NCBI GenBank assembly: GCA_030158485.1
Contig: JAOASS010000016.1
Location: 233,398-297,397 of the forward strand
Direction of reading: 5' to 3'
DNA: 64,000 nt
Source of the DNA: Pseudobdellovibrionaceae bacterium
GTDB taxonomy: Bacteria; Bdellovibrionota; Bdellovibrionia; Bdellovibrionales; Bdellovibrionaceae
Shown here: positions 1-64,000 of the stretch, in pieces
Layout: each line of letters begins with the position of its first letter
Position numbering within the stretch: the first letter of the stretch is position 1
Position numbers and translations under genes: made by a program
The notes under the pieces: generated by a model
What the model saw: the letters and a program-made list of their open reading frames with translations, nothing else
Databases searched by the model: none
What the model was told of the DNA's origin: nothing

Positions 1-734
1 GTATCGTCAATTTCATGTCCGTAGAGAGACATTTTCATTTCGGTTCGCAAAGAGTCTCTGGCGCCTAAGCCGATCGGCTTGACTCCAAAGTCCTGGCCAG
101 TTTGAAGAAGAGTTTTCCAAAGATCTGAAGCCCCTTTATTTTCGATAAAGATTTCTCCGCCTTTTTCGCCTGTGTAGCCAGTTGTTGCAAATATAACTGA
201 ATGACCATTCCAATTTAACTTTTTTAAACTAAAAGATTTCATTGAGGCTGAGTTGATTTTTAAAACCGAATCTAACAACGCAAACGCTTTGGGTCCCTGC
301 ACGGCAATTTGGGCCCAATAAAGGCTTTCATTAACGAGTTCGGCCCCTTTGTTATTTTCTTGAAAGTGTTTCCAGTCTTTTTCGACATTGGCGGCGTTCA
401 CACAAACTAAGTAGTCTTCATTTTTTTTAAGGCAGTAGACGATAATATCGTCTACCAATCCGCCGCAGGAATTAGGGAGCAGTGAATACTGCGCCTGATC
501 TTCTTCTAAAGCAGCAATGTTGTTGGTTGTCAGCCACTGAAGAGTTTCGAGAGCGCGAGGGCCTTTGAGTCTGAATTCGCCCATGTGGCTGACGTCAAAA
601 AGTCCAACATGATTTCTAACAGTCAAATGTTCATCTTTTAAATTCGAATACTGAATAGGCATTTGCCATCCAGCAAATTCAACCATGCGGGCACCTAATT
701 GAATATGATCTTCATACAACGGAGTTTTTTTCAT
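1..734 (-). CDS. gcvT: Aminomethyltransferase GcvT (glycine cleavage T-protein), C-terminus cut by window edge
   Basis: This is the N-terminal ~244 residues of the tetrahydrofolate-dependent T-protein of the glycine cleavage system, which releases ammonia and methylene-THF from the aminomethyl group on lipoyl-GcvH. The family pattern is clear: start MKKTPLYEDHI, then FAGWQMPIQY, the FDVSHMGEF strand, GGLVDDIIVY containing the catalytic-region Asp, and LGARDSLRTEMKMSLYGHEID in the folate-binding part. The ATG at 732-734 follows a short non-coding gap after the next gene. About one third of the usual ~365-residue protein lies beyond the left edge. GcvP of the same complex is on the same strand but about 4 kb upstream, with three unrelated genes between them. 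GcvH is not in the window. Confidence 0.95.
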   Translation of the reverse strand, partial: MKKTPLYEDHIQLGARMVEFAGWQMPIQYSNLKDEHLTVRNHVGLFDVSHMGEFRLKGPRALETLQWLTTNNIAALEEDQAQYSLLPNSCGGLVDDIIVYCLKKNEDYLVCVNAANVEKDWKHFQENNKGAELVNESLYWAQIAVQGPKAFALLDSVLKINSASMKSFSLKKLNWNGHSVIFATTGYTGEKGGEIFIENKGASDLWKTLLQTGQDFGVKPIGLGARDSLRTEMKMSLYGHEIDD

Positions 735-798
735 CAGTATCTTGAATCAAGAAGCCGGCCTTCAGTCAAAGAAAATCAATACAACATTTTTATTTAAA

Positions 799-1773
799 TT
801 AATCGTGTCGTCGAATTTTTAGAGACCGTAACTCGTTGGATTTTTTTTCAAATCCATCGACATAGATTCTGTCCCCTCGACTGAGTTCTGGGGCTTCTCC
901 ATTTCGGAGCATCCAGGACAGGAATTCACGGTCTGAACCTCGGCAAATAAGTTGTCTGGTTTTGCCTTTTTCGTGAAGCGGGTCTCCTACAAGCCGAGAC
1001 CAAGTTTTAGCAATAGGAGGTGTTTTACGGGCTGCTAAATAGCTGAAAGTGAGAGTGTTATTTTTCATAGGCAAATATTTTTCCATGTTTTCAAACCAAG
1101 AAGGTTTTTCAATCAACACCCGATCGTGACACCAGTCCGTTTTGGACTGAGAAAGTAAAGGGCAAGCTAACTGATGAGGGCAGGGCGCCCAAATAAAATA
1201 ATTTTTTTCAATCAGTTGCTGACGTAGTTCTAGCAGCTTGCGGCCGTCTTGCTGTGTTGAAGGTTCAATAATCAGAAGGGCTTCCGATTCAAAAATCCAA
1301 TCGGGTAAGCTTTCAAGCTCTGTTAAAGAGTAAGAAAAAACTGTTAAACTATGGGGACCGACTTGGGGTTTTTCAATCCAATGAAAGTTTGGGAAAAATC
1401 TTTGAGGGATTGATGACCGTTCAAAAAGTTGAGGCTTAGGAAACTGATCCTGAAGGGCCCAACTAGCAGTGCCAACTCCGGCCCCGTAATCCAGCATATA
1501 TTTTAGATTTTGAAAAAAATTTTGATTGATTAATTCAGACTTAATTTTAAGTAGTCGCAAAGTATTAAGTGGCCAAAAATAGACTAACCCTGCTCTTTGG
1601 GCCCATTCCTTTTCCCAGGGAGTCGGACTGTCGGGGTTATGGATATAAAAGTCTGAAAGCTGCAGAACGTCTTCGGCTAGACTTTTCGGCAGCTGGGACC
1701 ACTTCTTTTCAGCAAAAAGACGATTAACTTCTGATTCAATGTAGGTAGGAAAAGGAAAAATATTTTTTATCAT
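799..1773 (-). CDS. Rsm22/METTL17-type small-subunit ribosome assembly protein (methyltransferase fold)
   Basis: This 324-residue protein has a Rossmann methyltransferase glycine loop (DYGAGVG, residues 95-101). Further on it carries the Rsm22 signature CPHQLACPLLSQSKTDWCH, and a fourth Cys in QLICRGSD. The four cysteines (198, 204, 215, 277) match in order and rough spacing the [4Fe-4S] ligands known from mitochondrial Rsm22/METTL17, which bind the small ribosomal subunit during assembly. Bacterial members are known as a family, but their function is little studied. Its ATG overlaps the ATG of the divergent CpaF gene on one CATG. It is followed on the same strand by gcvT after 64 bases. Confidence is high for the family and low for the exact role. 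Confidence 0.8.
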   Translation of the reverse strand: MIKNIFPFPTYIESEVNRLFAEKKWSQLPKSLAEDVLQLSDFYIHNPDSPTPWEKEWAQRAGLVYFWPLNTLRLLKIKSELINQNFFQNLKYMLDYGAGVGTASWALQDQFPKPQLFERSSIPQRFFPNFHWIEKPQVGPHSLTVFSYSLTELESLPDWIFESEALLIIEPSTQQDGRKLLELRQQLIEKNYFIWAPCPHQLACPLLSQSKTDWCHDRVLIEKPSWFENMEKYLPMKNNTLTFSYLAARKTPPIAKTWSRLVGDPLHEKGKTRQLICRGSDREFLSWMLRNGEAPELSRGDRIYVDGFEKKSNELRSLKIRRHD

Positions 1774-2944
1774 GAGGGTTGAAAAAACAACAAGACGAAA
1801 GATCAGTCAACAATTCCTTTATTATGCCGAAAAAACAGATATGAATCCGAATACAGGTGTAAGCCATACAGTCACAGATTGGAAAACGGAAGCGGGTCCG
1901 CTTCGAGTTCTTATCATGGATCCCCATGTTTCCGAAATCATGGTGAATAGTTGGGATCTTATATTCGTTGAAAAAAATGGCGTGATCGAAGAGTCTTCTA
2001 TCAAATTTAAAGATCCCGATGCCCTGATGCGTTTTGTTCAATCTTTAGCTGTTTTTGTTGGTAAAGAGCTTAATCGTCGAAGTCCATGTTTAGATGCTCG
2101 ATTAAATGATGGTTTCCGTTTAAATATTGTTGTTCCGCCTGTGGCACTTGATGGGCCTTCAATTACAATTCGAAAGCCCTCTATGCAAAGTAAAAGTTAC
2201 CAAGAGCTTGTGACAATGGGACATCTAGATGCTAAGGCAACTTATTTTTTAAGCCAAGCAGTCGCTGCAAAACAAAACATGATTGTATCGGGTGGAACGG
2301 GATCGGGAAAAACAACATTACTAAATGTACTCAGTGGATTTGTCAGATCAAAAGAGCGTGTTGTGACAATTGAAGATACTGCAGAGCTTCAACTTAAAGT
2401 TAAAAACTTGATTCGGATGGAAACAAAAGCAGCTATCGGAAATGATACAAGCGTGGGTATGGACATGCTTTTAAGAAATGCACTTCGAATGAGACCAGAC
2501 CGGATTATAATCGGAGAGTGCCGTGGCTCAGAAACTTGGGATATGCTTATGGCAATGAACACTGGCCATGAAGGAAGCATGACAACAGTTCATGCTAATA
2601 CGGCAGCCGATGCTCTTCGCCGTCTTGAATCGATGATTTTAAGAACTGGTACAGATGCTCCACTGAGTATGATACAAGCAGATATTGCGAACACAATTCA
2701 TTTCATTGTTCAAACATCCCGAAATATAGATGGTAAACGTGAAATCACTGAAATTGCTGAAGTGTCTGGTCGCAACGAAACGGATTATATTGTGAATCAT
2801 GTTTTTAAAATGGGTGCCAATGGAATACAAAGTACGGGCTATATTCCTCGATTTGTTGCAGATCATGCGAATCGACCAGATTCAAAAGTCCGATTTCCTG
2901 CAGACTATTTCAATCCTGATAAAAAAATATCTTTAGCAGCCTAA
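1772..2944 (+). CDS. cpaF: CpaF-family secretion/pilus ATPase (copy 1)
   Basis: This 390-residue AAA-type traffic ATPase belongs to the CpaF/TadA (VirB11-like) group, which powers pilus assembly or secretion from the cytoplasmic face of the inner membrane. An N-terminal domain (about residues 40-140, with [16 protein letters not shown] and [17 protein letters not shown]) precedes Walker [13 protein letters not shown] (173-184), the Asp box VTIEDTAEL (198-206), Walker [10 protein letters not shown] (244-252) and the His box [12 protein letters not shown] (264-275). All catalytic motifs are intact. No TadB/C, CpaE or Flp genes are nearby. The next gene is a von Willebrand A lipoprotein. Neither the ATG at 1772 nor the in-frame ATG at 1841 has a good ribosome binding site, so the start is uncertain. 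Confidence 0.9.
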
Positions 2945-3054
2945 AGTTTTCGATAAATGATTTTAAAATCAATTTCTGGGATAAGTGTTTCAATTTTAAA
3001 GTCTGATTTTTTGATTATATTTTTGCCACTTAAGTTTTGTGAATTGTATAACCT

Positions 3055-3072
3055 ATGAACATCATAGTTCAT
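3055..3072. promoter_or_regulatory. Inverted repeat upstream of VWA lipoprotein
   Basis: ATGAAC and GTTCAT flank six bases (3055-3060 and 3067-3072), about 70 bases before the lipoprotein start in the 200-base gap after cpaF. It could be an operator or a small leader hairpin. There is no further support. Confidence 0.25.
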
Positions 3073-3144
3073 TTTGATATTTTGCCTGTGTAAAACTTGT
3101 GACATTCAAAAAAAGAGTCAAACTGGTTTTAATAGGAGCAACTT

Positions 3145-4821
3145 GTGAGAATATTAGGGTTACCTCAATTTAAAATTTTGTTACTTTGCTTTTCAGTCAG
3201 TTATTTATCAGGTTGTATTTTTGCAGAAGATAAGGGTGCTATCGAAAACGTGGGGACACCTGTTTCCGGAGAAGGTGATTTTACAGTGAGCCCACCGCCT
3301 TCTTCTGAAGTTTCAGTTGAAGTCCCTGCTTCTTCGGCTCCATTGGAGAACACGGATTTGCCAAATCAAGGCACCCTTCAACCTGAATTTAGATTCACAA
3401 TTGATAATGGACGCCCTTACACTGAAGGCGAAGAAATAACGCTATCTATTTCAACTGATTTGCCGACTTACCTTTATTATAAAATCAGCCCAAATGAAAA
3501 TTGCGAGGGTGGCACTTGGGTTGGTCTAGATGAAAGCTTATCTGCCGAAGTGAAAGTGACAAACTTTTTAAGAAATTCAAATAACCAGTATTCGGTAAGA
3601 TTTAAAGATGTTGATTCGACTCCTGCGGATTGCTTAAAAGCATCAATTGTTCACGATAATCAGGGGCCAGATATTTTATTTACAAAATATCCAATGGCAA
3701 TTTTAGAAGAAGGTGCTTCTTCTGAAATAATTGCAGAAGTAAAAGATGTTTCCCCCATCATGGCAGTGACTTGTTCCATGAACTCAATTAGTAAAAACTG
3801 TTTAGCGGGAACTAATATTATCCAACTTTCTCAATTACCTGCGGGCCAATATCATTTTTCGATTACAGCGACAGATATTCATGGTCATTCGAATTCAAAA
3901 TCGATTTCATGGACGGTTGTGAATAAAGCAAAACTTTTAACTCAGACTGTACTAATAAAAGACGATCGTAAAGTGGATGTGCTGATCGTGATCGATAATT
4001 CAGGATCTATGGAGTACGAACAAAGAAGTATGGGTAATCGAGTTAAAAATATGCTTTCAGTTTTAAGAGGTTTAGACTACAGAATTGCCGTCACAACAAC
4101 GGACCCCGGTGCAACTCGAACTTCTAACGGAATTAAATATTATGGCGACGGTGACTTAATCCCTATTTCAGGTCAAACAGGTAAGCTTTGGATTGATTCA
4201 CTGATGGATGAATCAGTGGCTCAGCAATCATTAAGTCAAACATTGCAAAGACCAGAAACAGGTTCTGGATCTGAGCAAGCAATTCGTGCAACCTATCGTT
4301 TTATTGAAAGAGCAACGACACCAAGTTCGAGTTCAATCAGTACTTTCTTTCGAGAAGGCGCAAATTTTGCAACTCTTGTTATTTCGGATGAAGATGAATC
4401 GGCTAACACTGAAAAAAATGATCCTGAAAAATTATTGCAATTGATCGCTTCAAAGTTTAGTGGCCAAAAAGCATTCTCTTGGCACTCCATTATCACCAAA
4501 CCCGGAGATTTGAGTTGTAAGAATACCCACGGAGCAACTTATGGTGAACGTTACAAAAAAATAACGAACTTAACTGGTGGAATTCTAGGCTCCGTATGTG
4601 AAGCTGACTACGCGACTCAAGTTTCAGGTGTTGCAACGGAAATTCGAAATTTAATTAAGAATATCACTTTATCATGCGAACCTTTAAGTGGTTACTCGAT
4701 TCAAGTGATTCGTAATGGAGTGGCTTATGCTGTGCCATTTACTCTTGAAGGGCTTAACTTAAAATTCGCAAGTGAACTAGAGCCTGGGGAATATAAAGTG
4801 GACTATGCTTGTTTGAAATAG
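3145..4821 (+). CDS. Lipoprotein with von Willebrand factor A domain
   Basis: This 558-residue protein starts at a GTG with an AGGAG ribosome binding site six bases upstream. The N-terminus is a lipoprotein signal peptide with lipobox LSGC (Cys24), so it should be anchored in a membrane facing the periplasm or outside. A Pro/Ser-rich linker and two likely Ig-like segments (about residues 75-165 and 170-260) lead to a VWA domain at about residue 276, with the metal-binding DNSGSM motif and a later SDEDES stretch. VWA domains usually bind proteins or surfaces through the metal site. Cysteines in the second half suggest disulphides. It follows cpaF by 200 bases on the same strand. Substrate and partners are unknown. 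Confidence 0.8.
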   Translation: MRILGLPQFKILLLCFSVSYLSGCIFAEDKGAIENVGTPVSGEGDFTVSPPPSSEVSVEVPASSAPLENTDLPNQGTLQPEFRFTIDNGRPYTEGEEITLSISTDLPTYLYYKISPNENCEGGTWVGLDESLSAEVKVTNFLRNSNNQYSVRFKDVDSTPADCLKASIVHDNQGPDILFTKYPMAILEEGASSEIIAEVKDVSPIMAVTCSMNSISKNCLAGTNIIQLSQLPAGQYHFSITATDIHGHSNSKSISWTVVNKAKLLTQTVLIKDDRKVDVLIVIDNSGSMEYEQRSMGNRVKNMLSVLRGLDYRIAVTTTDPGATRTSNGIKYYGDGDLIPISGQTGKLWIDSLMDESVAQQSLSQTLQRPETGSGSEQAIRATYRFIERATTPSSSSISTFFREGANFATLVISDEDESANTEKNDPEKLLQLIASKFSGQKAFSWHSIITKPGDLSCKNTHGATYGERYKKITNLTGGILGSVCEADYATQVSGVATEIRNLIKNITLSCEPLSGYSIQVIRNGVAYAVPFTLEGLNLKFASELEPGEYKVDYACLK

Positions 4822-4826
4822 TCCAC
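4798..4826 (+). terminator. Hairpin over the stop codon of the VWA lipoprotein
   Basis: GTGGACTAT (4798-4806) pairs perfectly with ATAGTCCAC (4818-4826) across an 11-base loop, and the TAG stop lies in the second arm. No T-run follows, so this is not a classic intrinsic terminator. It sits in the 24-base gap between convergent genes and may stabilise the 3' end or separate the two transcripts. Confidence 0.4.
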
Positions 4827-4845
4827 CCATCGAAATACTTAAATA

Positions 4846-7722
4846 TTATGATTGGTAATCATCCAACGGGGGGCACGAACAAACTATATTACGGTCCCCA
4901 TAGGCATTATCCACTCGTGCAACTGATGGAAAGTATTTATTTTTCTTTACCCACGCTAATGGAAATGCTGCTTTTGTTCGACTATAAGAATGCTTCCATT
5001 CATCTTTCAAAAGCATTTCAGCTGTGTGGGGAGAATTTTTAAGTACATTATTTTCTTTCGGGAACTTTCCGTTTTCCACTTCATGGATTTCCTGACGAAT
5101 TGAAATCATCGCTTCAATAAAACGATCAAGTTCGGGTTTCGACTCGCTTTCAGTTGGTTCAACCATTAAAGTTCCAGCAACTGGGAAGCTCATGGTGGGT
5201 GCGTGAAAACCGTAATCCATAAGTCGTTTAGCAACATCAGTGACATCAATTTCAGAAGATTTTTTGAGGGGCCGTAAATCTAAAATACATTCATGGGCTA
5301 CTAAACCTTCTTTGCCTTTGTAAAGAATCGGGTAGTGAGGCTCTAATTTTTTAGCAATGTAGTTTGCACTCAAGATTGAAACAAGAGTCGCTTTTTTTAA
5401 GCCTTCAGCGCCCATCATAGAAATATAAGCCCAAGAAATGGGAAGAATACTTGCGCTTCCCCAAGGAGCCGAAGTGATTGCGGTGATACCAGTTTTGGAA
5501 CCCATTTCAGGAACAAGTGAATGCTTTGGTAAAAACGGTGCTAAGTGAGATTTGACTCCGATCGGGCCAACACCCGGGCCACCGCCACCATGGGGAATCG
5601 CAAATGTCTTATGCAAATTCATATGGGAAACGTCAGGGCCAAATTCTCCGGGTTTACAAATTCCAACAAGAGCATTCATGTTGGCGCCGTCCATATAAAC
5701 TTGACCACCATGTTCATGAATAATGTCGCAAATTTCAGTAATGGCTTCTTCAAAAACGCCATGAGTTGATGGATAGGTGACCATAAGAGCGGCTAGGTTT
5801 TGTGAATGCTCAATTGCTTTTTCTTTGAGATCCTTCACATCAACATTTCCGTTTTCGTCGCATTTTGTCACCACAACTTGCATTCCCACCATAATAGCAG
5901 AAGCCGGATTTGTTCCGTGAGCACTTGAAGGAATCAAACAAATATTGCGGTGACTTTGGTTTTTTGATTTATGATATTCGCGAATAACAAGTAAACCTGC
6001 ATATTCACCTTGGGCACCTGAATTAGGTTGTAACGAAACCGCTGAAAAACCAGTGATATCACAAAGTTTTTTTTCAAGATCATCGATCATATGCAATAAA
6101 CCAACAGCCTGATCAAGAGGAGCAAATGGATGAAGTTGACTGATTTCAGGCCAGGAAACGGGCATCAGTTCAGTTGCTGAATTGAGTTTCATTGTGCACG
6201 ACCCAAGCGGAATCATAGATTGTGTCAGTGTCACATCTTTTGACTGAAGTCTTTGGATGTATCTCATCAACTCAGTTTCAGAGTGATAAAGATTAAAAGT
6301 AGGATGTGTTAGATATTGTGATTTACGCTTTAAATCAGGGTCAAAGCTATAGTCTTCGGTTTTAAGTCCCTCTGCTTTTAAGTTAACGAATTCACCGTGA
6401 TTGAAAGCTTGCAGAATTGATTCGACAGTTTCAATTGTGCAAGTCTCATCTAAAGTGAATGAAACAGTTTTTTTATTAATCAGTCTTAAGTTGATATCAA
6501 GATCCAAAGCTTCATCAACAATATTTTCTGCGCGATCCGTATCAACTGCAATCGTATCAAAATAGCTTTCAGACTTGAGCTTAAAGCCCATGCCTTTTAA
6601 ACCTTGGGCTGCTAAGCGAGCCATCGAGTGAACTCTTTCTGCCATCTTTTTCAAACCTTGAGGGCCATGATAGACAGCATAAAAGCTAGCCATGTTAGCG
6701 AGTAGGACTTGTGCTGTGCAGATATTAGAAGTCGCTTTTTCACGGCGAATATGTTGTTCACGAGTTTGAAGGGCAAGTCGAAGCGCTTTATTGCCTTGAG
6801 AATCAACGGAAACCCCAACAAGGCGACCCGGCAATAATCTTTTATGAGCATCTTGAGTAGCTAAGTAAGCCGCATGCGGGCCACCAAATCCAAAAGGCAC
6901 GCCAAAACGCTGGGTATTGCCGACGACAATGTCGGCTCCCCATTCTCCGGGAGGCTGTATAAGAGTCAGGGCTAATAAATCAGTTGAAGCAATAACCAGG
7001 GCTCCTGCTTGATGAACCTTTTCAGCTAGAGATTTTAAATTTTCGACTTTGCCATCAGTGCCGGGATAAGAAACCATTACGGCAAAAACTGAATGATCAA
7101 ATTGAAATTTTGAAACGTCTTCAACTAGCATTTCAATACCCAGTGGCGTCGCTCGAGTTTTTAAAACTTCTAAAATATGTGGGTGAAGATTATTTGAAGC
7201 GATGAATTTGTTGGCATTGCCTTTTTTATGCAGGGCATAGGACATCTGCATCGCTTCGGCACTAGCTGTTCCTTCATCTAGCAAAGAAGCATTACAAATT
7301 TGCATTCCAGTTAAATCAGCAACCATTGTTTGAAAGTTAAGAATTGCTTCTAAGCGACCTTGTGAAATTTCAGGCTGATAAGGAGTGTAAGCTGTGTACC
7401 AATTTGGATTTTCAAAAACGTTACGTAAAATAGGACTTGGAGTTAGCGTTCCTGCGTAACCCATACCGATTAAAGATTTGTAAACTTTATTTTGAGAGAC
7501 TTTATTTTTTAATTTCTGAAGAAGTTCATTTTCAGCAAGACCGTCTCCGATGCTGAGGGGTTTTTGCAAACGAATATTTTGAGGAACCACATGACGGGCC
7601 ATTTCTTCAAGATTTTCGAAACCCAATTCTTTTAACATTAATTTAATATCTTCATCGCGTGGACCGATATGCCGATGGACAAATTCATTGCGAGTTGAGA
7701 GAGCTGATGTGAGTTCTGACAT
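4846..7722 (-). CDS. gcvP: Glycine dehydrogenase (decarboxylating), GcvP
   Basis: This is the 958-residue PLP-dependent P-protein of the glycine cleavage system. It decarboxylates glycine and passes aminomethyl to lipoyl-GcvH. It is a single fused chain rather than the split GcvPA/GcvPB form. The N-terminal half begins FVHRHIGPRDEDIKLML and contains GYAGTLTPSPILRNVFENP. The C-terminal half has SLGSCTMKLNSATEL and the PLP-lysine region NLHKTFAIPHGGGGPG at about residue 700. I use the ATG at 7722, which has an AAGG site about eight bases upstream, rather than a TTG 18 bases earlier. The gene is separated from gcvT by three unrelated genes. Confidence 0.97.
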   Translation of the reverse strand: MSELTSALSTRNEFVHRHIGPRDEDIKLMLKELGFENLEEMARHVVPQNIRLQKPLSIGDGLAENELLQKLKNKVSQNKVYKSLIGMGYAGTLTPSPILRNVFENPNWYTAYTPYQPEISQGRLEAILNFQTMVADLTGMQICNASLLDEGTASAEAMQMSYALHKKGNANKFIASNNLHPHILEVLKTRATPLGIEMLVEDVSKFQFDHSVFAVMVSYPGTDGKVENLKSLAEKVHQAGALVIASTDLLALTLIQPPGEWGADIVVGNTQRFGVPFGFGGPHAAYLATQDAHKRLLPGRLVGVSVDSQGNKALRLALQTREQHIRREKATSNICTAQVLLANMASFYAVYHGPQGLKKMAERVHSMARLAAQGLKGMGFKLKSESYFDTIAVDTDRAENIVDEALDLDINLRLINKKTVSFTLDETCTIETVESILQAFNHGEFVNLKAEGLKTEDYSFDPDLKRKSQYLTHPTFNLYHSETELMRYIQRLQSKDVTLTQSMIPLGSCTMKLNSATELMPVSWPEISQLHPFAPLDQAVGLLHMIDDLEKKLCDITGFSAVSLQPNSGAQGEYAGLLVIREYHKSKNQSHRNICLIPSSAHGTNPASAIMVGMQVVVTKCDENGNVDVKDLKEKAIEHSQNLAALMVTYPSTHGVFEEAITEICDIIHEHGGQVYMDGANMNALVGICKPGEFGPDVSHMNLHKTFAIPHGGGGPGVGPIGVKSHLAPFLPKHSLVPEMGSKTGITAITSAPWGSASILPISWAYISMMGAEGLKKATLVSILSANYIAKKLEPHYPILYKGKEGLVAHECILDLRPLKKSSEIDVTDVAKRLMDYGFHAPTMSFPVAGTLMVEPTESESKPELDRFIEAMISIRQEIHEVENGKFPKENNVLKNSPHTAEMLLKDEWKHSYSRTKAAFPLAWVKKNKYFPSVARVDNAYGDRNIVCSCPPLDDYQS

Positions 7723-7760
7723 AGTAAGGCCTTTCGTCAATTTCAGAGCCTAAAATAGCA

Positions 7761-7800
7761 AAAACCCCGCGTACATTGTAGTAGTACAGCAGGGTTTTTT
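7761..7800 (-). terminator. Intrinsic terminator of the histone-like gene
   Basis: AAAACCC (7761-7767) pairs with GGGTTTT (7792-7798), with an inner GTAC/GTAC stem at 7771-7774 and 7784-7787. T-runs lie on both strands. It sits 36 bases downstream of the histone-like gene on the minus strand, just before gcvP. Confidence 0.75.
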
Positions 7801-7835
7801 TATTCAGACTCTTTGCGCCATCAATTTTAAAGAAA

Positions 7836-8246
7836 TTAGGCTTTTTTAGCCATTTTTTTAGTCGAACGTGTTTTAGCTTTTGCAGCCATTTTTTTAGTTG
7901 TTGCTTTCGACTTTAAGATTTTCGTCGCTTTGGCTTGTTGCTGAGTGGCCTTCTTTTTGTAGTTGTTCAAGTTTTTTTCAACTTGGTTAGCAGACTTTTT
8001 GATTTTGCTGATCGCAGTTTGGACTTCTTTGTTTAAATCTTTTTCTGCAACACGAACCTTAGATAAAATTCTTGAGTATTCAGCTTTTGCTTTTTTAACA
8101 GCTTGTTCTTTTTCAGAATTTAATTTTTGGTTTAAGTCAGTTTGCATTTTTTTAAGATCTTGGCTTAAACGATCAAAATCCGATAAAAATCTTTTGACGT
8201 TTGGATTCTTTGATAAGTTTTCGATAATTTTCGTGAGAGCGTTCAT
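7836..8246 (-). CDS. Lys/Ala-rich histone-like protein with coiled-coil N-terminus
   Basis: The ATG at 8246 has an AGGAG site seven bases upstream and gives 136 residues. An in-frame TTG 21 bases earlier has no such site. Residues 1-95 look like a long charged helix (LSQDLKKMQTDLNQKLNSE and similar). The last ~40 residues are a basic Lys/Ala/Thr tail (ATTKKMAAKAKTRSTKKMAKKA) like those of AlgP-type or H1-like DNA-binding proteins. Nucleoid or RNA binding is a reasonable inference but not shown. It is a single-gene unit with its own terminator and a 5' leader that can form two adjacent hairpins. Confidence 0.75.
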   Translation of the reverse strand: MNALTKIIENLSKNPNVKRFLSDFDRLSQDLKKMQTDLNQKLNSEKEQAVKKAKAEYSRILSKVRVAEKDLNKEVQTAISKIKKSANQVEKNLNNYKKKATQQQAKATKILKSKATTKKMAAKAKTRSTKKMAKKA

Positions 8247-8518
8247 GGAATCTCCTGTTACTGGCAAGCCTTCTAGAGCTTACCTGTTGAATCGCTTTGT
8301 TTTTTGCAAAGCGATGAGAGTCAGTCAATGAGTGACTTCTCGTTAATGGAATCAGACTCGAGAGGAGAAATACTGTATTTTGTTTAAAAAATCAATCAAT
8401 CGGATGATTTTACCAATATCAAACCTTTTTGGGGTTCACTCGTTGCTTTTTTGCATTAAAGAAATCGGCTAATAGCTCTTAAATCAACTTCAGAGTCATT
8501 GGGTTTGGTATGGGACAT
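8247..8518 (-). promoter_or_regulatory. Structured leader and promoter region of the histone-like gene
   Basis: This 272-base gap holds two adjacent hairpins close to the gene start. One is a 9-bp stem (ATCGCTTTG at 8291-8299 with CAAAGCGAT at 8307-8315). The other is a bulged stem with arms at 8316-8323 and 8333-8341. A 13-base interrupted palindrome AAATACTGTATTT at 8368-8380 could be an operator. I see no gene and nothing recognisable in 8400-8518. Confidence 0.35.
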
Positions 8519-9871
8519 TTAAAGTGTAAATTTGAAGTCCCGAATTAACATTCCAGGTAACTTACTTCCGCCAAATTCACGGTTGTTGTAAGTTGAAATA
8601 TTAACCGAAGTTTCCTGGAAATCCGTGAGATCAATCAGTCCAGATCCCCAGATATCATAAAGACTGACATCAAAACGCATATCTTGAATAGGTGAAATGA
8701 TGTCTCCATTTTCAACCCAAAAACAAGCAAACCGAGTCATTCCTGTCAGGCGTGCCGACTTTTGGTCTGACCAATTCACATAATGAAGATTAGAAAGATA
8801 AAGGCCAGTGTTGAGTTCTTTGAAAATATGATCTCTTTTAAGGGATCCAGGCTTGATTTCCATTGTGAGGGGCGTTTCTCGAGTGTCTGCTCCATTTGAT
8901 TTTAAATTAAATTCTGAAGCCGTTTTGGAAGATGTCATCAAATTTTTTAAAAGTCCATTTTCGATGATGGGTATTTGGGCTTCAGAGACTTCACCCAGTG
9001 AGTTAAAGCGTGGTTGAAATCCAAGTTCAAAATTTTCAATGAGAGTGAGCTTTTCTGAAAGTTGCATTTGTCCATCAGCAAGGAGTCTTAAGCTACATTG
9101 CCCCTGCTTGTAAGCGGCTTGGGAAAAACCTCCCCAGCTAGCGGTATTTTTAAGTTCCATCACAGCCGCGGGAGCAAGGTAGACTTTGTATTCTCCGCGT
9201 GGAATTTTTTTAGCGGGTTTTTGAAGTTGATGTAAAAATGTTCGAGATTGGCCAAGGGAAGTCTGCCAGGATTCTTCATCCCAATTTCGACCTGCTACAT
9301 TTGCAGTGACGGCTTTTGCATTCCCTTGTTTTCCGCTATAAAGAGAATAATCAACAAAATAAATATCACTTGAATGCCAGTGAGAAGTTCCTTTTGAATT
9401 GGCAATTGCTTTTATCAGTGGGCCCGAAGCCATATAACCTACAAAGTCATCATTTGTGTGAACAGTTTGCGCAACTTTATCTATGATAAAATGAGAATTG
9501 GGAGTTTCGGCTTTTTCATCTTTTTGTGAAACACCAGATTCTGCTAAAATGATCGGATAAGGATTTTCAGGAAGCATTTCCATTTCTTGGCGAGCTTTTC
9601 CTAAATACAAAAGACATCGTTTTCGGTCTTCATCTAATTGTCCCGTTAATGGAAAGGCTATTTTAGCGATTTTATTTTGAGTCTGAATAACAAGATTTAC
9701 TTGAGCTTGCTCAACAGATGTCGTTTGACGAACTTGGCCTTTATTGAATCGAACAAAATCACTTTCTTCAGCATCCAAAGACAAACTGACTTCTTCATCA
9801 CCTTTAAGGTTTGCAAAGAGAATTTTAGAGTTTTTTTCGAAGGATTCTTGTATTTTATATTTCCAGCTCAT
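8519..9871 (-). CDS. pmbA: TldE/PmbA-like subunit of the TldD/TldE protease
   Basis: This 450-residue protein belongs to the TldD/PmbA family. It starts two bases after the stop of the TldD-like gene, with a GGAGG site, so the pair is translationally linked. It lacks the HExxxH zinc motif of TldD, as expected for the TldE subunit. In characterised bacteria the TldD-TldE heterodimer is a cytoplasmic zinc protease that degrades unfolded or modified peptides and matures microcin B17. C-terminal family features such as ISPIQDMRFDVSLYDIWGSG and the final SKLPGMLIRDFKF fit. The sequence is rather divergent, so subunit assignment rests mainly on the missing metal motif and the gene pairing. Confidence 0.8.
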   Translation of the reverse strand: MSWKYKIQESFEKNSKILFANLKGDEEVSLSLDAEESDFVRFNKGQVRQTTSVEQAQVNLVIQTQNKIAKIAFPLTGQLDEDRKRCLLYLGKARQEMEMLPENPYPIILAESGVSQKDEKAETPNSHFIIDKVAQTVHTNDDFVGYMASGPLIKAIANSKGTSHWHSSDIYFVDYSLYSGKQGNAKAVTANVAGRNWDEESWQTSLGQSRTFLHQLQKPAKKIPRGEYKVYLAPAAVMELKNTASWGGFSQAAYKQGQCSLRLLADGQMQLSEKLTLIENFELGFQPRFNSLGEVSEAQIPIIENGLLKNLMTSSKTASEFNLKSNGADTRETPLTMEIKPGSLKRDHIFKELNTGLYLSNLHYVNWSDQKSARLTGMTRFACFWVENGDIISPIQDMRFDVSLYDIWGSGLIDLTDFQETSVNISTYNNREFGGSKLPGMLIRDFKFTL

Positions 9872-9873
9872 GA

Positions 9874-11250
9874 TTAACCTCCACCGAAAACTTCAATATC
9901 TTTAAATAAACAATAAGGAGCCGCATGGCCAACGCGAATAATTTGAGAAGGTTCGCCTTTACCGCAGTAGAGGGTACCGTATGTTTCCAATGTATCACCG
10001 ACTTGAGCCAAATTGCGCCAAAAGTCTAAAGTGCGCCCACGATAATTAGAGTTTTTAACAATTTTTGTGATTTTACCATTTTCGACGAGTTGGCCGTACT
10101 CGCATCCAAATTGAAACTTATCCCTGTAGTCATCAATCGACCAAGATTTATTTGAGTGTACGATGAGGCCTTTTTCCATTGAGGAAATCATATCATCTAA
10201 AGTGGACATTCCAGTTTCCATATTGATATTAGCCATGCGGTCTATCGGTGCTCGGTTCCAACTTGAGGACCTGAAATTAGCAACTCCAGATACGGGAGAT
10301 CGTTCTTGAGATTCAAGTCCTCCTAGGGCACGAATAAGTATTCCATTTTTAATTAAGTGTTCTTTTTTAGCTTCTTGGCCGCTTTCATCGAAGCGATAGC
10401 TTGCAATTTCACCAAAGCGAGTGGGATCAAAAGTAATGTTCATTAAAGGAGATCCATATTGAAGTTTTCCGAAATCTTCTTCTCGAACGAAGCTCCAGCC
10501 GGCGAAATTTCTTTCATCGCCTAAAATTCGGTCTAATTCTAAAGGGTGACCGATAGACTCGTGTATTTGAATATACATTTGATCAGGTCCGACAAGGAGA
10601 TCGCGTTTATCATGCGGGCAGTTTTCAGCTTCAATCAATTCAAGGGCCTGGCGAGCTACGGTTTCACAATTTGGTAGTAAGCGGTGACGAGAAAATAATT
10701 CAGAGCCAATTTGATACCCAGCCGAACGTCCATTCAATGTTCGCGTCTGAACTTCCGATCCTTCTTGAGCAGTTGCTCCAATATTGAGAGCCACAATGGA
10801 AAAGTCTTGTACCGTTTCCGCCCCATTCGGTCCTTTTGAATGAATTTGAGTTTCGACTATAATAACGCCTGCTGAGCGCTGAACAATTTTATCTGAAATA
10901 TTCATCGCTTGAGAGCAATCAACAAGTACATCCATAAGTTGTTTAAGGCTGACTGCATCGAAAGATTTTTGGATCGGGGTTTTATAAACACCTTGAGCAA
11001 ACGGTCGAACTTTTGCGGAAAATTTAAAAACAGGATTATGACTACCAGCAAGAGCGATGCTTCGTGCTTTTTCTTCCGCCCGTTGAATTCCAGAAGTGCT
11101 TGTATCCTGAGTTCCAGCGTATCCGATGAAACCATTTTCCATAACTTCGACACGCACTCCTTGGTCGACAACACATAGACTTTCCTCTAATTTTTCATTC
11201 CGGATAGTTCTATAGGTCGTCTTTTCAGTGATAGAATGGATCCAAGTCAT
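9874..11250 (-). CDS. tldD: TldD-like zinc metalloprotease subunit
   Basis: This is the catalytic partner of the gene downstream. The family motif IQIHESIGHPLELDRI (about residue 228) has the HExxxH zinc ligands. The C-terminus has the usual CGKGEPSQIIRVGHAAP and FKDIEVFGGG ending. I place the start at the ATG at 11250 (458 residues), which has an AGGGAG site about eight bases away. An in-frame ATG at 11349 would add 33 residues, has no ribosome binding site, and would translate through a perfect 10-bp hairpin at 11281-11311. The two genes form a two-gene operon. Confidence 0.88.
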   Translation of the reverse strand: MTWIHSITEKTTYRTIRNEKLEESLCVVDQGVRVEVMENGFIGYAGTQDTSTSGIQRAEEKARSIALAGSHNPVFKFSAKVRPFAQGVYKTPIQKSFDAVSLKQLMDVLVDCSQAMNISDKIVQRSAGVIIVETQIHSKGPNGAETVQDFSIVALNIGATAQEGSEVQTRTLNGRSAGYQIGSELFSRHRLLPNCETVARQALELIEAENCPHDKRDLLVGPDQMYIQIHESIGHPLELDRILGDERNFAGWSFVREEDFGKLQYGSPLMNITFDPTRFGEIASYRFDESGQEAKKEHLIKNGILIRALGGLESQERSPVSGVANFRSSSWNRAPIDRMANINMETGMSTLDDMISSMEKGLIVHSNKSWSIDDYRDKFQFGCEYGQLVENGKITKIVKNSNYRGRTLDFWRNLAQVGDTLETYGTLYCGKGEPSQIIRVGHAAPYCLFKDIEVFGGG

Positions 11251-11280
11251 GAGTAGACTCCCTTGTCGGCTAGAGAAGTT

Positions 11281-11311
11281 CGAGATGTGCACAAATCTTT
11301 CGCACATCTCG
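11281..11311 (-). promoter_or_regulatory. Leader hairpin upstream of tldD
   Basis: CGAGATGTGC (11281-11290) pairs perfectly with GCACATCTCG (11302-11311) around an 11-base loop, about 30 bases before the chosen tldD start. It could be a 5' UTR stem or a palindromic protein-binding site. Confidence 0.45.
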
Positions 11312-11393
11312 GGCGAAGAGTCACTGGTTAACATCTCAAGTTTTGGCATTTGCTTTGCATTTTTAAAAATGAGGTGAACTCAGTTGCATTTGG

Positions 11394-11451
11394 AGTGTCA
11401 TTTCGACACTTAACTGAGAACTTTTTTAACTCGATTGAGTTCTCAAAAAAA
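11394..11451 (+). promoter_or_regulatory. Leader with alternative hairpins before the 47-residue-repeat protein gene
   Basis: A 6-bp hairpin (AGTGTC at 11394-11399 with GACACT at 11405-11410) is followed by two mutually exclusive folds. One pairs TGAGAACT (11415-11422) with AGTTCTCA (11437-11444). The other pairs AACTC (11428-11432) with GAGTT (11437-11441), extended by T-run/A-run pairing. The AGGAG site of the next gene follows at once, so folding could affect its translation. This is by-eye prediction only. Confidence 0.35.
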
Positions 11452-11463
11452 GTAGGAGATTTT

Positions 11464-11970
11464 GTGAAAAGTTTGAATTTAATTTTAGTTAATGAGAAAA
11501 CAAAAGCCCTTTTATTCAAGCTCACGGCTCTGCTTACCTTTTTAGCTCTCAATTTTATTGGTTATAATGCTTTTTCAATGGAAACGAGTCAAATTTCGCA
11601 TTTCGAAACTTCTGCTCATCGGAATAAAACTTCTCAAGAATGGAGTTCTCATCAAATACCAACTTGTCAGATTGCTTCCGAAGGAATGGTTGAAAATAAG
11701 TGGAACAGTATTCGAATTAAAATTAGTGGGGCTCTTGTTACAGGTGCCGATACACTTTCAGATTTGAGTCAAAAATTAAAAAATCTTGTGGTTGAAGGCA
11801 AATGCTTACCTGATCCCGCTAACTGTTCACTGGCGACAGAAGGTTTGGCTATGGGCAGCTGGGTGAAACACCGAATTTTAATTCAAGATGTCATAGCTTT
11901 TGGTGCCGACACAACGGCTCGAATATTTGATCAACTGGGTGAGCTCAAAAAAATCGGCTTGTGTGAATAA
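11464..11970 (+). CDS. Secreted protein made of two tandem 47-residue Cys-flanked repeats
   Basis: I do not recognise this family. The GTG at 11464 has an AGGAG site five bases upstream and gives 168 residues, starting with a signal peptide or membrane anchor (hydrophobic core ALLFKLTALLTFLALNFIGY). The mature part contains two ungapped 47-residue copies. Each begins with Cys, has a conserved EG at positions 6-7, Trp at 13, R-I at 17-18, GADT at 27-30, and Gly at 45, and ends with Cys at 47. The flanking cysteines suggest one disulphide per repeat in the periplasm. It is divergent from tldD, and its leader is rich in hairpins. Confidence 0.75.
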   Translation: MKSLNLILVNEKTKALLFKLTALLTFLALNFIGYNAFSMETSQISHFETSAHRNKTSQEWSSHQIPTCQIASEGMVENKWNSIRIKISGALVTGADTLSDLSQKLKNLVVEGKCLPDPANCSLATEGLAMGSWVKHRILIQDVIAFGADTTARIFDQLGELKKIGLCE

Positions 11971-12066
11971 ATATGAGTGAACTGCTTTTCATTGGGACCC
12001 TTTATCGGATATAAATCAGACTTCAATTTTGTTTGACTGCTTTAATTTGCTTGAGAGGTCTTAATT

Positions 12067-12780
12067 ATGATTCGGTTATCACCCTATAATTTTAAAGAAT
12101 ATCAGTGGGCTGATTTACAGGAACTGCCTTTCAAGCTTCCAAAGCTTCAAAGTCATCGTGGCTATTGTGTCCAGGGTGCGCCCGAGAATACAATTCAATC
12201 AATTCAAGCTGCTTTTGATCAAGGCTATAAAATGGTTGAAATGGACTTACGCTTAAGTCAAAAGGGCGACATTATCTTATGGCATGATCAGGTAACGGAT
12301 ACGACGGATATTTCTAAAGCCAGTTTTTTTGAAAATGTTTTAGAGATTTTGCCGGTGGACTCTATTTATAATTTAGAAATTAAAAATGAATCTAAAATCA
12401 ACTTTTCATTGGAAGAAAAATTAATTCATTTTTTAAAAAGATATCCCAAAAGAAATCAGCTGCTATTTTCTAGTTTTAATCCTTTTTCACTTTCTTGGAT
12501 GAACAAACTTTTGCCAGAAATTCCACGTGCACTTTTAGTTTCGCAAGAAGATGAACCCGGCAATTCTTTTTTACTTAAAGAACTCACTTTTTTGCCTCTA
12601 GTAAAGCCTCATTTTCTAAACTTAAGATGGCAGGATTTAGATCACTACAAAGAAATCCCATTTGAAAGAAAAGTTGTTTGGACTGTGAATGATTTGACTC
12701 AGGCTCAATCTTTATTGGATCGGCACAAAGTTTCTTCTGTCATCACTGACACAATTCAGCCACAAGAGATAAGAGTTTAA
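12067..12780 (+). CDS. Glycerophosphodiester phosphodiesterase family protein
   Basis: This 237-residue protein has the GDPD TIM-barrel signature: SHRGYCVQGAPENTIQSIQAA near residue 29, then KMVEMDLRLSQKGDIILWHDQ with the metal-binding Glu/Asp pair and the second catalytic His (WHD), and later YNLEIK and VVWTVNDLTQ. The family hydrolyses glycerophosphodiesters to glycerol-3-phosphate and an alcohol, recycling phospholipid head groups. No signal peptide is visible, so it is probably cytoplasmic. A GAGAGG site lies eight bases before the ATG. The stop is one base before the start of the EpmA-like gene, so the two are co-transcribed. Confidence 0.9.
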   Translation: MIRLSPYNFKEYQWADLQELPFKLPKLQSHRGYCVQGAPENTIQSIQAAFDQGYKMVEMDLRLSQKGDIILWHDQVTDTTDISKASFFENVLEILPVDSIYNLEIKNESKINFSLEEKLIHFLKRYPKRNQLLFSSFNPFSLSWMNKLLPEIPRALLVSQEDEPGNSFLLKELTFLPLVKPHFLNLRWQDLDHYKEIPFERKVVWTVNDLTQAQSLLDRHKVSSVITDTIQPQEIRV

Positions 12781-12781
12781 A

Positions 12782-13954
12782 ATGCTTTATGGACCATTTA
12801 ATCGAAATTGGAAAAATTATGGTCGCATTAAAAATATCAAAATAATAGGACCTCATATTATATTTGATTTAAATGAAAAAACTTTTCAAGTTTTTTACAA
12901 AGAAGAATTTTCTTCGATTGAAAAAAATGATTGGGTTGCAATTGATGAAAATAGTCAACTTATTAGACTTTCACCTTCTTTGCGAGCGCCACTAACGACT
13001 GAATTAAATAATGAAAAAATAAAAACATGGAATCATTTTTTTCAATTTATACGTTATGTTTTTCAAGAAAAATTATTTAGAGAAATCCAAACACCAACTC
13101 TTGTCCCGTGTCCTGGGACAGAGCCTAGCCTGGATGTTTTTAATCTAGATCTCAAAATTGGAAATCAAATTCAAAAAGTTTTTTTACCAACTTCCCCAGA
13201 GCTGCATTTGAAAAAAGCCCTGACGATAGGCTTTGATAAAATCTATGAAATTGCAAAGTGTTATCGAAATAACGAAGTGACAGATCTTCATCAGCCGGAA
13301 TTTTGGATGCTTGAATGGTATAGAAGTTTTGCAAATCTCTTTGATCTCCAAGCTGATGTTGTTCAGCTTATTTACAAGCTTTGTGACGAGTTCAAACAGA
13401 CTCGCCCTGATGTTCAGTGTTTTACAATTCGCCAGCTTTTTAAAAAACATTTAAATTTTGATTTAAAGCCTGATACGTCTTTTGACGAGCTCAAGAAATT
13501 AGCTTTGCAGAACCAATTAAGAATAAATGATTCTTTCACGATTGATGACCTTTTTTTTATTTTAATGCTTGAAAAAATAGAGCCTTCTTTGCCAAAAGAA
13601 GTTTTAGTTTTCGTTGAAAAGTACCCGCCGTATCAGGCCGCTTTGGCTCGAAAAGATCATGAAGGATGGGCGGAAAGATTCGAAGTTTATTGGAAGGGCA
13701 TGGAGCTTGCGAATGCGTTTGATGAACTTAACGATCCTGTCGAGCAAAGAAAAAGGTCTGTTGACGATTTGGCAAAAAGAGAAAGTCGAAATGCTATTCA
13801 ATTGGATGAAAGTTTTTTTCAAGCCCTTGAAAGTGGTATGCCACCGTCTGCGGGAATCGCTCTGGGCTTAGAAAGATTATTTATGGCCTTAGTAAATATT
13901 CAAAAAATTGATGAACTTCGACTTTTTCCTATTAAAACTGAAAAAAGGTTCTAA
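12782..13954 (+). CDS. epmA: EpmA-like elongation factor P lysyl-ligase (class II LysRS-related)
   Basis: This 390-residue protein carries the class II lysyl-tRNA synthetase catalytic core: TPTLVPCPGTEPSLDVF, FLPTSPELHLKKAL, KIYEIAKCYRNNEVTDLHQPEF (motif 2) and GIALGLERLFMAL (motif 3). It lacks the full anticodon-binding OB domain. That is the EpmA (PoxA/GenX) layout, which attaches beta-lysine to EF-P. EpmA is usually about 325 residues. Here about 65 extra N-terminal residues resemble a reduced OB-like segment. The lysine aminomutase EpmB and EF-P are not in the window. A lysyl-tRNA synthetase paralogue with another target is the alternative. Confidence 0.85.
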   Translation: MLYGPFNRNWKNYGRIKNIKIIGPHIIFDLNEKTFQVFYKEEFSSIEKNDWVAIDENSQLIRLSPSLRAPLTTELNNEKIKTWNHFFQFIRYVFQEKLFREIQTPTLVPCPGTEPSLDVFNLDLKIGNQIQKVFLPTSPELHLKKALTIGFDKIYEIAKCYRNNEVTDLHQPEFWMLEWYRSFANLFDLQADVVQLIYKLCDEFKQTRPDVQCFTIRQLFKKHLNFDLKPDTSFDELKKLALQNQLRINDSFTIDDLFFILMLEKIEPSLPKEVLVFVEKYPPYQAALARKDHEGWAERFEVYWKGMELANAFDELNDPVEQRKRSVDDLAKRESRNAIQLDESFFQALESGMPPSAGIALGLERLFMALVNIQKIDELRLFPIKTEKRF

Positions 13955-13968
13955 AAAAACAGACTAAT

Positions 13969-13984
13969 CTATTTCAGGAAATAG
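13969..13984 (-). terminator. Weak hairpin between epmA and the IHF/HU gene
   Basis: CTATTT and AAATAG flank CAGG. On the minus strand a T-rich stretch follows. It is a weak candidate terminator for the IHF/HU gene in the 42-base convergent gap. Confidence 0.35.
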
Positions 13985-13996
13985 AGCGGTTTAATT

Positions 13997-14281
13997 TTAG
14001 CTTTTATTAATTTCGTCTTTGAGTTCTTTTCCAACTTTGAAGAATGGAAGTTTTTTTTCTTCAACATCGATAACTTCACCAGTGCGTGGGTTACGACCTT
14101 TATAAGATTTGTACTCACGGTTAACGAATGATCCAAATCCACGGATTTCAATGCGGTCATCCCGCAGCAAAGCTTCTACCATCGAGTCGAAAATCGTGTT
14201 TACAACTGTTTCAGCTTTGACTCTTGTGATGCCTGCTTTTTCTGACACGATATTGATCAATTCAGCTTTTGTAATCGTCAT
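13997..14281 (-). CDS. IHF/HU-family nucleoid protein, IHF-beta-like
   Basis: This 94-residue DNA-bending protein has the HU/IHF fold. The N-terminal helices (MTITKAELINIVSEKAGIT) lead to RIEIRGFGSFVNREYK, the DNA-binding arm with GRNPRTGEVIDVEEKKLPFFK, and the C-terminal VGKELKDEIN. RIEIRGFGSF and the GKELKD ending are closer to IHF subunits than to HU. Length and the Arg-Asn-Pro wedge are typical. It dimerises to bend DNA in the nucleoid. Whether it works as homodimer or heterodimer cannot be told here. It appears to be a single-gene unit. Confidence 0.9.
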   Translation of the reverse strand: MTITKAELINIVSEKAGITRVKAETVVNTIFDSMVEALLRDDRIEIRGFGSFVNREYKSYKGRNPRTGEVIDVEEKKLPFFKVGKELKDEINKS

Positions 14282-14431
14282 GGACCTTGCCTTAAGTTAT
14301 TGAATAGACTCATCTTAAATACATGAAAACAGCTCGAAAAGGTAAATATTGATCTAATGCGCAGCATTCCAAAATATCTGACATGGGTTGAGCTAAAAAT
14401 ACAACTTAATCGTTAATAGTGGTCTTAAAAT

Positions 14432-15715
14432 CTATCGAAGATCAAGAAAGCGCTTTTTTGCCGGCTTAAAACCAGCATCCTGAAGGATCTGACGATAAGC
14501 ATTAAGTGCTAAGTCCGTCATTTTTTTCACATCAAAAAGCTCAAGAACTTTTTTTCGAGCTCTTTCTCCTAATTCTTGGGTCGGAATGGAGCCCGAAAAA
14601 ATTTCGATCAAGAGATTGGCCAAAGATTCTTTATCTGCGGGACGCAAAAGAAAACCATCTAAACCATCTTCTATAACATGTGAAATGGGACTGACTTCTG
14701 AACCTATAATTACTTTTTTCTGAGCCATAGCTTCAATTAAAGTTGTTTCAAAACCGTTAGTTCTAGAACTTAAGTTGATATAAACATCACTAACAGAGAT
14801 TACATCAAGCGCTTCGTCTTCAGGAACTGCGCCCAAGAGAAGCACTCTTTTGCCTAAAGCTTTTTGTAAAATTTCAAATTCGATTTCTTTAAAAAGGGGG
14901 CCATTCCCTATGACAACAAGATAGGAAGAAGGCTTTTTGACTGCTACTTTTTCGAATCCCGCTAAAAGGTGTAAAATTTCTTGAGTTTCATTAAGGTCAG
15001 AAAAAGTAACAGCGAGTTGTGAGTTTTCAGGCAATCCCCATTTTTTTTTGATTTCAAGAGCGTTTTCTAAGGGTTTAAAATCACTCAGTTCGAATCCGTA
15101 GGGAAGAGTATGAATTTTTAAATCGGGATAGAGATAATATCTTTCCAGTAAAAATCTTTGTTGAGGATGAGCAATAAAAACTCCGTCGGCGACGCTCAAT
15201 AACTGCCGATCAGTTGCAAAGAATGTTGTTAAAAACTTGTAAGCGAGCGCTGATCCTGTTTGTAGAAGTGAGCCCAGAGTATCGTGACCTCTTCCTAAAA
15301 TCGAAAAGATTTGTGACATCTGGGTCGCTTCAGCATCAAAACAGACTGCGACTTTAAATCGTTTTTTTTGTTTTGCAATTTTAAGAGCAGAAGAATCAAG
15401 TGCATGGACAAGATCAAAAGGATTTTGCAAGTGAAGTTCTGTGAATTTACGAAAAATAGCGTCTTCGAAAGGAGCATGTTTTAAATCAGAATCTTTTTCT
15501 TGTAAAAAATAAGTTTTAACTCCGTCTCTTTCAACAAAGCTTTTTCCTATGGGACTTTTGCTGGCAAAGACTGTTACATCAACACCTTTTCTGGCAAGAC
15601 CACGGGCCATTGGCCAAAGAAATCCGCTATCTGAAGCGCGGCTCAATATTTGGAACCGAGATCCAATCAGAAGCACTCGTAGTCGTGTTGTTGTTTTAAA
15701 TAAAGCTTCAGCCAT
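14432..15715 (-). CDS. Family 4 glycosyltransferase (GT-B fold)
   Basis: This 427-residue protein has the GT4 layout. The N-terminal acceptor domain includes RGLARKGVDVTVFAS, where the early GxxxKG-type loop sits. The C-terminal donor domain includes VIGNGPLFKEIE, VSDVYINLSSRTNGFETTLIEAMA (the ExxxxxxxE-type catalytic motif region) and GSEVSPISHVIEDGLDGFLL. It should transfer a sugar from a nucleotide-sugar to a lipid or polysaccharide acceptor on the cytoplasmic membrane face. The substrate is unknown. It is the last gene of the gdhA-pyrD-Nudix-GT-GT operon, 26 bases after the preceding gene. Confidence 0.88.
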   Translation of the reverse strand: MAEALFKTTTRLRVLLIGSRFQILSRASDSGFLWPMARGLARKGVDVTVFASKSPIGKSFVERDGVKTYFLQEKDSDLKHAPFEDAIFRKFTELHLQNPFDLVHALDSSALKIAKQKKRFKVAVCFDAEATQMSQIFSILGRGHDTLGSLLQTGSALAYKFLTTFFATDRQLLSVADGVFIAHPQQRFLLERYYLYPDLKIHTLPYGFELSDFKPLENALEIKKKWGLPENSQLAVTFSDLNETQEILHLLAGFEKVAVKKPSSYLVVIGNGPLFKEIEFEILQKALGKRVLLLGAVPEDEALDVISVSDVYINLSSRTNGFETTLIEAMAQKKVIIGSEVSPISHVIEDGLDGFLLRPADKESLANLLIEIFSGSIPTQELGERARKKVLELFDVKKMTDLALNAYRQILQDAGFKPAKKRFLDLR

Positions 15716-15741
15716 AAAAATTCCTAATGAACTTTATTCTA

Positions 15742-16779
15742 TCAGGCTTGCTTGCGATCCGACAAAGCTTTCGTGATCCATCGATTAAGATCATTCAATG
15801 ACTGATCTAAAACAAAAGAAGGGCCCCGGACCTTTCTTTTGATAACAGGCGGCACTAAAGCACCGGAGGTCCAGCGATTTTCAAGTTGCTGAGCTACGTG
15901 GTCATGATCAATCAGAGAACAGTTTTCGCCGACAGACCAAAGTCCGGACAGAAGTTCAATTTGATGAGTATCAAGAATCACAAAAACTCCTGACAACGAA
16001 GCAAAAGAAGCTAAATCGACAAAAAAGTGAGGAGAAATATTTTGTCCTGCTAAAAGCAAAACTTCCGATTCTTTTAAAATCTTAAGAATTTCGATTTTAT
16101 TAAGATGGCTTGACCACAGAGGCTTATGCTTCCAATTGCTGAAGAGATCTTGGAATTCCTGATGTTTTTTAAAGTTCCATTGACTGCGATCAGCTAAAAA
16201 AATCCAAGTTTTATCTTTAGCGGTGCTTTCAAAAAAGCCTTTATTTTCTTTAACGTATTTTTCATCCCAAGGACAAACCCAGATGTTCTTATTGTTAAGA
16301 GCCGATAAAACGTCATTTGATTTAGAGTCAGTTTCTGTTTGCAGCGGGGCCAGAGAGGGTAAGGGCGCTAGTAAAGTTCTCAGTTGCCGTTTGCTATCTG
16401 AGCTTATTCCCCTAAGATCGGCTAAATTTTTTCTTGATGAAAGAGTGACTAAATCGGCTCGTTTCAAAAGAGTGCGAAAGCTTTTTGATTTCTTGGGATT
16501 TAAGAATCCTAAGAAGCTGACAGCCATTGGTTGATTGGGAAGTGCGCCAATTGTTTCAATCAGAGCTCTTTCCATCCAGTTCAGTGTTTCATCTTCCCAA
16601 ATAAAATAGACGAGATCTGGTTGAATACGAAGAAATGAAGCCCAAATTAAAAGCAAATTTCGAGTATTCGCTTCGTAAGTGAGATGGGGATAGACTGGCT
16701 GCTGGTCTGTTTCAAGACTTTCAATAAAGGAATTTGCAGTTTCGGTTCTATTTCTAGAAATTAAGAAGATTTTCGCCAT
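15742..16779 (-). CDS. Divergent GT-B-like glycosyltransferase
   Basis: This 345-residue protein shows a weak glycosyltransferase pattern: an N-terminal half with PDLVYFIWEDETLNWMERAL and RADLVTLSSRKN, and a C-terminal half with ILKESEVLLLAG and SLSGVFVILDTHQIELLSG resembling a donor domain without the usual Glu motif. Pairing with a clear GT4 downstream supports the call. It overlaps the Nudix gene by 19 bases, so it is translationally coupled. It may be an inactive or very divergent partner. Substrate unknown. Confidence 0.5.
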   Translation of the reverse strand: MAKIFLISRNRTETANSFIESLETDQQPVYPHLTYEANTRNLLLIWASFLRIQPDLVYFIWEDETLNWMERALIETIGALPNQPMAVSFLGFLNPKKSKSFRTLLKRADLVTLSSRKNLADLRGISSDSKRQLRTLLAPLPSLAPLQTETDSKSNDVLSALNNKNIWVCPWDEKYVKENKGFFESTAKDKTWIFLADRSQWNFKKHQEFQDLFSNWKHKPLWSSHLNKIEILKILKESEVLLLAGQNISPHFFVDLASFASLSGVFVILDTHQIELLSGLWSVGENCSLIDHDHVAQQLENRWTSGALVPPVIKRKVRGPSFVLDQSLNDLNRWITKALSDRKQA

Positions 16780-17213
16780 GGAGCACCCAAAGCTTTAAAT
16801 ATTTTTTCTAAGACTTTTTTATTTGCATCAGGAATAGAACGCTCTTTGAGCTCTTCAGGGTAGATCCATTCTAACATTAAATGATGCTTAGCTTTCGGTT
16901 GTCCTTTCCAATAAAGAACTTCGTAAAATAAAATCACAATGCCGACATCATTATATGAGTGAGTTACGCTGAGTTTTAGTTCTCCTATATTCGCTTCGAT
17001 TCCGAGCTCTTCTGATAACTCACGTGCCAGAGCTTCTTCAGGTGATTCGCCCAATTCAATTTTGCCACCAGGAAATTCCCAAAGTCCCGCAAGCGAATTA
17101 TTTTCAGGTCTTTGTCCAACCAGAATGCGACCATCCTTTTTCAGGAAGCCTGCAACGACTGGGATCCATTGGATCTTTTTCAGTCGAGTTTTCTTGGGTT
17201 GAGCATTTTCCAT
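16761..17213 (-). CDS. Nudix hydrolase, MutT-like
   Basis: This 150-residue protein has a complete Nudix box, GGKIELGESPEEALARELSEELGI (starting near residue 49), with all Glu residues for Mg binding. VVAGFLKKDGRILVGQRPENNSLAGLWEFPGG is very like MutT 8-oxo-dGTPases, which clean the nucleotide pool. It lies between pyrD and a glycosyltransferase, overlapping pyrD by 34 bases and the glycosyltransferase by 19 bases. MutT function is likely, but the substrate cannot be proven from sequence. Confidence 0.88.
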   Translation of the reverse strand: MENAQPKKTRLKKIQWIPVVAGFLKKDGRILVGQRPENNSLAGLWEFPGGKIELGESPEEALARELSEELGIEANIGELKLSVTHSYNDVGIVILFYEVLYWKGQPKAKHHLMLEWIYPEELKERSIPDANKKVLEKIFKALGAPWRKSS

Positions 17214-18178
17214 ATTCGAGCCACATCTTTCAAAAATCCGGGGCCATTAAAAATCAGGGCTGAATAAGTTTGTACGAGATCAGCCCCTTTCTTGAGTCTG
17301 TCAAAAACGTCATCAGCTGTCATCACTCCACCGCAACTGATAATTAACAACGAAGAGCGTTGCGAGCCTAGGATCGATTGAACTTGATCTAAGGCCAAAA
17401 GAGACTTTTGTTTGAGAGGCAATCCAGAAACCCCGCCTTCGATTGGGAAAGAAAGATCAGGAGTTCGAGATAAAGTAGTATTTGTCAAAATAAAGCCCGA
17501 AATACCTTCGCGAACAGATAAAAGGACAGTTTCTTTGAAATCCTGTGGTTCCATATCAGGTGATAGTTTCAGTAATACGGGTGTCGAGCCCGCTGTTTGA
17601 ATAACTCGACCAAGCCAGCCTTCAAGATTTGTGACTTGGGCCAAATTTCTGAGGCCAGGAGTATTAGGTGAAGAGATATTGACGACTAAAGCATCCGCGA
17701 CTTTTCGAAATTTTTCAGTCAAAAAAACATAATCGTCACCGGCATTTTCAATTGAAGTATTTCTATTTTTTCCAATATTAACGAACAACGGGGTTTTGTG
17801 TGTTAATTTCTGGATTTGATTCAAAACATAATCTGAGCCTTTTGAAGGGAATCCTAACTTATTCCAAACAGCTAGCTGTTTAAGATTTCGATCAATGACA
17901 GTTCCGGGATTGCCTTTTTGGGGCAATGGCGTAACTGTCCCAATTTCAATAAATCCAGCACCTAGTTTTTGCCAAGCTTCAACGTGCTCTGCATTTTTAT
18001 CGAGTCCACCCGCTGTCCCAAGAGGATTTTTAAATTGAAGACCTTTCCAGTTGAGAGGTTGCCATTCAATATTTTGAGAAATCCGAGACTCAAGATTGAA
18101 CCACGCCGCGGCCTCGATTCCCAAGCCACTTAAAGCATGGGAAACGCGGGCTGGCAGCCAAAGCCAAGGTCTGATCAT
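17180..18178 (-). CDS. pyrD: Dihydroorotate dehydrogenase (quinone), class 2
   Basis: This 332-residue FMN enzyme oxidises dihydroorotate to orotate in pyrimidine synthesis. Class 2 features are visible: an N-terminal amphipathic membrane-binding segment (MIRPWLWLPARVSHALSG), FKNPLGTAGGLDKNAE for FMN, VVNISSPNTPGLRNL with the class 2 catalytic Ser near residue 170, and LIISCGGVMTADDVFDRLKKGADLVQTYSALI for phosphate binding. It should be attached to the inner membrane and feed electrons to quinone. The start overlaps the gdhA stop as ATGA, giving tight coupling in the operon. Confidence 0.95.
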   Translation of the reverse strand: MIRPWLWLPARVSHALSGLGIEAAAWFNLESRISQNIEWQPLNWKGLQFKNPLGTAGGLDKNAEHVEAWQKLGAGFIEIGTVTPLPQKGNPGTVIDRNLKQLAVWNKLGFPSKGSDYVLNQIQKLTHKTPLFVNIGKNRNTSIENAGDDYVFLTEKFRKVADALVVNISSPNTPGLRNLAQVTNLEGWLGRVIQTAGSTPVLLKLSPDMEPQDFKETVLLSVREGISGFILTNTTLSRTPDLSFPIEGGVSGLPLKQKSLLALDQVQSILGSQRSSLLIISCGGVMTADDVFDRLKKGADLVQTYSALIFNGPGFLKDVARIWKMLNPRKLD

Positions 18179-19458
18179 CGCGGATAAAGTCCCCGGAGGA
18201 GCATCGCTTTTTCAAGGCGTTGCACTGAACACGCCATGGCAGCGAGTCTCATGTCGACATTTTTTTCTGTATGAAACTTATAAACTGTTTCAAACGCTTT
18301 TGTAATAATTGATTTTAAACGGCCATTGATTTCGTCTTCATCCCAAAAGAAAGACATAATATCCTGAACCCATTCGAAGTAAGAAACAATAACGCCACCA
18401 CCGTTTGCCACAACGTCTGGAGCAATAAAAATACCTCGTTGAGATAAAATTTTTGTAGCTGTGTTTGTGATGGGGCCATTGGCGCCTTCAATAATAATTT
18501 TTGCTTTAATTCGTTCTGCGTTATGAGTGTCAATTTGGTTTTCTAAAGCGCAAGGGAAAAGAGCATCGCAAGCAAGTTCTAACAACTGTTCATTTCCGAT
18601 ATCAGTCGACTTTGGGAAGCCTTTAACAGTTTTATTTTGTTTTGTATATTCGATGAGTTCAGGAATATTAAGACCATCGCCATTAAAAATTCCACCTGAA
18701 ACATCACTGACTGCGATAATTTTAGCACCTCGCTGATGTGCAAATAAAGCGGCGAAAGATCCGACGTTACCAAAACCTTGAACAACAATTTTTGCACCAT
18801 TCATGCTAAGGCGGTTTTTTTCAAAAGCTTTTTCAGCGACATAAACAACACCTAAGCCAGTGGCATGATTTCGTCCCATTGACCCACCAATTTCGACAGG
18901 TTTTCCGGTGACGACTCCTGGTTGGAAGTAGCCCCCTTTTTCTTGTGAATAAGTGTCCATCATCCAAGCCATCGTTTGGGGATCTGTTCCCACATCTGGA
19001 GCGGGAATATCTTTAGTCGGCCCAATGAAGTCTGAAATCTCAGAAGTAAAACGACGAGTTAAGTTTTGTTTTTCAGTTCGAGAAAGCTTAGACGGATCAA
19101 CAGCAACTCCGCCTTTTGCTCCACCTAAAGGGAGACCTAAAACGGAATTTTTAAAAGTCATTAAGGCAGCTAAGCCTACGACTTCTGGAAGATCCACGTT
19201 TTGATGGTAACGAATACCACCCTTATAGGGTCCAAGAGTGGAATTGTATTGGACTCTGTAGCCAGTGAAAACTTTAACATTATAATTATCCATGCGCACT
19301 GGAATGGAGACTGTCACGCTTTTGCGAGGGTATTTCAGTCTTTCAAGGACATTTGGATCGCAATTAATAATTTGTCCGGCTTCTTCCAAGACTTGGCGAG
19401 CATTTCTGAAAAGTGGACCGTCTAGATGTGCTTCTGATGAGGGGATCGTGTGTTCCAT
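18175..19458 (-). CDS. gdhA: Glutamate dehydrogenase
   Basis: This 427-residue enzyme interconverts glutamate and 2-oxoglutarate plus ammonia. Motifs include LGPYKGGIRYHQNVDLPEV for substrate binding, LPLGGAKGGVAVDP with the catalytic Lys, DIPAPDVGTD, and the nucleotide fold VVQGFGNVGSFAA. Length fits the ~420-residue hexameric class, often NAD-linked and catabolic. This suits an amino-acid-consuming lifestyle, although cofactor preference is not proven. A GAAGG site precedes the ATG. It is the first gene of a five-gene operon with pyrD, a Nudix enzyme and two glycosyltransferases. Confidence 0.95.
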   Translation of the reverse strand: MEHTIPSSEAHLDGPLFRNARQVLEEAGQIINCDPNVLERLKYPRKSVTVSIPVRMDNYNVKVFTGYRVQYNSTLGPYKGGIRYHQNVDLPEVVGLAALMTFKNSVLGLPLGGAKGGVAVDPSKLSRTEKQNLTRRFTSEISDFIGPTKDIPAPDVGTDPQTMAWMMDTYSQEKGGYFQPGVVTGKPVEIGGSMGRNHATGLGVVYVAEKAFEKNRLSMNGAKIVVQGFGNVGSFAALFAHQRGAKIIAVSDVSGGIFNGDGLNIPELIEYTKQNKTVKGFPKSTDIGNEQLLELACDALFPCALENQIDTHNAERIKAKIIIEGANGPITNTATKILSQRGIFIAPDVVANGGGVIVSYFEWVQDIMSFFWDEDEINGRLKSIITKAFETVYKFHTEKNVDMRLAAMACSVQRLEKAMLLRGLYPR

Positions 19459-19561
19459 ATAGTTGAGCCTTCTATGAAAATGAATTAAGTTAAAGAAGTT
19501 TAGAGAATTTACTCTTTTGTGTCACGATTTTGTGTTGAATATTATGCTGGAGGCTCAAATT

Positions 19562-21193
19562 ATGACGTTTCGAATCAGCCTTCAGGTTTTGATTGTTTTT
19601 TTAATTATTTCGCCCCCTTTCGGCGCTCAAGCGGCTCTTGATCTTCCAGATAAAAATTGGATCAAAGTTTATCAGACGAATTTGATGGAATTTATTTCTC
19701 CTGGATCAGATTATGTGGCTGCCACGCCGGGTCGACATTCCCAGTGGGTGAGTTACCTCGTGAATCAAGTTTTATCTTGGCAACCCCTTGATTTAAAGCC
19801 TCGGCCTCAAAATGAGTGCGAACTTTTTAAGCTGAAAGAATCGCTTCAAAAAGCTTCTCGATCTGAAGTTCGAACGCAAATTTTAGAGGATTACTATTCG
19901 AAATGCAGATTTCATTTTTCAGAAGGCCCTTCGAATTCTTTGATGCAGGCTCTCAAAATTTTTTCGATGCACTATCAAATTGATGAAAATCCTTTTTTGC
20001 ATCGAGTTGTATTTCATTTGCCTGATGGTCAAAAATTAAAAGGAGTTCTGGCTCTTAAGGATACTAAAAAAAGACCACTTGTAATTGTCAGGGCCGGTAT
20101 TACTGGGAATGTGGAAGAAGCATTTGCTGAAAGGTTTTTCTTTTATCAACTTTTTGAAAGAGGTCTTTTTAACGTTCTCTTGGTTGAAAATATGACAAGT
20201 GCTGATTATATCCATTTTAATCAGACTCTTAATTTCGGCGGACTGGCTGAAGCTTATCAAAATATCTGGTTAGCCCAGACACTAAAGTCCAATTCACAAC
20301 CTTTTTCAAAGTTAATTCAAAGTGTTCATTTGATGGGTTTGAGTTTGGGGGGGCAAGGGGTTTTAACTGCGGCGAAGTTGGCACTATACCAGGAAAATCC
20401 TCAGATTTTTAGTTCTTATTTGGCACTTTGTCCTCTTGTGAACACGAAGGAAACATTTGATCAACTCTTTAAAAAATCGGACTTCAGATTTCCTTTAGAA
20501 TTCTGGGCTCGATCTCGGTTTTCAGAGTTCATCAATTTAAGACCCGAACTTTTTAAAGGTTTTTTTGGTTTTCCAAGCAGGCTTTTAGAGGCTGTTGCAA
20601 AAGATTATAAAAAACCTTCAGCGGATTTGTTGGGTTTAAAAGAACCTGAATTTCTGAAGAAAAAAAATGACTTTTATTCTCTTCATGAGCTTTCGAATTG
20701 GGATTTGGAGCTTCAAAATTCTGTTTGGATTTGGGTTACAAAAGATGATTCAGTTGTACCAGTTAAATTAAACACAGATAAACTTCGAAACATCAGACCC
20801 TTTCAAATCAATGAAGGCCATCATTGCAGTTTTCCTGTCGTTTGGGATGGTCGAATAATGAGTGCTATTTTTGAAGGTCACATACTTGGAAACTCAGGCT
20901 TCAAAACAGAAACTAAAAGCGTGAGACTTGAAGTGAACCCTGATCTGAAATGGAATGTAACAGATATTGTTTTTCATGATGATAAGCCAATTATTGAAGT
21001 CGAGCTGAGTGCGGCGGGGCTAACCAAAAGCTCTTTTATCATCAATTTATCAGATCTGGATTTTGAATTTCGCAACAATAAATTATCAGAGCATGAGAAG
21101 TTTATGGTTCGCCGCTGGATTTCGTCTCAATTAAAATGGGAACGAAATGGAACAGACTTGAGCCTTTTGCTATCTTGGCCTAAAGTTAAATAA
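19562..21193 (+). CDS. Secreted alpha/beta hydrolase
   Basis: The ATG at 19562 has a GGAGG site eight bases upstream and starts a signal peptide (RISLQVLIVFLIISPPFGAQA), giving 543 residues. Earlier in-frame starts lack a site. The hydrolase core shows RPLVIVRAGITGN (oxyanion region), the nucleophile elbow GLSLGGQG near residue 260, the acid strand VWIWVTKDDSVVP, and the His in NEGHHCSFP, which completes a catalytic triad. The last ~100 residues look like a separate beta-rich domain. It is probably a periplasmic or exported esterase or peptidase. Substrate unknown. It stands alone, 22 bases before the heptose kinase gene. Confidence 0.8.
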   Translation: MTFRISLQVLIVFLIISPPFGAQAALDLPDKNWIKVYQTNLMEFISPGSDYVAATPGRHSQWVSYLVNQVLSWQPLDLKPRPQNECELFKLKESLQKASRSEVRTQILEDYYSKCRFHFSEGPSNSLMQALKIFSMHYQIDENPFLHRVVFHLPDGQKLKGVLALKDTKKRPLVIVRAGITGNVEEAFAERFFFYQLFERGLFNVLLVENMTSADYIHFNQTLNFGGLAEAYQNIWLAQTLKSNSQPFSKLIQSVHLMGLSLGGQGVLTAAKLALYQENPQIFSSYLALCPLVNTKETFDQLFKKSDFRFPLEFWARSRFSEFINLRPELFKGFFGFPSRLLEAVAKDYKKPSADLLGLKEPEFLKKKNDFYSLHELSNWDLELQNSVWIWVTKDDSVVPVKLNTDKLRNIRPFQINEGHHCSFPVVWDGRIMSAIFEGHILGNSGFKTETKSVRLEVNPDLKWNVTDIVFHDDKPIIEVELSAAGLTKSSFIINLSDLDFEFRNNKLSEHEKFMVRRWISSQLKWERNGTDLSLLLSWPKVK

Positions 21194-21215
21194 GTTATTT
21201 GGAAATGGAGCATTC

Positions 21216-22220
21216 ATGTTGAAGCCAGAACAATTAAGAGAAACTTTGTTATCTTCAGTCGAAGCGTATAAAAATAAGAAAGTTTTGATTGTAGGTGATT
21301 TAGGCCTCGACGAGTATGTTTTAGGTCAAGTCCGACGCATTTCTCCGGAGGCCCCGGTTCCAGTTTTAGAAGTTGAACAAGAAGACACAAGATTAGGACT
21401 TTCGGCAAACGTCGCTCAAAATGTTGTGAGCCTTGGTGGACAAGTCACATTAGTTTCAGTAGCCGGAGCCGATGCTGGAGCTGAAAAATTGAAAGCTATT
21501 TCTGAAAATGCGGGGGTTAATTGGCATTCTATTATCATCGATGAAAAACGACCAACGACTCGCAAAACAAGAATTATGACAGGCCCGCATCATATTGTAC
21601 GTGTTGATTACGAATTAAAAAAATATTTATCTGCTCAAACAGAAGAAAAAGTTTTGCAGGAATTCAAAAAGCGAATTGGTGAGAATGATATCGTTATTTT
21701 GCAAGACTACGCAAAGGGCGTGATCACTGAAAAAATTGTTAGAACGATGGTTGAAATTTGTAAATCAAAAAATAAAAAGCTACTTGTTGACCCAAGTCGC
21801 ACAAATAGTGGCGATTTCTATCAAGGTTGTGATTTGATAAAGCCCAATTATGATGAAGCTGTTGCGCTGTCAGAACTTAATTTTGATGACTTACGTGAAA
21901 ATCCTAACCGAGTTCAAGAAGCCGGTCGTGCGCTTCAAAGAAAAACAGGTGCTCACCAAGTCGTTTTAACTCAAGGTAAAGAAGGCATGAGCATTTTCGA
22001 AGGTGACAAGCTGACTCAAGTTCCAACGCAAGCAAAAAAAGTTTTTGATGTAACGGGTGCAGGCGATACCGTTATTGCCGCAATAGCATTGGGTTTGGCA
22101 GGAAATTTAGATCTACTCACAAGTTGCCAACTCGCAAACTACGCAGCAGGTGTCGTCGTTGCCAAAATCGGCTGCGTTCCCTGCGACCTCTCTGAACTCA
22201 AATCCACACTCCAAAAGTGA
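21216..22220 (+). CDS. hldA: Heptose-7-phosphate kinase (HldE N-domain / RfaE1 type)
   Basis: This 334-residue PfkB-family kinase has VLIVGDLGLDEYVLGQVRRISPEAPVPVLEV and ANVAQNVVSLGGQVTLVSVAG, which are the D-glycero-beta-D-manno-heptose-7-phosphate kinase signature, then VILQDYAKGVIT, KPNYDEAVALSE and the catalytic anion hole FDVTGAGDTVIA (near residue 280). It makes heptose-1,7-bisphosphate for LPS inner core. The nucleotidyltransferase domain of fused HldE is absent, so a separate HldE2/HldC must be elsewhere. A strong bidirectional terminator follows. Confidence 0.88.
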   Translation: MLKPEQLRETLLSSVEAYKNKKVLIVGDLGLDEYVLGQVRRISPEAPVPVLEVEQEDTRLGLSANVAQNVVSLGGQVTLVSVAGADAGAEKLKAISENAGVNWHSIIIDEKRPTTRKTRIMTGPHHIVRVDYELKKYLSAQTEEKVLQEFKKRIGENDIVILQDYAKGVITEKIVRTMVEICKSKNKKLLVDPSRTNSGDFYQGCDLIKPNYDEAVALSELNFDDLRENPNRVQEAGRALQRKTGAHQVVLTQGKEGMSIFEGDKLTQVPTQAKKVFDVTGAGDTVIAAIALGLAGNLDLLTSCQLANYAAGVVVAKIGCVPCDLSELKSTLQK

Positions 22221-22276
22221 CAGGTGTATGAGGTCGGTTACAGCGTGTCATCTTGATCTCAAATTTGAGGTCTTTA

Positions 22277-22318
22277 AAAATTAAAAACCCACATTTTTAG
22301 ATGTGGGTTTTTAATTTT
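22277..22318. terminator. Bidirectional intrinsic terminator
   Basis: An 18-bp perfect stem (22277-22294 with 22301-22318) surrounds a six-base loop, with GC-rich CCCACAT/ATGTGGG at the centre and A/T-runs at both ends. It serves the convergent heptose kinase and Cys-repeat lipoprotein genes. Confidence 0.9.
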
Positions 22319-22340
22319 CTGATATTTTAAAATAAAGAAC

Positions 22341-22913
22341 TTACCAGCCGTAATATTGAGGATGATAATTTTGGTTGTAATAAGGATTTGACCAATAAGA
22401 ATTGTAATTTTGCTGAGGAATGTACGGATTGTACCCGCCACCAAACTGTAAGTTAAAGCCAGCATTAAAACCAGAGTTTATGCCGCCATTGTAGCTGCCA
22501 CCGTTATTGTAGCCATATCCTGGGTAGTAACCTGAATTGTATCCACTATTATATCCACCGTTGTAACCATTGTTATAGCCCGAGTTATAGCTATCAGCTT
22601 GAATACATTGGTTATTGTATAAAGCTTGTCCAATCTGACAGTGTCCTTGGTGCAAACACGTGCCAACTTGCGAACTATAGACCATGCCTTGACTGCACTG
22701 ATTTGAAGTTGCGAGCACGCACTGACCGTTATTGTATTGAGCTTGTCCAACTGGGCAGTGACCTTGTTGTAAGCATCCATACTGAGTATTAACAAGTCCT
22801 GAAGAGCAAATGCCGACAGTACCGCCACTTTTGTTGCTGCTTCCGCTTTTGCCGCAACCTGCAACTAAGATAGCGAGAGTCGCACCAATCAAATACAAAT
22901 ACGAGTTTTTCAT
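22341..22913 (-). CDS. Lipoprotein with duplicated Cys module and Tyr/Asn/Gly-rich repeat tail
   Basis: This 190-residue protein begins with a lipoprotein signal (LAILVAGC, Cys20). Residues about 36-105 contain two imperfect copies of a ~30-residue unit, CLQQGHCPVGQAQYNNGQC and CLHQGHCQIGQALYNNQC, with regularly spaced Cys suggesting disulphides. From about residue 107 on the chain is low-complexity, built of YNSGYNNGY-like repeats ending in YHPQYYGW. No known catalytic domain is seen. Aromatic, Gly/Asn-rich tails of this kind are usually disordered or self-associating on the cell surface. It is a single-gene unit, and its own leader is divergent from rlmN. Confidence 0.75.
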   Translation of the reverse strand: MKNSYLYLIGATLAILVAGCGKSGSSNKSGGTVGICSSGLVNTQYGCLQQGHCPVGQAQYNNGQCVLATSNQCSQGMVYSSQVGTCLHQGHCQIGQALYNNQCIQADSYNSGYNNGYNGGYNSGYNSGYYPGYGYNNGGSYNGGINSGFNAGFNLQFGGGYNPYIPQQNYNSYWSNPYYNQNYHPQYYGW

Positions 22914-23040
22914 TTGAAGCTCCTTTTAATTTCAAGACTTGTATAACCACGATTTGTGCCAACCTAAATGGCGGCGGGTAATCTCTTGGAAGTCTTAAAA
23001 TAGATTTGAACTCAGATTAGGGGGCTTCTTTTTCAGATTT

Positions 23041-23087
23041 TCGATCAAGTGCCCTTTTGTGGCAGGAGCTGTCTACTCCCTGATCGA
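23041..23087. promoter_or_regulatory. Possible three-way-junction RNA structure upstream of rlmN
   Basis: TCGATCA (23041-23047) pairs with TGATCGA (23081-23087). Inside, two directly adjacent hairpins form: TGCC/GGCA (23050-23053 and 61-64) and GGAG/CTCC (23065-23068 and 76-79). The region lies in the 283-base gap between divergent genes. Nothing else is recognised in that gap except the promoter below. Confidence 0.3.
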
Positions 23088-23104
23088 TTTTAAAGCTTTT
23101 TACG

Positions 23105-23134
23105 AAGACTCAAAAGTCTTATAAAATCTATAAT
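23105..23134 (+). promoter_or_regulatory. Candidate rlmN promoter with overlapping palindrome
   Basis: A perfect -10 box TATAAT lies at 23129-23134. Just upstream, AAGACT-CAAA-AGTCTT (23105-23120) is a 6-bp palindrome covering the expected -35 area, which has no good TTGACA match. The layout suggests an operator or activator site. Confidence 0.4.
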
Positions 23135-23196
23135 TTATCGCTTAATCTCGAAACAGCTCGCATGTGGATCTCTTTTTTGTTAAATCTTTGCTTCTT

Positions 23197-24441
23197 ATGT
23201 CGGGACCAACAAATACTCAAAAATTGAATGCTATTGGCTTTAAAGAACAGAAGCTGGTTTCTTGGGCTCCAGCTCAAGTTACATTTTCTGATTACATGAA
23301 AGCCGAACCGGCCGAAGCTGATAAACTTTTAGGACCCCAAAGCTTCTATGGTCTAACTATGGAAGACTTAGAAAAAATGATTCGCCATATGGGTAAAGAA
23401 AAGTATCGAACCCAGCAGCTTTACAAATGGGTTTATGAAAAACAAGTTTGTGATTTTGATCAAATGACGAATCTTTCAAAAGACTTTAGAAGTGAATTAA
23501 AAAAGCTTTTTATTTTCGAGCTGCCCCGAGTTGTAACTCACTTAAAATCTGTTGATGGAACTCAAAAGTTTCTTTTTGATATGGGCGAAGGGCAGACAGT
23601 TGAAGCTGTTTTGATACCTTCTGACGATCGCATGACGCTTTGTATTTCATCTGAAATTGGCTGCAACATGGCTTGTCGTTTTTGTTTTACAGGAAAACAA
23701 AAGTTGAAACGAAGACTGAAGACAAGTGAAATCGTCGGTCAGTTTTTGCAAGCTAAGTCTTTGCTTTCCGAAGGTATGAAAATAACTAATATTGTTTTTA
23801 TGGGAATGGGCGAACCACTTGATAACCCTGAAGCAGTATTCAAAACTATCGAAATTTTAGCAAACGACTGGGGCATTAATTTTTCTCGTCGTAAGGTCAC
23901 AGTTTCCACTTCTGGAATTGTGCCAGAAATGTGGCGAATTGCAGCTTCAAGAGCTCGTTTAGCAGTGTCTTTGAATGGTTATAATGATGAAGTCAGATCC
24001 CAAGTTATGCCCATTAATAAGCGTTGGAACTTGCAAGAGCTTTTGACCGAATGTCGAAAGTACGCTCGTGAAACAAAAGATCTTGTGACTTTTGAATACG
24101 TTCTTTTGAAGGGTGTTACTGATCAAGTCGAACATGCACGCGAGCTTTATAAAATAACACGTGATGTTCCTTGCAAAATTAATATTATTCCGTTCAATGA
24201 GCACCCTGGTAGCGGCTACGAACGTCCTGATGATATTTCTGTTTCCGCATTCCAAAATGAGTTGATGCGACTCGGAGCACATGTGCTTCTTCGTCGCACG
24301 ATGGGTCGAGATATTTTCGCAGCTTGCGGACAGCTCACCAGTGCGTATAATGAACATCCACAAAAGATGGATATTTCTAATTCAGCATTAGGGGGAAAGC
24401 ATGTCTCAAATTCTAGTCGTCGGGAGTCTAGCCTACGATAG
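23197..24441 (+). CDS. rlmN: 23S rRNA/tRNA adenine-C2 methyltransferase RlmN
   Basis: This radical-SAM enzyme methylates A2503 of 23S rRNA and A37 of some tRNAs. It shows the radical cluster CNMACRFC (CxxxCxxC), MGMGEPLDN, VTVSTSGIVPEM, and the C-terminal IFAACGQL containing the methyl-carrying Cys. The N-terminal helical region includes KYRTQQLYKWVYEKQ. The start is uncertain. I take the ATG at 23197 (414 residues), and a GTG at 23164 is also in frame; neither has a ribosome binding site. The C-terminus is extended about 25 residues past the family end and overlaps the PfkB gene by 41 bases. Confidence 0.92.
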   Translation: MSGPTNTQKLNAIGFKEQKLVSWAPAQVTFSDYMKAEPAEADKLLGPQSFYGLTMEDLEKMIRHMGKEKYRTQQLYKWVYEKQVCDFDQMTNLSKDFRSELKKLFIFELPRVVTHLKSVDGTQKFLFDMGEGQTVEAVLIPSDDRMTLCISSEIGCNMACRFCFTGKQKLKRRLKTSEIVGQFLQAKSLLSEGMKITNIVFMGMGEPLDNPEAVFKTIEILANDWGINFSRRKVTVSTSGIVPEMWRIAASRARLAVSLNGYNDEVRSQVMPINKRWNLQELLTECRKYARETKDLVTFEYVLLKGVTDQVEHARELYKITRDVPCKINIIPFNEHPGSGYERPDDISVSAFQNELMRLGAHVLLRRTMGRDIFAACGQLTSAYNEHPQKMDISNSALGGKHVSNSSRRESSLR

Positions 24442-25315
24442 TATTAAAACGCCTGTCGGCGCAGTTAATCGCGCTTTGGGTGGATCTGCGAATTATTTTT
24501 CTGTCGCAGCGTCTTTATTGTCACCTGTTCGAGTCGTCGGTGTTGTCGGTAGTGATTACAGTTCAGAAGATAAAAAAACTTTAGAAAAGCGTGATGTTGA
24601 TTTAACGGGCATGACCGTTAAGCCAGGTCAGACTTTTCACTGGTCTGGTTTTTACGACGATAATTTAAACGAAGCTCAAACTTTGGCGACTGATTTAAAT
24701 GTATTTGCAGACTTTGATCCAGTGCTACCGCCATCTTACCATGATTCAAAATTTGTCTTTTTGGCCAATATAGATCCTGTACTTCAGGCAAAAGTTTTAG
24801 ATCAAGTTCAGAAGCCAGTCTATACCGGTATGGATACGATGAATTATTGGATTCAGTCTAAACGTGCAGACTTATTAAAAGTCCTATCAAGAGTCCAGAT
24901 TTTGTTGATCAATGAAGGTGAAAGCAAAATGCTGACGGCAGAAGCAAATGCTATTTCTGCTTCTTACCAATTACTTAAAATGGGACCAGAAGCTGTTGTT
25001 ATTAAACGTGGTGAATACGGCGTTATTTTGAATCATAAAGAAAAAGGTCTTTTTATTTTACCAGCTTTTCCAATTCCAGAAGTGGTGGATCCGACAGGTG
25101 CGGGTGATACTTTTGCGGGTGGATTTTTTGGAACTTTGTCTCAGGTTGGAACGAAGCCTCGATTCGAAGATTTAAAGAAAGCTTGTTTTGTTGGTAGTGC
25201 TTTAGCGAGCTTTACGGTTCAAGACTTTGGTCTTAAATCTTTAATCGCTGTAACTTCAGAAACTTTAAATAACCGTCAAAAGATTTATCAGAATTATCTG
25301 TTAATCAGCACTTAA
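24401..25315 (+). CDS. PfkB/ribokinase-family carbohydrate or nucleoside kinase
   Basis: This 304-residue kinase has the family N-terminus (ILVVGSLAYDSIKTP, GGSANYFSVAASLL) and the C-terminal ATP/anion-hole motif DPTGAGDTFAGGFFG. AVVIKRGEYGVIL is the typical strand before it. Substrate is unclear: ribose, adenosine or another sugar. PGxTFHWSGFYDD may line the substrate pocket. The start has an AGGGGG site and lies inside the end of rlmN, so the two are translationally coupled. The coiled-coil gene follows after 39 bases. Confidence 0.85.
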   Translation: MSQILVVGSLAYDSIKTPVGAVNRALGGSANYFSVAASLLSPVRVVGVVGSDYSSEDKKTLEKRDVDLTGMTVKPGQTFHWSGFYDDNLNEAQTLATDLNVFADFDPVLPPSYHDSKFVFLANIDPVLQAKVLDQVQKPVYTGMDTMNYWIQSKRADLLKVLSRVQILLINEGESKMLTAEANAISASYQLLKMGPEAVVIKRGEYGVILNHKEKGLFILPAFPIPEVVDPTGAGDTFAGGFFGTLSQVGTKPRFEDLKKACFVGSALASFTVQDFGLKSLIAVTSETLNNRQKIYQNYLLIST

Positions 25316-25354
25316 GCCTTCAGAAAAATTAGAAAAATCCCGATCTTATAAAAG

Positions 25355-26521
25355 ATGGGGAAACCTAAAATCAAGCCCAAAAAGGCTTTTGAAGAAAATG
25401 AATTTCTGAATGATTTGATCGATGAGGTCAAAGCAATTGATATTTCAGATGACGATGTAGAAGATGATTCTTTATCGTCTCAGTTTAATATTTTAACACC
25501 TTCAACTCAGATCGAAAACGGGCGTAAAAAAAGTTACGGTTACTTTGAAAATAATCAAGGCGAAAAAAATGGTGAAGATGAGCTTCCGACAGTTTTCGCT
25601 GATATTAAAAAAGATATTAAAGCACCAAAGCTCAAGAATAATTCACTGATTGAAGAGAGCACTGAAAGCAAGGCTCAGGATAAAACTGTAGCCTCGATAG
25701 ACTCTGTTCCCAAAGTTTCTCAAGACACTTCCTTACAAGAAACTGCAGCGACAGCTGGATCAACTGTGGTACATGCAGAAACAGATCGCACAGTAGCTGT
25801 CGAAGGTGCGCGTGGAAATCGCGCAATTCTTCAAGAAAAAGTAGCCGCAGGTTCTTTAAGAGGAACTCGAAATGGACAAGTTTATACTTCTCTTGATGCC
25901 AGTTTAGCGCAATCTGAAACTCTTAAAATTGCTCAGTCTCGAATTAAAGAACTTGAATTAGAAATAGATCGACTTCGAACCGAGAATGATGATTTAGCTT
26001 CGGCAGGTGATGTGGTGACTCGTCGGTTGGAAGAGCTGCAAATTCGCCTCCTTCGACTTGAAAAGGAAAAAAATGATCTTGTCGAGCAGTCGAAAAATGA
26101 AATTTTGATTCTCAAAGGAAACTTACAGTTTAAAGAAACTGAACTTTCAAAAACAAAGCTAAAACTTGATGATTTAGATATGCGCATTAAATCAGATTTT
26201 AGAAAAATCCGAGTTCGAGAGCGCGAACTTGAAAATAGGCTTGAGTTAGTTCGTGGTGAGAAGCAAGCTTTGATGAGAGCCAAAGATGAAAAAATTTTGG
26301 ACTCGCAACGTAAGTTAGAACAATATAAATCTGAACTTGATCTCTATAGAGCAAAGGTTCAGGATCTGAATAAAATGATGGAAAATCAGCATGATCAGAT
26401 GCAAAAAACGATTCGCGCATTAAAAATTGCTTTAGTGAACTTGGAACATGATGATTCAAGTGATATGCAGGTCGAGGATTCTTCTGAAGCTGATTCAGAA
26501 CAATCTAGAAAAGCTAAGTAA
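25355..26521 (+). CDS. Coiled-coil protein with acidic, disordered N-terminus
   Basis: I do not recognise this 388-residue family. Residues 1-130 are acidic and low in hydrophobics, probably disordered. From about residue 190 to 360 there is a long heptad-rich coiled coil (LEIDRLRTENDDLASAG, ELENRLELVRGEKQAL and so on). No signal peptide or membrane segment is seen, so it is cytoplasmic. It lies in a same-strand run with a PfkB kinase, a metallophosphatase and pgi, with gaps of 17-39 bases. A structural or scaffold role is possible but not shown. Confidence 0.75.
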   Translation: MGKPKIKPKKAFEENEFLNDLIDEVKAIDISDDDVEDDSLSSQFNILTPSTQIENGRKKSYGYFENNQGEKNGEDELPTVFADIKKDIKAPKLKNNSLIEESTESKAQDKTVASIDSVPKVSQDTSLQETAATAGSTVVHAETDRTVAVEGARGNRAILQEKVAAGSLRGTRNGQVYTSLDASLAQSETLKIAQSRIKELELEIDRLRTENDDLASAGDVVTRRLEELQIRLLRLEKEKNDLVEQSKNEILILKGNLQFKETELSKTKLKLDDLDMRIKSDFRKIRVRERELENRLELVRGEKQALMRAKDEKILDSQRKLEQYKSELDLYRAKVQDLNKMMENQHDQMQKTIRALKIALVNLEHDDSSDMQVEDSSEADSEQSRKAK

Positions 26522-26554
26522 TTGACTAGTATCTAAAGGACGAGGGATTGACCG

Positions 26555-27637
26555 TTGAGCCGCCGAATTAAACTTATTATAAGTGACTTACATTTAGGTA
26601 AAGGAAGACTTCTGGCTGATGGGGCGACTAATCAGTTGGAAGAATTTTATTACGGTGAAAAATTAACTGAATTTATTAATTATTATTCTTCTGGGGCCTT
26701 TCGAGACGCAGAAGTTGAAATTATCATCAATGGTGATTTTTTAAATTTTTTACAAGTTGATTATCGTGGTCATTTTTTGACAGTTATTACCGAAAGTGTC
26801 GCTCTTGAAGTTCTGGGCTCGATTTTGAATGGTCATGAAAATGTCTTCAGAGCTCTGAAAGATTTCGCTTCCCAGCCTCAGAATTCTATTACTTATGTTG
26901 TAGGGAATCATGACCAAGGAATGATGTGGCCTGCTTGTCGAGCTTTTTTGAATCAAGCTGTGGGATCTTCAATACGTTATAAAAACATCGTTTATTTTTT
27001 TGATGGTGTCCATATTGAGCACGGTCATATGCACGAAGCGGCCAACCGACTTGATCCTAAACGATTCTTTTTGAAAAAAGATCTTCCAGAGCCCATTTTA
27101 AATCTACCGTTCGGCTCACATTTTTTTATTGAGCTAGTGCTTAAGATTAAAGAAAAGTATCCCCACGTCGATAAAATTAGACCGTTCAGTAAAATGCTTC
27201 GATGGGCTTTTTTTAATGAAACTTGGTTGATTGTTTCTTCAGTTATAAAACTAGTTGGTTTTGGGTTTAAAACTTTATTTAAAAAAGATCCAAGAAGAAA
27301 TTGGTCACTTAGAAATCTTTTAAAAATTGCATTTGAGAGCGCTATTTTTCCTGATCTCAGCGAATCAGCTCGTAAAATATTGCGTGACGACAGGGTTCAT
27401 ACAGTCGTTTTTGGACATACACATGTTTATCAGTATCGCCAATGGGGCACTGACAAAGAGTATTTTAATACGGGCACGTGGACAGAATTGACTTCATTGG
27501 ATATCGTATCTTTAGGCAAGATAACCAAACTGACTTATGTCTTACTTGAGTATCCTGACGATGGTGGTCGTCCGCGAGGTCGCTTGAAAGAATGGAAGGG
27601 ATACCATCGTATAGAAGAGGACGTCGCTGTCTCGTAA
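26555..27637 (+). CDS. Calcineurin-like metallophosphoesterase
   Basis: This 360-residue protein has all five metallophosphatase blocks: SDLHLG (residues 9-14), NGDFLNF, VGNHDQ, HIEHGH and VFGHTHV. The two-metal site is therefore complete. The fold is related to LpxH (UDP-diacylglucosamine pyrophosphatase), but the central insert of about 80 hydrophobic and basic residues (AFFNETWLIVSSVIKLVGFGFKTL) may bind membranes. Start is TTG with a GAGGG site about ten bases upstream. A role in lipid A or phospholipid metabolism is only an inference. Confidence 0.82.
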   Translation: MSRRIKLIISDLHLGKGRLLADGATNQLEEFYYGEKLTEFINYYSSGAFRDAEVEIIINGDFLNFLQVDYRGHFLTVITESVALEVLGSILNGHENVFRALKDFASQPQNSITYVVGNHDQGMMWPACRAFLNQAVGSSIRYKNIVYFFDGVHIEHGHMHEAANRLDPKRFFLKKDLPEPILNLPFGSHFFIELVLKIKEKYPHVDKIRPFSKMLRWAFFNETWLIVSSVIKLVGFGFKTLFKKDPRRNWSLRNLLKIAFESAIFPDLSESARKILRDDRVHTVVFGHTHVYQYRQWGTDKEYFNTGTWTELTSLDIVSLGKITKLTYVLLEYPDDGGRPRGRLKEWKGYHRIEEDVAVS

Positions 27638-27654
27638 TTTATTAAAGGAACTGC

Positions 27655-28872
27655 ATGTTTTCAATTATAAATCAGACTGAAATTGTTCCCGCTCATTTGG
27701 AAGAAGCATGTCGTGAGTCACTCCAAAAGGTTCTTGATAATAAGGCCTTGGGATTTACGCAACTTCCGTCGCGAACTTATTTATGGAATGAGTGTCAACT
27801 TTTAGCGAATAGTTGGAAAGGCCATGTTGATCAAATCGTCTTGCTAGGAACAGGCGGAAGTTCTTTAGGGGTGCAAGTGATCATGGAGGTTTTCGGAATC
27901 TCGCAGGTCACTTTCATCGACAATGTAGATCCACTTCATTTTCAATTCCAAATTAATAATATTAAGAATCCTTCAAGGACAGCTTGGATTATCACTTCAA
28001 AAAGCGGAACGACGGTCGAAACACTCTGTGCACTTGAAATGATTTTACAAACAACTCAGTTGGGACCGTATGTTGCAGTCGTGTCTGAAAAAAAGAATTC
28101 TTCTTTAGCGAAGTGGGCTCAAAAAAACTCTTATGCACATCTCGAAATTCCAATTGATGTCGGCGGAAGATTTTCTGTTCTGTCTCCTGTCGGAATGTTA
28201 CCAGCGGCTTTAGTTGGATTAGATTTGGAAAGATTCCGCCTGGGTGCAGTTGAAGCTTTGCAAAATAAAACACTTGTCACCCAACTGATGGCTCAAAGTA
28301 TCATGAGCTTCAGTCGAAATGAGTGGATCACTGTTTTTTGGATTTACTCTTCAAGAGGAGCTTTTTTAGGGCGCTGGATTCAGCAGCTCTGGGCAGAATC
28401 TTTAGGTAAAGAATTTAATCAAATGAATCAACCAGCAGCCAGAGTTAGCACGCCTCTAGTAGCACTAGGAACAACGGATCAGCATTCTACTTTGCAACAA
28501 ATGATGGATGGTGAAAAAGATAAGTTTTATTGGTTCATTCGATTTGGAGCACTGGAAGTTTCCCCCGAAATTCAATCAACACATTTTCCCGAAACTGAAT
28601 TTTTGCGCGGTCATTCAATGGGTGAGCTTTTGGCAGCGGAAGCCCAAGCGACTCAGCAGGCTCTCGAGCAAAAAGATCGAAAAACTTTATGTCTTAAAAC
28701 CAATACATCAATGGCACAGCGGTCGGGTGAGCAAGCTTTGGGCTTTTTTTTCATGATGATGGAATTGGTTGTGGCTGGAATGGCTCAGCACCTCTTAATT
28801 GATGCTTTCGATCAACCTGGAGTTGAGCTGGGCAAAAGACTGGCTCGAAGCCATTTCAAGACTCGGAGTTGA
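27655..28872 (+). CDS. pgi: Glucose-6-phosphate isomerase (short form)
   Basis: This 405-residue enzyme interconverts glucose-6-P and fructose-6-P. Motifs include LLGTGGSSLGVQV, ITSKSGTTVETLCAL (sugar-phosphate site), DVGGRFSVLSPVGMLPAAL and GEQALGFFFMMME. It is shorter than the ~550-residue E. coli protein but similar to compact Pgi forms of many bacteria. An AAAGGA site precedes the ATG. The stop TGA overlaps a possible TTG start of the diguanylate cyclase gene, linking central metabolism and signalling genes in one transcript. Confidence 0.93.
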   Translation: MFSIINQTEIVPAHLEEACRESLQKVLDNKALGFTQLPSRTYLWNECQLLANSWKGHVDQIVLLGTGGSSLGVQVIMEVFGISQVTFIDNVDPLHFQFQINNIKNPSRTAWIITSKSGTTVETLCALEMILQTTQLGPYVAVVSEKKNSSLAKWAQKNSYAHLEIPIDVGGRFSVLSPVGMLPAALVGLDLERFRLGAVEALQNKTLVTQLMAQSIMSFSRNEWITVFWIYSSRGAFLGRWIQQLWAESLGKEFNQMNQPAARVSTPLVALGTTDQHSTLQQMMDGEKDKFYWFIRFGALEVSPEIQSTHFPETEFLRGHSMGELLAAEAQATQQALEQKDRKTLCLKTNTSMAQRSGEQALGFFFMMMELVVAGMAQHLLIDAFDQPGVELGKRLARSHFKTRS

Positions 28873-28904
28873 GCCTTAGTTACGTATTAGGTACACTTTT
28901 TCAT

Positions 28905-29831
28905 ATGGCTGATGAATCAAACAAAGAAGATAGAACAGAAAAAACCGTCGTTGCGAGTGAAACAACTCTTAATCGAAAAATGGCATCTTCGAATGTTGCA
29001 CCTGTTATGATTGTTCTGATCGGACCAGCCGGCTATCAAGGTAAGCAGTGGGCTCTTCAAGATAACTTTGTGATTGGTCGCGCCGTTGAATCTCAAATTT
29101 TTATTGATGATGGAAGTGTGAGCCGTGCTCATGCTAAAATCGAATTTCGGGGATCAGAAATTGTGATTGTCGATCTTGGTTCGACAAATAAAACTGTTGT
29201 GAATGGTGCGGTGTTGCCTCCGCTTGCTCCGCAAGTTTTAAAGAATAATGATCAAGTAAAAACGGGTAATGTTGTTTTTAAGTTTCTTGATAAGGGAAAT
29301 ATTGAAGCCATTTCTTCGGCTGAACTTTTTGAAAAAGCGAATCGGGATGGATTAACTGGCGCTTACTCAAAAGGTGCGTTGATTGAGCGGGGCCCGGAAG
29401 TAATTAAGCGCTCTGAAATTTTGGGTGAACCCCTGAGCGTTATTGTCTTTGATATCGATCACTTTAAAAAAATAAATGATTCTTATGGTCACCCAGGTGG
29501 TGACCATGTTTTAAAAGAGCTATGCCGAGTAATTTCGACAAAGCTTACTCGTGCAAACGATTTTTTTGCTCGCTACGGTGGGGAAGAGTTTGTTTTGATT
29601 TTGGTTGGAACTCCGATCAGTGCGGCAATTGATATTGCAGAAAGAATTCGAAAGACAATTCAAGACTGCGAGTTCATTTTTGAAAATAAAAAAATTCCAG
29701 TTAACGTGTCAGTAGGTGTTGCTTCTCGAAAAGTAGATGAAGTTAGTTGGGATGTTTTGTTCGACCGAGCCGACAAAGCTCTCTATAGCAGTAAGCAGAA
29801 TGGCCGTAACCGCGTTACGATCTCGCCCTAG
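28905..29831 (+). CDS. dgcB: FHA-GGDEF diguanylate cyclase, DgcB-like
   Basis: This ~308-residue protein makes c-di-GMP. An FHA domain (GRAVESQIFIDDGSVSRAHAKI, LGSTNKTVVNGAVL) reads phosphothreonine. The GGDEF domain has DIDHFKKINDSYGHPGGD, active site GGEEF and a feedback I-site RAND five residues before it. In Bdellovibrio bacteriovorus, DgcB has the same layout and is needed for prey invasion; a phosphorylated Thr in its own N-terminal tail binds the FHA domain. The tail here has several Thr (TEKTVVASETTLNRK). The start could be TTG at 28869 (overlapping pgi) or ATG at 28905. Neither has a strong site. Confidence 0.92.
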   Translation: MADESNKEDRTEKTVVASETTLNRKMASSNVAPVMIVLIGPAGYQGKQWALQDNFVIGRAVESQIFIDDGSVSRAHAKIEFRGSEIVIVDLGSTNKTVVNGAVLPPLAPQVLKNNDQVKTGNVVFKFLDKGNIEAISSAELFEKANRDGLTGAYSKGALIERGPEVIKRSEILGEPLSVIVFDIDHFKKINDSYGHPGGDHVLKELCRVISTKLTRANDFFARYGGEEFVLILVGTPISAAIDIAERIRKTIQDCEFIFENKKIPVNVSVGVASRKVDEVSWDVLFDRADKALYSSKQNGRNRVTISP

Positions 29832-29852
29832 CCGCAAGCGCCTTATCAAATT

Positions 29853-29873
29853 TTTTTATGGATGCCATAAAAA
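29853..29873. terminator. Hairpin after dgcB
   Basis: TTTTTATGG (29853-29861) pairs with CCATAAAAA (29865-29873) around a three-base loop, shortly after the dgcB stop. It lacks a downstream T-run, so termination is uncertain. It may process or cap the 3' end. Confidence 0.4.
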
Positions 29874-29953
29874 TCTAGTTATTTCAAATAGTTAGTCCCA
29901 ATTAGAACCTGCTTTTTTGGCGGCGGGATTGCAATACATAAAATGTAAGTTCG

Positions 29954-30009
29954 AACTGGTTTTCTAAAAGAGTTTTCCAGTTTATTGAAGTTATTAAAAA
30001 GACAGGAGG
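29954..30009 (+). promoter_or_regulatory. Leader region of the ECF sigma operon
   Basis: In the 265-base gap before the sigma gene, AACTGG (29954-29959) and CCAGTT (29977-29982) form an inverted repeat, preceded by the small palindrome TTCGAA. A strong AGGAGG site at 30004-30009 follows, far upstream of the sigma start, and appears to serve a short leader reading frame. Confidence 0.35.
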
Positions 30010-30019
30010 TTTTTTAACT

Positions 30020-30100
30020 TTGAGTGATGGGGTTCAAAATGATCCAAAAGAAAAAAATTCAAATATTAACCGAATTTATACAGGAGTGGGTCTGATATGA
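30020..30100 (+). CDS. Possible 26-residue leader peptide overlapping the sigma factor start
   Basis: TTG at 30020 lies ten bases after a perfect AGGAGG and opens a 26-codon frame (LSDGVQNDPKEKNSNINRIY...) whose TGA overlaps the sigma ATG as ATGA. The fit of ribosome site and coupling argues for translation. The peptide has no recognisable family, and a shifted ATG frame (30027-30095) is an alternative. Confidence 0.35.
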   Translation: MSDGVQNDPKEKNSNINRIYTGVGLI

Positions 30101-30717
30101 CACGAGATCTTGAAAAAATGACGGATCTCGAACTCATCGAGAGAGTGAAGTTAGGTGATAAATCTAGTTTCTCTTGTCTCGTAATACGGCATCAGAGGGG
30201 ATTACTTCGATTGGGTTTGAGATTTGTTAAAGACTTAGATCAAGCAGAGGACATTGTGCAGGAAGCTTTCATCAAAGCTTACGAGAAACTCAGCACGTTT
30301 GAAGGTCGATCCAGTTTTAAAAGCTGGCTTTACCAAATTGCGCTGAATACCGCTCGTAATCGTTTAAGAGAAAAACGACGCGAAACAGTTGATATAGAAG
30401 AGACCCATTTATCAGTGGCACCTATCGGAGAAACAATGCTCGTGCACACTGCGATAACAGATCTATTGAACAAAGAAGTTGAAAAACTTCCTTTTCGTCA
30501 AAGAACAGCTCTTGTTTTGCGAGTTTACGAAGATTTGAGTTTTAACGAAATTGCGGAAATTATGCAGTGTCCATACGACACCGCAAAAGCTAATTACCGT
30601 CATGCTTTGATTAAATTAAAAGAGATTTTCGAACACCGAGAAGATCTTAAAACATGGACACTTGAAACAGGAGGATTTTTTATGGAACTAACACCCCTTA
30701 TGGAGGCCGAAGGATGA
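30097..30717 (+). CDS. ECF (RpoE-like) sigma factor
   Basis: This 206-residue extracytoplasmic-function sigma factor has region 2 (LVIRHQRGLLRLGLRFVKDLDQAEDIVQEAFIKAYEKL, FKSWLYQIALNTARNRLRE), which binds the -10 element, and region 4 (LPFRQRTALVLRVYEDLSFNEIAEIMQCPYDTAKANYRHAL), which binds -35. It directly follows the DgcB-like cyclase, as Bd0743 follows Bd0742 in B. bacteriovorus. Bd0743 is a known RpoE-like sigma linked to chaperone gene control and predation. The ATG has a GGAGTGGG site and overlaps a leader frame. The small downstream gene overlaps its stop and may be its regulator. Confidence 0.93.
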   Translation: MTRDLEKMTDLELIERVKLGDKSSFSCLVIRHQRGLLRLGLRFVKDLDQAEDIVQEAFIKAYEKLSTFEGRSSFKSWLYQIALNTARNRLREKRRETVDIEETHLSVAPIGETMLVHTAITDLLNKEVEKLPFRQRTALVLRVYEDLSFNEIAEIMQCPYDTAKANYRHALIKLKEIFEHREDLKTWTLETGGFFMELTPLMEAEG

Positions 30718-30914
30718 GACCACAAGCACGGACAGATATTAAAACAATTTTAAAAAATGCAGACGAAGTCGAAGTTCCCATGGACCCGGGTTACTATCAT
30801 AGGTTACACGATAAAATTATGATGAAGATCGATGATCAAGTTGTGGAAGATAAATCCATAATTGTTCCGATGAAACGATTAAAACAACAAAGAGAGCAGC
30901 TTAAGAAGTATTAA
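30714..30914 (+). CDS. Small protein coupled to the ECF sigma factor
   Basis: This 66-residue protein overlaps the sigma stop as ATGA and has a GGAGG site, so the two are made together. It is short and charged (start RPQARTDIKTILKNADEVE, then MDPGYYHRLHDKIMMKIDDQ), with no membrane segment and no CxxC or HxxxCxxC zinc motif. The FYxRLxxKI-like segment resembles the N-terminal cytoplasmic part of some anti-sigma factors. It could be a minimal or truncated anti-sigma, but this is inference. A strong terminator follows. Confidence 0.7.
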   Translation: MRPQARTDIKTILKNADEVEVPMDPGYYHRLHDKIMMKIDDQVVEDKSIIVPMKRLKQQREQLKKY

Positions 30915-30939
30915 GCCTGTTAGCAGGATATATTGTTTT

Positions 30940-30990
30940 AAAAGGCAGAAGATCTCTGAAATTAAAATTCAAGAGGTCTTTTGCCTTTTT
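30940..30990 (+). terminator. Strong intrinsic terminator of the sigma operon
   Basis: An 18-bp stem with two G-T pairs (30940-30957 with 30972-30989) around a 14-base loop ends in a T-run. It lies about 25 bases after the small coupled gene. Confidence 0.9.
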
Positions 30991-31029
30991 ATTTTGAGGT
31001 CTCTGCACATGTCATGATAGCTTTTTTCC

Positions 31030-32022
31030 ATGACTGAATTTCTTTTTTTTAGACATGGTGAAACGGAATGGAATCGTAAAGGTATATTTCAAGGTCACAC
31101 TGACATTCCACTAAATGAAAAAGGGAAACAGCAAGCTCAGCATTTAGCTGAAAAAGTCAGACATTGGAAGCCAGATGTCATTGTTTCTTCTGATTTGACT
31201 CGTGCTTTTTATACAGTCGAGTACTGTCGAGCAGATTGGAAAGTTCCCATTCACACTTCGGCTGATTTACGAGAAATGCATCTAGGCAAGGCAGAAGGAT
31301 TGCATCGAGATGAAGTGATGAAATTAGTAGGAGATGATCTTTGGACAAAATGGCTTGGTCACAGTCATCAAGACGAAAATTTTAGTTTCCCCGGCGGCGA
31401 AACTAAAATACAAGCCCGAGCCCGAGCTCTCAATTATTTAGAGAAATTTGCTAAAGCCAATTCAAAATACAAAAGAATTGCAGTTTCAACCCATGGTGGA
31501 ATTTTAAAAAGAGTAACCCATGGATTAAAAGGAGTTCCAGAAGAAGGAGTTCCAATTCCTAATTGTGTCACATATAGACTTAATTTTGATGGCTATAACT
31601 GGCACTTCATTCCAGTGAGAGAGCGCGCTTCAGCGGTTGTGCGTGCAGAAAATAAGATGCTCACTTTTTTGGGAATCGATCCCTTTAGTTCTCAAGAGTA
31701 TCACTTTCTTCCAGGCGGAAAAATTGAGCCTCAGGAATCAGTGGAAGATTGTGCTATCCGTGAAACTTTGGAAGAAACAGGTTATAAAGTCAGTCCTCAT
31801 CAAAATATTATCACCAGCGAATATGACTTTAAATGGAATAATCAGGATGTTTGGTGCCGAACTCATTTTGTAAAAGCAGATCTTAAATCAGATTTTCATA
31901 ATCCCAAAAAAGTTAAAGATGCAGATTATAATAAAGGCGTCAGGTGGGTGCCACAAGATGATTTCGCCTCTTATTTTCATTATAATGAATCAATTTTTGA
32001 AAGTATTAAAAAATTAATTTAA
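31030..32022 (+). CDS. Fusion of histidine phosphatase and Nudix hydrolase
   Basis: This 330-residue protein joins two enzymes. Residues 1-200 are a phosphoglycerate-mutase-like histidine phosphatase with RHGETEWN (8-15), SDLTRAFYT, the acid-region E in REMHLGKAEG, and STHGG with the second His. Residues about 205-330 are a Nudix hydrolase with box GGKIEPQESVEDCAIRETLEETGY, intact Glu residues. The combination suggests stepwise hydrolysis: the Nudix domain releasing a monophosphate that the phosphatase then dephosphorylates. Substrate unknown. No ribosome binding site is visible at the ATG. The gene is convergent with the next lipoprotein gene and overlaps its end by 4 bases. Confidence 0.88.
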   Translation: MTEFLFFRHGETEWNRKGIFQGHTDIPLNEKGKQQAQHLAEKVRHWKPDVIVSSDLTRAFYTVEYCRADWKVPIHTSADLREMHLGKAEGLHRDEVMKLVGDDLWTKWLGHSHQDENFSFPGGETKIQARARALNYLEKFAKANSKYKRIAVSTHGGILKRVTHGLKGVPEEGVPIPNCVTYRLNFDGYNWHFIPVRERASAVVRAENKMLTFLGIDPFSSQEYHFLPGGKIEPQESVEDCAIRETLEETGYKVSPHQNIITSEYDFKWNNQDVWCRTHFVKADLKSDFHNPKKVKDADYNKGVRWVPQDDFASYFHYNESIFESIKKLI

Positions 32023-33050
32023 ATAAGATCAGCTAAGTCTTTGTCAGGATTTTTTGAATTCTTGAGCTTCTTACATTTTTCAATAAATATTTGAAAATCT
32101 CCACGAGCAAGCGTCCAGAGACGATCAAAGTTTGAGAAATCACTCATGTAAGTTTTGTACACCATAAGGCGCGCGTTATTTAATTTTATTTCATCGAAAC
32201 GAAGCCAATTTTTCGATTTCATTTGTGGTTTGATTGTTTTTTTAAACAGATCCTGAATCTGTTTAATCCGGGCTTCTTTAAGCTGAAAGTTTTTTTCTTC
32301 ATTTGAAAGGTTTTTGTACCAATCGTCTAATTGTTTTACTTGTTCCGTTATAAACGCCGAAAATATTTTATCATCAGAAGATTGATCCTGCATTAATTTA
32401 TAAGATGGTGAAAGTGGGCCTTCTTTTTTTAAATAGAAAAGTTCTGCTCCTTTTTGTCCGGCGTAACTGGCAAGTCGTTCATTAAAATCAACACTGTCTT
32501 TTACCCAAATTGTAGTGTGGACAAGTTCGTGGATCAAAGTTTCTGCTAAAATTTCATCATCGTAGTTGAGCATGCTTGAAAGAAGTGGGTCTGCGAACCA
32601 ACCGAGTGTGGAGTAAGCTGAAACTCCGCGGATATCAGTATCAAGTCCTTTTTTTGCTATCAACTTTTGTTCATCTTCAGCTTCTTTTTGATCAAAAAAT
32701 CCCAAATAAGGAACTCGACCTACAATCGGAAATGACCATTCAAATGGTTTAATTCGCCAAGGATCAGAAGCTGACACAGCCCAAATAACATACTGGCGAT
32801 CAAGCCATGTTACTTTTGTGTAATTTCCATTCGAATGAAGCTTGAGATCATTCAAAGCAAAGTCTCTGACTTCTTGACTCAGTATGATTTTTTTTCTTTG
32901 AGCTTGAGTGAGATCTTTTCTTTCTAGAGTTTTCTCAAAAGATTGTCTGTTAGCGAGTAACGACATTTGATTATAAGCGCTTTTCAGCGTGTAGCATCCG
33001 GATATTTGCAAACACATGACTAGCAGTGCAACTTTTTTTAAAGCATCCAC
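32019..33050 (-). CDS. Lipoprotein of the predicted aminopeptidase family (HELxH)
   Basis: This 343-residue protein starts with a lipoprotein signal (ALLVMCLQISGC, Cys19), then YTLKSAYNQMSLLANRQSFEKTL, typical of the PF10023 predicted-aminopeptidase family. The zinc motif HELVHTTIW with a downstream Glu in FNERLASYAGQKGAELF supports a metallopeptidase. YSTLGWFADPLLSSML is another family block. It is probably in the periplasm, membrane-anchored. It overlaps the upstream beta-barrel gene by 13 bases, indicating co-translation. Peptidase activity is predicted only. Confidence 0.82.
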   Translation of the reverse strand: MDALKKVALLVMCLQISGCYTLKSAYNQMSLLANRQSFEKTLERKDLTQAQRKKIILSQEVRDFALNDLKLHSNGNYTKVTWLDRQYVIWAVSASDPWRIKPFEWSFPIVGRVPYLGFFDQKEAEDEQKLIAKKGLDTDIRGVSAYSTLGWFADPLLSSMLNYDDEILAETLIHELVHTTIWVKDSVDFNERLASYAGQKGAELFYLKKEGPLSPSYKLMQDQSSDDKIFSAFITEQVKQLDDWYKNLSNEEKNFQLKEARIKQIQDLFKKTIKPQMKSKNWLRFDEIKLNNARLMVYKTYMSDFSNFDRLWTLARGDFQIFIEKCKKLKNSKNPDKDLADLI

Positions 33051-33595
33051 GAGAGACCGGCTCTAATTTGGTTGTCATCAGTTACAACGCCACCACCGAC
33101 AGGAGTGCGCCACACATCATATGACACGCGAAGCGAAAGACCGTCGATAATGCTAAACTTAATTCCTGCTCCGTAGCTGGGAACAACAGCCGTTTCGATA
33201 TCAAGAGCTTCACGCGTATTGATAGTTCTATCGTAAGTGACTTGTCTTCGTTTTAACTGAGCTGCCCCGCCTTTTAAGTAGGGCTGCATAAAAGATTTTC
33301 TCGGTGCTAATACAAAAATTAAATCAGCACCCATAACTTCTGTTTTTTGATAAGTTTGTATCGAGTTTCCACCTGGTGGTTTTTCAAAACGATTTGCTTT
33401 TGCATCTGTGTAACTCATTTCAAGAGCAATGATTTCTGAAAAATAAAGGGAAAGTGAACTTGTGATGGACTCTGTTTCAAAATAATTTTGTCGATCAAAA
33501 GAATTTTTCTTTCGCGCGTAAGAAACACCAAGTTCATAGTTAAGAGCCCAAGCTTGCGCTGATAATAAAAGTGAAAGCAACAGACAAATTTTCAT
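33038..33595 (-). CDS. Outer-membrane beta-barrel protein (small OmpA-like barrel)
   Basis: The ATG at 33595 begins a signal peptide (KICLLLSLLLSAQAWA) and gives 185 residues. An in-frame TTG 18 bases upstream is less likely. The rest alternates polar and hydrophobic residues in likely eight transmembrane strands (LNYELGVSYARKK, SLSLYFSEIIALEMSYT, and so on) and ends in an aromatic-containing strand QIRAGLSWML. This is the pattern of small 8-strand outer-membrane barrels. It overlaps the aminopeptidase lipoprotein gene by 13 bases. Function unknown. Confidence 0.75.
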   Translation of the reverse strand: MKICLLLSLLLSAQAWALNYELGVSYARKKNSFDRQNYFETESITSSLSLYFSEIIALEMSYTDAKANRFEKPPGGNSIQTYQKTEVMGADLIFVLAPRKSFMQPYLKGGAAQLKRRQVTYDRTINTREALDIETAVVPSYGAGIKFSIIDGLSLRVSYDVWRTPVGGGVVTDDNQIRAGLSWML

Positions 33596-33630
33596 CTTAT
33601 TTGAGTGTAACAAAATTTAAGCCAAATGCT

Positions 33631-34482
33631 TTACTGGACTTGCCCAAAGTCTACGACAAAACTGTAACTTATATGAATAAATCCATCACTCCGGACCATT
33701 TCTTGGGGCGGATTTGGAAAAACTCGAGCATCCTGGAAAGCAAGAGCTGGAGAAATATCAAAACGATCAATACCGGAAGGTGTATTAATTTGAGCTTGGT
33801 AAAATTCACCATTCGGTCGTAATAGAATAACGACTTCAGTCTTCCAACTTCTTCCCGTGAGTTTTTTCTTTTTGAAATCGATCGAATATTGATCGACTGC
33901 TTTTTTTATTAGATCTGCCCAACGTAAATAAATCATATCTTCGAGTCTTGTGTAGAAACTGTAGTAAATATGACGATCTGTATTCAGTGCGGTAAAGGAA
34001 CCGATTGCGATATTATCAGGTAATCTGACGCTAATAGTAGATTCACCACCTTGAATTTTTTGGATTTCATTTTTTGGATTAAAAACAGTGAATTCATCTC
34101 CATCTTTTGAAATTTTCTTTTTTTTCTCTTTAGTTGGAGTTTCAAAAGATTCTTCCATATAGCGAGGACCACGGTCTCGATTGCGAGTCAGGCCCGATAA
34201 TCGGGCTTTAGTTTCTTGTAAAACACGTTGTCTCATTTCAGAAGTAAATTGAGCCTCTGCCGGATCTTCGAATTTGAGATTTTCTGGTATTTTAACTTGG
34301 CGAACAAAAGGCTTTTCAAAGCGTTCGGTTTCATTCGGTTTTTTTGTATAAATGACTTCTACCGGTCGCTTCAAATCCGTTTTTAGTGAAAAGTCTGGTT
34401 TCCATAAAAATAGCGCCAGCAGAAGGGCCGCGTGGAAAGCTAGACTGAGGACCGAAAAAAACGTGAATTTCATCACTTTCAA
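33631..34482 (-). CDS. TonB-like protein (single membrane anchor, TonB C-terminal domain)
   Basis: This 283-residue protein has one N-terminal transmembrane helix (KFTFFSVLSLAFHAALLLALFLW), a charged linker of about 110 residues, and a C-terminal domain (LRPNGEFYQAQINTPSGIDRFDISPALAFQDARVFPNPP) that matches the TonB/TolA C-terminal fold. TonB couples inner-membrane energy to outer-membrane receptors. No ExbB/ExbD lie nearby, so it is an isolated copy. The linker is not Pro-rich as in classical TonB. It forms a run with the beta-barrel and aminopeptidase genes. Confidence 0.78.
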   Translation of the reverse strand: MKVMKFTFFSVLSLAFHAALLLALFLWKPDFSLKTDLKRPVEVIYTKKPNETERFEKPFVRQVKIPENLKFEDPAEAQFTSEMRQRVLQETKARLSGLTRNRDRGPRYMEESFETPTKEKKKKISKDGDEFTVFNPKNEIQKIQGGESTISVRLPDNIAIGSFTALNTDRHIYYSFYTRLEDMIYLRWADLIKKAVDQYSIDFKKKKLTGRSWKTEVVILLRPNGEFYQAQINTPSGIDRFDISPALAFQDARVFPNPPQEMVRSDGFIHISYSFVVDFGQVQ

Positions 34483-34586
34483 TTTAATCTTCTCCTGGGC
34501 TCAAGCAAGTGAATCATATGTTAAGTTGGCTCTCAAGATTTCGAACTTTTCGTCCGATATAACATGAGACACATGGGGAGGGTCTT

Positions 34587-35102
34587 TTGGGTCAAATTAT
34601 TGATATGACAAAGCATCTAAGATCTCGAAATCAGGATGAAAAACCAAAAAAATCGAAACCCGCGAAGATAGTTGATATGACGGAAGCCCGTGAGGCCATT
34701 ATTAACAGTGAGCGTCGTGTCGTTAAGCGTACGATTTTAAATGAATTTATTGGAGCTTTTGCCGTGATTCCTGAAAAAGGACTGTTAAAAGTCGCTTTGC
34801 ACGATATTTCAGAAAAAGGGGTTTCATTCAATGTTGAAGGCTCTCATTCCTATTTTCGACAAAATCAGGAAATCGCAATGAGACTATATCTAAATCATAA
34901 AACATTTTTTCCATTTGTTGTGATGCTTCGAAATCAAAGATTTATTGTGGACGAAGCTGTGACTCGAGTCGGAACGGACTTCGCTGCAGAATCTGTTAAT
35001 AGTACGGCTCTTCATCATTTCGTTAAATTTATTGAAAATGTATCAGCGACTTTAAAAACAGATGCAGGTGACATTCAAGTTTCTCACATTGTAGGCAAGT
35101 AA
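34587..35102 (+). CDS. PilZ-domain protein, possible c-di-GMP effector
   Basis: TTG at 34587 has a GGAGGG site and gives 171 residues. Residues about 40-165 resemble a PilZ domain: the RRVVKR cluster near residue 43 stands in for the RxxxR c-di-GMP motif, and DISEKGVSF for the D/NxSxxG motif. PilZ proteins read the c-di-GMP produced by enzymes such as the FHA-GGDEF cyclase 5 kb away. The two motifs are close to but not exactly canonical, so binding is likely yet unproven. A basic N-terminal stretch precedes the domain. Divergent from the TonB-like gene. Confidence 0.72.
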   Translation: MGQIIDMTKHLRSRNQDEKPKKSKPAKIVDMTEAREAIINSERRVVKRTILNEFIGAFAVIPEKGLLKVALHDISEKGVSFNVEGSHSYFRQNQEIAMRLYLNHKTFFPFVVMLRNQRFIVDEAVTRVGTDFAAESVNSTALHHFVKFIENVSATLKTDAGDIQVSHIVGK

Positions 35103-35187
35103 GTTTGAAGTGATGCACTTGATTGAGTCTTCTGATTAATCCAAACTTCTCGTAGACTTATGTCGAGCTTTAAGGTGCAATAGTTTT

Positions 35188-35210
35188 AAGTCTCTTATGA
35201 TAAGAGACTT
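35188..35210. promoter_or_regulatory. Perfect interrupted palindrome at the phoH2 start
   Basis: AAGTCTCTTAT (35188-35198) and ATAAGAGACTT (35200-35210) are perfect inverted repeats around one base. The in-frame ATG at 35197 lies in the centre. It could be an operator, or a hairpin with T-rich sequence after it that ends the PilZ transcript. Confidence 0.55.
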
Positions 35211-35232
35211 TGAATTATTCATGGAGGCGGCA

Positions 35233-36573
35233 TTGTCTAAAAATGGAAGTTCCAGTCCAAAGCGAAAAAAAATTGTAGTCGATACGAACGTCATCCTTTT
35301 TGATGCACTTGCATTACTTAAATTTGGCGATGCTGATATTCATATTCCCATTTCAGTGATTGAAGAAATTGATCGTTTTAAAAGAGATCAAGGCGAAAAT
35401 GGAAGAAATGCTCGTCAATTTTCCCGATTTATTGACGTTTTAAGATCAAAAGGTTCTTTGCCTCAAGGGGTGCCTCTTGATAACAGTGAAGCTATCATTT
35501 TTGTAAATTCTGATTTGATGATGTCTGCGCTTCCCCAAGAACTAGACTTAGCAAAAGCTGATAATAGAATTTTAATGACAGCGATTGGTCTTCAAAAACA
35601 ATTCCCAAAATATAAAGTGGAGCTTGTGACGAAAGATATTAATCTTCGTATCAAAGCGGATGTTTATGGAATTCCTGCGCGCGATTATGAGCCTAATAAT
35701 GCTAATGGAAATCAAGAAAGCATGTATGAAGGTTATCAAGAACTGGAACTGACACCTGAACAAATTGATCAATTTTATCGATCTAAAAAACTTGAATACA
35801 CAACGACAAAATTATTGGCAAATCAGTATGTGATTATGAAAGATAAATCAAATCCGAATCATTCCGCTATTGGACGATTCAGTTTTCAAGATCAAGCACT
35901 TGTGCCTTTAAATAGTCCAGATCACAGTATTTGGGGAATTCATGGTCGGAATGTTGAGCAGTCTTTTGCTCTGGATTGTTTATTAAATGATGAAATTTTA
36001 TTTGTCTCTCTTGTTGGTAAAGCCGGGACAGGTAAAACGATGTTGGCCATTGCAGCAGGTCTTCATAAGACATTGGAAGAGTCTCGATTCCAAAGACTTC
36101 TTGTTTCAAGACCCATATTTCCGATGGGTCGCGATATTGGTTATTTACCTGGGGATATCGAGCAAAAACTAAATCCTTGGATGCAGCCAATTTTCGATAA
36201 CGTTGAATTTTTAATGGGTGCCGACAAAAAAGCAGCTGGGCGAGCTCAAGAACTCATTAATCAAGGAATGTTAAATATTGAACCTTTAACTTATATCAGA
36301 GGTCGATCAATTCCTAAGCAGTACTTGATTGTGGATGAAGCTCAAAATTTGACACCGCATGAAATCAAAACAATTGTGACTCGTGCGGGATCTGGCACAA
36401 AAGTCGTTTTGACCGGTGATATTTATCAAATCGACAATCCCTACGTTGACTCAGCAAATTCTGGTTTGACTTATGCGGTTGAAAGATTCAAAGGTCATCC
36501 TATCGCGGCTCACGTCACTTTAACTAAAGGTGAAAGATCAGAGCTCGCAGAGCTTGCTGCTAATATTTTATAA
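35233..36573 (+). CDS. phoH: PhoH2: PIN RNase domain fused to PhoH ATPase
   Basis: The N-terminal PIN domain (KKIVVDTNVILFD, IPISVIEEIDRFKRD, then a later Asp cluster ADNRILMTA) is a Mg-dependent RNase. The C-terminal half is a PhoH-type ATPase with Walker A GKAGTGKT (near residue 262), LIVDEAQN and TGDIYQID. PhoH2 proteins unwind and cut RNA. I choose TTG at 35233, which has GGAGG five bases away (446 residues). In-frame ATGs at 35197 and 35221 have no site, and the first lies in a palindrome. Length fits known PhoH2 proteins (~440). Confidence 0.92.
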   Translation: MSKNGSSSPKRKKIVVDTNVILFDALALLKFGDADIHIPISVIEEIDRFKRDQGENGRNARQFSRFIDVLRSKGSLPQGVPLDNSEAIIFVNSDLMMSALPQELDLAKADNRILMTAIGLQKQFPKYKVELVTKDINLRIKADVYGIPARDYEPNNANGNQESMYEGYQELELTPEQIDQFYRSKKLEYTTTKLLANQYVIMKDKSNPNHSAIGRFSFQDQALVPLNSPDHSIWGIHGRNVEQSFALDCLLNDEILFVSLVGKAGTGKTMLAIAAGLHKTLEESRFQRLLVSRPIFPMGRDIGYLPGDIEQKLNPWMQPIFDNVEFLMGADKKAAGRAQELINQGMLNIEPLTYIRGRSIPKQYLIVDEAQNLTPHEIKTIVTRAGSGTKVVLTGDIYQIDNPYVDSANSGLTYAVERFKGHPIAAHVTLTKGERSELAELAANIL

Positions 36574-36593
36574 ACGTAACTAAAGGTTAAACG

Positions 36594-37019
36594 ATGGACA
36601 CTGATAGAGGATTTATGTCTGAAGCACAAACGGTCGGGTATTCTAAAACATACGAAGTCACTGTAACTCGCGAAATGGTTATGAAATTTGCGGAAGTGAC
36701 AGGTGACTTCAATCCGATCCACGTTGACGAAGAATATGCTAAGAACACAAAATTTGGTCGTTGTATAGCCCACGGTATTTTAATCGCGGGCTTTTTTTCT
36801 AGGGCCCTAGTTGATACGTGGGGAACTGGTATTTACTTAGGGCAAGATATGAAATTTACAAATCCTGTTTTTATCGGCGACACAATCTTGATCACTGTCA
36901 CTTTAACGGGAATGCGTACTGATAAAAAGATTAGTACTGTTGAAACAATCGCAAAAAGAAAATCAAATAATGATCTTTGTGTAAAAGGTCAGGCTATGAT
37001 CATGATGAGCCCTGAATAA
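36594..37019 (+). CDS. MaoC-like (R)-specific enoyl-CoA hydratase
   Basis: This 141-residue hot-dog-fold protein carries the hydratase-2 signature FAEVTGDFNPIHVDEEYAKNTKFGRCIAHG, with the catalytic Asp and His of PhaJ/MaoC enzymes. It hydrates trans-2-enoyl-CoA to the (R)-3-hydroxyacyl form. Acyl chain preference is not visible. It lies 20 bases after phoH2 on the same strand and may share its transcript. Size and motif fit single-domain PhaJ proteins. Confidence 0.88.
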   Translation: MDTDRGFMSEAQTVGYSKTYEVTVTREMVMKFAEVTGDFNPIHVDEEYAKNTKFGRCIAHGILIAGFFSRALVDTWGTGIYLGQDMKFTNPVFIGDTILITVTLTGMRTDKKISTVETIAKRKSNNDLCVKGQAMIMMSPE

Positions 37020-37023
37020 TTTT

Positions 37024-37830
37024 TTACAAAGCAACTGCGCGAGCTTGAATCCAAGAGTAAAAAATAACGGCATCTGGATCAGTTTTGAGCTTTTGTAATT
37101 CGTCTTTCATGCCATTCACAATTTTTTCGTCAACTCTTCCTGTTTTAATCAGGTCAGGTGCTCCGCTCAGCATAAGGTTACACCAGTAGTCGATAAAAGC
37201 GGCTCTTCGTTTGGGAGTGCGATTGTCATATTGGTGAGTCAGGACTTGAGTCGTTATATTTTGAAATCCTGCTTTCATTAGATAATTAGCGAGCTTACCG
37301 CCGACAAAAGGGTCACCTTTGATGCTCCATTGGTAGTCATTGAATTCAAACCAGTATTTCAGCATAGCTGGTGAATAAGGGTGTAAGTAGAAAGTTGAAT
37401 TAAATACTTCGTTGCAATAAATGACGCCTCCAGATTTTAAGACTCTTCGAATTTCTTGAAGAATAGCAATAGGATCTTGAACATGTTCAAGTAACCAACA
37501 GATAAAAGCACCATCCATCGAGTCCTCAGAGAATGGAAGTTGGCTTGCGTCCGATTGGTAGATTTTAACTTTCCCTGATTTAATAGAATCTTTTAAAGTC
37601 TCAGAAGCGCGTTTTATTTGCTCACTCGATGCATCGACGCAATCGATTTGTAACTGAGGAAATCGTTCTAATAAAATTTGTGTTTGGGCGCCGACTCCGC
37701 TGCCAACTTCTAAAATTCGTTGTTGGTTTGAAAAATCAATTTTTTCGAAAATGATGTTTTCGTGTATTCGAGCTTGTTTATAAAGTCGATCTTGTTCAGC
37801 TTTTGAAAAGCCGTGGATATAGTCAGTCAT
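37024..37830 (-). CDS. Class I SAM-dependent methyltransferase
   Basis: This 268-residue protein has SAM-binding motif ILEVGSGVGAQT (near residue 40), acid loop IDCVDASSEQ, and GAFICWLLEHVQDPIAILQEIRRVLKSGGVIYC, typical of methyltransf_11/UbiE-like enzymes. The C-terminal region (GGKLANYLMKAGFQNITTQV) is a substrate-binding helix-strand set. The methylated substrate is unknown. Convergent with the MaoC gene, which ends four bases before it. Confidence 0.85.
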   Translation of the reverse strand: MTDYIHGFSKAEQDRLYKQARIHENIIFEKIDFSNQQRILEVGSGVGAQTQILLERFPQLQIDCVDASSEQIKRASETLKDSIKSGKVKIYQSDASQLPFSEDSMDGAFICWLLEHVQDPIAILQEIRRVLKSGGVIYCNEVFNSTFYLHPYSPAMLKYWFEFNDYQWSIKGDPFVGGKLANYLMKAGFQNITTQVLTHQYDNRTPKRRAAFIDYWCNLMLSGAPDLIKTGRVDEKIVNGMKDELQKLKTDPDAVIFYSWIQARAVAL

Positions 37831-37910
37831 TTGGGGAGTTTAAGTTTAAAATCGAGTAGAAACATTATCAGTTACGCCGCGTCATCAATGTTTTCTATCA
37901 GCACAAAAAT

Positions 37911-37944
37911 AAAAAACCCCCAGTTTTTAATTTGGAGGTTTTTT
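37911..37944 (-). terminator. Intrinsic terminator after the DsbA-like gene
   Basis: AAAAAACC (37911-37918) pairs with GGTTTTTT (37937-37944), with inner CCA/TGG pairing past one bulge. It ends in T-runs and follows the minus-strand DsbA-like gene by about 20 bases. Confidence 0.8.
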
Positions 37945-37964
37945 ATTTTGATAATTGAAAAAAA

Positions 37965-38739
37965 TTACTTCTTCAAATGACGATCAATAATTGATTTAAA
38001 TTCTTCGAATGGATAAGCCCCGCGAAGCGAAACGCCGTTGATGATAAACCCAGGAGTTCCTGTGATATTATATTTTTTAGCTTCTTCAATATCTTTTGCA
38101 ATAATCTCAGCAAGCTTGGGATCATCTAAATCTTTTTGAAGTTTAGCCATGTCTGCTCCTGCTTTTTTAGCAGCTTCTTTTAAGAAACCTTCTTTTTTTG
38201 CATTCAATTCAGCTTGATTCTGAAAAATGGCATCGTGAAATTTTTCTGCTTTGTCGGCACCTTGTCTAGCAAGAGCTTCAAAATATTTTGCTGCTGGCAT
38301 AGCAAGAGGGTGGAAGTCTAACGGCAAATGTTTAAACACAATTCTGACTTGATCTTTGTATTCTGATTGAACTTGCTTAATCGTATTATAACCTTTTGAG
38401 CAGAATGGGCATTGAAAGTCAGAATATTCTACGATGGTAATCGGAGCGTCAGCTTTCCCAAAAATCACACGGCCTTCCGTAACTTCTGGCTTTAAAGGAT
38501 TAGCGAATTCAGTATCACGAGACTTTGTTTCGTCTTCTTGAGCTTTTTGTTGAGCTTTCTTTTGAGCATTTTGAGCTGCTGCATTTACGACTTCGATAAA
38601 TTTTTCAGGATCTTTTTCAATTGCGACAAAAACAATTGAAGGATCATTTTCAATCGCCTTTTTCAATTGGCTCGCAGAAGGCGCGCAGGCCGAAATTGCG
38701 AGAGCTAAGAACGAGGGTAATATCCATTTAGTTTGATTC
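37965..38739 (-). CDS. DsbA/DsbC-like thioredoxin-fold lipoprotein
   Basis: TTG at about 38741 follows an AAGGAGG site by five bases and gives 258 residues. The signal peptide ends at a lipobox (LAISAC, Cys19). A coiled, Glu/Lys/Gln-rich linker (EVVNAAAQNAQKKAQQKAQEDE) leads to a DsbA-like domain with YSDFQCPFCSKGY, the CPFC redox pair, and the cis-Pro region ITGTPGFIINGV. It should catalyse disulphide exchange in the periplasm while anchored to a membrane. No DsbB partner is nearby. Targets could include the many Cys-rich envelope proteins in this window. Confidence 0.85.
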
Positions 38740-38904
38740 AAAGAAGCCTCCTTAAAAATGCTTACTTAATTTTATGAATGAGTGAAACACCACCAATCTT
38801 ACACAAGCCAATATACAATGCGAAGGAAAAATGTACTGCGACGTAAGTCGAGCTCTCAACTATCCTGACTTGGTCAAGAAGCCGACTGGGATTAATCTAT
38901 TGAA

Positions 38905-39492
38905 ATGAAAATATTCAAGACGACTCTTCTGACTTTAAGCTTTGCAACGTTGTGCCATGCGGGGCTTCTTTTTCAATACCATGAACTGACTTTAATGGAT
39001 CTCGACCAAATGAACAAATTGGTACAAGACAAAATCAAAGAGTCCAAAAAAGCCGATGCGAAAACAGTTCCACTTAAAGAAGGATTACAGGCCGTCTACT
39101 CAAGGCCGGATGTCGACAGAATGATTGATAAAGTTGTTTCGCCATTAAGAGCCGAGTTGCAAGACCTTGAGCAGTACGATCGGATCCTGATGGATCTAAC
39201 GGACGAGGCCCTTAATGCACTCAAACATACTCGAAACTTTAAGCCTGCAGTCCAAGTGACGTATGCAATTTTTCTTGAAAATTTAATGGCAGATGCCAGA
39301 CGTTTAGCTGAAACAGAAAATAGTTTAGAAAGAAAAATTCTAAAAAAAATTGAAAAAGCCCAAATTAAGGTCACAAAAGCAGCTGAAAACGAGAGACGCG
39401 TTCGGAGTTTATCGGAAGCGCGGTCACCATCTGATATCGCCTCAGATATTTTAGAGTCCCTTCAGAAGCTTGAAAAAGCAAAAGCAGACTAA
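38905..39492 (+). CDS. Secreted helical protein of unknown function
   Basis: I do not recognise this 195-residue protein. It has a signal peptide (KTTLLTLSFATLCHAG) and then is nearly all predicted charged helix, with a coiled-coil-like C-terminal third (LERKILKKIEKAQIKVTKAAENERRVR). It is probably periplasmic. No ribosome binding site is obvious before the ATG. It precedes the small-protein/cupredoxin/CpaF cassette by 85 bases on the same strand and may be part of it. Confidence 0.6.
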   Translation: MKIFKTTLLTLSFATLCHAGLLFQYHELTLMDLDQMNKLVQDKIKESKKADAKTVPLKEGLQAVYSRPDVDRMIDKVVSPLRAELQDLEQYDRILMDLTDEALNALKHTRNFKPAVQVTYAIFLENLMADARRLAETENSLERKILKKIEKAQIKVTKAAENERRVRSLSEARSPSDIASDILESLQKLEKAKAD

Positions 39493-39577
39493 AGACCTTT
39501 TTGTCTCATTTCGACTCAAGAATTTTCTAACATAACCGATAAGTAAATCAAATCACTGAAAAGGAATTTCGGAGGAT

Positions 39578-39859
39578 ATGATGTACTTAAATGGAAATTT
39601 GCAGCTTGTATTTGATGCTTTGTTTACGATCGGTGCGATTGATCCTATTTTAAAAATGGATTGGCAGCAAGTAACTGTAGAAATCGAAAACGAACCCCAA
39701 AGATTACATTCAGTATGTGAAAGAATAAATGCTTGCGGAAGCAATCTTTCCCACATGGTTGAAATATTAAAAATGACGGATTCTAAATCAATTAACTTTT
39801 TAGCTCTCGAGGTTGCACGTGAATTCTGTGAATTCCAAGACCGTGAAACTCTTCATTAA
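39578..39859 (+). CDS. Small helical protein, first gene of the CpaF-enolase cassette
   Basis: This 93-residue protein has no recognised domain and no signal peptide. It has two Cys near residues 47 and 53 (SVCERINACGSN) and a Glu/Asp-rich end. An AGGA site precedes the ATG. Its end overlaps the cupredoxin-like gene by 41 bases, so translation of the two is linked. It is likely a cytoplasmic accessory of the CpaF system, by neighbourhood only. Confidence 0.65.
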   Translation: MMYLNGNLQLVFDALFTIGAIDPILKMDWQQVTVEIENEPQRLHSVCERINACGSNLSHMVEILKMTDSKSINFLALEVAREFCEFQDRETLH

Positions 39860-40319
39860 AATTTTTCTTTTGATACTAGTCGCAACTCAAGCTTGGTCTT
39901 GGGATGTTGACCTATCAAGAAGAAAATTAGATTTTGATCGCGTTTCTGATCAGAATCGCTTGCCCGCAAGTCAAACTTCAGTCAATCCAGGTTTTAATCT
40001 GGAAGATTTAATACCGTCACATGCACCGATTCAAGATATTGTTATTTTGAATACAGAAAAAGGATTCGTACCGGAAAAAGTGGTGGTTCGTAAAGGCGAA
40101 GTTTATAAAATTCATCTTGTGAATGTTCATTCTGAAAAAAAGAATATCAGTTTTATTTTAGATGATTTTGCGGAAAGCCATAATACTCCGTTTGCAATAG
40201 AAAAACAGTTTGAATTAAAGCCCAAAAAGTCAGGCGAGTACGGATTTCATTGCCCAGAAACTTCGTTCCAAGGTCGTTTGATTGTAATCGACTCTGAACG
40301 AAAGCCTGCTTCGAAATAA
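39819..40319 (+). CDS. Secreted cupredoxin-like protein with missing copper ligands
   Basis: GTG at 39819 has a GAGG site six bases away and gives 166 residues with a signal peptide (LFIKIFLLILVATQAWS). The C-terminal ~100 residues form a cupredoxin-like beta-sandwich: GFVPEKVVVRKGEVYKIHLVN, then KKSGEYGFHCPETSFQGRLIV. In blue-copper or CuA domains the Cys loop carries a following His and Met. Here it reads CPETSFQG and both are lost, so normal copper binding is doubtful. It may be a structural domain in the periplasm. It lies 11 bases before cpaF copy 2. Confidence 0.72.
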   Translation: MNSVNSKTVKLFIKIFLLILVATQAWSWDVDLSRRKLDFDRVSDQNRLPASQTSVNPGFNLEDLIPSHAPIQDIVILNTEKGFVPEKVVVRKGEVYKIHLVNVHSEKKNISFILDDFAESHNTPFAIEKQFELKPKKSGEYGFHCPETSFQGRLIVIDSERKPASK

Positions 40320-40330
40320 CGGAGTCAAGT

Positions 40331-41440
40331 TTGGATCAAGGACAAGTTTTCAAGGATACAATAAAGCAGAGTTTAGCGCCTGTTTTAATTTTATTGGATG
40401 ATCCTACAGTTTCAGAAATTTTGATCAACGGACCTCATGACATTTTTGTAGAGCGAAAAGGCAAGATGGAAAAAACAACTTGTCAATTTCCTGATGAAGA
40501 TTCGTTAAGAGCCGCAATTACTTCGATTGCGCAAAGTGTGGGTCGTCGAATTCATGCCGATGAGCCAAGGCTTGATGCACGTTTACCAGATGGTTCACGT
40601 ATCGCGGTTGTGATTCCTCCTTGTGCCAGAAATGGAACGACTGTCTCGATACGAAAATTTACAAAAAGTAAAATCACTCTAGCTGAATACATTAAAACGG
40701 GTGCGATTAATGAGGATGGGGCTCGGTTTTTAGATATTTGTATGTTTTTGGGAAAAAACATCATTGTCTCTGGCGGAACGGGCTCAGGCAAGACAACTCT
40801 GCTCAGTCTTTTGTCTTCACGTATACCCAAAGGCCAACGTTTAATCGTGATTGAAGATTCAAGCGAACTTCAAGTTGAATATGAACATGTTGTTTTTTTT
40901 GAAACGCAAATGGCAAATGAAAATGGAAAAGGTGAAGTTTCAATTCGTGATCTCGTCAAGTCGTCATTACGTTTGCGACCCGATCGAATTATTGTTGGCG
41001 AAGTCAGATCAAGTGAAGCTTTAGAATTAATCAATGCAATGAATACGGGACATAAAGGCTGTTTAGGAACTGTTCATGCTAATTCGCCAGAAGATGCAAT
41101 CGTGCGTCTTGAGGCATTGGCTCAAGGCGGAGACGCTAAAATCAGTGAAAAGGCATTGGTATCGCAAGTTCAGTCGGCTATTGACCTGATTGTGCAGATT
41201 TCGCGGTATTCTGATGGCTCTAGACGCGTTGCTGCAATAAGTGAAGTTTCGGGATTTAATGAGGACGGATCTTACAATGTTGTACCGATTTTTCAGCTGG
41301 GTCGATTAGTCAGAAAAGCAGATGGAAGCTTGCAGGGGCAATTGGAGCCTTCTGGGCAACTTCCGTCATTTATGCAAGAGATTGAAGATAATAATCTTCC
41401 TTTCTCGCGCACAAAATTTCAGCAGGTTGCTGAGCGTTAG
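40331..41440 (+). CDS. cpaF: CpaF-family secretion/pilus ATPase (copy 2)
   Basis: TTG at 40331 has a GGAG site and gives 369 residues. The N-terminal domain has EILINGPHDIFVERKGKME and LDARLPDGSRIAVVIPP. The ATPase domain has Walker [13 protein letters not shown] (near residue 155), VIEDSSEL, Walker B RIIVGEVRS and the His box TGHKGCLGTVHANSPEDA. All motifs are intact. It is about as similar to copy 1 as to other CpaF proteins by eye. No other Tad/Flp genes are near. Its neighbours are a secreted cupredoxin-like protein and a coiled-coil protein, then enolase, all tightly spaced. Confidence 0.92.
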   Translation: MDQGQVFKDTIKQSLAPVLILLDDPTVSEILINGPHDIFVERKGKMEKTTCQFPDEDSLRAAITSIAQSVGRRIHADEPRLDARLPDGSRIAVVIPPCARNGTTVSIRKFTKSKITLAEYIKTGAINEDGARFLDICMFLGKNIIVSGGTGSGKTTLLSLLSSRIPKGQRLIVIEDSSELQVEYEHVVFFETQMANENGKGEVSIRDLVKSSLRLRPDRIIVGEVRSSEALELINAMNTGHKGCLGTVHANSPEDAIVRLEALAQGGDAKISEKALVSQVQSAIDLIVQISRYSDGSRRVAAISEVSGFNEDGSYNVVPIFQLGRLVRKADGSLQGQLEPSGQLPSFMQEIEDNNLPFSRTKFQQVAER

Positions 41441-41473
41441 TCGACGGGTTTTCCAAGGAGAGATCTTGATTCA

Positions 41474-42502
41474 TTGTCTCTTTTGGTTCACAAAGTTTAT
41501 GAAGTGTATTTTAGCTCTAAAATTTCTCATTCTGTCCTAACTCACCTTGAAGATCAAGGCGAGGATTTAACTGTTCTGATGAACATTTTAGGTTCTCATT
41601 TTGAAATTTTGCGTGACCCATCAACTTGGATTTCAGCTCCTGAAATGGAATTTTTTTTAGAAAAAATTGAACAAACTTATAAAAACCAGGACGCTGATTT
41701 ATTAACTCGAGTTGGACATAAGCAACCCTTCCTTCATGCTTGGGGAGTACTTGACAGTGTTTTGAAAATGATGACAAAACCGCAAGAAATTTTTGTACAA
41801 CCTCAGCGTTTCATGAGCTATTTTGTTTCCCCGGAACCTCCTTTAGAAAAAGTGAATCGTACAGAAGAAGGAATTTCATTTGATTGGCCCCTTCCAAGTG
41901 ATCAATATCCGCATGTTGCAGCTTATTTAAAAGCAGCGCTTGAATCCTTGCCGACTTATATGGGACAGGGGTTAGGTCAGTGCAGTTGGGATAATATTCA
42001 TGTTAAACTTCGTTGGCCAACAACTTCGAATTTACTTTCCAAGGAAGATCTAGGCCATCAAATTTCGCCACAGCTACTACAAAAAGTTGTTGAAGAGCTT
42101 CAGAAAAATCAACGTGATTTAGAAGAAAAAAATCGAGAACTTCAAAGAAAAAATGAAGAGCTCTTGCAGTACTCTCAAAATTTGCAGGGAAGTCCTGTCA
42201 AAGTGGAGTCACACCCTCGGTTCGAAGAATTATCTTTGGATCCCATGATGCCAGGACATAAAATCGGGCAGAATGTGGCCAGACTTCATGATTACTTGGT
42301 TCGGGCTCAGCAGCTTGTGACAATGATACTCGCCGACAATAAAACAAATCCGGCAGTGAAAGAAGCGATGCGCAGAATGGATTGGGACTACGTGAAAGCT
42401 TCTTATCCAAGAACTATCGCTGAAACAGTAGAAGCTTTAAGGCAAATTCAATCTCGTTATAAATTTAAACCACCTCTAAGTGAAAGAGAACCTCATGTCT
42501 GA
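41474..42502 (+). CDS. Uncharacterised protein with a central sensor-like domain and coiled coil
   Basis: I do not recognise this 342-residue protein with certainty. TTG at 41474 follows AAGGAGAG by 11 bases. The N-terminal ~185 residues (with [21 protein letters not shown] and [11 protein letters not shown]-like helices) recall sensor domains found before histidine kinases or cyclases, but no output domain follows. Residues about 205-235 form a coiled coil ([23 protein letters not shown]), and the end is helical. No signal peptide is seen. It lies between cpaF and eno, and overlaps eno by 8 bases. Confidence 0.62.
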
Positions 42503-43760
42503 AATCATTGATGTTAAAGCACGTGAAATCCTTGATAGCCGTGGTCAACCAACTGTTGAAGTTGAAATTAGAACAACAAGTGGTGTTATTGCTCGGGCGG
42601 CAGTTCCTTCCGGAGCGTCAACGGGTGCCCATGAAGCTTGTGAATTGCGTGACGGTGATTCTAAAAGATTTTTGGGTAAAGGCGTACTGAAAGCTGTGCA
42701 AAATGTGCAAGATGTGATCGCACCAGAGCTTATGGGATTGCCTTGTACAGATCAAGTTTTTATCGACAAGTTACTTCGTGATTTAGACGGAACTGAAAAT
42801 AAAACGAAACTAGGTGCGAATGCTATTTTGGGAGTTTCACTTGCTATCGCGAAAGCCGGAGCCGCAACGACTCGTCAACCTCTTTATCGTTATGTGGGTG
42901 GATCTCAAGCTTGTAAGCTTCCCGTGGCGTTAATGAATGTACTTAATGGTGGGGCGCACGCTAATAACGGTCTTGATGTTCAGGAATTTATGATTGTTCC
43001 AACAGTGCAAAATTCTTTTCGGGAATCACTTCGTGCAGGTTCCGAAATTTTTCATACTTTGAAAAAGATTTTAGCTAAAAAAGGCCTTTCGACAGCAGTT
43101 GGCGATGAAGGTGGATTCGCGCCCAAGCTTTCTGGAAATCAAGAAGCGATGGATTTATTAATGGAAGCGATTCAGCAAGCTGGATACGAGCCCGGTCAAA
43201 ATGTTTTCTTGGCTCTTGATGTAGCGGCTACAGAATTGTTTAAAAACGGGACTTACCAATGGGATGGAAAGCAACTTCGCCCCGAACAGTTATTAGAAGT
43301 TTATGAATCATGGGGTGAAAAGTATCCACTTGTTTCAATTGAAGATGGATTTGCTGAAGATGATTGGGACTCATGGATTAAAATGACTTCAAGTCTTGGT
43401 ACGGAATTACAGCTTGTAGGTGATGATCTATTTGTGACAAATCCAAAGCGTTTAAAAATAGGGATTGAAAAAAAAGCGGCGAACGCATTGTTGGTGAAAG
43501 TAAATCAAATCGGAACATTAAGTGAAACTTTTGATGCTGTGAATATGGCCCAGAGAGCAGGTTTTAATACAGTTATGTCTCATCGAAGTGGAGAAACTGA
43601 AGACACAACGATTGCAGATCTTGCTGTAGCTTTAGGATGTCAGCAAATTAAAACAGGAAGCTTGTGTCGTACTGATCGCACGGCCAAATATAATCAATTA
43701 TTAAGAATAGAAGAAGATCTAGGTGGTCTTGCTCAGTACTGGGACAAAGGGGCTTTTTGA
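42495..43760 (+). CDS. eno: Enolase
   Basis: This 421-residue enzyme turns 2-phosphoglycerate into phosphoenolpyruvate. ATG at 42495 gives the normal start [28 protein letters not shown] 15 bases upstream is in frame but unlikely. Motifs: [26 protein letters not shown], the [12 protein letters not shown] metal Asp, VGDDLFVTN, the catalytic Lys in [10 protein letters not shown], and the signature [12 protein letters not shown]. It ends a tightly packed cassette with cpaF and precedes ftsB, a common eno-ftsB order in Proteobacteria. Confidence 0.97.
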
Positions 43761-43811
43761 AACACCTTTGAATAAGGTCCAGTTGTGCTTTCGCTCATGT
43801 TCAGAATTTCG

Positions 43812-43823
43812 TATAATTAAAGT
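43812..43823 (+). promoter_or_regulatory. Candidate -10 box placing the ftsB start at +1
   Basis: A perfect TATAAT at 43812-43817 lies six bases before the ftsB ATG, and no ribosome binding site is present. The expected transcript start is then about the A of the ATG, so the mRNA may be leaderless. The -35 area has no strong match. Confidence 0.4.
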
Positions 43824-44132
43824 ATGAAATTTATTAAGAAGACCGCTCTTTCTGTTCGTGAATCTTTAAACAATCCAATTCAAATTTTATTTTTTTGTTT
43901 CGGTTTTTTTATTTTAACCCTTTTATTAAATGGCGTTCCCTTGAGACTGTGGGGACTTTATCGTGATTTAAATCGGTATGAGACTGAAATAAACCGTGCT
44001 CAACTCGCGATAAAAGATCTCGGTTTAAAGTTAAGCCAAGCTTCTGATCCTCTCTATATTGAAAAGCAAGCACGGGAAAGACTGGATCTTGCCGGTGAAG
44101 ATGATTTGATATTTGTATTTCCAAATCAGTAG
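43824..44132 (+). CDS. ftsB: FtsB/DivIC-type septum formation initiator
   Basis: This 102-residue protein has one N-terminal transmembrane helix (PIQILFFCFGFFILTLLL), then a periplasmic coiled coil (LYRDLNRYETEINRAQLAIKDLGLKLSQ) and a conserved end (DPLYIEKQARERLDLAGEDDLIFVF) typical of FtsB/DivIC. It forms the FtsQLB divisome complex that triggers septal wall synthesis. The position right after eno matches the gene order in many Gram-negatives. Confidence 0.88.
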   Translation: MKFIKKTALSVRESLNNPIQILFFCFGFFILTLLLNGVPLRLWGLYRDLNRYETEINRAQLAIKDLGLKLSQASDPLYIEKQARERLDLAGEDDLIFVFPNQ

Positions 44133-44311
44133 TTCGACCTAAACTGTCCCCATTAAATAAAAATCTCTAATCGCTGGTTAAGATTGTGTCAGTGGTGTTT
44201 GCAGAATCCTAACTGGACTGTTTTCGTCTTCTTTTTCATTCTTTTCTTGTGTGATAAGCAAAATTTTTTTGTAACACGATTTAATATGAATAAAAGTAGG
44301 AGTGATCTGCC

Positions 44312-45148
44312 ATGATGGGATTAGTACAAAATATCAAGAAATCTACTCAACTTCGTTGGAATCGAGTTCATAAGTTTAAAGCTAAAATTAACATGCGGAT
44401 TGAAATGGGTCCTTACATTATTAAGACAGCTCAAAGTACAGAAGAGCTGCTAGAAAGTTTTAAGTTACGCCATGAAGTTTTTATTAAAGAATTTCGTGAA
44501 ATCGATGCGGACGGACTCGATTTTGATCGATTTGATTACTATTTTGACCATCTTATCATTGTCCACAAGGAAACAAATAAAATTATTGGAACTTATCGTC
44601 TGAGTTGCACTGATTTTTCATCAGAATCTTACACGGCGCTAGAATTTGACCTGGGAAAACTACTCAATCAAAAAGGTCCTCATCTGGAGTTGGGTAGGGC
44701 CTGTATCCAAAAAGATTTTCGAAAAGGGGCCGTTATTTCACTTCTTTGGCGAGGAATCGCAGAATATATGAAGCTTTCAAATTCAAATATTTTATTTGGT
44801 TGTTCAAGTATGAAGGTAAATAACCCTCGAGACGCCGCATTAGTTTATAAATACTTACTCGACCAAGGTCACGTCTTACGCGAACTAGTCAGCCAGCCAA
44901 CTCCAGAATTTAAAATGAAAGACTTCGATGCTTGGTATGCTTTTTTTAAATCTGGATTAAATGAAAAACAAACAAATGAAGCGCAGGAATTAATGCCTGC
45001 ACTTTTGAAATCCTATCTTAAGCAGGGTGCTAAAATTGGTTGTGAGCCTGCTTTTGATGTCGAGTTTGACTGTATTGATTTTCTTACGATTTTACGAAAA
45101 GAAGATTTATCAAAATCACTTGCTGAAAAGTTTCAAGTTTCAAGATAA
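44312..45148 (+). CDS. OlsB-like GNAT acyltransferase
   Basis: This 278-residue protein is a GNAT-fold acyltransferase of the Acetyltransf_5/OlsB group: SFKLRHEVFIKEFREID, YYFDHLIIVHKETNKIIGTYRLSC, EFDLGKLL, and HLELGRACIQKDFRKGAVISLLWRGIAEYMK. OlsB adds 3-hydroxyacyl from ACP to ornithine in ornithine-lipid synthesis. The OlsA acyltransferase (PlsC fold) that usually adds the second chain is not next to it. AGGAG precedes the ATG by about eight bases. Substrate is assumed from family and could be another amino acid. Confidence 0.82.
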   Translation: MMGLVQNIKKSTQLRWNRVHKFKAKINMRIEMGPYIIKTAQSTEELLESFKLRHEVFIKEFREIDADGLDFDRFDYYFDHLIIVHKETNKIIGTYRLSCTDFSSESYTALEFDLGKLLNQKGPHLELGRACIQKDFRKGAVISLLWRGIAEYMKLSNSNILFGCSSMKVNNPRDAALVYKYLLDQGHVLRELVSQPTPEFKMKDFDAWYAFFKSGLNEKQTNEAQELMPALLKSYLKQGAKIGCEPAFDVEFDCIDFLTILRKEDLSKSLAEKFQVSR

Positions 45149-45154
45149 TTTGGA

Positions 45155-46174
45155 ATGATGCTAAATGAATTAGATAAACTTTTGAAGCTTATTAATCGAG
45201 AAGACTTCTTAAAAAATAATATTCGTGCTTATTCAGCGGCTGAATTAAAAAAAGATGGAAAAACATATCCCATTTATTCATTTTCGATTGGTAGTTCGGA
45301 TCCAACTTGTCCCGTTCTTTTTATCACAGGAGGCATTCACGGTTTAGAAAGAATTGGCACACAGTTGGCCTGGAGCCTTTTGAAAACAACATTGGATCGT
45401 TTGTTATGGGATGAATCTTTACGTTTTTTGTTCGGAAAAATAAGACTTGTTGTTCTGCCATTATTAAACCCCTATGGTTACGAAAACTATCGTCGAAGTA
45501 ACATAAATGGTGTTGATCTGATGCGAAACTCACCAATTGAAGCTCAGGATGAAGTTCCATTTTTACTAGGTGGACATCGTTACACTTCTCGATTGCCTTG
45601 GTTTCGTGGCATCGAGGGTCAGCTAGAGCCTGAAAATAAAGTTTTATTTGATATTTATAAAAATGAAGTGGCATTGAGCTCATGTGCGGTAGCAGTGGAT
45701 TTTCATTCCGGTTTTGGTATGAAGGATCGACTTTGGTTTCCTTATTCAAACACTCACAAACCCTTTGAAAATTTAGCCGAGATGCAAGCTTTGACTCACT
45801 TATTTGAACAAACTCATCCTTATCATATTTATCAAATTGAGCCTCAATCAAAAGGTTATCTTTTAAGTGGGGATATGTGGGACTATTTGTATCTAGATTT
45901 TATAAATCATAATAAAACAGGCGTTTTTTTACCAATCACTTTGGAAATGGGATCTTGGACTTGGGTTAGAAAAAATCCTCTGCAAATTTTCTCTAAACAC
46001 GGTGCTTTCAATCCCATCAAAGAACATCGAATTAAGCGAACTTACCGAAGGCATCATTTACTTTTTGATTTTCTATTGAAAGCCGTCTTTTCAAATAACT
46101 ACTGGAGTTGTTTGGATCCACTGTTGAAAGAAAAATACCATCATTCTGGACTCGATCGTTGGTACAAATCATAA
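45155..46174 (+). CDS. M14-family zinc carboxypeptidase-like protein
   Basis: This 339-residue protein has the M14 metal motif HGLE in FITGGIHGLERIGTQLAW (His62, Glu65), LLNPYGYENYRRSN with the substrate-binding Asn-Arg region, AVDFHSGFG carrying the third ligand His, and a late Glu in LEMGSWTW as candidate catalytic base. It lacks a signal peptide, so it may act in the cytoplasm, like succinylglutamate desuccinylase-type members or cell-wall tripeptide amidases. It follows the OlsB-like gene by six bases. Confidence 0.82.
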   Translation: MMLNELDKLLKLINREDFLKNNIRAYSAAELKKDGKTYPIYSFSIGSSDPTCPVLFITGGIHGLERIGTQLAWSLLKTTLDRLLWDESLRFLFGKIRLVVLPLLNPYGYENYRRSNINGVDLMRNSPIEAQDEVPFLLGGHRYTSRLPWFRGIEGQLEPENKVLFDIYKNEVALSSCAVAVDFHSGFGMKDRLWFPYSNTHKPFENLAEMQALTHLFEQTHPYHIYQIEPQSKGYLLSGDMWDYLYLDFINHNKTGVFLPITLEMGSWTWVRKNPLQIFSKHGAFNPIKEHRIKRTYRRHHLLFDFLLKAVFSNNYWSCLDPLLKEKYHHSGLDRWYKS

Positions 46175-46420
46175 AGTGATCGTATTTGAAGGCTGTGACC
46201 CTGTGAAGCAGATCCCAAGTCTAATATAATTGATTTGATCTATATATTTTTGAATTTTGATTTTTTAAATGTCAAAAATCCATGTCAAAAGCCTGTCCAC
46301 TTGCCATTTTCAAAATGAAGACTAGAATTAGTACTCTAAATAAGTGGCAAAAGATTTGGTAATTCAATACTTTACAAAATGATAGCTGCTTCATAAATTA
46401 ACTGTATTGCGGGGCTCAAA
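46175..46420 (+). promoter_or_regulatory. AT-rich control region before the HTH gene
   Basis: This 246-base gap has no gene. ATGTCAAAA occurs twice (46269-46277 and 46282-46290), and CATTTT-C-AAAATG (46305-46317) is a short palindrome. CCACTT and AAGTGG also form an inverted pair further apart. Such repeats before a small HTH gene may be operators. Confidence 0.35.
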
Positions 46421-46711
46421 ATGACAGAAGTAAAGCATTATTGGCAGCAAGTTCAGATTCGAACTCTCAGGCTTCGATTGGGTTGGACTCAAGCAGATTT
46501 AGCAAGAAGGCTCGATTGCCAGCCCAAACTGATTGAATCAATTGAAGCCGGTGTGGAAACTGCGGCTGTTGAATTGGTTCACAAGCTTGAGCTGATTGCT
46601 CATCAAGCAGATTTATGTGGTGACGAGATCCAATGCCTGCCAGCAGCCGAAAGTTTTTGTGACCAAGAGCACTTAGGACAAGTGGAGCTTAACAAAGTCC
46701 GCGAAAACTAA
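46421..46711 (+). CDS. Small XRE-type helix-turn-helix protein
   Basis: This 96-residue protein has an XRE HTH (RTLRLRLGWTQADLARRLDCQPKLIESIEAGVE, about residues 14-46) followed by a helical C-terminus. It is a DNA-binding regulator of unknown target, 14 bases upstream of polA. The upstream region has repeats that could be its own operators. A link to polA expression is possible by position only. Confidence 0.82.
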   Translation: MTEVKHYWQQVQIRTLRLRLGWTQADLARRLDCQPKLIESIEAGVETAAVELVHKLELIAHQADLCGDEIQCLPAAESFCDQEHLGQVELNKVREN

Positions 46712-46725
46712 TAGTCTTCCGGCTC

Positions 46726-49290
46726 ATGAAAAAAATTTATTTAATCGATATCAGTTCCCTCTTTTTTAGAGCTTTCTATGCAGTGAGACCTCTCACATCT
46801 CCTTCGGGAGTTCCTGTTAATGCTATTTATGGTCTTCTTTCAATGCTGGTGAAGCTTCTGAAATCAGAGCGTCCAGAATACATCGTTGTTTGTTACGATC
46901 GAAAAGAGCCTTCATTTCGTAAAGAAATTTACGATGAGTATAAAGCAAATCGATCTGAAATGCCTCAAGATCTTGTGACTCAACTTCCTTACATGAAAAA
47001 ATTAATTGATTTGTTGGGAATGCCATCGCTTGAAGTTCCAAGATACGAAGCTGACGATTTAATTGGAACTTTGGCGCGAATTGCTTTTGATCAAAAGATG
47101 GAAGTTGTCATCGTGAGTGGTGATAAGGATTTTGCTCAACTGATCAAGCCTGGAATTATCATGTACGACACGATGAAGGATTCAAAACTGGATGAAAATG
47201 GAGTTCTAGAAAAATGGGGGGTCCATCCAGAGCAATTCTGTGATTATTTAGCGATTGTAGGCGACAGTTCAGATAATATTCCAGGTGTCGGAGGCTTAGG
47301 GCCCAAAGGAGCTCAAAAACTTCTTGGTGAATACAAAACATTAGAAAATATTTATCAAAATTTAGATCTGATTAAACCGGCAGGAACACAAGAAAAACTG
47401 CGCCAATCTCGAGAAATGGCATTTTTATCAAAAAAATTAGTGCAGATCGACCAAAGGTCTCCGGTCGATGAAAATTTAGAGAGTTATCGCTCAAAAAGCA
47501 TGAAGAAAGAAGATCTTCGTATTTTCTTACAAGATCTCAATTTTAAGACATTTGAAAAATCATTGCTGGGAGAAAGCTCTGAAGCGGTTCATCTGATGAA
47601 AGATTTAAAAATTCAGAATGAAAAAACAACGATAGATTCGATTCAGACGTCAGAACCGCAATCGAATCAAGAAATACAATTGATAAGAGATAGTAGTAAA
47701 TCTCAAATGTTTTTAGTCACTATTTCCGCTGACAATTTTTTAAAACAATTGAAGCCTGCTCAGAAATTATGGGCCTGGTCGCAACCACAAGGAATATTTT
47801 TTTCTGACGAAAAAAATATTTGGCAAGTGGAAGGGGATTTAATTTCAGTTCAAGCTGAATTAGAAAAATTAAAAATTAGTTGGTATGGTTTTGATTTAAA
47901 GACCTTATGGCGTAATTTAAAAGGTAGCAACCCTCATATGTCTTGGGATTCTATGTTAGCAGCTTACATAGTTCGAGCCGGAGACTGTTCTGACTTCTAC
48001 AAAGTCTACAATCTGCATTGTGGTGAGCATTTGCCGGAGCTCGCTGGTCCCGAAGACTTTTTCAATGCGCAATTACAATTAAAAGCGATTCTCGAAAATA
48101 AAATAAAAGAATTCTCAAACGAAAAAGTTTATGAAGATTTAGATTTGCCATTAGCGCCGATTTTGCTACGAATGGAAAATCGTGGAATCAAAATTGACAT
48201 TCATTTTCTAAAAAAATTTAGTGATGAGCTGGCCCTTGATATCGCAAAAGAAGAGGCTGAAATCATTAAGCTCGCAGGCGAAAATTTTAATGTGGCGAGC
48301 CCTAAACAATTAGCTGTTGTTCTATTTGATAAATTAAAAATTCCGGCGGGTAAGAAAACTAAAACAGGATATTCAACTGATAATGAAGTCTTACAAGAAA
48401 TCGATCATCCGATTGCAAAAAGAATTTTAGAATTTCGTGAACTCAGTAAATTAAAATCAACTTATGTTGATGCATTGCCAGAATTAGCAAGCCCCGCGGA
48501 TCACCGTGTGCACACGCATTTCAATCAAGCTTTGACAACAACAGGTCGACTTTCCTCGACGAGGCCCAACTTACAAAATATTCCTATTCGCACCGAAAGG
48601 GGAGCTCGAGTTCGAGAAGCTTTTATTGCAGAAAATGGAATGAAGTTGTTAAGTGTTGATTATTCTCAAATTGAGCTTCGAATATTGGCCCATATTTCAG
48701 AAGATTCTGGTCTCATTAAAGCTTTCAATGAGGGTTTAGATATTCACACAGCAACAGCAGCGGAAGTCTTTGGAGTTTCACTTCAAGAGGTCACTTCTGA
48801 ACAAAGACGAAAAGCAAAAGCAGTTAATTTCGGTATTGCTTACGGACAAGGTGCTTTCGGATTAGCCGAAAATTTGGGGATACCAAGGTCTGAGGCGAAA
48901 GAAATAATTGAACGATACTTTGGTCGTTTTAAAGGGATTAAAACTTATATTGAAGATACGATCAAATCAGCCTACGAAAAAGGATATGTTGAAACTCTAT
49001 TTGGCCGTCGACGCTACCTAGACGAACTCAAAAGTAAAAATGCTATGCTCAAAAAATTTGGAGAAAGAGCTGCAATCAATGCGCCTATTCAGGGGACCGC
49101 TGCTGATTTAGTCAAAAAAGCGATGATTCAACTTGATCAAGAGTGCCCAGTGCCACTTTTGTTGCAAGTTCACGATGAATTAGTATTTGAAGCAAAGCCC
49201 GAAGTTCTTGAAGAATGGACGCCTCGAATAGTTGAAATCATGGAACAGGTGATGTCTTTGAAAGTACCGCTTAAAGTCAATACTAAGTAA
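46726..49290 (+). CDS. polA: DNA polymerase I with degenerate proofreading domain
   Basis: This 854-residue protein has the 5'-3' exonuclease domain (YLIDISSLFFRAFYAV, VPRYEADDLIGTL, VSGDKDFAQL, GDSSDNIPGVGGLGPKGA) and the polymerase domain (motif A DYSQIELRILAHIS, motif B RRKAKAVNFGIAYGQG, motif C LLQVHDELVFE). The middle region has the place of the 3'-5' exonuclease, but the DxE, NxxxD and YxxxD metal motifs are missing: KLWAWSQPQG, WYGFDLKTLW and DFYKVYNLHCG occur instead. Proofreading is thus probably lost, as in Bacillus and Thermus PolA. It joins repair and Okazaki processing. Confidence 0.95.
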   Translation: MKKIYLIDISSLFFRAFYAVRPLTSPSGVPVNAIYGLLSMLVKLLKSERPEYIVVCYDRKEPSFRKEIYDEYKANRSEMPQDLVTQLPYMKKLIDLLGMPSLEVPRYEADDLIGTLARIAFDQKMEVVIVSGDKDFAQLIKPGIIMYDTMKDSKLDENGVLEKWGVHPEQFCDYLAIVGDSSDNIPGVGGLGPKGAQKLLGEYKTLENIYQNLDLIKPAGTQEKLRQSREMAFLSKKLVQIDQRSPVDENLESYRSKSMKKEDLRIFLQDLNFKTFEKSLLGESSEAVHLMKDLKIQNEKTTIDSIQTSEPQSNQEIQLIRDSSKSQMFLVTISADNFLKQLKPAQKLWAWSQPQGIFFSDEKNIWQVEGDLISVQAELEKLKISWYGFDLKTLWRNLKGSNPHMSWDSMLAAYIVRAGDCSDFYKVYNLHCGEHLPELAGPEDFFNAQLQLKAILENKIKEFSNEKVYEDLDLPLAPILLRMENRGIKIDIHFLKKFSDELALDIAKEEAEIIKLAGENFNVASPKQLAVVLFDKLKIPAGKKTKTGYSTDNEVLQEIDHPIAKRILEFRELSKLKSTYVDALPELASPADHRVHTHFNQALTTTGRLSSTRPNLQNIPIRTERGARVREAFIAENGMKLLSVDYSQIELRILAHISEDSGLIKAFNEGLDIHTATAAEVFGVSLQEVTSEQRRKAKAVNFGIAYGQGAFGLAENLGIPRSEAKEIIERYFGRFKGIKTYIEDTIKSAYEKGYVETLFGRRRYLDELKSKNAMLKKFGERAAINAPIQGTAADLVKKAMIQLDQECPVPLLLQVHDELVFEAKPEVLEEWTPRIVEIMEQVMSLKVPLKVNTK

Positions 49291-49291
49291 A

Positions 49292-49852
49292 TCAGTCTGT
49301 TTCCCAGCCTACAACTTTTCCGCCTTCGAAGTAGACGATACGCTTTTCTTGTTTAAAGCCTTCTTGTGTTGAAATGGACCGCGAATACCGCCATTTTTGA
49401 TTTTTAAAAAGTGGGTTTCCAGAGACTTCTTTGGAAAGAGGTTCTCCCCATGACTTGATAACGTAGTCTAGCGGCATACCAATAGCGATATCTTGATTTT
49501 GCATTAATATTTTCATTTCATCGTTCGGTTTTTTGGCTCGAGTCCATACTTTTTCGTTTTGTGCCCATTCTTGTTTTTCTTGTAGACTGTCTAATAAGAG
49601 ATATTCTAACTTTTCTTCTTCGCTGCTAAACCAAGGTAGAAGTTTTGAGTAAAGCTCTTTGTCCCGTTGAGTATTCAGTTGCCGCTCCAGATCTCGAATA
49701 CGAATTTGAATGAGTTGCTCATCTGAATTGCCGATTGATTTTTGATGTGAATCAAGGGTCTCATTTTTTTCTCTCGATTCGAGTCTTTTCGAAATAAAAG
49801 AGCAACCAGTATTACCTAAAACTAAAATTGAGATTAATAACAGTCGTTTCAT
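49292..49852 (-). CDS. Lipoprotein with BamE/SmpA-like C-terminal domain
   Basis: This 186-residue protein starts with a lipoprotein signal (LLLISILVLGNTGC, Cys17). A helical, charged middle (residues 45-95) precedes a C-terminal ~70-residue unit resembling the SmpA/OmlA/BamE fold: IAIGMPLDYVIKSWGEP, KWRYSR, and RIVYFEGGKVVGWE. BamE belongs to the outer-membrane barrel assembly complex, but many other lipoproteins use this fold, so a Bam role is not claimed. It converges on polA, with a one-base gap. Confidence 0.7.
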   Translation of the reverse strand: MKRLLLISILVLGNTGCSFISKRLESREKNETLDSHQKSIGNSDEQLIQIRIRDLERQLNTQRDKELYSKLLPWFSSEEEKLEYLLLDSLQEKQEWAQNEKVWTRAKKPNDEMKILMQNQDIAIGMPLDYVIKSWGEPLSKEVSGNPLFKNQKWRYSRSISTQEGFKQEKRIVYFEGGKVVGWETD

Positions 49853-49945
49853 AAGAAGATTTTCATTTATATCTTGAACAGATTACAGTCCTGTTTTTAA
49901 ATTAAAGATGAGTTATTCTGATTGATTCGTTGAAAAGGAGATCAT

Positions 49946-50836
49946 CTGACAGAGGCTAAAATACCTGCCACGCCCAAAGTCGAGGACCAAGGACATGACC
50001 TGATGTCTTTGGAAGATCTTGATAAGGTCATTGCTGATTCAGATCCTCAAGCATTGGGTCAAATTGAAGGCGTACGTAAAATTGCTGATGAAATTGGACA
50101 ACCTTTAGAAATACCAGAAGTCGAATCCTATTCACTTGATACGGACGTTAAAAAATTTCAAGGCTTCAAAGCCCTTTTTAAACTGAAAGCCACTTTGTTT
50201 TGGATTTGGCTTAAGAATTTATCAGTTGAAAATTTTAAAAAAACTATTTCATGGTCTGTCGAAAAGAAGCAACAAATTCAGCAAGCACAGCAGAAGTTTA
50301 AATATTGGCCAACAAAATCGAGATTGCTATTGCAAGGAGCTGTTGTTGTTTCAATAGGTATTATTATCTTCTCCTATTTTGCTTTTATTAAAAAAACACT
50401 TGTTTACAAACAAGAGCTATTTATGACTTCTTTTGAGGAAATGGCAGATGAGAAATGGGATCTATCAAAAACAGACTCTTCTGGTCGATCCAAAGAATAT
50501 TTTTATAATTCATCACGCATCCCGAAAAATATTTTTAAATTAAAAAAAATTGTGGTTAATATTCAGCCTTCTGAAAATTCGGGATCAAATCCGATGGTCG
50601 CATTTGAGTTTAGTTTGGAAGGCAGTTCTTCGGAAGCGTTGCTTGAAATTAAGGATCGTGAAGGTGAAATTTTGGATCTTGTTCAAAGAACTGTTGAGTC
50701 TCAAACATTTGATGAACTAAACGAAATAAATGGTAAAAAAATGATTTCAGACAAGGTCAAAGTGATTATTAATCAAGCTTTGACCTTGGGAAAAATTCGA
50801 CAAGTTTATATTCAGGGCATTATTTTAAAACCCTAA
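49946..50836 (+). CDS. FliL-like single-pass inner-membrane protein
   Basis: The C-terminal ~110 residues match the FliL family: KKIVVNIQPSE, then VQRTVESQTFDELNEINGKKMISDKVKVIINQALTLGKIRQVYIQGIILKP. FliL stabilises flagellar stator-rotor contacts from the periplasm. One transmembrane helix (AVVVSIGIIIFSYFAFI) follows about 110 cytoplasmic residues. No flagellar genes are nearby. Two starts compete: CTG at 49946 with AAGGAG exactly five bases away, and ATG at 50003 with AAGGA farther off. I list the first because its site is better. The second would give 277 residues. Confidence 0.72.
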   Translation: MTEAKIPATPKVEDQGHDLMSLEDLDKVIADSDPQALGQIEGVRKIADEIGQPLEIPEVESYSLDTDVKKFQGFKALFKLKATLFWIWLKNLSVENFKKTISWSVEKKQQIQQAQQKFKYWPTKSRLLLQGAVVVSIGIIIFSYFAFIKKTLVYKQELFMTSFEEMADEKWDLSKTDSSGRSKEYFYNSSRIPKNIFKLKKIVVNIQPSENSGSNPMVAFEFSLEGSSSEALLEIKDREGEILDLVQRTVESQTFDELNEINGKKMISDKVKVIINQALTLGKIRQVYIQGIILKP

Positions 50837-50837
50837 A

Positions 50838-52070
50838 TTAAAGCCGATATCTGTTAATATCGATGTTATAGTACTTAAGACGATCATGAAGAGTACTTTT
50901 GGGAATTCCTAAATCCTGTGCTGTTCTTCTTTGATTTCCTTTATTTGCACTGAGCCTTTTCAAAATCATTTGTCGTTCAATTTCTTTCAGAACTGGCAAA
51001 TTTGCAGGAGGAATTGTTTGTGAATCCTGTTGATAAAGATCTCGAGGTTTATCGATCAAGTGATCTATATGTTCATCTTGAATATACTCTTGCGGGAAAA
51101 GAGCTTTGGCTCTTGAAACAACATTTCGCAGTTCGCGGATATTGCCTGGCCATTGATGTTTTTTAAGTCGACAAATAGCTGGAATTGAAAAACGCACTTT
51201 TAATGTACGTGCAAAGTGCATCAGGAGCTCTTCGAAATCTTCCATTCGGTGGATCAGACTTGGAAGAGTCATTTGAACAACGTTTAATCTAAAGAAAAGA
51301 TCTGAACGAAACGCTCCTAATTCAATTTTTTCATGTAAATTTTGGTGAGTTGCTGCAATGATTCGCACATTTGTTTTGATCATCTGATCACTACCAACTG
51401 GGCGAATTTCATCATTTTCCAAAGCCCGTAGAAGTTTAGCTTGCATATGAAAAGGCATATCGCCGATTTCGTCTAAGAAAAGAGTTCCTCCGCGGGCAGC
51501 TTCAAAAGCTCCCTTGCGGTCTGAAACGGCTCCGGTGAAGCTTCCTTTAATATGTCCAAAGAGTTCACTTTCGATTAAAGATTCCGTCAATGTCGAGCAG
51601 TTGACACTGATGAATGGTCCATTCGCTCTTTGACTGCAGCGATGAATTTCATGAGCGACCACATCTTTTCCAGAACCAGAAGGTCCCAGTAATAAGATTG
51701 AAAAATTTGTTTTCGACATCGAGTTAATCATATTGAGTTCTCGGTCCAAAACTGGGTTTTTACTTTTTAGTTGGGATAGAGAATTAATTTCTCTGGTGCA
51801 GAGCTGGAACTCGAAAGGGCCGACTCTCAGGATATCTCCGACTTGAATTTCTGCTTCTTTTATTCTTGTTTCATTTAAATAAGTTCCTGTTGTTGATTGT
51901 AAATCTTTAACAACTAATTTTTTTTCTGTTCGATCAATTCGAACGTGTCGATCGGATACTTCTGAATGAAAAAGTGAATAGCCACAATCTCGGCTGGCCC
52001 CCAAAGTGAGATACTCAGTAATCATTTTGGGTTCAAAACCTGGGGTAAGCGGATTTAGGTAAGTTAGCAT
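50838..52070 (-). CDS. FHA-sigma54 activator (enhancer-binding protein)
   Basis: This 410-residue regulator has an N-terminal FHA domain (about residues 25-95: SEVSDRHVRIDRTEKK, LQSTTGTYLNETRI), a sigma54-interaction AAA domain (GPSGSGKDVVAHEIH Walker A; GSFTGA loop; GTLFLDEIGDMP Walker B) and a Fis-type HTH at the end (NKGNQRRTAQDLGIPKSTLHDRL). It likely senses phosphothreonine partners and opens sigma54 promoters. The usual GAFTGA loop has Ser at the second position, a seen conservative variant. An AAGGAG site lies before the ATG. Confidence 0.93.
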   Translation of the reverse strand: MLTYLNPLTPGFEPKMITEYLTLGASRDCGYSLFHSEVSDRHVRIDRTEKKLVVKDLQSTTGTYLNETRIKEAEIQVGDILRVGPFEFQLCTREINSLSQLKSKNPVLDRELNMINSMSKTNFSILLLGPSGSGKDVVAHEIHRCSQRANGPFISVNCSTLTESLIESELFGHIKGSFTGAVSDRKGAFEAARGGTLFLDEIGDMPFHMQAKLLRALENDEIRPVGSDQMIKTNVRIIAATHQNLHEKIELGAFRSDLFFRLNVVQMTLPSLIHRMEDFEELLMHFARTLKVRFSIPAICRLKKHQWPGNIRELRNVVSRAKALFPQEYIQDEHIDHLIDKPRDLYQQDSQTIPPANLPVLKEIERQMILKRLSANKGNQRRTAQDLGIPKSTLHDRLKYYNIDINRYRL

Positions 52071-52121
52071 GCGTTTCTCCTTAAAAGGGGGTTTGTTTCT
52101 ATAGAGACCCCATATTCAATA

Positions 52122-52158
52122 TCCGGACCCTTGTTTCGGACCGCGTAAGTGTCCGAAA
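52122..52158. promoter_or_regulatory. CGGAC repeat cluster between the sigma54 activator and engB
   Basis: TTTCGGAC (52134-52141) and GTCCGAAA (52151-52158) are perfect inverted repeats around nine bases, with a further CCGGAC upstream. The cluster lies in the 174-base divergent gap. It could be an operator used by the activator or another regulator. Confidence 0.45.
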
Positions 52159-52210
52159 ATACTTAAAATAATTAAATCTGTAAAAAGAGTGTGGGTCTTT
52201 GTTCTAAGAA

Positions 52211-52239
52211 TTGAGAACTTAAAGTACCTCTGTTAGATT
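52211..52239 (+). promoter_or_regulatory. Candidate engB promoter, apparently leaderless
   Basis: TTGAGA (52211-52216), a 17-base spacer and TAGATT (52234-52239) form a good housekeeping promoter. The ATG of engB starts five bases after the -10 box, with no ribosome binding site, so transcription should begin at or next to the start codon. Confidence 0.5.
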
Positions 52240-52244
52240 CAACT

Positions 52245-52823
52245 ATGCCCTCACAAATTCAGTACATTAAAAGCGCCGTTTTTCCGGAAGATTACCCTTT
52301 AACAAAGTTGCCAGAAATCGCTTTTGCAGGAAGGTCAAATGCTGGAAAATCCACGCTCATAAACGAAATATGTAATACGAAAATTGCAAACGTCAGTCAG
52401 CAACCTGGAAAGACAAGGCTTCTTAGCTTTTTTGATGTTCGTGAAAAATATATTTTAGTTGATATGCCTGGTTACGGGTTTGCGAAAAGATCGCGTGATG
52501 AACAGGGTGGCTGGGAAAAAATGGTCGAAACTTACGTGAAAGAGCGCGAACAACTCAAGGGACTTGTTCTTGTTATGGACATCAGGCGCGATTGGACAGA
52601 AGACGAAGAAATGATAAAAATGTTTACTGAAGGTGCAGGTGTTCCTCTACTCATTGCTTTGACTAAAATGGATAAAGTTTCAAAGTCTGAAGCTCAGAAA
52701 CGCTTAGTGAATATCAAACGAAACACAGGATTGACGGCTGTTTTTCAAGTTTCAAGTTTAAAAAAAGTAGGTCCGGAAGAAATCGAAAAATATCTCTATA
52801 AAACTTGGGTGAGAGGATCTTAA
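52245..52823 (+). CDS. engB: Ribosome-biogenesis GTPase EngB (YsxC/YihA)
   Basis: This 192-residue GTPase is needed for late assembly of the large ribosomal subunit. It shows G1 GRSNAGKST, G3 DMPGYGFA, G4 TKMDK and G5 VSSLKK, plus the family start IKSAVFPEDYPLTKLPEIAFAGRS. It is the first gene of the operon engB-kdsB-pyrG-kdsD, whose genes touch or overlap. There is no ribosome binding site, and a promoter lies right before the ATG. Confidence 0.95.
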   Translation: MPSQIQYIKSAVFPEDYPLTKLPEIAFAGRSNAGKSTLINEICNTKIANVSQQPGKTRLLSFFDVREKYILVDMPGYGFAKRSRDEQGGWEKMVETYVKEREQLKGLVLVMDIRRDWTEDEEMIKMFTEGAGVPLLIALTKMDKVSKSEAQKRLVNIKRNTGLTAVFQVSSLKKVGPEEIEKYLYKTWVRGS

Positions 52824-53573
52824 ATGAATTTTTGGGCGGTGATTCCTTCCCGATATGGATCGACCCGATTTCCAGGCAAGCCTCTAGCGCTTGTTGCAGG
52901 AACTCCGCTCTTAAAAAGAGTTGTTGATCGAATTCGGAGCGTATCAGGTTTGAAAAGTATTTTAGTGGCGACGGACCATTCTGAAATCAAGTCTCTGTGT
53001 GAAAAAATAAATGTTGAAGTTATGATGACAGACTCAGATCTTGAGTCCGGCACGGACCGAATTTATCAAGCCTTGTTGAAGACTCAGAATAAAATAAGTT
53101 CAGATGATGTGGTGATTAACGTTCAAGGTGATGAGCCTTTAATCCCAGCGGCGTGGATTGAAAAAATGATTTCATTATTTCAATCAGACGAAAAAATTAA
53201 AATTTTGACCTTGGCTCATAAGTTAACCCAGGAAGAATTGGCAAACTTGAATAGCGTTAAAGTCATTGTGAATAAAAAAAATCAAGCTTTGTATTTTAGT
53301 CGGTTTCCAATTCCTCACTCAAGGGATATAACAAATCCGCCAATTTCACTTAAGCATGTGGGGATTTATGGTTACCGCTGGAGCACACTTGAAAGTTTTT
53401 GCCGTACTCCCGTGAGTGATCTTGAAAAAGCGGAAAGTTTAGAACAACTTCGCGCTTTGGATATGGGAATTTCGATTCATGTGATGACGGTCGAAGGATC
53501 TACGCAAGGGGTTGATGTTCCTGAAGATATTCCAAAAGTTGAAAAAATATTAAAGATGGGTGGTTATTCTTAA
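52824..53573 (+). CDS. kdsB: CMP-KDO synthetase KdsB
   Basis: This 249-residue cytidylyltransferase activates KDO with CTP for LPS inner-core synthesis. Motifs: [18 protein letters not shown] (nucleotide loop), [31 protein letters not shown] and HVGIYGYR. It begins on the base after the engB stop and overlaps pyrG by one base. The neighbour PyrG supplies the CTP substrate, which explains the grouping. Confidence 0.95.
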
Positions 53574-55282
53574 TGAACAAACGAATTTCGACTAAAAAAA
53601 GCACTCGAAAAAAACTACAGCCTAAATTTATTTTCGTAACGGGTGGAGTTGTGAGCTCCATTGGTAAAGGGTTAGCGGCAGCCAGTCTGGGCGCATTACT
53701 TGAAGCTCGTGGTATTAAAGTTAATATCATGAAGTGTGATCCTTACTTAAATGTGGATCCGGGTACTATGTCACCATTACAGCATGGTGAAGTATACGTT
53801 ACAGAAGATGGCGCTGAAACTGATTTAGATCTTGGTCATTATGAGCGTTTTACTTCGGCTGTTATGCAACGATCAAATTCAGTCAGTGCTGGTCAAATCT
53901 ATGACACTGTTATTTCACGAGAACGTAAAGGTGATTATCTAGGGGGAACAGTTCAAGTCATTCCTCATATCACGGATGAAATTAAAAATAGAATCTACGA
54001 TACAGCTCAGGGATGCGAAGTGATTATCGTTGAAATTGGTGGAACCGTTGGCGATATCGAAGGCCAGCCTTTTTTAGAAGCAATTCGTCAAATGAGAAAC
54101 GAAGTAGGCTATCAAAATAGCGCGCTTGTACATGTGACGTATGTTCCTTACATCGCAGCTGCCGGAGAATTGAAGTCAAAGCCAACTCAGCATTCGGTTA
54201 AAGAGCTAAGAGAAATCGGTTTGCAAGCCGATTATTTAGTTTGTCGAAGTGAAAAGTATATTGACGAAAATTTAAAGAAAAAAATTGCCCTTTTTTGTTC
54301 CGTTAGCCCAGAGCGAGTGATTGCGGCTCAAGACTCAAGTACCATTTATGAAGTGCCACTTTCTTTGCATAAAGAAGGATTAGACGAGTCTCTGGTTCAT
54401 TTTCTAAACTTGAAAGCAGCAAAAGCTCAGCTTCGAGGCTGGCAAAATATCGTAAAAACACTTAAAACTTCGGATGAAAAAGTAAGAATTGGTGTTGTTG
54501 GAAAGTATGTCGATTTAAAAGAATCTTACAAGTCTTTGCATGAAGCGATTGTTCACGGTGGACTTGCACACGAATGCAAAGTTGAAATTGTTTATGTAGA
54601 TTCAGAAAAGCTAAATGACAGATTAACGGCACAAGCTTTATCTGATGTAAATGCTATTTTAGTTCCAGGAGGATTTGGTTCCCGAGGAGTAGAAGGTAAA
54701 ATTGCAGCTATTCGTTATGCACGAGAAAAGCAAATTCCATTTTTTGGAATTTGTTATGGGATGCAATTAGCTGCAATTGAATTCGCAAGAAACGTTTGCG
54801 GTATTAAAGATGCGACAAGTCGTGAATTTGCTGAAAATCAAGATCGTGGAAATTATGTCATTGATTTTATGAATGAGCAAAGAAACCTAGAAAAAAAAGG
54901 TGGTACGATGAGACTCGGATCTTATTCGTGCACTTTGGCGAAGGGTTCGAAAGCGCATATGATTTATAAATCGAATGTGATCTATGAGCGTCATCGTCAC
55001 CGATATGAATTTAATAATAAATATCGTGATCTATTTGAAAAAAATGGAATGTTAGCTGCTGGAAAAAATAAAGACAGAGATCTGGTGGAAATTGTCGAAT
55101 TGCCAGATCATCCGTGGTTTATCGGAGTCCAATTTCATCCAGAATTTAAATCAAAGCCACTTGATCCGCATCCCTTGTTCAGTCAATTTGTGAAAGCAGC
55201 GTTAAATCGCAAAAGACTTGTTGAAATGGCAGGAGCTAAGCGAAAGTCTAAAAAAATTGAATTTCAGGCGAGGGTGATTTGA
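53573..55282 (+). CDS. pyrG: CTP synthase PyrG
   Basis: This 569-residue enzyme makes CTP from UTP and glutamine. The N-terminal synthetase has [24 protein letters not shown] and [23 protein letters not shown]. The C-terminal glutaminase has [12 protein letters not shown], the nucleophile in GICYGMQLA, and the catalytic His-Glu pair in [11 protein letters not shown] basic N-terminal stretch of ~18 residues ([17 protein letters not shown]) and a short C-terminal extension are unusual. It overlaps kdsB by one base and kdsD by four. Confidence 0.97.
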
Positions 55283-56259
55283 AAGAACAAGTTTTAAAAC
55301 AAGCGATTGAAGTTCTCGAAATTGAAGCGGACGCGATATTTAATTTAAAATCTCGTATCAATGATCAGTTTTATCATGCTGTTGAATTGATTTTTCAATG
55401 TCAGGGAAAGCTTGTTGTGACCGGCATGGGAAAGTCAGGTCATATTGGTCGAAAGCTTGCCAGCACTTTTGCATCAACCGGGACTCCGGCCGTTTTTTTA
55501 CACCCAGCTGAAAGTGCACACGGAGATTTGGGAATTTTATCTACGGGTGATGTCGTACTCGCTATTTCTTATGGTGGAGAAAGTCGAGAGTTGGCGACTG
55601 TGCTTCATTATGTCGCTCGAAAAGGTCTTACGCTAATTGCCATGACAAGCAAAGCCGAATCGACTTTGGGAAAAGCGGCTCAAGTTATATTAGATATTTC
55701 AGTTAAAAAAGAAGCTTGTCCTCACAACTTAGCACCGACAGCAAGCAGCACCGCAACTCTTGCATTTGGTGATGCGTTAGCAATGGGTGTTCTTGTAGCA
55801 AAAGGTTTTGCTCCAAGTGATTTTGCTGAAGTCCATCCTGGTGGGAGCTTAGGTGCTAAATTAGTTCGGGTAGCCGACATTATGCATAAAGGTGACGCGC
55901 TTCCGCTAGTAAATCCTACAACTTCAATAAAGGAAATTGTGGGAAATATGACTCATAAAGACGTTCGGGGTACAGCTGGAGTTCTCAATTCAAATGGTGA
56001 ACTCATAGGCGTTATTACGGACGGAGACATCCGCCGTCGATTAGAAAAATCTCAGGATCCATTAGCTGGAACAGCTGTAGACTTAATGAATTCAAACCCT
56101 AAAACAATTGATCAAAATGAATTAGCTGAAAAAGCATTGTTTCTGATGGAACAGATGCGAATCCAAACATTATTCGTATTAGATTCACGTTCCACTAGTC
56201 CAAAAAAACCAGTTGGAATTGTTAATTTTCACGATTTATTTGCAGCTAAGGTCAGATAA
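55279..56259 (+). CDS. kdsD: Arabinose-5-phosphate isomerase KdsD
   Basis: This 326-residue enzyme turns ribulose-5-P into arabinose-5-P, the first step to KDO. An SIS domain ([38 protein letters not shown]) is followed by two CBS repeats (about residues 210-325, with [13 protein letters not shown]). TTG at 55279 overlaps the pyrG stop (TTGA) and has a GAGGG site. KDO-8-phosphate synthase (kdsA), often next to these genes, is absent from the window. Confidence 0.93.
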
Positions 56260-56337
56260 GTCAGATCAGCCTTATAAAAAATCATTTCATGCATTATTTG
56301 GTTTCCATACAATTGCAAATCCGATACTTTGTTGCCT

Positions 56338-57816
56338 ATGTCGGAAATCAGACCAATTATTATTCAAGGTGGCATGGGTATCGGTGTTTCTAACTATCGG
56401 TTAGCAAATGCAGTATCTCGAGCTGGTGGGCTAGGTGTTGTTTCGGGAAGTGGACTTAATTCAGTTCTCATACGCCGTCTTCAGGATGGGGATCCAGGTG
56501 GTCATTGTCGCCGCGCGATGTCTGCTTTTCCAATTCAATCTGTTGTTCAAAATATTATTGAAAAGTATTTTTTAGCAGAGGGTCGTAAAGGTGCTGCTTA
56601 TAAAAGGGCTCCACTTTTCAGTCCTAAGTTGTCTCAAGAAATTGTAGAACAAACCGTTGTCGCTAACTTTGTCGAAGTTTGGTTGGCGAAAGAAGGTCAT
56701 TCGGGTCTTGTAGGTCTTAATCTTTTAGAAAAGATTATTCTTCCGAATATCCCAAGCCTTTATGGCGCAATGTTAGCCGGTGTTGATTACGTTTTGATGG
56801 GCGCTGGTATTCCGCGGGAAATTCCTGGCGTTTTAGATAAATTATCAAACCATGAAGAAGCTTTTTTAAAGCTTCCAACAGACGGAGCCTCTTCGGAAGA
56901 TAATTTTAAAGTGATTTTTGATCCTAAAAATTATTTTCAATTTGATAACTGGGCTCCTTTAAAGCGGCCAGAATTTTTAGCGATTGTTTCTTCAGCTGTT
57001 CTGGCTTTGAATTTAGCTAAAAAATCGACAGGCAAAGTGAATGGTTTTATCATCGAACATTGGACAGCTGGCGGTCACAATGCTCCGCCTCGTGGCGCAC
57101 TTCAGTTAGATGAATTAGGTCAACCCATATACGGAGCTCGCGATGAAGTTGATTTTGCTAAATTCTGTGAAATGGGTTTGCCATTTTGGCTGGCTGGGTC
57201 TTGCGGCAGTCCTGAAAAAGTAACTGAAGCAATGAAATTAGGAGCTCAAGGGGTGCAAGTCGGAACGGCTTTTGCCTTCAGTGATGAGTCCGGCATGAGC
57301 GAATCTGTTAAAGCTTCTGTTCGCCAAAGATTACAAAAAAATGAAAATGTGACTGTTTACACTGACCCTGTAGCTTCACCATCGGGCTTTCCTTTTAAAG
57401 TTATTGAAAAAGAAAATACTCTTTTTGATAAAAAAGTTTATGAAGCTCGCCCAAGAAAATGTGATTTAGGTTACCTTCGTTCATCTTATAAAAAAGAAGA
57501 TGGTACTTTAGGCCAACGATGCGCTTCTGAACCAATTGATACATACCTTAAAAAAGGTGGAACAATCGAAGACACCGTTGGACGTAAATGTCTTTGCAAT
57601 GGTTTGTTTGCAGCAGTTGATCAAGCTCAGTTACAAGATAATGGTTACGTTGAAGCGATTATTATTACTGCGGGTGATGATCTTCAAAGCATTAAACGAT
57701 TTGTTGAAAATAAAAATCATTACTCGGCAGCCGAAGTTGTTCAGGTTTTGCAAAGAGCCGCTACGACAATTCAAGCATTTGAAATTAAAAATCATGCACC
57801 AGTTGCGCAGATTTGA
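56338..57816 (+). CDS. Nitronate monooxygenase-family flavoenzyme (large form)
   Basis: The ATG at 56338 gives 492 residues of an FMN-binding TIM-barrel related to nitronate monooxygenase and the PfaD enoyl reductase: IIIQGGMGIGVSNYRLANAVSRAGGLGVVSGSG, EHWTAGGHNAPPRG, and LAGSCGSPEKVTEAMKLGAQGVQVGTAF. A C-terminal extension has four Cys (KCDLGYLR, QRCASEP, RKCLCNG) that could bind metal. It sits between kdsD and kdsC but its function is not linked to KDO by sequence. There is no ribosome binding site. A strong terminator follows. Confidence 0.82.
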   Translation: MSEIRPIIIQGGMGIGVSNYRLANAVSRAGGLGVVSGSGLNSVLIRRLQDGDPGGHCRRAMSAFPIQSVVQNIIEKYFLAEGRKGAAYKRAPLFSPKLSQEIVEQTVVANFVEVWLAKEGHSGLVGLNLLEKIILPNIPSLYGAMLAGVDYVLMGAGIPREIPGVLDKLSNHEEAFLKLPTDGASSEDNFKVIFDPKNYFQFDNWAPLKRPEFLAIVSSAVLALNLAKKSTGKVNGFIIEHWTAGGHNAPPRGALQLDELGQPIYGARDEVDFAKFCEMGLPFWLAGSCGSPEKVTEAMKLGAQGVQVGTAFAFSDESGMSESVKASVRQRLQKNENVTVYTDPVASPSGFPFKVIEKENTLFDKKVYEARPRKCDLGYLRSSYKKEDGTLGQRCASEPIDTYLKKGGTIEDTVGRKCLCNGLFAAVDQAQLQDNGYVEAIIITAGDDLQSIKRFVENKNHYSAAEVVQVLQRAATTIQAFEIKNHAPVAQI

Positions 57817-57820
57817 TTTT

Positions 57821-57850
57821 AAATTCCAAGACATAAGTCTTGGAATTTTC
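57821..57850 (+). terminator. Intrinsic terminator of the kdsD-region operon
   Basis: A 12-bp perfect stem (57821-57832 with 57837-57848) around ATAA ends in a T-run, five bases after the stop of the flavoenzyme gene. Confidence 0.88.
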
Positions 57851-57855
57851 TAACT

Positions 57856-57873
57856 AATCAAATTATTTTGATT
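57856..57873. promoter_or_regulatory. Palindrome upstream of kdsC
   Basis: AATCAAATTATTTTGATT is a 7-bp inverted repeat with a four-base centre, between the terminator and the structured kdsC leader. It is a candidate operator. Confidence 0.4.
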
Positions 57874-57883
57874 TCACAGCCAT

Positions 57884-57959
57884 TATCTATCGCCTAAGGT
57901 CGGGGCATCACTTGCCCCATGACGCCAGAGTTCTCAAAATGAGAGGGTGGCGATAGATA
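57884..57959 (+). ncRNA. Candidate structured leader (three-helix junction) covering the kdsC start
   Basis: TATCTATCGCC (57884-57894) pairs with GGCGATAGATA (57949-57959). Inside are two hairpins: GGGGCA/TGCCCC (57902-57907 and 57913-57918) and TCTCA/TGAGA (57932-57936 and 57940-57944). The outer stem covers the bases right after the likely GTG start, so its folding could block translation. A seven-codon frame ATG...TGA (57919-57942) lies inside. It does not match a riboswitch class I know. Confidence 0.4.
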
Positions 57960-58462
57960 TCCAAAGGTTGAAAAACATTAAGCTTTTAATTCTCGATGTG
58001 GACGGTGTGATGACCGATACCCGCATTTGGCTGGATACAAATGGCCAGTGGCGAAGATTTTATTCAATACGTGATGGTGTTGGAATTATTCGTCTGATTG
58101 AAGCGGGTTACAAACTGGCAGTTATCACGGGGTCAGTGGCCGAAGATATTCAACTTAGAGTTAAGAAGTTGGGAATTCATTATTTTTATGAAGGTGCCCT
58201 GGAAAAAGAAACCTCATTCCAAGATTTAAAAATCAAAACACAATTATCTGCTCAGGAAATGGCTTTTGTCGGAGATGATATTTTTGATATTCCATTGCTG
58301 CGTGAAGTGGGTTTTGCAGCGACTGTTCCCGAAGCTGTTGATGAAGTTAAAGAAGTTGTAGCTTACGTGACAGCTTGTGCTGGCGGCATGGGAGCAGTCA
58401 GAGAAGTTTGTGATGTTATTTTTAAGTATGGGAGCTTATCGAATAAGCTTTTGGAGAAATAA
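57947..58462 (+). CDS. kdsC: KDO-8-phosphate phosphatase KdsC
   Basis: This 171-residue HAD phosphatase releases KDO from KDO-8-P. Motif I LLILDVDGVMTDTRIW (with both Asp), motif II AVITGSV, and motif IV MAFVGDDIFDIPLLREVG are complete, and there is no cap domain, as in KdsC. The tail VTACAGGMGAVREVCDVI is the family ending. GTG at 57947 is the first in-frame start after a stop. Its GAGAGG purine run touches the start codon directly, and the region is folded, so initiation is unusual. Confidence 0.92.
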   Translation: MAIDIQRLKNIKLLILDVDGVMTDTRIWLDTNGQWRRFYSIRDGVGIIRLIEAGYKLAVITGSVAEDIQLRVKKLGIHYFYEGALEKETSFQDLKIKTQLSAQEMAFVGDDIFDIPLLREVGFAATVPEAVDEVKEVVAYVTACAGGMGAVREVCDVIFKYGSLSNKLLEK

Positions 58463-59188
58463 ATGATGAAGTTTAATTATTTACTTTTAGCAGTTGTGAT
58501 CTCTGTATTAGGACTTTCGACTCAGGGAATTGCAGCTTCCGATTTAGAACTGCCGATTGAAGAGCTTGCAAAAGAATCTGTTCTTCCTGTTTTTGATCGA
58601 TTAGAAATTGTTCGTGCTCGTAAAGTTAAAACAGCTGGCAAGTGGGAAGTATCGGGAAATTTTAGTTGGCTGATGTCAGAACCTATATTTGATACAAGCC
58701 GTGTTGGCATGTCCGTTTATAAACACACAGATGAAGAAACTTCTTGGGGTGGTCAGTTTTTCTATTATAGTTCAGGTCTTTCGGAATACTCAAAGCAACT
58801 CAAAAAGCAGTATCGTCTAGATTACAATCGTGCGCCGAAGCCTCAGTATGGAGCGTTTGTTGATTACAATATGAAGCTTTTTTATGGCAAAATGAGTCTT
58901 TCAAAAAATACAACGATGAACACTCATCTCTTGGGTTTGCTCTCGGCAGGCATGACTCAGTATGAAAATCAAATGTATCCAGGAGTCACAGCTGGGGTTG
59001 GGTATAAGTTTTACTTTTCTTCGAATATTTCGTTGCGAACAGATTTGAGACTTTTCATTCACCAAGCGCCGATCCCGTTTAAACAAGGTGCCATTCTTGA
59101 AACAGATCCTGTGCCTGACAAGAGTTCATTTAAAGAACGAATCCATTACACAAATTTACTTGATATTGGTTTGAATTGGTTATTTTGA
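58463..59188 (+). CDS. Outer-membrane beta-barrel protein, Myxococcus/Bdellovibrio type, 1
   Basis: This 241-residue protein has a signal peptide (LLAVVISVLGLSTQGIAAS) and then alternating strands (WEVSGNFSWLMS, TSWGGQFFYYSS, GVTAGVGYKFYFSSNISLRTDLRLFI) ending in a strand with terminal aromatic Phe (LDIGLNWLF), the outer-membrane targeting mark. It fits the small outer-membrane barrel domain found beside gliding-motility TPR genes in Myxococcus. GGAG precedes the ATG, right after kdsC. Family named by pattern, so moderately certain. Confidence 0.75.
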   Translation: MMKFNYLLLAVVISVLGLSTQGIAASDLELPIEELAKESVLPVFDRLEIVRARKVKTAGKWEVSGNFSWLMSEPIFDTSRVGMSVYKHTDEETSWGGQFFYYSSGLSEYSKQLKKQYRLDYNRAPKPQYGAFVDYNMKLFYGKMSLSKNTTMNTHLLGLLSAGMTQYENQMYPGVTAGVGYKFYFSSNISLRTDLRLFIHQAPIPFKQGAILETDPVPDKSSFKERIHYTNLLDIGLNWLF

Positions 59189-59198
59189 GGAGATGCAA

Positions 59199-60014
59199 AT
59201 GAAAAAGATACTTTTGATGCCTTTCATTTTAATTCTTCTGATGTTGGTGCCGCAGGCGCGGTCTCAAGAAAGTGATGTTGAAGAGCTTAACCTGATTCAA
59301 CTGGAGTTGGATAAAAAATCTTCACCTGATACGGAAGATGATGAATCAAGTGAGGCTGCGGCTCCAGTTAAGTCATCATCACATGACACAAAATCTCAAG
59401 GTGTTTCTGAAATGACCTATGAAGAGCTCAGTCGTTTATCTGACTTCAAGCAAGTATCAGTGATTCAGCGTCGATATTTACCCAGGACTCAGCGCTTTCA
59501 AGCTTTCATCGGTCCTTCCATGACTTTAAATGATCCGTGGTTCAATGTAATGGGGGCGAGCCTGAAGTTAGGTTACAATCTGACAGAAACTTGGGGAATT
59601 GAAGGTAACTACAGTTTCATGTCGACCGATAAGACAAATGCTTTAAAAGAGCTGAGCCGAGAAAATAATATTACAACAGAAAATTTTGTTTATGTCAAAA
59701 ATTACTATTCTTTAAATCTAAATTGGACTCCGCTTTATGGGAAAATGACTTGGCTCAATAAAAAAATTGTTTACTACGATATTTATTTTAATCTTGGTTT
59801 TGGTGCAACTGAAATTCAAAATGGTAACAAGCAAGATACATTCAGTATTGGTACAGGACAAATTTTTTCAATTTCTAAAGCGTATGCATTTCGTTGGGAC
59901 ATTAGTTGGAATTTTTTCGATGCTAAGCAAGTTGATACATCACAAGGAACTTATAATAACGTGATAATTTCAGCTGGGTTCAGCTTCTTCTTTCCGGAGG
60001 CGAATTACCGATGA
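59199..60014 (+). CDS. Outer-membrane beta-barrel protein, Myxococcus/Bdellovibrio type, 2
   Basis: ATG at 59199 has a GAGGAG site six bases away and gives 271 residues. The ATG six bases earlier is too close to the site. A signal peptide (FILILLMLVPQARSQ) is followed by an acidic disordered segment (residues 20-85), then barrel strands (QRFQAFIGPSMTL, ASLKLGYNLTETWGIEGNYSFMS) and final aromatic strand VIISAGFSFFFPE. Similar in layout to the upstream barrel. It overlaps the next TPR gene as ATGA, so the three are one operon. Confidence 0.75.
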   Translation: MKKILLMPFILILLMLVPQARSQESDVEELNLIQLELDKKSSPDTEDDESSEAAAPVKSSSHDTKSQGVSEMTYEELSRLSDFKQVSVIQRRYLPRTQRFQAFIGPSMTLNDPWFNVMGASLKLGYNLTETWGIEGNYSFMSTDKTNALKELSRENNITTENFVYVKNYYSLNLNWTPLYGKMTWLNKKIVYYDIYFNLGFGATEIQNGNKQDTFSIGTGQIFSISKAYAFRWDISWNFFDAKQVDTSQGTYNNVIISAGFSFFFPEANYR

Positions 60015-61618
60015 AAAACTTAAGTAAAATATTGATATTTTTATGCCTGTTTGTTACGACTGTTCAATCTGCCCCACTAAAAAAACAGAAAAAACCGACT
60101 AAAAAAACAGCAACAAAAAGTGCTCAAGTCACAGCTCGTGTCACAAAGCCTTCCGTGGAAAATTCGGCTTTGAAAAGACAGCTTTACCAAGCGTTACAGC
60201 TTTCGCAGTCCGGTGAGTATCAACAAGCTGCGGTTCAGCTTTTTAGTTTAGCTCGTAGATCTGAGTTACAAAATGATCGAGCACAAATAAAATATATTCT
60301 AGGTCTTATGCTTTCGGAAATGAAACTGTATCAGGTGGCAGCTTTTCAGTTTGTTGATGTTATTAGAACTAATAATCAAAAGTATACGAAGCTAGCAATT
60401 GAAAAACTAGCGTCAGTCGCTGATGACTTGGGTGATGACACTTTAATTAATTATGCTATGTCCCGAGTAAACGTAACCGAAGTGCCAGAGATGAACCGCG
60501 ATATGATTCAGTATCGAATCGGTGAAATTAAAATGCGCGCAAAGAGATTTGATGAAGCGATTCGAAGTTTTTCACAAATTGGTTTAGGAAGTCGTTACTA
60601 CAGTCAGGCCCTTCACCAAAAAGGATTGGCATACCTTGAAATGGGTCAGCCTGATTCTGCAATATCAGTATTTCGAACAATGTTTTCTGCGCGAAGAAAA
60701 GCTCCCGTGACTGATACCAATCGAGTTGCTTCACAGCTGGCATTAGCTCGAGCCTTATATCAAAAAAATGATTGGGAAGCGGCCGTTACAGCCTATTCTG
60801 AAATTCCACGAGATCATTTTTTATGGCACGAAGCTCTTTACGAACAAACTTGGGCCATGCTCAGGTCTGCGCGTTTTCGTTCGGCTTTGAGTAACTTTCA
60901 GTCGTTACAGTCACCTTTTTATGCAGACGATTATAATCCAGAGTCTCTGATTTTACGCTCGATTGTGTACTTGTATATTTGTAAGTACGATGAGATGGAA
61001 AAAGTCTTAAGTTTGTACGAAAAAACTTATGGACCAGCTCGGTCCCAGATTGCGGTCTTTACAAATAATTATGCTAATCCATTAACTTACTATGCAGAAA
61101 TTGAAAAGTGGCAATCACTTAAAAAATCACCTGAAGAAAATCGTCCTGCTTTGAAAATCCCTTATATGGTGGCAAATGAAATTTCTCACTCTGGTTTTGT
61201 CAGAAGATCTCTTCAATATTTGAAACGGCTTGAGGTTGAGAAAAGAGTGATCGAAAGTAATCAAAGTTTACGAAGCACAGGTTTAGGAAAATACGCTATA
61301 AAAGTCATCAATAACCGTAGTAAGAATACAAAAATTTCTATTGGTGAGAACGCAAAAGTTCAAATGATTAACATGAAGAATGAACTTAAAGATTATACCG
61401 AGCAGGTTTCTTTTGTTCGATATGAAATGATCAGTGCCCAAAAAGAAGTTGTTAAAAAAAGAATTGTTGGGACGAATCTTCCCGAAGCCCAAATTGATGA
61501 TAATCGATCGAGGTCATTCTACATTCAAAATGGTTATCAGTATTATCCATTTGAAGATGAATATTGGTTAGATGAAATTGGAAATTATCACTTTTTGGGG
61601 AAATCAAGTTGTGAGTAA
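60011..61618 (+). CDS. Periplasmic TPR protein of the beta-barrel cluster
   Basis: This 535-residue protein has a signal peptide (ILIFLCLFVTTVQSA), a basic Lys/Thr-rich linker, then repeated helix pairs (about residues 55-330, such as ALKRQLYQALQLSQSGEYQQAAVQLFSLA and QALHQKGLAYLEMGQPDSAISVFRTMF) typical of tetratricopeptide repeats. The last ~130 residues are helical and charged. TPRs bind proteins. The order barrel-barrel-TPR-TPR recalls glt modules in Myxococcus and Bdellovibrio, but homology to a named Glt protein is not established here. Confidence 0.78.
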   Translation: MKNLSKILIFLCLFVTTVQSAPLKKQKKPTKKTATKSAQVTARVTKPSVENSALKRQLYQALQLSQSGEYQQAAVQLFSLARRSELQNDRAQIKYILGLMLSEMKLYQVAAFQFVDVIRTNNQKYTKLAIEKLASVADDLGDDTLINYAMSRVNVTEVPEMNRDMIQYRIGEIKMRAKRFDEAIRSFSQIGLGSRYYSQALHQKGLAYLEMGQPDSAISVFRTMFSARRKAPVTDTNRVASQLALARALYQKNDWEAAVTAYSEIPRDHFLWHEALYEQTWAMLRSARFRSALSNFQSLQSPFYADDYNPESLILRSIVYLYICKYDEMEKVLSLYEKTYGPARSQIAVFTNNYANPLTYYAEIEKWQSLKKSPEENRPALKIPYMVANEISHSGFVRRSLQYLKRLEVEKRVIESNQSLRSTGLGKYAIKVINNRSKNTKISIGENAKVQMINMKNELKDYTEQVSFVRYEMISAQKEVVKKRIVGTNLPEAQIDDNRSRSFYIQNGYQYYPFEDEYWLDEIGNYHFLGKSSCE

Positions 61619-64000
61619 TCATATAAATAAAATCGCTATATTCACTTTAAGCTTAGCCCTAGTGAACTCAGTGGGGTTAGCGAAGCCAATCAAAAAGAAA
61701 ACTGTAGGCGACTTTTTATCTCAGGTTCAAGATCAATCTCGCGGCGGTAGAATAGAATTGCAAAAGAAGAATAATATTTCTTTACCTTCTTCCGGTAAGA
61801 ACCTGGGCTTCACAACTAAGACTGACTCTGATATGGACGATATAAAGCCGCCACGTGCGAATGAAATTATGCAGTCAGCTGCCCAGGGGGACTTTGCTGA
61901 ATACGAAAAAATATTGAACAGACAAATTGATGAACTTTATAAATTAACACAAAAATTTAAAAATAGTGATAATCGTGGAGAGCTTTGGTTACGATTGGCA
62001 GAACTTTATGTAGAGAAAGCGGTTCTAATTGATACGCGAAAGCAAGATGAATTTGATAAAGAAGTTAAGTTATTTAATGAAAATAAAATCAAGAATCGAC
62101 CCGTTCTAGATGTTAGACAAGCCCGAGAGCTTAACAGAAAAGCCATTCAACTTTATGATTGGTTTTTAAAAGATTTCCCACGAGATGCAAAAGTTTCTCA
62201 AGCACTATTTTTTCTTGGTTTTAATAATTTTGAACTGAGTCAGTTTGAAAAGGGTGCGAGTTACTATGAAAGATTAATTAAAAATTATAAAAAAAGTCCA
62301 TTTGTTGGCGAGGCGCAGTTTTCTCTTGCCGAGTATTATTTCGAAAATGAAAAATGGACTTTAGCCTACAATCGGTATGCTCCACTTGTGAAAAACAAAC
62401 GCCATCGATTGCACAATTACTCTATTTATAAAGGGGCTTGGTGTTTATACAGGCTTGGTAAATACGATCAGGCTCTTAAATATTTAGAGTCAATTATTAG
62501 CTCTAGCCAATCCACCGAAGGTGAAGCTTTGGCTTCTAAAAGAATTGTTAATAAAGAAAAATTAGAAAATGAAGCTCTTCGTGATTTAATTGTGTTTTTT
62601 GCTGCTGATAAAAAAGCAGCTGATGCACCTCAGTACTTCCGACGTATAACTGGAAAAGATAATGTGGATTCTTTTATTGAAAAGCTAGCATATTATTACA
62701 CGGATAAGGGAAACCAAGATGCTTCTCGGTTTAGTTTTAAGTATCTCATAACGCAAAATCCTAATAGTCCTAATGCGTTTGAATATCAGTATCAGATTGT
62801 TCAAAACTATTTTTACGCAAAAAATACACAACGTTTTAGAGAAGAGCTCTACAGTTGGGTTCGTGACTATGGAACTGGCAGTAGTTGGGTTCAGAATAAC
62901 AAATCCAATTCAGAATTGATGGCTAAGTCTGAAAGTTTAAGAGAAACAACACTTAAAAACTATATTTTACAGCAGCATCAAACTGCACAGAATTCACGAG
63001 CTCCGTTTTCACAAGAATCCGCAAGTGAAGGTTACAAGCTTTATATCGATCAGTTTCCGAAGTCAGCTCAATTAGCGGATATGCATTTTTATTATGGCGA
63101 GCTTCTATACGATATGAAAAAATATGACGAGGCCACCGAGCAGTATCGTTGGGTTGTTGAAAATGGATCCCAAAGTAAATTTTATTCAAAAGCCGGGTCT
63201 AATATTATTCATGCAGCCGAAAGATCTCTTCCTTCTGATCAAGAATTTCAGAAAAAAGTTGGAAACAGCACTGATTCTATTCCACTGGATACAAGGGCTG
63301 AAGCCTTTATTAAAGCTGCAGATTGGTACTTATCAAAATTTCCACAAGGAGAAAAAGCAGCCGAACTTAAATTTCGAATCGGAAGACTTTATTATCAACA
63401 CAATCAGTTTGATCGGGCGAATGAGGTTTTTAAAGAAGTTGTTCGTAAGTACCAAAAAACAAAATATGCAGAGTATTCTGCGAATCTTATCTTAGATATT
63501 TTTAACCTGAGAAAAGATTACGTAGGTTTAGAAAAAACCGGTCAAGAAATGTTGGATATGCCTGAAATCGCAAAGTCAAAAGCAGGCGGAGAAATTCGTA
63601 CGATTCTTGAAAAAGCGAGTTTTAAAAAAGCACAGGACTTAGAAGTGCAAAAAAAATATTTAGAAAGTGCAAAACAATTTGAAATATTTGCGTTACAGAA
63701 TCCAAAGTCTGAGCTTGCTCTTAGCGCACGTTATAATGCGGCCATTAATTATGAAAGAGAAAACCAAGCATTAAAAGCAATCCCGTTATTCACGGCAATT
63801 TCGGAAAGTAAAGTTACAGGATCAGAAAAGTTAAGACCGACCGCACATCGGTTACTTGCAAAAATATATCAAAATGCATCTTTATATGATGATGCAATCA
63901 AGCAATACAGGTTTGCGATTAAAGAGTCTCCAAATGATCTTTTAATCCCAAATTACTATTTTAATGTCGCCGTGATGTGTGAAGCTTTAGGGCGGCTTGA
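61611..64000 (+). CDS. Large periplasmic TPR protein, cut by right edge
   Basis: GTG at 61611 starts inside the end of the previous gene (8-base overlap). At least 796 residues are present and no stop is reached. A signal peptide (KIAIFTLSLALVNSVGLA) is followed by a linker and many TPR-type helix pairs (AKVSQALFFLGFNNFELSQFEKGASYYERLI, LADMHFYYGELLYDMKKYDEATEQYRWVV, and others). It resembles large TPR proteins of gliding-motility and cell-envelope complexes (GltD/AgmU-like or YbgF-like) in this phylum. The identity is uncertain because the end is missing. Confidence 0.8.
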   Translation, partial: MSNHINKIAIFTLSLALVNSVGLAKPIKKKTVGDFLSQVQDQSRGGRIELQKKNNISLPSSGKNLGFTTKTDSDMDDIKPPRANEIMQSAAQGDFAEYEKILNRQIDELYKLTQKFKNSDNRGELWLRLAELYVEKAVLIDTRKQDEFDKEVKLFNENKIKNRPVLDVRQARELNRKAIQLYDWFLKDFPRDAKVSQALFFLGFNNFELSQFEKGASYYERLIKNYKKSPFVGEAQFSLAEYYFENEKWTLAYNRYAPLVKNKRHRLHNYSIYKGAWCLYRLGKYDQALKYLESIISSSQSTEGEALASKRIVNKEKLENEALRDLIVFFAADKKAADAPQYFRRITGKDNVDSFIEKLAYYYTDKGNQDASRFSFKYLITQNPNSPNAFEYQYQIVQNYFYAKNTQRFREELYSWVRDYGTGSSWVQNNKSNSELMAKSESLRETTLKNYILQQHQTAQNSRAPFSQESASEGYKLYIDQFPKSAQLADMHFYYGELLYDMKKYDEATEQYRWVVENGSQSKFYSKAGSNIIHAAERSLPSDQEFQKKVGNSTDSIPLDTRAEAFIKAADWYLSKFPQGEKAAELKFRIGRLYYQHNQFDRANEVFKEVVRKYQKTKYAEYSANLILDIFNLRKDYVGLEKTGQEMLDMPEIAKSKAGGEIRTILEKASFKKAQDLEVQKKYLESAKQFEIFALQNPKSELALSARYNAAINYERENQALKAIPLFTAISESKVTGSEKLRPTAHRLLAKIYQNASLYDDAIKQYRFAIKESPNDLLIPNYYFNVAVMCEALGRL

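What the first reader, a model, noticed from the sequence alone, without database searches (positions are those of the whole stretch)
57817..57965. Three-helix RNA-like structure over the kdsC start
Seen: an 11-bp outer stem (57884-57894 with 57949-57959), two inner hairpins (57902-57918 and 57932-57944), an 18-base palindrome upstream and a terminator before it. The outer stem includes the bases just after the likely GTG start. Inference: a folded leader that controls KDO phosphatase output, or a binding site for an unknown regulator. It matches no riboswitch class I can name. It also contains a seven-codon frame (57919-57942).
Basis: partly seen in the sequence, partly recalled or inferred. 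Interest (0 to 1): 0.55.

Follow-up and report, generated by a model that had tools for sequence, protein, structure and literature searches.

The report
Conserved kdsC promoter with operator palindrome
The hairpin-like DNA in front of this lipopolysaccharide gene is most likely not a regulatory RNA but a conserved promoter whose messenger starts at the start codon itself, with a palindrome upstream that an unidentified regulator probably binds.

Summary
The inverted repeats are real and fold strongly (z -6.9), but "folded leader RNA" is the wrong reading. Across the family, kdsC is preceded by TTGCCC-N17-CACAAT-N6-GTG: a sigma70-type promoter placed so that transcription should begin at the start codon (leaderless mRNA). 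A relaxed form occurs in 44 of 57 family loci, none in 200 shuffled sets. In the window it is TTGCCC 57912-57917, CAAAAT 57935-57940, GTG 57947. The hairpins are thus promoter DNA; the outer stem's left arm should not be in the transcript. That stem is unique to this genome among 56 loci, and the -35 hairpin shows no covariation. What is conserved upstream is a palindrome, GAC-N4-GTC, in 40 of 57 loci and 13 of 18 genera (shuffles 1.2). Its distance to the promoter follows a 10.45-bp period, as for a protein on one face of the DNA. The palindrome also precedes a second window gene (38905), flagellin genes and a TetR-type gene, but is not common genome-wide. The regulator is unidentified.

The parts
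57947..58462 (+). kdsC (KDO-8-phosphate phosphatase), GTG start, predicted leaderless; predicted +1 = 57947
   Evidence: TIGR01670 KdsC family above its cut-off; start codon fixed by promoter alignment in relatives
57912..57917 (+). -35 box TTGCCC
   Evidence: TTGC at this place in 36 of 57 (strict form) and TTG in 44 of 57 (relaxed form) family loci; CTTGC invariant in 24 g6 sequences
57935..57940 (+). -10 box CAAAAT (relatives mostly CACAAT or AACAAT)
   Evidence: 17-nt spacer and 6-nt gap to the start conserved
57827..57842 (.). operator-like palindrome CAAGACATAAGTCTTG (family form CNNGACNWWNGTCNNG), centre at -112.5 from the predicted +1
   Evidence: GACN4GTC in 40 of 57 family loci, 1.2 expected; other triplets at most 10 of 57, other gap lengths at most 4 of 57; consensus from 47 distinct sites
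57821..57848 (.). 12-bp stem palindrome with 4-base centre containing the operator; may also terminate the upstream transcript
   Evidence: sequence; not called as a terminator by the scan
57892..57901 (.). degenerate second copy GCCTAAGGTC, centre at -50.5; possible counterpart of the box next to the -35 in g6 relatives (inferred)
   Evidence: alignment by eye with g6 and MAFFT with same-genus G002; one mismatch to GACN4GTC, weak on its own
57884..57894 (.). left arm of the outer inverted repeat, upstream of the predicted start; lineage-specific
   Evidence: 11-nt complement only in the window, 4-7 nt in the 55 other loci scored
57949..57959 (.). right arm of the outer inverted repeat, coding sequence of the first kdsC codons
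57901..57918 (.). dyad overlapping the -35 box
   Evidence: no covariation in g6 relatives
57932..57944 (.). dyad overlapping the -10 box
   Evidence: TTCTCANAATGA shared by three same-genus genomes; dyad kept in G001, broken in G002
38840..38907 (+). second promoter of the same build: GACGTAAGTC 38840-38849 (centre -60.5), TTGGTC 38870-38875, N17, TAATCT 38893-38898, 6 nt, ATG 38905
   Evidence: same composite pattern before the orthologue in G001, G002, G083

Best explanation
The region is the kdsC promoter. Sigma70-type RNA polymerase binds TTGCCC (57912) and CAAAAT (57935) and starts at or within a base of the GTG start codon (57947), giving a leaderless mRNA. An unidentified dimeric DNA-binding regulator binds the palindrome CNNGACNWWNGTCNNG centred near -112.5; in relatives the centre lies near -50, -60, -71, -82, -92 or further, mostly in whole turns of the helix, which suits an activator touching RNA polymerase or looping. 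Shown: sequence conservation, spacing, lack of covariation, phasing. Inferred: the transcript start, leaderless translation, the regulator and the sign of its action.
For: Promoter-to-start arrangement in 44 of 57 family loci (relaxed) or 36 of 57 (strict), neither seen in 200 shuffled sets; Shine-Dalgarno-like 4-mers at -15..-5 in 0 of 44. The strict pattern has 71 hits in 66 family genomes, 36 of them at kdsC, against 9 hits of the backward control. Where the start codon lies further downstream (L021, L146-L148) the CACAAT box stays. In same-genus G002 kdsC is a short remnant behind the intact promoter; in G001 it is gone, yet CACAAT and a start codon 6 nt later remain (read by eye). GACN4GTC in 40 of 57 loci versus 1.2 in shuffles and 0 of 171 control windows, 13 of 18 genera. 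Period 10.45 bp, p 0.0002 for 15 positions within 100 bp, p 0.0026 for all 18. Fixed positions of the palindrome alternate with free ones and its flanks are often not complementary, typical of protein contacts, not of pairing.
Against: No transcript data. 13 of 57 loci lack the arrangement and 17 of 57 lack GACN4GTC (one of them, L143, has only 54 bases to search). The window's own promoter scores low against the E. coli consensus (8 of 12 by my count, cut at 9, does not list it), its -10 departs from the family form, and the strict pattern's only hit in G000 is not kdsC. In G001 no TTG stands 17 nt before the -10. Three g6 species have the palindrome at -40, off the lattice, and the common g6 position -48 is 1-2 bp off; the 100-bp cut was chosen after seeing the data; 8 of the 18 positions come from one genus. 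Genome-wide counts of CNNGACNWWNGTCNNG against the backward control are 10/8, 7/11, 10/10, 9/20 and 17/7 in five genomes, so a large regulon is unlikely.
Confidence: 0.78

Rival explanations
1. A folded 5' leader RNA (riboswitch-like) controls kdsC translation or transcription.
For: Strong fold, z -6.9.
Against: Promoter and predicted start lie inside the structure; no Rfam match at gathering score in the window, and below it only weak ones to unrelated families (best E 0.18); no covariation; outer stem only in the window among 56 loci.
Confidence: 0.05
2. The outer stem protects against read-through: RNA running in from the upstream gene folds the kdsC start codon into the stem and is not translated, while the promoter's own leaderless RNA lacks the left arm and is. 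Works like the read-through protection of IS10 transposase (recalled; the search did not return a paper on it that I read).
For: Left arm upstream of, right arm downstream of the predicted start; start region in read-through RNA less unpaired than with shuffled upstream sequence (0.13 against 0.37, sd 0.12). An extra gene (56329-57816) lies directly upstream in this genome.
Against: The effect is not general: mean z over 56 loci is -0.08, with 4 of 56 below -1.5, the window among them; 10 inverted repeats of this size occur in the window.
Confidence: 0.12
3. In relatives the GC-rich dyad at the -35, followed by a T-rich spacer, is a terminator for the upstream gene that overlaps the promoter.
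For: Several g6 sequences fold a hairpin there with a T-rich stretch behind it.
Against: Mean z -0.69, 17 of 45 below -1; no covariation; the window's spacer has no T-run.
Confidence: 0.15
4. The GAC-N4-GTC regulator is a CRP/FNR-family class I activator.
For: GA-N6-TC layout; in four spellings searched, the only two library papers holding a GAC-N4-GTC string describe HcpR sites, wyTTGACnnnnGTCAArw (PMC1274295), and an Anr box (PMC4974557; Anr as an FNR homologue is recalled); centres near -61.5, -71.5, -81.5, -91.5 match class I CRP sites (PMC10882989).
Against: G031 has two sites before kdsC (L020) but no HTH_Crp_2 (PF13545) match at E 0.001; G000 has one. Other CRP-type HTH models were not searched. 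The flanks are not TT/AA.
Confidence: 0.2
5. The regulator is the TetR-family protein encoded at G000:C16 (L311), whose start codon abuts the same palindrome (CATGACATAAGTCCGG; CGTGACATAAGTCCGG in G002), as in an autoregulated repressor.
For: Site centre 10 nt before its ATG in both genomes; TetR domains PF00440 and PF13972.
Confidence: 0.15

Closest known systems
Leaderless bacterial genes with a -10 box just before the start codon (e.g. Deinococcus-Thermus, PMC12340547; survey PMC3160421; search listing and opening lines of the abstracts seen)
   Same: -10 box a few bases before the start codon, no Shine-Dalgarno sequence
   Different: here a -35 box is conserved too, and a phased palindrome lies upstream
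Class I CRP-dependent promoters (PMC10882989, passages seen)
   Same: palindrome upstream of the -35 mostly in whole helical turns, several centres at about -61.5, -71.5, -81.5, -91.5
   Different: palindrome is CNNGACNWWNGTCNNG, not the CRP site; one genome with sites lacks a PF13545 match
HcpR sites of delta-proteobacteria, wyTTGACnnnnGTCAArw (PMC1274295, passages seen)
   Same: GAC-N4-GTC core
   Different: TT/AA flanks not seen here; target genes differ
Bdellovibrio attack-phase FliA promoters, TTAAG-N16-CCGATA (PMC3627812, passages seen)
   Same: same order of bacteria (inferred); the flagellin promoter next to the palindrome array looks FliA-like
   Different: kdsC uses TTGCCC-N17-CACAAT; that study mapped attack-phase promoters only

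Membership tests
Leaderless sigma70-type promoter | -35 and -10 hexamers 16-18 bp apart | tested here: met
   TTGCCC-N17-CAAAAT; relaxed form in 44 of 57 loci; matches to the E. coli consensus are modest (one search does not list it)
Leaderless sigma70-type promoter | -10 ends 5-8 nt before the start codon and no Shine-Dalgarno | tested here: met
   6-nt gap; Shine-Dalgarno-like 4-mers at -15..-5 in 0 of 44; the window's GAGG directly abuts GTG, too close to serve
Leaderless sigma70-type promoter | mapped 5' end at the start codon | not testable with these tools
   no RNA data held
Structured cis-regulatory leader RNA (riboswitch class) | lies downstream of the transcription start | tested here: not met
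   predicted start at 57947, after most of the structure; prediction, not mapping
Structured cis-regulatory leader RNA (riboswitch class) | covariation in relatives | tested here: not met
   -35 hairpin: 73.4% of cells paired against 73.5% in shuffles; the outer stem is not found in 55 other loci
Structured cis-regulatory leader RNA (riboswitch class) | match to an Rfam family | tested here: not met
   0 matches at gathering score in the window
Class I activator-dependent promoter | palindrome upstream of -35 in helical phase | tested here: met
   with the exceptions named under evidence against
Class I activator-dependent promoter | activator bound and needed | not testable with these tools
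   regulator unknown
CRP/FNR-family operator | CRP/FNR protein present in genomes with the site | tested here: not met
   PF13545 in 5 of 6 genomes; none in G031, which has two sites before kdsC; only this one HTH model was searched

The most novel reading that the evidence does not exclude
A family-wide, so far undescribed regulator of predatory bacteria and their relatives reads CNNGACNWWNGTCNNG and ties lipopolysaccharide (KDO) synthesis to flagellin and other envelope genes, with leaderless promoters at some of its targets.
Probability: 0.35. Interest if true: 0.6.

Novelty: new member of a known kind. Interest (0 to 1): 0.4.

Why it matters
It removes a false RNA candidate and replaces it with a testable regulatory site. 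The attack-phase promoter map of Bdellovibrio (PMC3627812, passages seen) did not cover growth-phase promoters; a kdsC promoter kept across the family, with a phased palindrome that also stands before flagellin genes, gives a bait for pulling out a regulator of envelope building. It also shows a promoter outliving its gene (G001, G002).

Tried and rejected
Repeat or mobile element: single copy in its own genome, other matches 14-20 nt. Known RNA family: none at gathering score. RNA hairpin at the -35 kept by selection: no covariation; weak z-scores. GACNTNNGTC looked enriched in the window (15 matches, palindromic ones counted twice, against 3.6), but GACNTAAGTC is not above its backward control in 11 of 12 genomes, and intergenic GACN4GTC in 864 kb is raised about threefold in G000 but not in G007 (3 against 0.9, 5 against 1.6, 2 against 1.7, 3 against 2.0, window 3 against 0.45). 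AAGTCYTGTATC: 1-3 hits per genome, at kdsC in 9 of 10 g6 genomes and not in G000; the backward control has 0-5. CRP/FNR as the general regulator: weakened. Start-codon masking in read-through RNA: not general. A scan of the 864 kb for palindrome, promoter and leaderless start found 3 sites, two of them G007 kdsC and gene 38905; its range was too short to catch the window's own kdsC site. A first promoter pattern had one N too many and was redone. In 12 order-level loci outside the family and in four named loci (L058, L059, L062, L063) no GACN4GTC stands before kdsC. L143 was left out (occlusion part) and 96 for want of upstream sequence.

Searches for print: Bdellovibrio with leaderless (7 papers listed), Bdellovibrio with promoter or start-site terms (20 of 1,025 listed), Bdellovibrio with kdsC (1 paper), GAC-N4-GTC strings (2 papers), Bdellovibrio with TetR/flagellin/operator (8 of 253 listed). 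Nothing in the titles, abstract openings and passages that I saw describes this site; only the open-licence library was searched.

Full report
Setting. The window is G000:C16:233398-297397 of a 2.48-Mb genome. The gene at 57947 is KdsC by TIGR01670, above its cut-off; a CTP_transf_3 (kdsB-like) gene, pyrG and a KpsF/GutQ-type (kdsD) gene lie upstream. One order-level genome, G037, has a contig of the same length as a public record titled Bdellovibrionaceae (279292 bases), so the order is probably that of Bdellovibrio; this is inferred.

Observation. The stems, palindromes and frame reported are in the sequence and the region folds far better than its shuffles (z -6.9). Window-wide it is one of several such places.

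Promoter. kdsC was found in 57 of 66 family genomes (loci) and I read upstream in these 57. The block TTGC-N2-N17-[CA]ACAAT-N6-[AG]TG sits in frame at the start in 36 of 57 loci, a relaxed form in 44 of 57; neither arose in 200 sets of dinucleotide shuffles. By genus the relaxed form is in 11 of 18. In the 24 g6 sequences CTTGC, the A..AAT of the -10 and GTG are invariant. None of the 44 has a Shine-Dalgarno-like 4-mer at -15..-5. A whole-genome search with the strict pattern gives 71 hits in 66 family genomes (44 genomes with a hit), 36 of them at kdsC by coordinates, against 9 for the backward control; the single G000 hit is elsewhere, because the window's -10 is CAAAAT. From the usual distance between -10 box and start site, transcription should begin at the start codon: a leaderless mRNA. 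That step is inferred. In L021 and L146-L148 the CACAAT box is kept while the start codon lies further downstream, which argues that the box is a promoter and not part of the gene's start.

Gene loss. Read by eye, in same-genus G002 the promoter (TTGCCC-N17-CAGAAT-GAAAGA-ATG) is followed by about twenty kdsC-like codons and then the next gene; in G001 kdsC is gone and CACAAT-GAGAGA-ATG directly precedes the next gene, without a TTG at the -35 place. The promoter, or at least its -10, outlived the gene.

RNA reading. The predicted start lies after the left arm of the outer stem, so the transcript would hold only the right arm, which is coding sequence. None of the 55 other family loci scored has more than 7 nt of complement at that place; the window has 11. 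The hairpin at the -35, which many g6 relatives can fold, shows no covariation: 73.4% of cells paired against 73.5% in shuffles; RNAalifold's own consensus has energy -0.28 and one pair of eight with a change on both sides. No Rfam family matches at gathering score.

Operator. GAC-N4-GTC occurs between -170 and -40 of the kdsC start in 40 of 57 loci; 100 shuffles give 1.2 on average and 4 at most, and 0 of 171 windows inside kdsC have it. It is in 13 of 18 genera; no other triplet palindrome exceeds 10 of 57 and no other gap length exceeds 4 of 57. Forty-seven distinct sites give CNNGACNWWNGTCNNG (the outer C in 57 of 94 half-sites), with free positions between fixed ones and flanks that are often not complementary. 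The centres relative to the -35 box are -15, -24 to -26, -36, -40, -46, -48, -56, -67, -77/-78, -88 and beyond. Eighteen genus-distinct positions follow a period near 10.5 bp (p 0.0026; 15 within 100 bp, p 0.0002, best period 10.45). Off-lattice are three g6 species at -40; twelve g6 species at -48 are 1-2 bp off. Sites in loci without a called promoter were left out, and g3 supplies 8 of the 18. With the start codon as +1 the centres fall near -50.5, -60.5, -71.5, -81.5 to -83.5, -91.5, -102.5, -112.5; the window's is -112.5. A protein bound on one face of the helix is the simplest reading.

Other targets. In the window, gene 38905 (195 aa, no Pfam or NCBIfam match) has GACGTAAGTC at -60.5, TTGGTC-N17-TAATCT, 6 nt and ATG. 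A fixed-spacing composite pattern hits 12 of 66 genomes; in G000, G001, G002 and G083 the hit precedes this gene's orthologue; four g6 genomes share one different site; four are single; the backward control has 5 hits. Of 30 orthologue loci read, 6 have a full GACN4GTC near the start. Four copies 22-23 bp apart precede a flagellin gene in G000, with a similar cluster in G001, next to a FliA-like promoter; a further flagellin-like G000 locus has one copy 364 bp upstream. A copy abuts the start of a TetR-family gene in G000 and G002. Against a large regulon: genome-wide counts and backward controls are 10/8, 7/11, 10/10, 9/20 and 17/7 in G000, G001, G002, G025 and G031.

Regulator. CRP/FNR proteins fit the core and the positions, but G031, with two sites, has no PF13545 match. 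The TetR-family protein is a guess from one neighbouring site. I leave the regulator open.

Outer stem. The most interesting use would be silencing of read-through RNA from the upstream gene, which here is an extra one (the nitronate-monooxygenase/FabK-like gene 56329-57816; the relatives found in 4 of 7 other genomes lie elsewhere). The stem is seen in one genome only and could be chance.

Verdict. An ordinary kind of element, a promoter with a regulator site, well conserved in the family and not described in the papers and listings that I saw.

Noticed in passing
L316 978-1054 (G000:C9) and L320 (G001:C13): Four GACN4GTC palindromes 22-23 bp apart upstream of a flagellin gene with a FliA-like promoter; a similar, less regular cluster in G001.
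   Followed up: partly
L311 965-980 (G000:C16) and L312 821-836 (G002): CNNGACNWWNGTCNNG palindrome abutting the ATG of a TetR-family regulator gene.
   Followed up: partly
L197 about 2260-2360 (G002) and L196 about 2840-2900 (G001), both minus strand: kdsC reduced to a short remnant or lost in two same-genus genomes while its promoter, or the -10 of it, survives; G001 keeps a distant KdsC-like HAD phosphatase (L198 252-773, minus).
   Followed up: partly
56329-57816: Nitronate-monooxygenase/FabK-like gene between kdsD and kdsC in this genome; the four other genomes in which a relative was found carry it elsewhere.
   Followed up: partly
38905-39492: Conserved protein of 195 aa (secreted, judged by eye from its N-terminus) without Pfam or NCBIfam match, in 63 of 66 family genomes, with the same promoter build in the window genome.
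   Followed up: partly
22221-22360 and 30901-31040: The strongest GC-corrected folds of the window's + strand, stronger than the kdsC one.
   Followed up: no
L236 about 13185-13210 (G007:C1 about 833185): Two GACN4GTC sites 15 bp apart shortly upstream of an ORF with a PilM-like N-terminus (judged by eye).
   Followed up: no
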